From Rubripirellula sp. (GTDB lineage Bacteria > Planctomycetota > Planctomycetia > Pirellulales > Pirellulaceae): a DNA stretch of 32,057 bases. Below the pieces are notes generated by a model. It ran no database searches. It had not been told where the DNA came from and saw nothing but the letters and a program-made list of their open reading frames with translations. A program made the position numbers and the translations under genes. The stretch's first letter is position 1. Every line of letters starts with the position of its first letter. Positions 1 to 32,057 of the stretch are shown here, in pieces. Location: positions 1-32,057 of the forward strand of contig JAPKCI010000054.1 of the NCBI GenBank assembly GCA_028823035.1, read 5' to 3'.

Positions 1-36
1 TGGGAAATGCACTGGGAAATGCACTGGGAAATGCAG
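1..36. repeat. 12-bp tandem repeat, 3 copies, at the left window edge
   Basis: Three head-to-tail copies of tgggaaatgcac, the third ending in g instead of c. The array may continue to the left of the window. It lies in non-coding sequence and has no spacers, so it is not a CRISPR array. Confidence 0.9.
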
Positions 37-436
37 GCGATGCAATTATCGCAGCACTGAGCAAGGTACTTCTCGAACACTTGCATTGCATCGCTGCTAT
101 CGACGTTCAAGACAGGATGCACGTATTAATATCACCGTCGATTACAGGCTTGGTGAGGCAGTCCTGGGAATTCTGCCGTGGGTGGGCGTTGGCATGTCGC
201 CGGGCGGACGCGGCGATTTGATGCACATGACCGCCCGCGCAGCCCACAAGTCGTTACCGATTCTGTTGAAACTCGAAGACCCTACAACGCCTTCATCAGT
301 GTTGCACCAGTGAGTGTTGCACCAGTGAGTGTTGCACCAGTGAGTGTTGCACCAGTGTAAGTGAGAGGATCTTGGCCGGGCTGACAGCGCGGAGAGGATT
401 TCCACAAGGCCTCTGAAACGTCACCCGGTGGATTAG
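37..436. other. Non-coding stretch holding a 15-bp repeat
   Basis: I see no convincing gene here. The short open frames on both strands run through the 15-bp repeat and read as low-complexity peptide on either strand, which is an artefact of a repeat whose length is a multiple of three. Nothing else was recognised between the left-edge repeat and the transposase remnant. Confidence 0.6.
299..358. repeat. 15-bp tandem repeat, 4 copies
   Basis: Four adjacent copies of gtgttgcaccagtga at 299-313, 314-328, 329-343 and 344-358. The first three are identical and the last ends in t. There are no spacers and no recognisable gene on either side. Confidence 0.95.
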
Positions 437-769
437 ATCGTTGCCAACTTAAGCAAAGCCGATTTGAAAGCGTTCGTTGTCGCCAAGGGCAGTCTTTGGG
501 AGAACGGCTAGGTCGAGTTGTTCAACGGCATGCTTCGCGACGAACTGTTGAATCGGGAAATCTTCCGAAGCTTCGAGAAAGCATGCTGGATGATTGACTG
601 CTGGCGACTCGATTACAACCCTCACCGTATCCATAGGCCCTTGAATTATCAAACCCCCGCCGCGTATGCGACCTCTGCGTTCTTCCGGCTACGCCTCCGT
701 TTCCAGGACACAGCCGAATTGGCAACCCCGATTCTCTCACTCAATTTGGTGCAAAGACTGGGGGGGTAG
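437..769 (+). pseudogene. IS3-family transposase (OrfB integrase C-terminus), degenerate
   Basis: The plus frame encodes the end of an IS3-type DDE integrase core. It reads GSLWENG, a TAG stop at 509-511, then VELFNGMLRDELLNREIF, and later HRPLNYQTPAAYA. Live relatives have WENGYxESFNGxLRDELLNxEIF and RPHSSLGYxTPA, so the stop sits where tyrosine is expected. The glutamate of FNGMLRDE lies in the region of the DDE catalytic glutamate. The frame ends in a LSLNLVQRLGG-like tail and a run of seven G near 760-768, which resembles the transposase end overlapping the terminal inverted repeat in many IS3 elements. The N-terminal two thirds of OrfB, OrfA and a left inverted repeat are missing. It is a dead remnant. 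Confidence 0.8.
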
Positions 770-999
770 TAGGCAAAGGTCCATTCCACGGATCGGCGCC
801 TCAATGCCCTTTCAGCTCAGAGTTTCGATGGAAATTCAAAGTCGTCGCGACTGGTTCAGTTGCTCTCTTTTATGGCTCGGTCGTTTCTAGAGGTTTTCGT
901 GAGTCCTAGGTGTTTTGCGCATTCCCTAATCCCCCTGCTTCGTTCAAGATCTCTGTGGTCCCACATGTACCCAGTTTTTTATGGCAGGAGTTTAGCTGC
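770..999 (+). other. Upstream region of the giant secreted protein gene
   Basis: No gene is seen. The open frame of the downstream giant gene extends back to a GTG at 910, but the peptide from 910 to 999 has no features of a leader, and the Shine-Dalgarno-like site is at 986-990. This stretch is therefore probably leader and promoter DNA. I could not pick out convincing -35 and -10 boxes. Confidence 0.4.
986..990 (+). promoter_or_regulatory. Ribosome binding site for the giant secreted protein
   Basis: AGGAG lies 9 nt before the in-frame GTG at 1000. This supports GTG-1000 over the upstream GTG at 910 and the internal ATGs at 1081 and 1084. Confidence 0.55.
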
Positions 1000-3900
1000 G
1001 TGAGTATTCGAAAAGTTTTCAACTCGTCACGGTCAAAGAACCAACGACTGCGTAGGCTGCAAGCGTCCAACCGGCGCGGCATGATGAAGCGGTTGCTGGG
1101 GCTTGAGCCTCTGGAAGACCGCAGGCTGCTGGCCACGTTTGCCGAGGCGGGTGCGGTCCTGAGTCTAGAGATAGGGGCTAACGAAGATGTCGGAATTGTT
1201 GCCAATGCGGATACCTACACGTTCACGATCACAGGTGGCACGGCCAGCTGGACTGGCACTGACTCCCCCAACGTCACAGGAAACAGTGGTGCAGCACTCA
1301 CCGTCACGACGGCTGGTCAGGTTGTCTTCAACACGGTCAACATCACGGACTTCGCCGCAAATGCGTCGGCCACGTTTAATAACAGTAGTGGCAATTACAC
1401 GGATGCTTTTTCCATCACACTGGACGAGGTCGGCGCGGGTGGGATCACGTTTGCGGGCGCCAGCAACTTCACTGGCGCCAGTGGCACTCTGACCGCTGAT
1501 ACGACTGACGCCATTACCGTGAATGCCGCCGCCAGTGTGACGCAGGACACCGGTACATTATCACTAACCGCTGGCGCAAGCGTGACGGCGACAGGAGCAG
1601 ACGATGGCGCGGCGGATATTAGTGCACCAACAATCACGCTGATGGCCGGCGGAGCAGGGACAATAGGTAGCAGCGCAGCCAATCGATTGGAACTCGACGC
1701 AACAATCGAGTTGAACGCAGAAACGGCCGGTGGAGACATTTTCATCACCGACACGGCTGGCGGAGTGGCCGTCGGACTGGTGACGGCCGGCGGGGGCGAC
1801 GTGACGCTGACGACAAGTGACGACAGCATCACCGAGTCAACCAGCGACGCAGCGGCCGATATCGTTGGCGCCACAGTGAATCTGGTAGTCAATGGCACCG
1901 GGAAAGAGATCGGCGACCCGGGACCAGTAGGCGGTCCCTCCGATCCCCTGGAAGTAATCGCTACGACGCTGCTGAATGCCAGCACTGTGAACGGCAACAT
2001 GGCGCTGAGTAGTGTGGGCAGCTTGCCGCTTGGCGCTCTGGATGCCGGCAGTGCGATGATCCTGCTGGACGCGGCCGGCGCGATTACCGATGCCAACGGT
2101 GGGATTGTCAACCTGACCTCGGCCAATGGAGTGAACCTGACTACGATCGGTGTCGGCAGTGCGATCGGCACGGCTGGCAATCCGATCGAGACCGCGATTG
2201 GATCGCTCACGGCCACGACCAACGACGGCGGCATTTTCGTTTCCGATTCGAACGGTCCGGGGCTTATCATCAACACAGTCCTGGCGAAGGAGGTGGGCAA
2301 CACTCCGTACATCGACGGCAGCAATCAGATCGTGGTGGATCCTTCTGCTCCCTATCACGGGACCCACGACGTCTCCGTCACCGCCCAGGGACCCATCATG
2401 CTTAACAGTGTTACCGCCCCCAATGCGGTCACGATCAACTCCTTAGCGAACAGTATCCTGGACGTGAATCAGGCATTGACCAACGTCCTTGCCCAGAGCG
2501 TGAACCTGATGGCCAGCGGCGCGGTCGGTCAGGCAACTGACCCGATCGAATTGACGGTCGAGAGTTTTAGTGCCAGCACGACCAACGGCGATATCTTCCT
2601 CATGCAAGGAATCGCGGGTACAGCGGAGTCAGTGGTTGCCGGCGGTGCGGGCAACAATGTGTCCGTGACAAGCACAGCCGACAACCTGCGAATCAAGGTC
2701 ATCACAGCGCCGGGCAACGTCACGGTGCGGAACGACGTCGGATCGTTGCTGTACGACGACAATGGCGCAGCTGTGAATATCACCGGCCAGATCGTCGACT
2801 TAACTGGAACGACCGGCATCGGAACTGCCGCCGATCCCCTTAAGACAACCGCTGACGAACTGGTCGCGACCGTCAGTGACTCCGCCGCGCCAATTCGAAT
2901 CGACGAAACGAACGAACTTGACTCGGTGGCGGTTAAGACCAACGCCGGTGACGTGACGATCAACTTCACTGGCGGACCACTTGTGTTTACGGCGAGCACG
3001 GAAGTGCTGTCCGCATCAGGCGCGGCCGTGACGTTTGAGACAACCACCGGTGACGTCAAGCTGGGCGTCGTCGATGCGGGAACGGGCGACATCAACATCA
3101 CTGTGGCCGGATCAATAACAGATGACATCAACGACGCCGTGGTGGACTTCCGCGGGGGCACGGTAACGCTGAATGCGGGCACTGGCATCGGCGCTTTGGG
3201 AGATGAAATCGACACGGATGTCGCGACCCTGAACGCGACGACGAGCAGTGGTGGCATTTTTGGTCGAGAAGCCGATTCACTTATCCTGAGCGCCCTTACT
3301 CTGGGAAGTGACATCGATGTGCGCACTGCAACGGGCGACATGACTCTGGGCCTCGTCTCCGCGCCCGGTCAGGTAACCCTTCGCGCTGGTGGCGCCATTC
3401 TGGACGGGAATGCCGACGCCAACAATGTGTCTGCAAACACGCTCGATCTACTCGCGTCGAGCGGGATCGGTTCGGGCGACGCGTTGGAGACCTCGGTCAA
3501 CACCCTGACGGCGAACGGCGGAGCGGGCGGCGGTCTATTGCTTGCCAATAACAAATCGCTCTCGCTGACTTCGGCTACAGCAACCGGCGGCGCCGTATCC
3601 GTCAACACCTCCGGCAGCCTGACGCTTGGAACAGTGACCGCGACCGGCCAACCCGTCACGTTGTCTGCAACGGGCGAATTGATCGATGCGAACGGCGCCA
3701 CGCTCAATATTTCCGCCGCAAGCGCCACACTGAATGCGTCCAAGATTGGCATGTCCGGCGACAAGATTGAAACTGACGCGGCAGCCATTACGGCCGCGAC
3801 GACGACAGGCGGCATTTTTGTCAGCAACAGCAGCGCGAGTCTTGAACTCACGGCGACTGCCTTAGGAGCGGCCGCCGATATCGATATCGACAGCGCGGGC

Positions 3901-6900
3901 AGCATCGTCCTGAACACTGCCACCGCCCAAGGCGATACGGTCAAGCTTCGAGCGACCGGTTCAATCACCGACGGCAACGACCCCCCGCCAAGTACCGTTA
4001 ACATTACCGCCAAGAAGCTCGATATTGCCGCTCCCGGCGGCATCGGTACGCCTGCCAACCCACTGGAAGTAGACGTGGACCAGATCCTGACTTCCGACGG
4101 TGGAGCGGGCGGTGCCAACGTGACCAATATCGGCCCGCTCCTGCTCACGGAAGCGGCCCTAGAGGCTTCGGGCAGCGGCACGCTGACGTTCGATGCCGAG
4201 TCCATCACGATTGAAAACATCGACGACAACACGGCAACCATCGCATCCGACCGTTCCCTTGTCCTCCGGACGCAGACGGGGGATATCGTATTTCTCGATG
4301 CAGCGGACACGATCCAAACTCAAGGTACGGGCACGATCACCATCCACGCCGGGATGATCGCCGGCAGTGGCGGGGTGGCCGTGCTGGGTAATCTGAAGAC
4401 GGCCGACGGCGATATTATGGTCAACGCCGATGGGCACATCACGATCGGGCTACTCGACGCGGGGACGGGCGATGTCATCCTCCAATCGCTCGCTGGGATC
4501 ATCATTGACGGCAACGGGACGACACTCAACGTGATCGCCGGGACGACGACGCTGAGCGGTGCAGCTCCGACCGCGCGCGAGGCCGAGCTCGACGAAACCT
4601 TCAAGATCGCGGAGGCGGCGGCGGCGAGCGGCGAGGCGGACGCAAAACTGACTTCGGCTGAAGCATTTCACAGTGGGTCGGAAATCGTCGCTGCCGCGAA
4701 GACGCAGGCTGACGCGGCCGTTATCGCTGCGACTGGGGAGGTATCGTCCAAGCAAAATGACTTTGATCCACTAGATACAGCCTCGTCTAATTTGGCGCTA
4801 TCCATCGAGATATCCAGGGGCGTCACCGTCGGCACATCGACGGCAAAGAGTATAGCGGCCGCGGTATCCGGAGCAGCACAAGCCGTTCCGGTTACGGGCG
4901 ACGGTGGGGCGGCAACCGCTGCGGCCGTATTAGTCGTTGCCCATGAAGTTGCTAATGGGGCCCTTCAAGGGCAGCTAATTGCGAAGGGCGTAGTTGACGG
5001 ACAAAAGTCGACTGCGCAGACCGCACTTTTGGAAGCAAAAGCGAAACTTGCCGCCGCCAATTCTACCAAGATATTGGCGACGCAGACAAAAAATGCCTTC
5101 GACGAGTCCTTTTCCATCGCGGACGCAGCCGCCCAGAAGGCGGTGATCGTTCGCGACGCATCCGAGCGAGTGCGGGACCAGTCGGTGTTGGCCCGTGATC
5201 AGGCTAATGTGATCGGAACCTTCTCTGCACCGCTGGGCATTCAAGTGGCGGGCGTGATCAATGTGACCGCCGGCCCGACCGACAGCTACTTGCAAGTGGT
5301 CGGTCCCACCGCGGTGGACTTGATCCAGACCACGGGCAGCGTCACGTTGATCTCGACGGGGGCCATCAGTGACGCCGACGCGGGCGTCGGCACAGACATC
5401 ACCGCTTTGGGGCTGACGACCATCGCAGTTGGTGGCATCGGGACGGCCGCCGATCCACTCGAGACCCGCGTGGCCACGCTCAATGCCACCAACACGGCCA
5501 GCGGAGACATCGCGATTGACAACACTGCCGGTACTCCGGCGGCGCTTGACATCACCGGCATCTCGAACATGGGCGGCGGCGATGTGATCATTTCCAGCCA
5601 GGGCAACACCGCGGCTGGGCAGGGCATCACGGTGAGCGGTCCGATCAGCGCGACTGGGGTCGATGCCGAGGTGACAATCAGCTCCGGCAGCCCTCTGGTC
5701 GTGGGCGCGGACGTTATGTCGGCAGGCGCCATCGTGCTGACGGCGACGGAAACGGCGGTTGCCGGCGATGACTTGACGGTGAATTCGGGTGTCACCATCG
5801 AGTCTACCGGCTCGTCCGTGACGCTTCGCGCGGGTGATAACATCACGGTTTCGTTCGGCTCGACGATCCAGGCAAATACCAGCATTACTATTACGGCTGA
5901 CTTTAACGACGATGCGGCCGACACGACGGGCGCGAACGTGATTGTGGCCGGTACGCTCATCGCACCGATGGCCTCAATCGGCGTGGACGCGGCTGCCGAC
6001 GACGATGACACATTTACCATTACACCCTCTGTCGACACGCCGATTACTGTGGATGCTGAGGACGGCAGTGACACGCTGAACTTCACGGCCGATGGCCTGC
6101 CGGTGACGATCTTTGGCAATCAGATCACGGCCGCGGGGCGGCAGCCGGTGACGTTCAACAACTTCGAGTTCGTGAATATCACGAATGCAGCCGGTGGCGG
6201 CAGCGTCACACTGCTGACGGCAGCCGGCGACGCTGACGTCATGATCCTTACGGGGACCGGCCAGCATGCGGGCACGTTCACGTTGAATGGAGGAATCCCC
6301 ATCTCCTTCAGCGGCGTTGACAGCTTCACCTTCAACGCGGGCGACATGGACGACCAGAGCACTGTGTCGCCGTTCGCCACTGCCTTGCTGCCGTGGATGG
6401 TGGCGGTCACGATCGATGGCGGGGATGGCACGGATCGCATCACGTACAACAACGTGGCCGGGCTGATCGACACGACGAGTGTGACGGCGACCGCTCCCCA
6501 AGCGGGGCACATCGATTCGCCGGGTATCACGTCGGCGTTTAACAGCCAGGTGGTTTCGTTCACGAATGTCGAGGACATCACGGCCAACGCCAATCTTGGC
6601 GAAAACGAGAAGCTGACGGTCAACCTGCGCGACACTGGGGCAGCCGACGCGGCGATCGTGCGTTTTGACCCCGTCCCGGGCGGGCATGACATCCAGCTCT
6701 TCGGACTGTTTGACCTGATTGTCGACACGGACAACTACACCGTCCTGACACTCAACGGCAACGGAGGCGACGACACGTTTGTCGTCGCGCCTGGGCCGAT
6801 CCCTGTGGTCGTGGACGGTGACGATCCGAACGCCAGCGATCGGCTCATCGTCGAAGACCAAGGCATTGGCAACACGGTTCGCCTTCATCAGGGCACCGAC

Positions 6901-9243
6901 GAACGGAGCGGTACGGTTCACGTCGGATCGTTGCCGCCAGTCTGGTACTCGGGCATCGAGTTTGTCGACATTTTGCCGCTCGATCCGGTCACCGGCGGAG
7001 CGGGCAACGACGGGCATGGACGCATTGTGGTTTTCCAACCCGACACGTTCGAATTCAACAACAGCCGTTTGAATCCAACGGAAATCAGCGATCTTTTCGA
7101 GCACACCACCAAACCGAATATCTCTCCCGGTGGAGAGACCGACCCCTACGGACTGGGATTTGATTTGCCCGGCGACGAGGACTGGTATCGGTTTACCGCA
7201 ACCGAGACCGGCACTTTCCAGTTCGAGGTGGTTCACGATCCGGTACCGACGTTACCCAACGGCGAGCCCGGCCTGCCTGGCGACGGCCAATTGCGCATCG
7301 ACATCTATGAAGCGAACGGGACGCCAATCGTACGGTTGCCGACTTCGACCGATCCAGCAGTTCAATCGATCGGGGTCGAGCAAGGGAACAGTTACATGCT
7401 GCGGATTCATGGCGAGACCCCGGAGGCGATCAATATCTACGACATCAAAGTCGTGGACGGTGATACGCTGGGTCCGCAGGTCGTCGACCCAGACGGCGCC
7501 GGCCCAGAACAGGCCATCCAGATTAACGGCAACCCAACATTCAATTTGTTCGATGTCAAACCGGCTCAGGGACCGACTCCGTTGCTGAACAGTCTTGTGA
7601 TCCATATCCAAGACGAGCCGCTACGTTTTTCAGGTTTCCTCTACGGCGCGTTGGATGAATCTGTTGCATCCAACCTAGGACACTATCAACTCGTTGGTGA
7701 TCACAACGGGATTATCACGATCGCGGAAATCTCCGTAGTGAACGGCCCAGTAATTGCGGGTGAGGCAGCAACAGCAACCATCACGATAGATTTCGCTGAT
7801 CCGTTGCCTGATGATCGCTACACGCTGACGCTGTCCGACTCGATCTCCGATCCCAGCGGCAATCTTCTGGATGGTGAAAGCAACGCCAACGAACCAAACA
7901 GCGGCCCAGATTTCCCCAGTGGCGATGGCATCTCGGGCGGCGACTTTGTAGCACGTTTTACTGTGGACAGTCGGCCAGAGGTGGCGGTATGGAGCCAAGG
8001 CGTGGTGTACGTGGACATCAACGGCAACATGGTCTGGGATCCGGAAGGCCAAGACAACGATGCCACCAACCGCGATTTTGTTTACAACTTCGGCAGTTCC
8101 ACCGATGCCTACTTTGCAGGGAACTTCGCTCCGGTCGGTGCTCTAACGGCGTCCGGATATGACAAACTGGGTGCCTATGGTGCCTTCAATGGCATGTACC
8201 AGTTCTTCCTGGACACCAACGACAACGGGGTGGGCGATACCGTCGGCACGATGGCCTTTAACGTCAACGCGATCCCGGTCGCGGGTGATTTTAATGCCGC
8301 GCATCCGGGCGATGAAATCGGCGCCTACGACGGCAGTTATTGGTACCTGGATGTCAATGGCAACAACAGTATCGATGCTGGAGAACGCTTCCCCGCCGCC
8401 ACGCGCGGCGTGCCATTGGTCGGCGACTTCAATGGCGACGGCACCGATGACTTGGCGACGTACAACAATGACACCGGTGAGTTCTTGTTCACGCTGGTCA
8501 GCGTTTATGGCGTCGCAGGACCAACCGTCGCAGGACCAATCGATGTCGTGACGTTCGGCTTTAGCGGTTTTGGTGAGAAACCCGTCGCCGGTGACGTCAA
8601 TCTGGATGGCGTTGACGATATTGTGATGTGGGTACCGGGTCGCGAAGGTCAGTTGCCCAAGAACGCGGGTGAATTCCACTTTCTGGTCTCCGACGTTTTG
8701 CCGTCTGCTCCGATACCGGCAACGACCTTGCCAAGTACCGTCTTCAGCCCATTCAGTCCGGCCCCGCTGGGGAACGACCTGATCGCACAGTTTGGTGATG
8801 ACTTGGCTTTGCCCATTATGGGCAACTTTGATCCGCCACTGAACGACGGTAGCAGCGCGATCGATCCAGTCGGATCGCTGAGCAACCTCGCCAACCCGCT
8901 GGACACCAACGTAGATGGGGTCGTTACTGCGAATGATGCTTTGGTCGTCTTGAATGCACTCAGTCGCGGTATTGACCGAATTGACCAACCGCTGCGTACC
9001 GTTGCATCGCTTGGTGGCATGCTACTTGATTCCTCCATGGACGGCGCAATCACGCCGCTGGACGCGTTGCGTGTGATCAACCACCTCAGTCGGCAAAGTG
9101 GATTGGAAGCCGAATCCGAGCGCAGCGACGAAACGCCGGTCTTCAACGCATGGCTGAGTGCCGCCGATGCGGTGCTTGACGACGACGACGACGAGGATCT
9201 GTTTGCCCTGCTCGCCGGTGATCAGGTCCTGGGTGTCATGTAG
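1000..9243 (+). CDS. Giant secreted beta-repeat protein with dockerin domain
   Basis: The product is 2747 aa from GTG-1000. Its basic N-terminus runs into LEPLEDRRLLA (residues 35-45), the planctomycete LEPR-type export motif. Residues of about 50 to 1190 and 1410 to 1750 are Thr/Ala/Gly/Asp-rich beta repeats. About seven variants of GIGTxxNPLETxxxxLxAxT are visible, each followed by GGIFV-like strands, suggesting a filamentous-haemagglutinin-like beta-helix. An Ala-rich, Lys/Glu-containing helical block interrupts this at about residues 1192-1407. Further on are a pre-peptidase-type beta-sandwich (about 2044-2160, GDEDWYRFTATETGTFQFEV), an Ig-like strand region, integrin/FG-GAP-like Asp-rich repeats (about 2373-2554, GDFNGDGTDDLATYNNDTG) and a two-repeat dockerin (about 2635-2698, DTNVDGVVTANDAL and DSSMDGAITPLDAL). 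An acidic tail DDDDDED ends the chain. The protein is probably exported and surface-bound or extracellular; its function is unknown. No cohesin gene is in the window. Confidence 0.9.
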   Translation: MSIRKVFNSSRSKNQRLRRLQASNRRGMMKRLLGLEPLEDRRLLATFAEAGAVLSLEIGANEDVGIVANADTYTFTITGGTASWTGTDSPNVTGNSGAALTVTTAGQVVFNTVNITDFAANASATFNNSSGNYTDAFSITLDEVGAGGITFAGASNFTGASGTLTADTTDAITVNAAASVTQDTGTLSLTAGASVTATGADDGAADISAPTITLMAGGAGTIGSSAANRLELDATIELNAETAGGDIFITDTAGGVAVGLVTAGGGDVTLTTSDDSITESTSDAAADIVGATVNLVVNGTGKEIGDPGPVGGPSDPLEVIATTLLNASTVNGNMALSSVGSLPLGALDAGSAMILLDAAGAITDANGGIVNLTSANGVNLTTIGVGSAIGTAGNPIETAIGSLTATTNDGGIFVSDSNGPGLIINTVLAKEVGNTPYIDGSNQIVVDPSAPYHGTHDVSVTAQGPIMLNSVTAPNAVTINSLANSILDVNQALTNVLAQSVNLMASGAVGQATDPIELTVESFSASTTNGDIFLMQGIAGTAESVVAGGAGNNVSVTSTADNLRIKVITAPGNVTVRNDVGSLLYDDNGAAVNITGQIVDLTGTTGIGTAADPLKTTADELVATVSDSAAPIRIDETNELDSVAVKTNAGDVTINFTGGPLVFTASTEVLSASGAAVTFETTTGDVKLGVVDAGTGDINITVAGSITDDINDAVVDFRGGTVTLNAGTGIGALGDEIDTDVATLNATTSSGGIFGREADSLILSALTLGSDIDVRTATGDMTLGLVSAPGQVTLRAGGAILDGNADANNVSANTLDLLASSGIGSGDALETSVNTLTANGGAGGGLLLANNKSLSLTSATATGGAVSVNTSGSLTLGTVTATGQPVTLSATGELIDANGATLNISAASATLNASKIGMSGDKIETDAAAITAATTTGGIFVSNSSASLELTATALGAAADIDIDSAGSIVLNTATAQGDTVKLRATGSITDGNDPPPSTVNITAKKLDIAAPGGIGTPANPLEVDVDQILTSDGGAGGANVTNIGPLLLTEAALEASGSGTLTFDAESITIENIDDNTATIASDRSLVLRTQTGDIVFLDAADTIQTQGTGTITIHAGMIAGSGGVAVLGNLKTADGDIMVNADGHITIGLLDAGTGDVILQSLAGIIIDGNGTTLNVIAGTTTLSGAAPTAREAELDETFKIAEAAAASGEADAKLTSAEAFHSGSEIVAAAKTQADAAVIAATGEVSSKQNDFDPLDTASSNLALSIEISRGVTVGTSTAKSIAAAVSGAAQAVPVTGDGGAATAAAVLVVAHEVANGALQGQLIAKGVVDGQKSTAQTALLEAKAKLAAANSTKILATQTKNAFDESFSIADAAAQKAVIVRDASERVRDQSVLARDQANVIGTFSAPLGIQVAGVINVTAGPTDSYLQVVGPTAVDLIQTTGSVTLISTGAISDADAGVGTDITALGLTTIAVGGIGTAADPLETRVATLNATNTASGDIAIDNTAGTPAALDITGISNMGGGDVIISSQGNTAAGQGITVSGPISATGVDAEVTISSGSPLVVGADVMSAGAIVLTATETAVAGDDLTVNSGVTIESTGSSVTLRAGDNITVSFGSTIQANTSITITADFNDDAADTTGANVIVAGTLIAPMASIGVDAAADDDDTFTITPSVDTPITVDAEDGSDTLNFTADGLPVTIFGNQITAAGRQPVTFNNFEFVNITNAAGGGSVTLLTAAGDADVMILTGTGQHAGTFTLNGGIPISFSGVDSFTFNAGDMDDQSTVSPFATALLPWMVAVTIDGGDGTDRITYNNVAGLIDTTSVTATAPQAGHIDSPGITSAFNSQVVSFTNVEDITANANLGENEKLTVNLRDTGAADAAIVRFDPVPGGHDIQLFGLFDLIVDTDNYTVLTLNGNGGDDTFVVAPGPIPVVVDGDDPNASDRLIVEDQGIGNTVRLHQGTDERSGTVHVGSLPPVWYSGIEFVDILPLDPVTGGAGNDGHGRIVVFQPDTFEFNNSRLNPTEISDLFEHTTKPNISPGGETDPYGLGFDLPGDEDWYRFTATETGTFQFEVVHDPVPTLPNGEPGLPGDGQLRIDIYEANGTPIVRLPTSTDPAVQSIGVEQGNSYMLRIHGETPEAINIYDIKVVDGDTLGPQVVDPDGAGPEQAIQINGNPTFNLFDVKPAQGPTPLLNSLVIHIQDEPLRFSGFLYGALDESVASNLGHYQLVGDHNGIITIAEISVVNGPVIAGEAATATITIDFADPLPDDRYTLTLSDSISDPSGNLLDGESNANEPNSGPDFPSGDGISGGDFVARFTVDSRPEVAVWSQGVVYVDINGNMVWDPEGQDNDATNRDFVYNFGSSTDAYFAGNFAPVGALTASGYDKLGAYGAFNGMYQFFLDTNDNGVGDTVGTMAFNVNAIPVAGDFNAAHPGDEIGAYDGSYWYLDVNGNNSIDAGERFPAATRGVPLVGDFNGDGTDDLATYNNDTGEFLFTLVSVYGVAGPTVAGPIDVVTFGFSGFGEKPVAGDVNLDGVDDIVMWVPGREGQLPKNAGEFHFLVSDVLPSAPIPATTLPSTVFSPFSPAPLGNDLIAQFGDDLALPIMGNFDPPLNDGSSAIDPVGSLSNLANPLDTNVDGVVTANDALVVLNALSRGIDRIDQPLRTVASLGGMLLDSSMDGAITPLDALRVINHLSRQSGLEAESERSDETPVFNAWLSAADAVLDDDDDEDLFALLAGDQVLGVM
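8511..8540 (+). repeat. 15-bp tandem duplication inside the giant gene
   Basis: Two copies of cgtcgcaggaccaac, the second ending in t, encode the doubled peptide VAGPTVAGPI in the integrin-like repeat region. Because the unit is a multiple of three the reading frame survives. Confidence 0.85.
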
Positions 9244-9265
9244 AACGCATGGCATCGGTCACCAT

Positions 9266-9298
9266 GGGCCCCCGCCTAACGGAATAGCTAGCGGGGCC
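9266..9298. terminator. Possible bidirectional terminator between convergent genes
   Basis: The arms ggcccccgc and gcggggcc can pair with one bulged base around a loop of about 15 nt. The hairpin lies just after the giant plus-strand gene and before the 3' end of the minus-strand Hsp70 gene. No T-tract follows on either side, so it is not a textbook intrinsic terminator. Confidence 0.35.
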
Positions 9299-9303
9299 TA
9301 CGA

Positions 9304-9318
9304 CCAGCACGCTGCTGG
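9304..9318. other. Small perfect hairpin in the convergent intergenic gap
   Basis: CCAGCA and TGCTGG form a perfect 6-bp inverted repeat around a 3-nt loop, close after the larger GC-rich hairpin. It may assist termination. The rest of the gap to 9480 has no recognisable feature. Confidence 0.35.
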
Positions 9319-9480
9319 CCGCAATATGAACGAGCGGCATTGATGACACTTCCTCGTGATCAGAAAATCTCTCGTTCATCACACCCTCTCTGCGAAAAAC
9401 CAATGCGCCACAGCATCACCCGAAACGGGGCAGGGTATCCGTGCCAAGCTTGGGTCCAGCATCGACTTACCTAGCAAGAG

Positions 9481-11046
9481 CTAATCGTCCTCCTGCAACC
9501 CAAGTGCAGCGTAGATATCCTTCATCTTATTGAACTTGTCACCCGATCCCGGGACCGCACGATCAATCGTGAGATTGGCCTGCCGTCCGGCCGCCGGCAA
9601 CGACGCCTTCACGGTGATCAATCCATCGGACTCATAGCGGAAAAGTACATCCACTGGTGTACCAAGAGGCAGATTCGCGGGAAGGTCATCAATGAGACAT
9701 TTTCCGATGCGAGCTGAACTTTTTCCCCGCTTATCACCCCCTTCCACCACCTCTACCGCGACACTTCTCTGATTTTCCCGAATTGTTTCAAACCTTGAAA
9801 CATTGGATGCAGGTAAAGAAGTGTTTCGTTTGATCATGACATGGTTACACCGCCGCTTCGTTTCTCGGTCATATCCCAAAACTCCGAGGTCATGAGCGTT
9901 AACATCTGTAACACGGATCTGAGTTTTTTTCTCGTCTTCCGATTCCACTTCGTTCAGCGAAGCGGCATAGATAGCCGCCCCATGAGCCACCGCTTCGTCA
10001 GCCGATACCGTGAACTCAGGTTCCTTGCCAGACTCACGTTGCAGCAGTTCCCTCACTTGGGGCATTCTTGTGGAGCCGCCTACCAGGATGATTCTGTCGA
10101 TAGCATCCCAGGCAATGGCATTCCCTTTTAATAAATGTCGCACTGTAAAACGCGTTCTATCAAGCAAGTGAGCGGATAGTTCTTCAAACTTCGTTCTTGT
10201 AATTTCTGTCCGCAATTGAAATCCGTCGAATGCGATCCGAACTTTGCACTGGTTGCGAGCGCTGAGAGCGTGTTTAATTTCCTCTGATTCACGCATCAGC
10301 ATGGACTGTCCAACGAGCGTCGTGGACGGACGACAGGCATGGCTCGCAGCGAATTGATCGTCCAGCCATGTGGCAAGGCACTTGTCCCAGTCCATGCCTC
10401 CCAATCTGGCATTACCGTCAGTTGCCTTCACGACAAACTGCGTTCCATCCAAGGCTACGACCGACACATCAAAGGTGCCCCCTCCCAAATCGTAAACCAA
10501 CACGGTGCACGGCTGTCCGCCTATCGGATCAACGCCGGATCCATACGGTTTTGATTCCAAACCGAATGCCAGTGCTGCTGCAGTTGGCTCATTGATAATG
10601 GCTTCCACTTTCAAACCAGCCAACAGTCCGGCATCGATCGTTGCACGTCGCTTGGGCTCATCAAAATATGCTGGAACTGAAATCACAGCCTTACGCAAAG
10701 TACAGCCAAGTCTCGCTTCGGCATCCAGTCGCAACCGTTCAAGGATCGCAGCCTGAATCAGTTCGGGACTATAGCACTGATCTCCGAACTTGATGGGGTA
10801 TTCGTCTTTTCCCATCTCTCGCTTGGCGAACCTGGCCACTTTCTCTGGCACTGTCGCGACTGCTTTTAGCGCTTCTTTTCCAACCGAAACACAATCTTCT
10901 TCGAACAACACAACCGACGGCGTGGTGAACTCGCCTTCCCGATTGCGAATTGTTTCCGGTTCGCCTTTCGCATTGACAAACGCAACGACGCTGCGGGTTG
11001 TCCCTAAGTCAATCCCGAGCACGGGTGGTGGGATGTGTTTCGACAA
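9481..11046 (-). CDS. Hsp70-family chaperone without the C-terminal lid
   Basis: This 521-aa protein has the complete Hsp70 ATPase signature: phosphate 1 GIDLGTTRS (11-19), INEPTAAALAFG (about 151-162), phosphate 2 VYDLGGGTFDVS (184-195) and the adenosine motif ILVGGSTRMPQV (310-321). A beta substrate-binding region follows (about 355-500). The chain stops about 100 residues short of ordinary DnaK (roughly 640 aa), so the alpha-helical lid and EEVD-like tail are missing. It begins with TTG, supported by GAAGGG 8 nt upstream. It is the second gene of a two-gene minus-strand operon, 35 nt after the J-like gene, suggesting that the two work together. It is probably a specialised paralogue rather than the housekeeping DnaK, since no grpE or dnaJ is nearby. 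ATP-dependent folding of a dedicated client is inferred. Confidence 0.92.
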   Translation of the reverse strand: MSKHIPPPVLGIDLGTTRSVVAFVNAKGEPETIRNREGEFTTPSVVLFEEDCVSVGKEALKAVATVPEKVARFAKREMGKDEYPIKFGDQCYSPELIQAAILERLRLDAEARLGCTLRKAVISVPAYFDEPKRRATIDAGLLAGLKVEAIINEPTAAALAFGLESKPYGSGVDPIGGQPCTVLVYDLGGGTFDVSVVALDGTQFVVKATDGNARLGGMDWDKCLATWLDDQFAASHACRPSTTLVGQSMLMRESEEIKHALSARNQCKVRIAFDGFQLRTEITRTKFEELSAHLLDRTRFTVRHLLKGNAIAWDAIDRIILVGGSTRMPQVRELLQRESGKEPEFTVSADEAVAHGAAIYAASLNEVESEDEKKTQIRVTDVNAHDLGVLGYDRETKRRCNHVMIKRNTSLPASNVSRFETIRENQRSVAVEVVEGGDKRGKSSARIGKCLIDDLPANLPLGTPVDVLFRYESDGLITVKASLPAAGRQANLTIDRAVPGSGDKFNKMKDIYAALGLQEDD

Positions 11047-11054
11047 TGAGACAA

Positions 11055-11060
11055 CCCTTC
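11055..11060 (-). promoter_or_regulatory. Ribosome binding site deciding the TTG start of the Hsp70 gene
   Basis: GAAGGG on the minus strand is followed after 8 nt by TTG at 11046. No ATG or GTG lies at a comparable distance, and the next residues already lead into the GIDLGTT motif. Confidence 0.6.
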
Positions 11061-11081
11061 AATCCAATAATGATCGTAAAT

Positions 11082-13229
11082 CTACCAACTCAACGTGACT
11101 TCGATGCTGTGAAACGCTCCCGTATCTTTCATGTAAATCATGAACCAACACCGCCCATCCCAATTCTCAGGTGCCCATTTTTCAAGATCCAGTTCCTGGT
11201 GCCTGGACCACCCTAGTTCCACCACTTCACTGGGGCGACGAACAGCACCCCAGTTCGGCTGTTCAAAGGAGGAACCCTGATCTTGCGGAAACGACAGAAA
11301 CACTCGTTTCTCATATCCGCCCGGGGTATGGTAATCCACAAAGAATCCCATGCGGGACTTGGGCGTGATCGCGCCACCATAATCCTTTGTCTGCCGCATT
11401 GTAGCCCGGATGAGCGAGGCATTTTTCAATTCGAGCGAGGCAATGGCCTCTCCCCTACCATCAAGCCTTCGTCCCATTCCAAGTACAAACCTGTTTTCCT
11501 GACGCTCGACACGGTCGCTTTTTGAATCTTTCGATGTGAATTCCCGATAACCTATTTCCCTTGCCAACACGCGGTCACCCAGCTGATATCGGTGTTTGCG
11601 TTTGACCATTCTCTCGATGCCCTTGAGTCGCTTCTCAATGACATTGGCTTCTGAAGGGCTGCTTTCGGGAAGAATTTGTTGATACAGTTCCCTCGCATGA
11701 GTCGCGATTGCCATCTGCCGCAACCGAGACGTTTCGTTTGCCATCAACTGAAACCAGGCATCCGCCGCCTCGATGCTGTCGTTCGCAATGACCTCACGCG
11801 ACGCGGCCCCCGAATAGCCGCCCACGCCTTTTGACAACATCGCGAGACCGTCTTCCCATTGATGTCGGTAGAGGCACAAATAAGTGCCGATCCGACCGAG
11901 TGCTTCCGGATTCTCCGGTACCGTTTCCAGCAACTGTTCAGCTTTGGTTTTCTCAACAAACGCTTCTGAAATGTCCTCGATGTCCAAGCGAAGCTGGTCG
12001 ATCGTTTCGATGTCTTCCTGCGACAGTAATAATTTGGTTCGCGTTGAATCGCAAAGTGATTTTGCCGCATCGAACTCTTGATCTTCAGCACTTTCTTCTA
12101 CCACCTCGCAGATGGACATGAACAGCACGTCCAGACGCTCGGTGGGTGGCAATGCAATCGTTTGCTCGAGCGCATCAACTTTCAGTTGTCTTGCATCAAA
12201 GTCACTGAAGTTGGATTCGATGCTATCAAGCACACCGAAGGCCGAATCATAGTCTCCCTGCTGTAGCATCAATTGATGGGCAAGTTGCAAGTGTGCATAG
12301 CGGGCAACTAAATTGGTCTTCTCCTTCATCCCCATTCTGAAGATGGCTCTGGCAAACTCCAGCTTCCTGTCTTCTTCCTGAGCAACCTTCCATTCGTCCG
12401 TGGTTTGTTTCCGAATCCGGTCTATTTGCTCTGCGAGTTGCTCGTCGCTTGGACACGGTGCGAGCGCTGGAGCTAAGCCTTCGAATGCGGAGGATCCGGC
12501 AGTCCCTACCTCCACAGCTTCCTGAGGCATCTGGTCCTGCTCTGTAATTCGGCCTGCCTCATCATCTTTGATGTCTTGCTTGAGAACTGACCTGCGGTTT
12601 TCCATCCTGCGAGAACTCCGTTCCGCAGGTGGCTCGGATGCCGGTTTTTCAGGTTTTCGATACAATCCACCTAGGCTGGCAAAGTCAATAACAAGACGCC
12701 CTGTTGCAATAGCGAATCCAAGCAGCAGGAACACTATCAGCCCCGAATAGATAGACAATTTTATGGTGCGACCGCCCCAACTGACTCGTTTTGCTCTGTG
12801 ACGCGCCGAGTTCCCTGTCTGTGGTCTCGCCCGCAATCTAACTTGAGGTTGTTTTGAAGCTGCAACCGTTGCGGGGACCTGAACAACCGGGGGACCATTG
12901 GATCCAACATTCCCGGCAATGGACGGTCCTGCTTGAACTGGTTTCTTTGAGCCGTCCCGTTGGGCCTGAAGGGTCCGGTCGTATGCCTGCTTCTTGTCCG
13001 CATTGAGAAGCAGCAACCGCACCGCACAAATCTGATTCGACAGTTCCTCCGCTACCTCGCCATGTTCACCATTCACGAGGTCATGCAAGAACAACAGTTG
13101 CTTGTCAGCAGCCGCATCGATAACGTCAGCATCACTCTCAAACAGACTGATCCCAAGCAAGCGATAGTGATTTGGTGGCTGTTCCTCAGGGGGAATACCT
13201 AACCACTTGTGCAGATAGTCAAACACCAA
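11082..13229 (-). CDS. Membrane-anchored J-like protein lacking HPD
   Basis: The protein is about 715 aa. The N-terminus HKWLGIPPEEQPPNHYRLLG leads into a J-domain-like fold (about 20-90) ending in LLLNADKKQAYDRTL, the usual helix IV region. The HPD tripeptide that stimulates Hsp70 ATPase is absent; the only similar spot is LHD at 48-50. A basic stretch (RHRAKRVSWGGRTIK) precedes one membrane segment at about 158-181, so the J-like part should be cytoplasmic. The C-terminal 530 residues would then lie outside. They comprise a charged linker, a helical region (about 255-530) and a beta-rich end with VDYHTPGGYEKRVFLSF and WDGRCWFMIYM. The start is TTG-13229 or GTG-13226; no ATG is available. 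It lies directly upstream of the lidless Hsp70 gene. I recognise the J-like N-terminus as typical of planctomycetes; the C-terminal function is unknown. Confidence 0.88.
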   Translation of the reverse strand: MVFDYLHKWLGIPPEEQPPNHYRLLGISLFESDADVIDAAADKQLLFLHDLVNGEHGEVAEELSNQICAVRLLLLNADKKQAYDRTLQAQRDGSKKPVQAGPSIAGNVGSNGPPVVQVPATVAASKQPQVRLRARPQTGNSARHRAKRVSWGGRTIKLSIYSGLIVFLLLGFAIATGRLVIDFASLGGLYRKPEKPASEPPAERSSRRMENRRSVLKQDIKDDEAGRITEQDQMPQEAVEVGTAGSSAFEGLAPALAPCPSDEQLAEQIDRIRKQTTDEWKVAQEEDRKLEFARAIFRMGMKEKTNLVARYAHLQLAHQLMLQQGDYDSAFGVLDSIESNFSDFDARQLKVDALEQTIALPPTERLDVLFMSICEVVEESAEDQEFDAAKSLCDSTRTKLLLSQEDIETIDQLRLDIEDISEAFVEKTKAEQLLETVPENPEALGRIGTYLCLYRHQWEDGLAMLSKGVGGYSGAASREVIANDSIEAADAWFQLMANETSRLRQMAIATHARELYQQILPESSPSEANVIEKRLKGIERMVKRKHRYQLGDRVLAREIGYREFTSKDSKSDRVERQENRFVLGMGRRLDGRGEAIASLELKNASLIRATMRQTKDYGGAITPKSRMGFFVDYHTPGGYEKRVFLSFPQDQGSSFEQPNWGAVRRPSEVVELGWSRHQELDLEKWAPENWDGRCWFMIYMKDTGAFHSIEVTLSW

Positions 13230-13667
13230 GCGTCTCTAGAAGGGTCAACAAAGACTTGAAGCATGGGAAGTATCTTACCCAATCCACAAGCCAATGTTCA
13301 CCACGGGGTACTTCAAGTGAAACAATTCGCGACCCAAATCACTGTAAAACGGTGTCGCAATAAGTCGCCTACGGATGACGCCTGCAGGATGGGTGATGTT
13401 GCGAGGTTGAGGTTGACGGAATACGGCCCATTTCAGCCTGCTTTCCCAATGGGCAGAATGACGCAAATCGAACGGGAACACGATCTTGTTCTACAGAGAC
13501 GCAGTTTCCAAAAGCAACCAAATTGTGAGGGCTCCACATCCCAAACGATCGATTCTGAGGAATCTTGCTGGGCCATCAATGCCAATCATGCCAATAAGCA
13601 CAAACGGGATTCGATCTGCCTTGATCCGGTGGCACATCCAGACGCCGGATATTTTCGCTTGTACCAT
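13230..13667. other. Gene-free stretch upstream of the J-like/Hsp70 operon
   Basis: The small open frames on both strands look random in composition and match nothing I know. The promoter of the J-like/Hsp70 operon should lie at the left end of this stretch, on the minus strand, but I see no clear boxes. Confidence 0.4.
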
Positions 13668-13735
13668 CATCACGTTACATGAGCCATCACGTTACATGAG
13701 CCATCACGTTACATGAGCCATCACGTTACATGAGC
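13668..13735. repeat. 17-bp tandem repeat, 4 perfect copies
   Basis: The unit catcacgttacatgagc occurs four times without mismatch at 13668-13684, 13685-13701, 13702-13718 and 13719-13735. The period is not a multiple of three and the array is intergenic. It lies just past the 3' end of the minus-strand membrane protein gene on the side of the J-like gene. It contains no spacers. The unit holds CGTTACATGA but is not an obvious palindrome. Confidence 0.97.
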
Positions 13736-13791
13736 GTCCATGATCTTTTTGAATGGTCTTTCAGAGAGTCACAGCGTCACCCATTTCAACG

Positions 13792-14577
13792 TTAGAGCTT
13801 TGGCTCCGTTCGTGCAGATGACACAAGAAGTCCATTGAGGACTTGAACCCCCCCCATCATGGCCAGTCCCCCGAATACCAACAAAGACTTGTTCACGATG
13901 CCCGTCAAAATCATTCCCAAGTCCGCCGGTTTGAAAATGACGGATGATTCGGTGATGAGCGTTTCGATTTCGTTGCCGTTTAACCTGAGGGATAGAATCA
14001 GTAACAGTAATATCCCGCCGATCAGAATAGACACCATGGCGAATACATTGCTGAGTGACCCTCGTCTGACATCCTCGTTCGATGAATTTGTCTGAAAACC
14101 GACCAGACCCGCCACAACCAAAACCAGCGTCGACAGCCCCAGCAAGGCAGAACCAACTGTCATGATGGGATCGACCGACTGAATCATTTCCCGGACACTT
14201 TCGATCGTTGGAGACACTGACGAAGTTGCAATCTCGACGAAGCTACTTTTTGCATGCATGGTACTCCAAATCAAAAACACCGCCCCGATCATGAGCAACA
14301 GCCCGGCCCCGACGTACATCATCCTTCCAATCCAGGAAATCGACCGCCCGCTATCTCGAATGACGAAGGCCGCGGACAATATGACCAAGCCCATCACAAG
14401 GGCTGAGGCTGACACGACGGCCCAGTGAAATTCGGCCAGCGTTGAAGGTAGAGACGGGTCTTCCATGCGAAAGGTAAGTACTTCGAATACACCAACCAGT
14501 GCGTTTCCAAACATGAAGAAACCCAGCGATCCAAGCAGGCTGAGAAGTGGGCCGATGAACAACAGTACTCGTTTCAT
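13792..14577 (-). CDS. Hypothetical multi-spanning membrane protein
   Basis: From ATG-14577 (MKRVLLFIGPLLSLLGSLGF) the product is 261 aa with about six hydrophobic segments, near residues 4-24, 47-70, 78-100, 135-157, 175-197 and 228-250. A hydrophilic stretch of about 35 residues (HAKSSFVEIATSSVSPTIES) separates the third and fourth. The open frame continues upstream to 14667, but those extra residues run into the end of the GyrI-like pseudogene and look unrelated, so the ATG before the first membrane segment is preferred. A purine-rich AGGGA lies about 13 nt upstream, rather far. A run of eight G (coding strand, 13848-13855) encodes part of MMGGV near the C-terminus. I do not recognise the family; transport or signalling cannot be claimed. 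Confidence 0.7.
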   Translation of the reverse strand: MKRVLLFIGPLLSLLGSLGFFMFGNALVGVFEVLTFRMEDPSLPSTLAEFHWAVVSASALVMGLVILSAAFVIRDSGRSISWIGRMMYVGAGLLLMIGAVFLIWSTMHAKSSFVEIATSSVSPTIESVREMIQSVDPIMTVGSALLGLSTLVLVVAGLVGFQTNSSNEDVRRGSLSNVFAMVSILIGGILLLLILSLRLNGNEIETLITESSVIFKPADLGMILTGIVNKSLLVFGGLAMMGGVQVLNGLLVSSARTEPKL

Positions 14578-14673
14578 GATGTGCGCGTTCCCTGGAGATG
14601 CGAATGTTGATGGCGAACAGAAAAATGAAGCCTGTCTGCACATTGGAAACCCCTTGTTCGAGGCCACGTATCG

Positions 14674-14994
14674 TTACTCGTAGGGGCCCCGGTGAAGCAA
14701 TGAAACGCATCGTCCAGCTGCCAGTTCCCTCACGGTGATTGTTTCGCTGCTGGTTCCCTTTCGGATTGGCATGCAGGCTTCAAAATCAGCATTGTCTGCT
14801 TTGTATTCATCGTCGTAGTGTAGGAGGAATGCTTTGCCGCAGATGTGTCGGCCGAGTTGCCTGCGGATTTAAGGGAAACCGTTGCCGCAGTCGCTGTACT
14901 TGCCAGTCATGCGAACGCCAGCAATCAGCATGGGATTCAGTACTGCTTCTTGCACTTCGAATGCTGATTGATGCACGCCTAGCTCGTCTTTCAT
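14674..14994 (-). pseudogene. GyrI-like effector-binding domain protein, disrupted
   Basis: Reading the minus strand from ATG-14994 gives MKDELGVHQSAFEVQEAVLN, then MLIAGVRMTGKYSDCGNGFP and a TAA stop at 14869-14871. The same frame continues as IRRQLGRHICGKAFLLHYDD, later FEACMPIRKGTSSETITVRE and CVSLLHRGPYE, then a second TAA at 14674-14676. The sequence YDxEYKxDxADFEACMPIRK...V..L..GRCVSLLHxGPYE is characteristic of the GyrI-like small-molecule-binding domain found alone or behind AraC/MerR DNA-binding domains. The usual last 50-60 residues after GPYE are missing. No DNA-binding domain is visible upstream; a TAG lies just upstream in frame. The conserved reading across the stop indicates recent decay. 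The 195 nt on its 5' side (14995-15189) show nothing recognisable. Confidence 0.8.
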
Positions 14995-15189
14995 GATTGC
15001 AGGGCAAATCCGCTATTTGGTTGATCGTCCATGCAACCTGTTGATTGAGAAACAGGGACTGACTGTCACCGCACCGACTCGGACAGGTTTCAGAATACAC
15101 CAGAATTTTCGCTGGCAGATCGAAGTCGTTCTTCGATAGTGGATCATGTGCTGAATTACGGGCCGATTACTTTCCGGTTGTCTGATTGA

Positions 15190-17232
15190 TCAGACAGACC
15201 AGTGTGTCTCTTCCTCTTCGGGTTCTTCGTCGGCGTCGAGCGCAGCCAGGTGTTCAGCGCTGAAGAACATCTCAGCAATCATCCGGACGGGAACGAGTAA
15301 GGCGATGAAGATCGGGAAGAGGATGCCGATCGAACTGCTTTTTACGATCCATAAAATGGCCAGGCAGGCAACTTGTAATGCGGTGAAGGCATGAATCGTC
15401 CGGCTGGGAACCCTGCGAATGTAGTGTGTCACGGGATAAAGGTCGGGATCTCTCAGCCACAGACTCAGTCGCTCAAAAAACTGATTGCCCGACATCGAGA
15501 CAATTCCCATGAACAGAAACAAACCGTACAAAACGGCCATGGGGATTTCTTTCAACCATGGCAACAGCAGCAGTGAGAGGCCAATCAGCAAATGAATCGT
15601 CAGACCCGTCATGCGATTTTCGCGAACGTGGACAATCCGCTCATGTGTCTCACCGTTAGGCAGGGTAACACTGTCGATGGTCGCAAGGCTCCGAACGTGG
15701 TTCAGCGATCTAACCGTGGCGGCAACCAGCCATGGTAAACCGATCATCGAGCAGCAGGCGATCAGGATACCAACCACGCCCAGATCCAGATGGTAGGCTT
15801 CCCCTTTATGCAATCGATGGTCGGGGCTGTTGACAATGCGTGCGGTAATGTTTTGATCCAGAAAAATCAGAACAGTGACTAGCAATGCGGGACCGGCAGC
15901 TGCGAATTTCGCCCAGGTGGGAATGGCACTCAGGTCCACCAGCCAGCCACGTCCGGTTGTGGTGCCGAACTGATCTGGCGCTGGCAAAACATCCAGTTCG
16001 ACTTCGTTCAGCCAGACCGAAATGATGGTCATCGCGCCGATTGCCAGTGCGGGTCCGAAATCCGCCACGAATTCGCGAATTCGCGGACGCAGATAACTGC
16101 TGCGTCGGAATCGAGAAAGGCTGATGGCAATGTAAAACGTACCTAGCGCCAGTAGCAGCGACAACAATGCGGTGTCGTGGTGCTGTTTGACATCCGTATC
16201 GCGGAAAATCTTCACCAGCGACTTGATTGCTTCGTAAATGAAGATCACCGAGATCAGGGCGGAAAATATCTCGTCTGTAAAGCGGGTAAAGTATCTCATC
16301 AGGCAGCTGGCTTCAGTCACTGCCAAAATCAGGAGGAAGGCAGCAGACCAGATTCCTACCCACGCATACGACGCAAGGAAAGGAAGATTCATGTCACCGC
16401 ATAGACGGAATAGGATGGCGGTGAACACGAGCAGTGGACCGGTGCCGCCAAGGATGATTAGCGGTTGCCCTGACATCAGGGCAAAAACAACGCCGCAAAA
16501 GGCGGAGGCGGCAATCATTTCGACCGCCCCGATCTCTCCATTCGTTTCGATTGCCATCACACCGCCGAACGTGACCGCGGGTGCGAGGCAGGCAAAAAAC
16601 AGAAAGAGTGTCGAGCCGATGCACTTGGGGTGCAGCCCTTCGCGAAAATCGTCGACGTAGTGCGGCAGGCGTCTTGCGATGTCACATTTGATTCCTTGGA
16701 ACAGTCCGCCTTTGTAGGACAGCCCCTGAGTAAGTTCGGTTGAGCAGGGAACGGGATCTGGGACAGTGCGAGCCTCAAAATGCTGTAACGCTTCCTCAAG
16801 GGCCGTGATCGATTTGGCCGTGCCGGCTTCGTAGCGAAACTCGTCGTCTGACATCAGACGGGCGATACCGGCAATGGTGTCGAGGTGTTCTTCTGCAGCG
16901 CCGGTCGGGCCCAGCAGGAAGAGCATGAATTGCGTGGGGATGCCATCCGGTGCTCCCATGTTTACCGGATGGTCGAGCCGGACAAAAACAACCGTCTGTT
17001 CCTTGATGCCATCAACATACGCATGAGGAATGGCTACACCGTGCCCAATGGCCGTAGGCGCATGCCGTTCACGCAGCAGAAGAGAGTCGCAGACCTTGTC
17101 TGCTACGGATTCAGGCAGAAGGTTCCGTTCAACCATTGTGGCAATGGTCGTGCGTATTGCTGATTCGACATCAGTTGCAAGCAGGTCAAGAATCACTTGA
17201 CCCTGATGGATCGCATTTTTAAGTCGATGCAT
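15190..17232 (-). CDS. PTS EIIA domain fused to SLC4/band 3-type anion (bicarbonate) transporter
   Basis: From ATG-17232 (GAGG a few nt upstream) the product is 680 aa. An upstream TTG at 17274 would add only 14 unlikely residues. Residues of about 5 to 150 form a fructose/mannitol-type EIIA domain with the active-site motif GHGVAIPHA (H70 the expected phospho-histidine, H64 nearby), then FLLGPTGAAEEHLDTIAGIARLMSDDEFR-type helices. From about 174 the protein follows SLC4 exchangers: GGLFQGIKCDIARRLPHYV, FFACLAPAVTFGG (212-224), ALMSGQPLIILGGTGPLLVF (251-270), DEIFSALISVIFIYEAIKSL (320-339), DQNITARIV (459-467), HLDLGVVGI and GLPWLVAATVRSLNH (498-512). These match human band 3 positions that I know. 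Ten or more membrane segments are visible. It probably moves bicarbonate or chloride across the cytoplasmic membrane, with possible control by phosphorylation of the EIIA part (inference). No other PTS gene is nearby. Confidence 0.93.
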   Translation of the reverse strand: MHRLKNAIHQGQVILDLLATDVESAIRTTIATMVERNLLPESVADKVCDSLLLRERHAPTAIGHGVAIPHAYVDGIKEQTVVFVRLDHPVNMGAPDGIPTQFMLFLLGPTGAAEEHLDTIAGIARLMSDDEFRYEAGTAKSITALEEALQHFEARTVPDPVPCSTELTQGLSYKGGLFQGIKCDIARRLPHYVDDFREGLHPKCIGSTLFLFFACLAPAVTFGGVMAIETNGEIGAVEMIAASAFCGVVFALMSGQPLIILGGTGPLLVFTAILFRLCGDMNLPFLASYAWVGIWSAAFLLILAVTEASCLMRYFTRFTDEIFSALISVIFIYEAIKSLVKIFRDTDVKQHHDTALLSLLLALGTFYIAISLSRFRRSSYLRPRIREFVADFGPALAIGAMTIISVWLNEVELDVLPAPDQFGTTTGRGWLVDLSAIPTWAKFAAAGPALLVTVLIFLDQNITARIVNSPDHRLHKGEAYHLDLGVVGILIACCSMIGLPWLVAATVRSLNHVRSLATIDSVTLPNGETHERIVHVRENRMTGLTIHLLIGLSLLLLPWLKEIPMAVLYGLFLFMGIVSMSGNQFFERLSLWLRDPDLYPVTHYIRRVPSRTIHAFTALQVACLAILWIVKSSSIGILFPIFIALLVPVRMIAEMFFSAEHLAALDADEEPEEEETHWSV

Positions 17233-17260
17233 GTTGGCCTCAGGCTGGTTGGTCGTACAA

Positions 17261-17288
17261 CACGGATGGTACAACGTGGATGGTACAA
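17261..17288. repeat. 14-bp imperfect tandem duplication upstream of the EIIA-SLC4 gene
   Basis: cacggatggtacaa is followed by cgtggatggtacaa, with a partial third copy (ggtcgtacaa) on the left. It lies 29 nt upstream of the ATG at 17232, in the presumed leader of the transporter gene, and creates the spurious upstream TTG of the long frame. Confidence 0.8.
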
Positions 17289-17493
17289 CCGTTGAAGTTT
17301 CGAGAGACTAGTCGCCCGGACACGACAGGTTTCTTATCTGCCGCTTGTGTCCAGAAAATCGACCGGTCCCTGTTGCCCCCATGCGAAAGTTCAATATCCG
17401 CATGCCGGCGATAGAATGAGGACGAGTTGACCCACCGATCGAAGAAAGGATCGTCAGGGGCAAGCCTTCGCGGACGGAAACACACGTGGCAGT

Positions 17494-17838
17494 CTAGATC
17501 ATCAGCGGTGCGCGTAGACCGTTGGCTAGATAGTGTCCAACGATCGTTGGCGTCTGAGACAGGCAAGAGGCTTGAGGTTGTCGCAATGGTTTGTTTCGAC
17601 ACGGCCTCCGATGCGCAAAGTTTGGGATCGCCCTGGTTTTCCATCTGATGGAAACATTGGCCAATCGTTCTTCTTCTTCACTGCTGTTGGTGTCTTCCTG
17701 CGCAGGAGCTTGCGTTTCGTACACCTCCAGCGTGATTCCGACGCATTGCGGTACAACCATCGAGGTGAATAAGCATACAGTCATTACCAGAATTGAAAAC
17801 TGTGGCAACAGATTTCGAATTCGCTTTCTCATTGACAT
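17494..17838 (-). CDS. Doubtful small secreted protein
   Basis: The frame from ATG-17838 (a second ATG follows at 17832) encodes about 114 aa. It begins MSMRKRIRNLLPQF and continues with a hydrophobic run ending near PQCVG, which looks like a signal peptide. An acidic patch follows (EDTNSSEEEERLANVS), then an Arg/Pro/Cys-rich tail ending LANGLRAPLMI. The tail looks less protein-like than the start, and overlapping frames on the same strand are also open, so the 3' part may be frameshifted or the whole may be a remnant. No clear Shine-Dalgarno site is present. I do not recognise the family. It is listed because the signal peptide is the only gene-like feature in this gap. Confidence 0.35.
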   Translation of the reverse strand: MSMRKRIRNLLPQFSILVMTVCLFTSMVVPQCVGITLEVYETQAPAQEDTNSSEEEERLANVSIRWKTRAIPNFAHRRPCRNKPLRQPQASCLSQTPTIVGHYLANGLRAPLMI

Positions 17839-18727
17839 TGTATCTGTCTTGGGACCAACAGAGTACGGTTGTTTGTCGGAAGAGAATTGCATTGGATACG
17901 TATCGTTCATGAAAAACAGAGCAGCGCCTCTCAGCGAAGCTCAATAAAGAGGGCAAGCCTTCCAAGTCCCAATGTACGGATCCTTGCGGTTCGTGTCAAA
18001 GCTGTTCCCGATCCTGATTTTTCCCGTGTTGATGCTACATTCCCAATACAGACAGCAGATGCCTCGCGGAACGCCATACTTGGCGTCAAGTTCGACGAAA
18101 TGAACCTTTGTCACAGATCAGTTTTGAGGCAAACATCAATCCAAACTGCGTTCAGTCGTTCAATTTGGAGTTGAATTACGCACGTCTTTTCGGGGCGATG
18201 GCATTGGTGCTCGCTACCGTCGCAGCTGTTCGCTCACGTACGGCTCAAGCCTTCTACCCGACGAAAACTCCGGCTTTAATTTCGAAATCGTGTGTTTCTG
18301 AATCCGCTTCCATTGACATGACTGGCGTCGGCAAGTGTGGGTAATGGACTCGTAGAAAACTCGGAGACGTCGGATCTTGTGATTGCGCACTGATGTCCGA
18401 ATCAGGCTGTCGATACTGGCTTTCTGTGATCGAGAGTTTGGCTTTTCATGCCTGATTAGCAGCTTTTACTGTTTGTGGTTGCATGTTCAGTCATCGGGTC
18501 CTCGGCCATTCATTTTCTGTTGCTGCGCAAAAACCAAACCATTGCCTTTGCGGAACATGATTAGCCTACCCACGCTTCCATTGAGATTGAACGAGGCAGA
18601 ACAATGCAATCCACATCGCTAGGGAAGCCTTCATTCTCCGCCGGGTTGTGATGGACAGTGGTTCATTTTTGAACTTGATGTTGATCGTTCAGTGTCACTT
18701 GTTGAATTCTAGCAACTTGCTAATTCT
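17839..18727. other. Gene-poor region between divergently oriented genes
   Basis: About 0.9 kb with only short, composition-poor open frames on both strands. I found no recognisable domain, RNA gene or mobile element. Promoters for the small minus-strand ORF and for the plus-strand hypothetical genes could lie here, but no clear boxes were identified. The region could hold decayed genes. Confidence 0.45.
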
Positions 18728-19204
18728 TTGGAAGCAACAGAGGTGCAGGGTTCCGGGTGTAAGGGGCCGGTCGATCTGTCGTTCTGTTTCAAGGACTATC
18801 TTTTTCTCATTCAAAATGATGGAGTCGATGGTTGCGGTGCCTGTTTGTTCGTCAAACAAGCCGACTGTACCTTTGAGGCGCTGCTGCGAGTTGCCGATGA
18901 CTTTTATCAGGCGACCTCTTGTGACGAGTGTTCCATGTGGCAGTCCAGGTGGCATTGGGCGGATGCCGATGACGCAACCCTTCGTGAACGATTCAAGCAT
19001 GTGGAGGGTGTTTGCATCATCCCCGAGGAATACAACGGGTGGGAAGTGTCCAGCCGTTTCACCTTTGGCGGAATCGAATTTGCGGTTCATGGTCAAGGGG
19101 TTTATATTTCCGCCGGTACGTTTGGACCAGAAATGCCAAGGGATATCCAAGAGAGGGATGACATTCGTTGTCTGATGCAGACGCTTGGGGCGGTGTGCCG
19201 TTGA
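18728..19204 (+). CDS. Hypothetical protein, about 158 aa
   Basis: The frame starts at TTG-18728; an in-frame stop lies just upstream and GTG-18743 is an alternative. The product has several cysteines in its first half (DGCGACLF, ATSCDECSMW) and a well-formed second half, EEYNGWEVSSRFTFGGIEFA and GQGVYISAGTFGP. Overlapping frames on both strands are also open for 500 nt or more. I prefer this one because its codons show the expected excess of G at the first position and G/C at the third. There is no signal peptide and no membrane segment. It lies 112 nt before the next plus-strand gene. I do not recognise the family. Confidence 0.55.
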   Translation: MEATEVQGSGCKGPVDLSFCFKDYLFLIQNDGVDGCGACLFVKQADCTFEALLRVADDFYQATSCDECSMWQSRWHWADADDATLRERFKHVEGVCIIPEEYNGWEVSSRFTFGGIEFAVHGQGVYISAGTFGPEMPRDIQERDDIRCLMQTLGAVCR

Positions 19205-19316
19205 TTCAGTGCTGGTATCGGAATGTAACGACGTGTGGGGCAGGTGTTTCTTTAAGGCAGGTGGCCTGGAATTGAAACTGCGGCTGTGAATCTCTTGTTC
19301 TGGAAGGGCTTTTTTG

Positions 19317-20225
19317 ATGTTGTTACAACTTCTGTCGACCGTTTTTCTCGCGGCGCCGGTGGTTGCCAATGATTCTGGAAACGAGGTGCCCGTTCGGAAC
19401 GAGGTTACCGCGGCACAGCAGTCGGATTTGGGAAAAACGGTGGGTGGAGAAAATGGGCCGAAGCAGGCGGTGCGTGATCCCGACCAAGGAGACGGTCAAC
19501 TTGAGGAAAAAGGATGGATAGACCGGCACTTGGTGCTCTTCCTCATGTGCGTTTACGGCGGCGTTTTTCTTGTGGTGGTTGCGATCGTGCTGTTGGTCCG
19601 GGCGCATATGAAACGCCAACTCAAGGAACGTAGCGAGGCCTTGGCCGATGTTTCTGAGGAGCTCGGTTTGATCTTTTTTCCCGAGGGTAATGAGGAACTG
19701 CTATTGAAACTGAAATCGATGTCGCTGTTCAACCTTGGCCGGGGCCACAAGTTGACCAATTTGATGGTGGCAGATACACCAGAGTTGAAAATGGAAGTTT
19801 TCGATTACAGCTTTGTTACCGGCCATGGTAAGAGCAGGAAAGACCACCGCATGTCCGTAGTAGCTGCCAGTATGGATGGCCCTGAATTGCCGGCTTTGCA
19901 GATTCGTCCGCGGCGGGGGCTTTTTGATGCCATTCGAACGATGTTCGGAGGTCAGGACATTCAGCTGCGGGAGCAGCCGGAATTCTCTCGCAAGTTTGTC
20001 CTCAAGTCAGCTAACGAGGACGAAGCTCGAGAATTCCTCGATCCGATGCTCGTCCAGTCTTTTGAAGCCAACCCCGATTTTTCTTTTGAAAGTCAGAGTG
20101 ATGGCTTGATCCATTATCGCCGGAACAAGCGAGTGGATCCAGATGCCGCTGCCATCCATGAGTTGATGGGGGCAGGTTTCTCGTTGCACAAGTCGGTCAC
20201 GGAAAGACTGGGGCGCGATGGGTGA
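19317..20225 (+). CDS. Hypothetical membrane-anchored protein with signal peptide
   Basis: ATG-19317 is preceded by GGAAGGG at about 9 nt, so it is preferred to the TTG at 19314. The 302-aa product has a signal peptide (MLLQLLSTVFLAAPVVAN), a short polar region, one strong membrane segment at about residues 72-94 (FLMCVYGGVFLVVVAIVLLV), a charged helix (MKRQLKERSEALADVSEELG) and a C-terminal globular domain of about 190 residues. That domain contains DTPELKMEVFDYSFVTGHGK and, later, LREQPEFSRKFVLKSANEDE, a pattern I associate with a widespread uncharacterised bacterial family of membrane-anchored proteins. By the positive-inside rule the globular domain should be cytoplasmic. It converges on the P450 gene with a 111-nt gap in which I see no clear terminator. 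Confidence 0.8.
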   Translation: MLLQLLSTVFLAAPVVANDSGNEVPVRNEVTAAQQSDLGKTVGGENGPKQAVRDPDQGDGQLEEKGWIDRHLVLFLMCVYGGVFLVVVAIVLLVRAHMKRQLKERSEALADVSEELGLIFFPEGNEELLLKLKSMSLFNLGRGHKLTNLMVADTPELKMEVFDYSFVTGHGKSRKDHRMSVVAASMDGPELPALQIRPRRGLFDAIRTMFGGQDIQLREQPEFSRKFVLKSANEDEAREFLDPMLVQSFEANPDFSFESQSDGLIHYRRNKRVDPDAAAIHELMGAGFSLHKSVTERLGRDG

Positions 20226-20336
20226 TCGGGACCTGATGGTCTGGATCCGAGGTCGCAGCAATGAGAGCCCATTCAGGTTCTACTGAAGGACAGTCTTCCT
20301 CAACCGTGGAGTCCAGTATTGCCCGGGTGATTGGTA

Positions 20337-21677
20337 TTAAACGGACAGGTTCAGTTGCAGCGGCAGTCCCAATAGGGATCGCGTGCCAACGCCCTCGCTC
20401 CATTGAATTTGACCCTCAGGCACTGCCAGCTCAAAATCTGGAAAACGTGCAAAGAACTGTTGAAATGCAGTTGTGGCTTCAGCCTTGGCCAGTCGCATGC
20501 CAAGGCATGTATGGATTCCGTTGCCGAAGGCAAGATGTTGGTTGGGACTGCGCGAGATGTCGAATGTTTCCGGGTTTGGAAACTGCTTTGGATCGGCGTT
20601 GGCGGCTGCCAGGAACGGCATGATGACTTCTCCGCGTGACATCGCTACGCCATGAAAACAGGTGTCGTTGGCGATATAACGCGGTTCCGTCGTCTGGACG
20701 GTTGAGTTGTATCGGAGCATCTCATTAATTGCTGTGTCGATTTTTGACCAGTCTTGTGTCAGTTGCTGTTTCTGGACCGGGTGTTGCAACAGAGACAACA
20801 GACCGGCTGCGATCAGATGCACGGTGGTTTCGTGGCCAGCCAACAGCAGCAGGAAGGCGGTGGCAAGCAGTTCTTCTTCATCCAACGTGCCTTCTTCTTG
20901 CTCTGCAGCTACCAAGGCCGAAATCATGCCGGGGCGCGGCCGGATTCGACACTCTGAAAACTGCTGACGGAAATAACGACTGATCTTCCAGATCGCGGGA
21001 AACGCTTTGAATAAATCCGTCGAGTTTTTGATGTTGGTAAAGCGGGCTGCCCAGATCATGATTTTCTTCCGATCACTTTCCGGCAGTCCCAGCAGTTCAG
21101 AGATGACCGACAGAGGAAAGGGGCGAGCAAAGTGCTTCACAAAGTCTACTTGTCCGCCTGCACGCGCGGCCTGTTCTTCCAGGACGTTGAGTTGCTGTTC
21201 AGCCAGTGTTGCTATTCGGGCTCGCATACATTCGATACTTTGTCGAAGGAACGCAGATTCGACGATCTTGCGAAGTCGCCGATGATCAGGCTCGTCCTTG
21301 CCCAACATGTTGGTGGTGATGGCTCGAATCGTTCGGGGCATCCACCAACGAAATCCGGCGATCCCACGTCGCCCGGCATTACCCGGGTTGGTGACAAATG
21401 TCTCTTTGTTCCTGAGTACCTCGCTGGTCGTTGCGTGATTGGTCGTGAGCCAAACGTTGCCAAGAAACGGCATGCGGGTGCGGATGACCGGACCCATGTC
21501 CCTGATCCGACTGATTGTCGGCAACGGATCACGTTTGAAGTTTGCGGACGTCAGGTCAAGCGAATGTGTTTCCACAGTGTTTCTATCTGGAATCTGTGAT
21601 GCCCGACCGATTTCCATGTTGCGGAAATCGACTTCATTCACCACGGTTTGTTTGTCGGCAGCGAACAGGTGCGTCAT
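20337..21677 (-). CDS. Cytochrome P450
   Basis: The protein is 446 aa from ATG-21677, or 426 aa from ATG-21617 (MEIGRAS). All P450 hallmarks are present: the I-helix AGHETT (280-285, oxygen activation), the K-helix EMLR (319-322, the ExxR motif), the PERF-like region, and the haem loop FGNGIHTCLG (384-393) with C391 as thiolate ligand. A soluble bacterial class I enzyme is likely because there is no membrane anchor. It should need a ferredoxin and reductase, neither of which is in the window. The substrate cannot be told from sequence. A 22-bp tandem duplication covers the first codons and leaves a second out-of-frame ATG upstream, so the start is uncertain. Neither ATG has a clear Shine-Dalgarno site. 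Confidence 0.95.
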   Translation of the reverse strand: MTHLFAADKQTVVNEVDFRNMEIGRASQIPDRNTVETHSLDLTSANFKRDPLPTISRIRDMGPVIRTRMPFLGNVWLTTNHATTSEVLRNKETFVTNPGNAGRRGIAGFRWWMPRTIRAITTNMLGKDEPDHRRLRKIVESAFLRQSIECMRARIATLAEQQLNVLEEQAARAGGQVDFVKHFARPFPLSVISELLGLPESDRKKIMIWAARFTNIKNSTDLFKAFPAIWKISRYFRQQFSECRIRPRPGMISALVAAEQEEGTLDEEELLATAFLLLLAGHETTVHLIAAGLLSLLQHPVQKQQLTQDWSKIDTAINEMLRYNSTVQTTEPRYIANDTCFHGVAMSRGEVIMPFLAAANADPKQFPNPETFDISRSPNQHLAFGNGIHTCLGMRLAKAEATTAFQQFFARFPDFELAVPEGQIQWSEGVGTRSLLGLPLQLNLSV

Positions 21678-21698
21678 CGGCAGCGAACAGGTGTGTCA
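21655..21698. repeat. 22-bp tandem duplication across the P450 start codon
   Basis: Two copies at 21655-21676 and 21677-21698 differ at one base (c or t in gtgcgtca versus gtgtgtca). On the minus strand each copy carries ATGACxCACCTGTTCGCTGCC, so the P450 start and first codons are doubled. The unit of 22 is not a multiple of three, so the upstream ATG is out of frame. Confidence 0.92.
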
Positions 21699-21760
21699 TC
21701 GGCCGCCAAGCTTGGATTCGTCCAGTCGGGCTGGAGTTCTTTGATGTGCCTTTTCTGTGG

Positions 21761-22654
21761 TCACCGTTTCCTTGGCGATAAACTCCAGATGCCCTGTCGG
21801 ATTTGAGCTTTCAGTACAGCCCCCTCCAGTAGAACCTCACCTCCCTGCAACGGGTCATAAAGGACTACTGATCCGCGTTTGAGTTCACGAACACGAAAAA
21901 CACGCGGCGGGTCGAAGCCGCTGGCAAAATAAAACTTATCTGTTTCCAGTCTTGGGTCAAGTCGGGCCACGTTGTCACTGCCCTTTTTGATCACCAGCTT
22001 TTGACCGAAGCGATAGTTGGTCATGTAGCTGCCAAGCAGATTCACATCGGGCGTTTCAACTGACTGTGCGTGAAGTTCCGTTGTCTTCGTGTGTGGTGTT
22101 TGACTTTCCGATGCAGTGCTTTTCTTCGCGGTATCTTCTGGTTTGGTGTCTTCCGTTTTCAGATCTGCTGATTCGTCTTCGGGACTTCGTCCCTCCATCG
22201 ATACGGCGTGTTCAAGTGCTGACGCCAGATCCTGAAAAGACTTGCTCGCTGGTCCGGTCAGTTGTTGCATTTTCGTCTGAGCGTTTTTGACTTCGTTGAG
22301 CTTCTGGATCGACAGTTGTTGTCGTCCCTGTCGCGCCGACGATATTACTTGGCCGACCTGACCATTCCAACGACCGACGATCCCATTGAATAGCGTTTCG
22401 ATCTGGCGGATGCGGTCCAGTGCCGAGCGTACCCTCCCCAGCTGAAATTCTTTCTGAGCTTCGGCAACGTCTGAACTAAAGGAATTGGCACCCTTCAATC
22501 CCTCAATGACGATTCCGTTGGGCAAACCAGTGACGGAACCGCCAGTCAGGCTGCTTGTGCGTTGGACCGTGATGATGATGTTCGAAAAGAGCGAGGGTTC
22601 AACAGTGATCATTGCCGCAATGGAATAGAACGAGGCTGAACAAATGCGTTGCAT
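21761..22654 (-). CDS. Hypothetical protein with coiled-coil and C-terminal beta domain
   Basis: The frame from ATG-22654 gives 297 aa; ATG-22612 (MITVEPSLF) gives 283 aa and may be the true start, as the extra 14 residues are unremarkable. Neither has a good Shine-Dalgarno site. The chain has a beta-rich start (IIITVQRTSSLTGGSVTGLP), a helical region of about 80 residues likely to form a coiled coil (EAQKEFQLGRVRSALDRIRQ onwards), a low-complexity Glu/Thr/Lys linker and a C-terminal domain of about 90 residues (FGQKLVIKKGSDNVARLDPR, then VRELKRGSVVLYDPLQGGEV). There is no signal peptide or membrane segment. It lies 83 nt upstream of the P450 gene on the same strand, so co-transcription is possible. 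I do not recognise it. Confidence 0.7.
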   Translation of the reverse strand: MQRICSASFYSIAAMITVEPSLFSNIIITVQRTSSLTGGSVTGLPNGIVIEGLKGANSFSSDVAEAQKEFQLGRVRSALDRIRQIETLFNGIVGRWNGQVGQVISSARQGRQQLSIQKLNEVKNAQTKMQQLTGPASKSFQDLASALEHAVSMEGRSPEDESADLKTEDTKPEDTAKKSTASESQTPHTKTTELHAQSVETPDVNLLGSYMTNYRFGQKLVIKKGSDNVARLDPRLETDKFYFASGFDPPRVFRVRELKRGSVVLYDPLQGGEVLLEGAVLKAQIRQGIWSLSPRKR

Positions 22655-23148
22655 TCAGGGAAAGGTTTCTGTGAAGCTCACGCAGTGGCGAGCGTTCAAC
22701 GCAATTCTAACGCAACTCAAACTTTTTTTCACGACCCTGAAACAGTTTCGGGCTGAGACCAAAAAAATTGCTGGAAACTGGTTCGCTTGGTGAATCGCAA
22801 GACGACTCGGCCTGTTCCCAATTTCCTCACTCCCTGACGCGGGAGACCGATTGGCGGTTTCGGCAGAGGTGGTCGAAGCAGGATGGTTGGGAAGATCTGA
22901 AGCCGGAACGCAGGCAATTCCAGGTGCTGGTGGCTCTGGTTTGCCGACATCTGGCAAGTTGCAACGTAGTTGAATTCGCGAGGAAGGTGGGGAGACGCAG
23001 AAACAGGGAGTGCAGATAGTAGAGGATGCGGGGTGGTGCGCTCCGGCAGTTTCGTCAGCCTTGATCTTGCCGCTGCCTCACTTAGGTTGATTGAAGATTC
23101 AGACAGAGAACGAAGAGAAAGAAACAAGACGAATTCTGAAAGCACTCG
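22655..23148. other. Intergenic region, no feature recognised
   Basis: About 490 nt between two minus-strand genes. The open frames on both strands have random-looking composition. No hairpin, repeat or RNA gene was recognised. The promoter for the minus-strand hypothetical gene and P450 may lie here. Confidence 0.4.
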
Positions 23149-24594
23149 CTAGGCTAAGATTCCTTTTAGGATTTTTCCGTGGACATCGGTCAGACGAAAA
23201 TCTCGTCCGGAATATCGATAGGTCAACTGTTCGTGATCGAGTCCCATCAGATGGAGAATCGTGGCGTGCAAATCGTGCATCGTCACTTTGTTCTCCGTAA
23301 TGACCATGCCAAGATCATCGGTTGCGCCGTAAGTTGTGCCGGGTTTGACACCACCGCCGGCCAACCAAATTGTATAGCCATCGATATGGTGATCACGGCC
23401 CATCTTGTTCACGTCCTTGGGTCCGGCTTGCACGGTTGGTGTCCGTCCCATCTCGCCACCCCAGATAACCAGTGTGTCGTCCAGCATTCCTCGTTGCTTG
23501 AGGTCCGTTAACAGAGCTGCGATTGGCTGGTCCGATTCTTTTGTCAGCTTTTTAATGCGAGGCACAAGTGCTCCGTGATTGTCCCATGGCTGGCCGCCGC
23601 CGTGATAACACTGCACGTAACGAACTCCGCGTTCCGCAAGTCGCCGGGCGATCAACATGTTTCGCCCCTGAGTCGACTTGCCGTACAGTTCTCGAATGTG
23701 GGCTGGCTCTTGTTCTAAATCAAAGGCATCCGTTCCCGCCGTCTGCATGCGAAAAGCCAACTCCATCGAGTGAATACGGCTCTCCAGCCGCTCATCACCA
23801 GGTCGCTGGTCACGATGCCGTCGATTGAGAAACTGAGTCAAATCAACTTGGTTTCTCTGCTGTTGAGTGGAAACGTCGGATCGAGTCAAGTTTGGGATCA
23901 GTTCCTTGCCAGCCGAATCAATATCGATATGTGTCCCTTGGAAGATTCCAGGCAGAAATGAACTCGTCCAATTCCGCGACTGAGCGGTCGGCAGCCCTTT
24001 CGGACAAAGCACGACATAGCCAGGCAACTCGCCACTCTCGTTCCCCAAACCGTACAACAACCACGCTCCGATACTGGGTCGAGCCAACGTCGAGTGTCCG
24101 CAGTTGGTGAGCAGCAGTCCGGGCGAGTGGTTGGCAATTTCGCCTTGCATCGAATGGATGACGCACAATTCGTCGGCATGGCGAGCGACATTCGGAAACA
24201 ACTCGCTCACCTCTAGACCCGACTCACCGTGCTTTTTGAATTTGAACGGCGAACCAAAAATATTGGCGGCCCGCTTCCGCTGAGTTTGCTGTAGCTGATT
24301 CTTCACCGAATCGGGAAGCGGCTTGCCATTGAGACGTGTGAGTTCGCTCTTGGGATAGAAAGTATCGAACTGCGACGGCCCACCATTCATGAACAGATGA
24401 ATGATTCGCTTTGCTTTTGGGACAAAATGCGGTTCGCTAGCCGCCAGCGGTGACTGGGCTGACGTGGGAGTTCCAGCGTTGCTCGTTTGCCCGATCAATG
24501 AAGCCATCGCCAAAGCGCCAATCCCACAACCACTCTGATGCAACAATTCGCGGCGAGTCACGGTCAACTGGTTTGGCGACTGGTTGTTAAACAC
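23149..24594 (-). CDS. DUF1501 family protein (secreted, sulfatase-like fold)
   Basis: The 481-aa protein begins with GTG-24594, supported by AAGGGA 7 nt upstream. The N-terminus TVTRRELLHQSGCGIGALAM has a twin-arginine-like pair (residues 14-15) followed by a weak hydrophobic stretch, as in other DUF1501 proteins. Family motifs are present: HLFMNGGPSQFDTFYPK (about 66-82), NHSPGLLLTNCGHS, GGGQPWDNHG, and the C-terminal VIWGGEMGRTP and GRDHH. DUF1501 is related to the alkaline phosphatase/sulfatase superfamily, but its reaction is not established. It follows the DUF1549/DUF1553 gene by 11 nt, so the two are co-translated and probably act together outside the cytoplasm, as in the many such pairs of planctomycetes. 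Confidence 0.95.
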   Translation of the reverse strand: MFNNQSPNQLTVTRRELLHQSGCGIGALAMASLIGQTSNAGTPTSAQSPLAASEPHFVPKAKRIIHLFMNGGPSQFDTFYPKSELTRLNGKPLPDSVKNQLQQTQRKRAANIFGSPFKFKKHGESGLEVSELFPNVARHADELCVIHSMQGEIANHSPGLLLTNCGHSTLARPSIGAWLLYGLGNESGELPGYVVLCPKGLPTAQSRNWTSSFLPGIFQGTHIDIDSAGKELIPNLTRSDVSTQQQRNQVDLTQFLNRRHRDQRPGDERLESRIHSMELAFRMQTAGTDAFDLEQEPAHIRELYGKSTQGRNMLIARRLAERGVRYVQCYHGGGQPWDNHGALVPRIKKLTKESDQPIAALLTDLKQRGMLDDTLVIWGGEMGRTPTVQAGPKDVNKMGRDHHIDGYTIWLAGGGVKPGTTYGATDDLGMVITENKVTMHDLHATILHLMGLDHEQLTYRYSGRDFRLTDVHGKILKGILA

Positions 24595-24601
24595 TTCGGT
24601 A

Positions 24602-24607
24602 TCCCTT
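24602..24607 (-). promoter_or_regulatory. Ribosome binding site of the DUF1501 gene, overlapping the upstream stop
   Basis: AAGGGA begins inside the TAA stop of the DUF1549/DUF1553 gene and lies 7 nt before GTG-24594. This arrangement favours translational coupling of the pair. Confidence 0.6.
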
Positions 24608-26996
24608 AATCCACGTACTGAAATTCATTGCTCATCAGCAGAGCTTGTGTGAACAACTGCCACGACGCCAGTCGCTGCGATTCAGCGTTCTTCGCGCCAG
24701 GCCGATTCGCAAAGAAAGTTTCGATGCCAGACAATTCGTCCCCAGTCACTTTGCGCTGATAGACCGCTGCGTATATGCAATCAATTTTCGCTTTGTCCGA
24801 TTCACATGCCGTGAACGGGGCACTGCTGACAATCGCCTTAGCCTGATCGACGACAAACGGTGAGTTCAATGTGAACAATGCCTGTGGCGCTACAATACTT
24901 TCATCTCTCTGAGGATGAGTCTGCATCGGTGTAGGGAAGTCAAACGCCCTCAACGTTGGATCGAGGTTGAATCGATTAATATAGCCGTAAATCGTTCGCC
25001 GGCGACTGTATTCTTTGCCCCACAGTTTGCTAGACCGACCGTGCTGCCGCGAATCGAGTTGCTGAGCCACCGACAAGAAGCTGTCGCGAATCGCTTCGAT
25101 CGACAGGCGTTTCCTGTTCGCTCGCCAAAGAAAACGGTTGTCGGGGTCCTTCGCATACATATCTGCTTGGTGATCGCTACTTTGCTGGTAAGTCTGCGAT
25201 GTCACGATTTGCCGAACAAGTCTCTTTGTCGACCAACCGTTCTCGACGAAATCTCGAGCAAGCCAGTCCAGTAACTCCGGATGACTTGGGGCCGCCCCTT
25301 GGAGTCCGAAATTGGATGGAGTTTTTACGAGATGGCTTCCCATCACGTAACCCCAGATGCGATTCACGTATACTCGAGCGGTCAGCGGGTTGTCGGAATT
25401 CGCGATTCGTTCTGCCAATTGCAGGCGACCGCTCGTATTCTCTGGAAACGGAGATTGCTGGTCGTCGAGCACTTTTAAAAACCGACGTGGGGCAACATCG
25501 CCAGGTGAACTGGCGTCGCCGCGATGATAAATTCGCTGTTCTACTGGTCGGGTTTTTTCGAGTACGACCATGGTTCGAGCGGGAGCCCCGGCGTGAAACA
25601 GTAACAACTCGGCGAGCTCGGTTTGCTTAACCTTGGTGGCGACGGATTTGTTGTTGTTCTTAGCGGTCTTGATTCCTACGGCATCTATTTTTGCGTCAAT
25701 TTCCGCACGCTTTTTTTCGTAATTTGCAACGTCTTCTTTGCTGGGCTCATACCCATCCACCAGCGGCTGCAGCTTTTCATCGAGCGGGTTGACTCGCGTC
25801 ACGGATGAAAAAATCCCTCGCAACGAGTAATAGTCGGCAGTGGGAATCGGTTCGTATTTGTGATCGTGACAACGAGCGCAAGCAGCGGTTAACCCCATGA
25901 ATCCTCGTGTCGTTACATCGATCCACTCGTCCAGCGATTCGAGTGGATCTCGATTGGCGTAAGGGCCAACGGTTAGAAAGCCAAGCGCGCGGAGATCTTT
26001 TTTGGCCCCCGCTGTTTTCAAGAGGTCGGCCGCGAGTTGTTCTTTGACAAACAAGTCAAAAGGCTTGTCGCCGTTGAACGATTCAATGACATAATCGCGA
26101 TAGGTAAAGGCGTACGGAAAATAGTGAGGCGTTCGAGTGTCTGGACGATAAAAACTGTCGGTGTCCGCATATCGCGCGACGTCCAGCCACATTCTACCAA
26201 AGTGTTCACCGAAAGCAGGTGACTCGACCAAACCATCAACTAACCTGTCCACTGACTTCTTTCGATCCACTGCTGCAGATTTCACAAACCCCTCGACAAT
26301 CTTCATCGATGGCGGCAATCCAGTGAGATCATAATGGAGTCGTCTAACCAAACTTTGATCATCGGCAGGACCAGAGGGTACAAGTCCATTCGAGTCTAAC
26401 GACCTGGAAACATATCGATCGATCGCGGAATCATTCCAACGGGAATTGGAAGCTTCCCGCGGTTCAGTATTTCCCAGTGGCTGGAACGCCCAATGTTGCT
26501 TGCTTTGTTCAACTAGATACGGCTGGTCACCCAAACGAGAAAATGTCGTTTCGCCTAAATCGTTGCTTGGGCCCGGCGCTCCGCGACGTACCCAATGAAC
26601 GAGTAAGTTGACCTGCTTTTCCGACAGCGTCTTCTCCGGTGGCATTTGGATAACGTCGCTGCGGCGAACAGCCTGAATCAACAAAGATTGATCGGGCTCG
26701 CCAGGTAACACGGCCTTGCCCGTATCGCCGCCTTCCAGCCAACCGGAACGGCGATCGAGGAGCAGGCCCCCCTCCGACTTTTCGGCTTGCTCAGAATGAC
26801 ACTCGTAACAATGCCTGACTAGCAGCGGTCGAATTCTTGTTTCATAGAATTCGATATCGCGAGCTTCTTCTCCTCGACACTGTTGAGAACCCAGCGAGAA
26901 CGCAATCAGAAGATAACAGGCAATTCGGCGCAATGCTCGTTCCTGCTTCTTTTGGCCAACCGGATTCCTACCCAAGAAAAATCCCAGAGTAGTCAT
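24606..26996 (-). CDS. DUF1549/DUF1553 protein with N-terminal planctomycete cytochrome c motif
   Basis: From ATG-26996 the product is 796 aa; a TTG at 27032 would add 12 residues. The basic start and hydrophobic run (RIACYLLIAFSLGS) indicate export. A haem-binding CxxCH (CYECH, residues about 63-67) and downstream QMPPEKTLS identify the planctomycete cytochrome c (PSCyt1) domain. The DUF1549 part follows, with LTGLPPSMKIVEGF, MWLDVARYADTDSFYRPD and CARCHDHKYEPIPTADYYSL, the last carrying a second CxxCH. The C-terminal DUF1553 part contains ARVYVNRIWGYVMGSHLV, FGLQGAAPSHPELLDWLA and ANRKRLSIEAIRDS. Many relatives are around 1000 aa; here the segment between the two domains is short. It is probably an exported redox protein linked to the DUF1501 partner; its substrate is unknown. 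Confidence 0.95.
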   Translation of the reverse strand: MTTLGFFLGRNPVGQKKQERALRRIACYLLIAFSLGSQQCRGEEARDIEFYETRIRPLLVRHCYECHSEQAEKSEGGLLLDRRSGWLEGGDTGKAVLPGEPDQSLLIQAVRRSDVIQMPPEKTLSEKQVNLLVHWVRRGAPGPSNDLGETTFSRLGDQPYLVEQSKQHWAFQPLGNTEPREASNSRWNDSAIDRYVSRSLDSNGLVPSGPADDQSLVRRLHYDLTGLPPSMKIVEGFVKSAAVDRKKSVDRLVDGLVESPAFGEHFGRMWLDVARYADTDSFYRPDTRTPHYFPYAFTYRDYVIESFNGDKPFDLFVKEQLAADLLKTAGAKKDLRALGFLTVGPYANRDPLESLDEWIDVTTRGFMGLTAACARCHDHKYEPIPTADYYSLRGIFSSVTRVNPLDEKLQPLVDGYEPSKEDVANYEKKRAEIDAKIDAVGIKTAKNNNKSVATKVKQTELAELLLFHAGAPARTMVVLEKTRPVEQRIYHRGDASSPGDVAPRRFLKVLDDQQSPFPENTSGRLQLAERIANSDNPLTARVYVNRIWGYVMGSHLVKTPSNFGLQGAAPSHPELLDWLARDFVENGWSTKRLVRQIVTSQTYQQSSDHQADMYAKDPDNRFLWRANRKRLSIEAIRDSFLSVAQQLDSRQHGRSSKLWGKEYSRRRTIYGYINRFNLDPTLRAFDFPTPMQTHPQRDESIVAPQALFTLNSPFVVDQAKAIVSSAPFTACESDKAKIDCIYAAVYQRKVTGDELSGIETFFANRPGAKNAESQRLASWQLFTQALLMSNEFQYVD

Positions 26997-27032
26997 AGTA
27001 AAATACCTATTCTTGCCGCAACTGACAGACAA

Positions 27033-27760
27033 TCTAGCAATGCGGATGATCCTGTTGATTTTGGTGGCATTAGCAGGGTCGCATAACCCAGTTTTTGATT
27101 TATTCTAACCCAATCTCCACATCTGCCTTGCCAATGAATGACGCCTCTTGAAAACCGCCAGGCAGCATCAATCGGCCAAAGACACCGCGACACAACCTTT
27201 TAGTATTGGCTTGCAAGCTTCACCGATCCTTGTGACCCTGATTACACCGATTTCAGTGTGGGTCTACTCTCGCTACTGTTCCGACATTGACGTAAACGCA
27301 AATTGCGAGACGTTTTCGTTCGCAGACGTTAGCCTACCCGATTGAGTGAATCAAGTAACGGAACTGCTTGACTCACAACGGATCCTTGGCATTGTTTAGG
27401 GTTCAGTCGGCTGTGGGTTCGCGGATCCCGCAGAGCATGCCGCTAGAGGATCCGAAAAAAGGAAGTTTCCGTTTTCGAAGCAAATGTCTCCAGAGATCGT
27501 GTCCTCGTCGGCGTTGATCAGAGAGAGCCGTTTGATCGCGGGTCCAGTCTGCTGGACAACGGACATTGGACAACTTGGCCCAGTTCGGGGAACGTATTCA
27601 TGAACTTCCGGTTTCGCGTGAGTTATGTCCCTAGTCCCCAGATCCATTAAGTGCAGGATCTTAGGATCTTGCGTTGAGTAGCCGGTGAACAGATTGGCTA
27701 TGTGACTACGAGAGCATGTCGTAGGCATGCCTGGCCCGTCAGTGAAATGCGGTTGTCGAA
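27033..27760. other. Gene-free region upstream of the DUF1549/DUF1553 operon
   Basis: About 0.73 kb. A minus-strand frame of about 120 codons (27396-27764) is open and its ATG overlaps the stop of the truncated dehydrogenase, but its composition is unconvincing. On the minus strand TTGTCT and TAGGTA, 17 nt apart, lie just before ATG-26996 and could be a promoter with a very short leader; this is weak. A small direct repeat (ggatcttaggatcttg) lies near 27656-27672. Confidence 0.35.
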
Positions 27761-28012
27761 TCATCTTCTGAAGAATTGGGAACAGTAGGCAAGTACGGGA
27801 TCCGTGACATCGCAAGCATGCGTCAGAGCATTGTACCCGAGTTGTGTCAATTCTTCGGCCAGCGAGGCAAACGCTTGTTCGTTGATGTCGACCAGAATCA
27901 CCGTCGCATTGGCTGCGGCGAGAATCCGTGCGAGTTCGCAACCCAGACCGCCTGCTGCTCCCGTAACCACAGCAACTTCGGTATCCATCGAAAATTGATC
28001 AAAGACGGTCAT
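27761..28012 (-). pseudogene. Short-chain dehydrogenase/reductase, truncated N-terminal fragment
   Basis: From ATG-28012 the 83-aa frame reads VAVVTGAAGGLGCELARILA, the TGxxxGxG dinucleotide-binding loop, then ATVILVDINEQAFASLAEEL with the acidic residue after beta-2, and CDVTDP near its end. It stops shortly after that motif. A working SDR needs about 250 residues with NNAG and the Ser-Tyr-Lys catalytic set, all absent. I found no continuation in the other minus-strand frames to the left. The start region is intact, so the fragment could still be expressed. Deletion of the 3' two thirds is the simplest explanation. Confidence 0.8.
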
Positions 28013-28240
28013 GGCTGTTTTCCATTCGAGACAAATGAAACGGTTGCTTTGATTCGATTGTTGTTTCCTGAATATACATCAGTCGTGTTCCATGCAGTCG
28101 AACTCGCTACATGATAGAATACGCAAGCTTTTTTGATAGAGGATCATGCGTGTGGGCAGCTGGGCAGCGTGCGACGTCCAGCAACCGCTGTGTGGTTGGC
28201 AGTGGTTTGTTTGATTACGCACATTTTGGATCTGGAAATC
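28013..28240. other. Divergent intergenic region before the secreted GH13 gene
   Basis: About 230 nt between the minus-strand SDR fragment and the plus-strand amylase-like gene. It is relatively AT-rich near 28050-28140 and probably carries the promoter of the large secreted protein, but I could not pick convincing boxes. A small direct repeat (gggcagctgggcagcg) lies near 28153-28168. Confidence 0.35.
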
Positions 28241-31200
28241 GTGATTAAATCGTTTTTGCAGCGCCGTTTGCGGAAACGGCGCCGTGAGGTATTGCTGGAA
28301 ACTCTGGAAAGCCGACGCTTGTTGGCGGCGGTGTCACCGCCTGCTTTTTTGCAATGGTTTGACAGTTCGTTTGACACGGTCGAGCAACGAACGCCTGATG
28401 TTTTTCAGGCGGGGTATGGTGCTGTCTGGTTGCCCCCGCCGGGGCGAGCGGATTCAGGGGACCAGTCGGTAGGTTATGATGCTTACGATCGGTTTGATTT
28501 AGGATCTCCCGATCAGCCGACGCTGTATGGTACCGAGACTGGTTTGGCAACGGTTGCCAATGCTTTCGACCGCGCCGGCGTGGCATTGCACATTGACTCC
28601 GTTTTGAACCATGCCGGGTTCTCCGATCAGGGGACGCTTGGATTTCTGGATTCAGGTGGCTATCCCGGACTCGCCATTAAACTGGCTGATGCGATTGACG
28701 GAGACTTTCATTCAGGTTTTGAAACGGGTGATCTGAACGGCCGGTTGTCCGGGTTGGTGGACATTGATCACACCACCAACCATCAGTTAATCCGGCAACC
28801 GGTCGATGCGGCGGCGTCGAATAATATCCCTGCTGGTGATACGGCTGATGCAAGTGGTCGCTTGGCGAATGTGCCGACGGCGAAGAATGCGAGGTTCTAT
28901 CCTGACCAGGATGGCGATGCGATCTTTCTGTTTGACCCGGTGACCAACGAATCGAATATCCCTGTCTATTCCTTTGATGCCGATTGTTCGTCATGTGGCG
29001 ACGCAACGGCTGAAAATGCCACGGGCTATCTGATGCGGTACATGCAATGGATGGTGCAGATTGTTGGCGTTGACGGTTTTCGCATGGATGCTGCCAAGCA
29101 TTTTGAAGGCTTTGTGATGGATTACGTTGACCGGGCGGTATACCGTTCCAATCCACGTACGCTGCTGGATGGTTCCACCGATCACGTGTTCAGTTACAGC
29201 GAGGTTTTTACAGGCGACAAAAATACGTTGTTGTCTTTTGTCAAAAAGAACATTGATCCCGCTGACCCCGGTCGCATCGGCGGCAATCGTGACGCACTCG
29301 ATTTCTCAGCGTTCTTTGCGATGCGTGACAATCTGAGCAGCATGGGGACGTCGAACGCCTGGCAGAATGTTCGCGATTCGTTGTTGGATGTTCATGACGA
29401 TGGCTTGCACAACGGTTCGGCGGGCGTGTTGTTTGTACGGAGTCATGACGAATTTGGTCCTGCTTCGTTGGACAATGTGGCCCATGCTTTCGCGTTGATG
29501 CATCCGGGCAACGCGGTTGTCTACATGAACGGCAAAGAGTTTGGTGATGCACGTGACTTTCCCAAAGCGGGACGTGGAGATGCCTTGGGCGGCGTGTACG
29601 GCGATACCATCAGCAAGCTGGTGGCGATTCGGAACACGCATGGTCGTGGGGACATGCTCGAGCGATGGATTGATCATCAAGGTACTTATGTTTTTGAGCG
29701 GGATGGTTCATCGCTGGTAGGGTTATCTAATCGAGGAGATTCGGGCTATGACGAGCGGACTGTCCAAGTCAATTTTGCACCGGGGACTCATCTGATTGAG
29801 TTGACGGGCAATGCCTCGGATCTGGCCATTGACCCCAATGACGACATTCAGCCTGTGCTGACTGTTTCGGCGGCAGGCACGATTGCCTTGCGTATTCCAC
29901 GGAACCTCAACGCGAATGGTGAATTTCACGGCAAGGGATACGTCATTTACGGTTTGCCCGCACCTCAGGCGGCGGCAGGATTGGAACTCACTGGTGTTGA
30001 TTCCGTGTTGGCAGGTTCGGTCCCGTCCGCGACGGATTATGAAAACGGCAGGACCCGGTTAAGTGATCTGCAGGTGGTCACTGGCGATTCACTTCAGGTC
30101 AAGTTGCAGACAGATGAAGTCAACTTGCTGGGGCTGCCGTCATTGCGTGATGTGTTTGCCGATGGCGACAACGCGCTGCTACGAATCGATGGTGGGATTG
30201 ATCTGAACGGAAATGGAGCAGTGGACTTTGTCGCTCCGGGGTTGGCCAGTTACGGGTTTGAACAATTCGGTGACAAATCGAGTCCGAGAGTCGGTTCGAG
30301 TGGTTTGGGTGGACCTGCGGGCGATGGTGAGTTTTTGCAGAACATTGACACCACTGCACTGTCCGAGGGTACACACTTTCTTGAGGTACGTGCGTTTCGA
30401 CACCGTACTGATGGTGGCCCAGCCATTTTTAGTGACTTCAAAGAGTCGATCTACGTTGACCGCTTGCCTCCGGATTCTGGCGTTCTGAGTTTTGAGCCGT
30501 ACACCGCTGGAATCAATGAGAATCGTGACTTGATCATTCAGTCACTCGACAAGACAGCTGACAATGTACACGTCTTCCTGAATCTTGCGGCAGGCATCAC
30601 GGACACCGAAGTTGTGCAGTTGGTTGCCGGAGAAAATCAGGCCAGAAAAATCGACCGTGACCAGTTCATCTTCGGTTACTCGAGTGTGCCGCACGGAAAT
30701 AACGTCGCGACGATTGTTTCTTACGAGCCGACGGGAAGTGTAAACGTGCAGCGGGTTCCAGGACTGTTTACCTCAACGATCGTTGGGGCAGGGTTGGGCG
30801 ATCTTGATTTTGATGGTGATGTCGATCTGAATGATACCCAGCAGTTCGAAATCGTTTTTTTCAGTAATAACGCGCAATTCAATCCGGCAGCAGATTTTAA
30901 TGGGGATGGCCAAATCGACTATGCCGATTTGGATCTGTTTTCGATCTCGCAAGCCGATGCAGGAGCCGATCAAACCATCCTCGATGCGATTGAGGCCACA
31001 CGAGCGTTGAAGTTCGGAGCAGTGGCCGATTCGTATTCTCTGAACGAAGACGAGACGTTCACGCAGGCAGCACCTGGTGTTCTAGCGAATGATCTCGATC
31101 CAGGGTCTGGGGCCGATTTCGGTATCAGTACCCTGGGTAGCATCACTTCCGAACAGGGCGTGACAGTGACGCTCGCTGCGGACGGTTCCTTTGACTTTTC

Positions 31201-32057
31201 CAGTGCAGGGGTGTTCGGTTACTTGACATCCCAACAGACACAAACAGATGCCTTTACGTATTCGGTCACCGATGGTTTAAGTCATTCTTCGATCGCAACG
31301 GTCACCCTCACTGTGCAAGGGATCAATGACGCGCCAACGCTCGCGGCGATTGGTAATGTCACCGTGAATGAAGATGCAGTTGAACAGATCATTGACTTGA
31401 CGGGGATCGGTGCCGGTGCGGGAGAATCTCAGGATTTGTTGGTGACTGCGACTAGTGATACTCCGGGCCTGATTCCGCAGCCTGAAGTTGTTTACACGAG
31501 TCCGAACGCTACGGGCAGTTTGAAATACACTCCGGTAGCGAATGGAAGTGGCACGGCAGAGATCGTGGTCACCGTTGCTGACGGCGGCCTGGATGGGAAC
31601 CTTGCTACGCCCGGCGACAACGGCACCATCAATCGTACGGTCGTTATTGTGGTGAATCCGGTGAATGACGTGCCGACCCTCGATGCACTTGATGACCTCG
31701 AGATCGACGAAGACGCACCTCTGCAGACGATTCAGCTAGCCGGCATTCATGCTGGGCCGCTGGAAACACAGACACTCAGGGTCACGGCCACCAGTGACAA
31801 CACGAATCTGATCCCTGACCCTACGGTCACCTACACCAGCGCGAACCCAACAGGCTCGCTGTCCTTTACACCCGTGGCAGATCAAAGTGGCACGGCGACC
31901 ATTACGGTCACTGTGGAGGATGCCGGACTTGATAACGATCTGGCGACGGCAGATGACAATGCAACGATCAGTCGAACCGTCATTGTGATTGGGAAAGCCA
32001 TCAATGACGTGCCGACCCTCGATGCACTTGATGACCTCGAGATCGACGAAGACGCAC
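28241..32057 (+). CDS. Secreted GH13 alpha-amylase-like protein with dockerin and cadherin-like repeats (partial, runs off the right edge)
   Basis: GTG-28241 opens a frame with no stop to the window end (1272 codons). The very basic N-terminus leads to LETLESRRLLA (residues 19-29), the same kind of planctomycete export motif as in the first giant gene. A GH13 TIM-barrel follows: region I DSVLNH (119-124), region II VDGFRMDAAKHF with the probable nucleophile D283, region III SYSEVF with the acid/base E321, and region IV VRSHDEF with D403. It should cut alpha-glucans outside the cell. Next come a domain-C-like beta region, a dockerin-like pair (about 854-905, DLDFDGDVDLND and DFNGDGQIDYAD), a cadherin-like/tandem-95-type domain (about 928-1027, SLNEDETF, GVLANDLDP) and 113-aa beta repeats starting NDxPTL. 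Upstream TTGs at 28226 and 28211 are less likely starts. The real length is unknown. Confidence 0.93.
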   Translation, partial: MIKSFLQRRLRKRRREVLLETLESRRLLAAVSPPAFLQWFDSSFDTVEQRTPDVFQAGYGAVWLPPPGRADSGDQSVGYDAYDRFDLGSPDQPTLYGTETGLATVANAFDRAGVALHIDSVLNHAGFSDQGTLGFLDSGGYPGLAIKLADAIDGDFHSGFETGDLNGRLSGLVDIDHTTNHQLIRQPVDAAASNNIPAGDTADASGRLANVPTAKNARFYPDQDGDAIFLFDPVTNESNIPVYSFDADCSSCGDATAENATGYLMRYMQWMVQIVGVDGFRMDAAKHFEGFVMDYVDRAVYRSNPRTLLDGSTDHVFSYSEVFTGDKNTLLSFVKKNIDPADPGRIGGNRDALDFSAFFAMRDNLSSMGTSNAWQNVRDSLLDVHDDGLHNGSAGVLFVRSHDEFGPASLDNVAHAFALMHPGNAVVYMNGKEFGDARDFPKAGRGDALGGVYGDTISKLVAIRNTHGRGDMLERWIDHQGTYVFERDGSSLVGLSNRGDSGYDERTVQVNFAPGTHLIELTGNASDLAIDPNDDIQPVLTVSAAGTIALRIPRNLNANGEFHGKGYVIYGLPAPQAAAGLELTGVDSVLAGSVPSATDYENGRTRLSDLQVVTGDSLQVKLQTDEVNLLGLPSLRDVFADGDNALLRIDGGIDLNGNGAVDFVAPGLASYGFEQFGDKSSPRVGSSGLGGPAGDGEFLQNIDTTALSEGTHFLEVRAFRHRTDGGPAIFSDFKESIYVDRLPPDSGVLSFEPYTAGINENRDLIIQSLDKTADNVHVFLNLAAGITDTEVVQLVAGENQARKIDRDQFIFGYSSVPHGNNVATIVSYEPTGSVNVQRVPGLFTSTIVGAGLGDLDFDGDVDLNDTQQFEIVFFSNNAQFNPAADFNGDGQIDYADLDLFSISQADAGADQTILDAIEATRALKFGAVADSYSLNEDETFTQAAPGVLANDLDPGSGADFGISTLGSITSEQGVTVTLAADGSFDFSSAGVFGYLTSQQTQTDAFTYSVTDGLSHSSIATVTLTVQGINDAPTLAAIGNVTVNEDAVEQIIDLTGIGAGAGESQDLLVTATSDTPGLIPQPEVVYTSPNATGSLKYTPVANGSGTAEIVVTVADGGLDGNLATPGDNGTINRTVVIVVNPVNDVPTLDALDDLEIDEDAPLQTIQLAGIHAGPLETQTLRVTATSDNTNLIPDPTVTYTSANPTGSLSFTPVADQSGTATITVTVEDAGLDNDLATADDNATISRTVIVIGKAINDVPTLDALDDLEIDEDA
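31325..32057 (+). repeat. 339-bp (113-aa) tandem coding repeats, array continues beyond the window
   Basis: Units begin at 31325, 31664 and 32003, exactly 339 bp apart, each with AAT GAC GxG CCx ACx CTC (NDxPTL). The first unit is diverged. The second and third are identical over all 55 bp visible (31664-31718 and 32003-32057). Each unit encodes a beta-rich module with VTATSD, TYTSxNxTGSLxxTPVA and an Asp-rich turn. Confidence 0.93.

Follow-up and report, generated by a model that had tools for sequence, protein, structure and literature searches.

A planctomycete SLC4-type transporter gene with an intact PTS EIIA domain related to the N-terminal domains of animal anion and bicarbonate exchangers

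The DNA analysed here (the window) is a stretch of 32,057 nucleotides from a Rubripirellula sp. contig. It carries a minus-strand gene in which a PTS EIIA domain is followed, in a single reading frame, by an SLC4-type membrane domain. The features of this gene are as follows.

15190..17232, minus strand: EIIA-SLC4 fusion gene, 680 amino acids plus stop codon
16783..17208, minus strand: PTS EIIA domain of the fructose/mannitol/Ntr class, residues 9-150, the second half of which also matches Band_3_cyto
17023..17025, minus strand: codon of H70, the predicted phosphoryl acceptor, in GHGVAIPHA; His in 32/32 aligned rows
16885..16887, minus strand: codon of H116, a second conserved histidine; His in 32/32 aligned rows
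16705..16782, minus strand: linker from EIIA to membrane domain, approximately residues 151-176, modelled with low confidence at residues 158-169
15226..16704, minus strand: SLC4 membrane domain (HCO3_cotransp), by Pfam profile
15856..15858, minus strand: codon of D459 in DQNIT; the column is Asp in the printed NBC/NDCBE chains, Glu in AE2, and Asp in 20/32 rows
15709..15711, minus strand: codon of R508 in TVRS; the column is Arg in AE2, Ile or Leu in the printed NBC/NDCBE chains, and Arg in 31/32 rows

The 680-residue frame lies exactly where an earlier note on this DNA had placed it, and all of the motifs named there were found: GHGVAIPHA (with H70), LAPAVTFGG, GTGPLLVF, DQNIT, HLDL, GLPWLVAATVRS and FLLGP...LMSDDEFR. 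With these motifs intact and with strong Pfam and PDB matches, a chance or artefactual frame is ruled out. The ATG start is at 17230-17232 on the minus strand, and by eye a GAGG (17238-17241) lies five bases upstream of it; an alternative in-frame TTG at 17274 would give a protein 14 residues longer. The best PDB match to the whole protein is human AE2 (5e-124), with other animal SLC4 proteins also close and plant and yeast Bor1 below them, while the first domain matches PtsN (3.4e-19). The nearest named relative, 81% identical, comes from an uncultured Rhodopirellula. Prediction of the full-length structure reached middling confidence (mean pLDDT 76.6).

Comparison of flanking frames of at least 90 residues at 19 loci and in the window gave one cluster, present at three loci in differing positions, and nothing wider; with no cluster common to more than three loci, an operon or conserved neighbourhood was dropped as a candidate. 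Elsewhere in the window, a 715-residue frame (11082-13229, minus strand) with no Pfam match at E <=0.01 adjoins an HSP70-family gene (9481-11046, minus strand), and a cytochrome P450 gene (20337-21677, minus strand) lies near a DUF1501 gene and a PSCyt1/PSCyt2/PSD1 gene.

The N-terminal domain matches Pfam PTS_EIIA_2 (PF00359) at residues 9-150 (3.9e-23), and the predicted structure has the EIIA fold that the earlier note expected of it. H70 occupies the position of the active-site histidine of the PTS EIIA class. We aligned the window protein with 31 full-length loci, leaving aside truncated loci, duplicates and six genus-mates; both H70 and H116 are invariant in these 32 rows, in a domain that otherwise varies considerably (28-64% identity to the window).

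The membrane domain gives 606.4 bits with HCO3_cotransp (PF00955; cut-off 27; 7e-182), is predicted to have the SLC4 fold, and shares 40% identity with AE2 over 481 aligned residues. With the NCBIfam anion exchange protein model TIGR00834 the whole protein scores 589.4 bits, slightly below the curated cut-off of 599.45. The D459 and R508 columns are those that we take to hold E681 and R730 in AE1 and D754 in NBCe1. R508 is AE2-like, but D459 is NBC-like and varies among the 32 rows, so that substrate and coupling are not readable from these two positions, and an assignment of substrate on this basis was abandoned.

A genome scan yielded 22 loci, of which 20 encode the transporter; one of the 22 (L026) is an unfused EIIA. 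L023, one of the 20, is truncated by a contig end and was left out of the alignment. PF00955 matched 18 of 392 Planctomycetota genomes (the host included) at E <=0.001 and 14 above cut-off, and in the phylum of G394, a record titled Verrucomicrobia, none of 240 genomes exceeded the cut-off and one gave a weak match. Of 12 other genomes in the host genus, 11 contain an open frame of at least 681 residues with an EIIA match; six of these 11 were examined, and all six have the membrane domain as well. The host itself has a second EIIA-SLC4 copy (L102:55-2109, minus strand, on contig C498) with Ser at the D459 column; substrate or coupling may not be the same for both copies. Among plasmids, 111 records matched, none covering more than 80% of the query; the best 20 of the 111 cover 18-26% of it, all within residues 3-187. 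A set of viral contigs gave 47 pattern matches and no relative by tblastn. Spread of the fusion to viruses or plasmids was dropped on these two results.

Several loci are unusual in other ways. L035, L032 and L037 (family f23) are deep fused proteins whose EIIA domains have neither the LMSD motif nor other features common to most other fused and animal domains. The genome G395 has SLC4 matches at three places on contigs C165 (L021, L058) and C30 (L012), two of them adjoining, and its outer copy is a 474-residue open frame without the N-terminal part, near a contig end. At L025:1-157 an EIIA-SLC4-type fragment at a contig edge is joined, by eye, to what seems to be the terminal part of an ammonium transporter, with a PII-like gene after it; the junction is probably an assembly chimera. 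L016 is titled Alphaproteobacteria bacterium, but a search centred on it to reach beyond Planctomycetota added nothing: the matches for its phylum were the Planctomycetota ones (less the host) plus L016. It is probably a mislabelled assembly.

The earlier note would have counted a genome lacking EI and HPr against its reading, and both are there. The host encodes a single HPr and a single EI, together with four PF00359 EIIA domains, of which two are fused to SLC4, one is called PtsN-like and one stands behind a helix-turn-helix. On contig C54 the PtsN-like EIIA, HPr (GLHARPA) and EI are consecutive, and the frame ahead of them resembles, by eye, that of a ribosome hibernation factor; HPr and EI pass their NCBIfam cut-offs and the PtsN-like EIIA does not. 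Because no EIIC of PF02378, the one EIIC family searched, was found in the 99.58% complete host genome, the relay looks regulatory. A published survey (PMC2405797) assigns planctomycete EI to a regulatory group whose host organisms, apart from some Proteobacteria, have no PTS transporters. Among further SLC4-bearing genomes, HPr is present in 14/16 and EI in 15/16 (7/7 for each in the high-quality ones), counts that describe presence in SLC4-bearing genomes rather than association; both are missing from G065 (84% complete), and HPr is missing from G396 (quality unstated).

Two other kinds of EIIA gene were seen. A host frame (L101:5511-6218, minus strand, contig C461) combines an HTH_17 DNA-binding domain with an EIIA whose site reads GVALLHPR; similar frames are present by eye in the genus-mates L124, L128 and L130, and the protein is possibly a PTS-linked regulator. 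On a Rhodovastum plasmid an unfused EIIA (L137:268-747) adjoins a gene for a monovalent cation/H+ antiporter subunit A, possibly another pairing of EIIA with an ion transporter.

We propose, with a probability of about 0.65, that this is a planctomycete SLC4 transporter with a working EIIA domain, supplied with phosphate by HPr at H70 and setting transport, and that animal exchangers inherited the same fusion. EI would take phosphate from PEP and pass it to HPr, and HPr would pass it to H70. The phosphorylated or bare state of EIIA would then determine how fast the attached SLC4 domain transports, whichever the sign of this gating, and the flux of base or anions, the presumed substrates, would thereby track the PEP (energy and carbon/nitrogen) state of the cell. 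A different view of the same protein sees the EIIA, whether or not it is phosphorylated, as a structural or docking element that leaves transport unaffected. In favour of this view, the animal domain manages without the H70 site and the gene neighbourhood gives no clue to function. Invariant histidines in an otherwise variable domain argue that the site is used, and we consider a purely structural or docking role unlikely.

The second part of the proposal concerns descent. Band_3_cyto (PF07565) matches the window protein with 61.9 bits (cut-off 34.3; 1e-16), best over residues 73-152, in the domain's second half. Five other fused proteins were scanned as well: three pass the same cut-off (65.1, 35.5 and 48.0 bits) and two fall below it (28.6 and 31.4). 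A profile of 29 fused proteins aligns with four printed animal SLC4 proteins (NBCe1, NBCn1, NDCBE and AE2, the last in a mutant form too). The alignment runs colinearly over four stretches, at approximately 8-66 and 81-164 of the profile and in two parts of the membrane domain beyond about position 168. Between the first two stretches, where the bacterial proteins have the H70 region, AE2, NBCe1, NBCn1 and NDCBE have 46-216 other residues, and at the H116 column all four have Tyr. The same profile matches the isolated band 3 cytoplasmic domain (1.6e-12 and 3.1e-12), and by predicted fold the window domain aligns with that domain from end to end. Similarity continues across the junction with the membrane domain, as the earlier note had suspected, in a stretch like TGR..GGL..DI.R..P...SDF.D shared by fused and animal chains.

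A profile restricted to the EIIA domains of 31 fused rows finds 13 SLC4 sequences at E <=0.005, with 77.7 bits for NBCe1, 75.0 for AE2 and 60-61 for the isolated band 3 domain. An 18-row control of unfused EIIAs found no SLC4 chain at E up to 10; since this control was narrow, a more diverse one was built from 23 rows (13 planctomycete rows and 10 plasmid-borne ones from other bacteria). It gives AE2 22.2 bits (7e-4), NBCe1 16.4 and AE3 13.9, and for the band 3 domain the score is about 12 bits, with E near 1. Animal chains listed by both profiles score 45-61 bits higher with the fused profile than with the diverse control, whereas PtsN scores higher with the control. Taken domain by domain at E <=0.01, Band_3_cyto matches 31/31 fused and 1/23 unfused EIIAs (the one at 1.1e-5). 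These profile comparisons indicate that the fused EIIA has a specific sequence kinship with animal SLC4 N-terminal domains.

A tree of the EIIA domain (58 rows, 158 columns) agrees with the profiles in grouping the fused domains with animal N-terminal domains and not with unfused EIIAs. The three groups were named beforehand and the inner grouping was seen in the tree; the animal stretches are those picked by the fused profile, which may favour the kinship result. Fused and animal rows separate from unfused rows with support of 97/94, and the animals join 28 of the 31 fused rows (99/98), with L035, L032 and L037 outside. A split of the 31 fused rows from animals plus unfused EIIAs is rejected (p-AU 0.028 and 0.027, two runs of one test that count as a single result). 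In a tree of the C-terminal half (87 columns) the animals again fall with the 28 fused rows (98/96); fused and animal rows do not form one side of the best tree, though that grouping is not rejected (p 0.255), nor is the split of the 31 fused rows from the rest (p 0.16).

As to direction, the membrane-domain tree (39 rows) separates bacteria (94/97), animals (100/97) and BOR (100/100), and the test does not reject a placement of the three deep rows with BOR (p 0.252); having no outside root, this tree says nothing on direction. The claim that the bacterial arrangement came first was upheld in part: it is favoured by the EIIA-domain tree, with its three deep bacterial rows and few eukaryotes, and the C-half and membrane-domain trees do not settle it.

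Transfer in the other direction, from a eukaryote to planctomycetes, would make the shared fusion eukaryotic by origin. Such a transfer could produce the patchy distribution described above (14/392 and 0/240 genomes) and the closeness of the membrane domain to that of animals, and the unrooted membrane-domain tree is compatible with it. Against this, when the EIIA tree is rooted on the unfused domains the first split of the fused group falls among bacteria. Both histidines are also retained in each of the 32 bacterial rows, and a donor lacking EI and HPr would presumably have had no reason to preserve them; we regard this direction as rather improbable. That EIIA joined a bacterial SLC4 independently, leaving the common EIIA fold as the only likeness to band 3, is highly improbable: the EIIA-like fold of SLC4 N-terminal domains has been noted from structure (PMC4664831 and PMC5608694), the three deep EIIAs branch outside the other fused ones, and the C-half tree is ambivalent, but the profile margin and the 31/31 against 1/23 count point the other way, as do the identical domain order, the shared junction motif and the test on 158 columns, which rejects a placement of the animals outside the fused rows (p about 0.027; with 87 columns it is not rejected).

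If the fusion was inherited from bacteria, then in the animal lineage the active-site stretch would have been replaced by an insert and the second histidine lost, and the resulting dead EIIA would be the band 3 cytoplasmic domain. We hold it to be an even bet that animal bicarbonate and anion exchangers derive in this way from a PTS-switched bacterial transporter, with the site of their N-terminal domain overwritten by the insert, and that the planctomycete family is the living form with its switch intact and a second transporter class under direct phosphohistidine control. With the EIIA-SLC4 family, the origin of a domain of medical importance becomes open to testing. The family also offers a bacterial model for how an N-terminal domain acts on SLC4 transport, with the phosphate on H70 as a candidate switch that could be controlled in vitro.

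The two domains are each well known, and bacterial Slc4-like proteins have been recorded before, with one from Nitrococcus mobilis cited in PMC8738779; what is added here is the specific sequence kinship, the domain order and the intact active site. The Nitrococcus protein and plant and fungal BOR have the SLC4 membrane domain in common with the window protein, but BOR1 begins at the membrane domain where the window protein has EIIA ahead of it. In the literature the link between SLC4 N-terminal domains and EIIA appears mainly as fold likeness (PMC4664831, PMC5608694), and one paper (PMC7692064) mentions in passing a predicted PTS_EIIA_2 domain in fish slc4a11a. Among the matches listed, taken by title and start of abstract, no open paper describes an EIIA-SLC4 fusion with an intact site, although SLC4 reviews may mention it.

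The animal proteins (AE1/band 3, AE2, AE3, NBCe1, NBCn1, NDCBE and SLC4A11) have the same domain order as the window protein, and their membrane domains are about 34-40% identical to its own in structural alignments; they differ in the active site, intact in the window protein and, in the four printed chains, replaced at the H70 stretch and Tyr at the H116 column. The window EIIA differs from PtsN (EIIANtr) and other fructose-mannitol EIIAs in being fused to SLC4 and in belonging to a genome without a PF02378 EIIC; PtsN is reported to act by binding on K+ transporters (PMC13104625). A precedent that would work alike is LacS, likewise a non-PTS transporter with an EIIA domain, in that case EIIAGlc-like. 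LacS is phosphorylated by HPr, and a 2023 review (PMC10710835) gives it as the sole case of bacterial transporter control by direct phosphorylation. The window protein does not have the GPH-family transporter and EIIAGlc-like domain of the LacS type, so that both the transporter family and the EIIA class differ; if the proposed switch is real, it would join LacS as a case of direct phosphorylation of a bacterial transporter.
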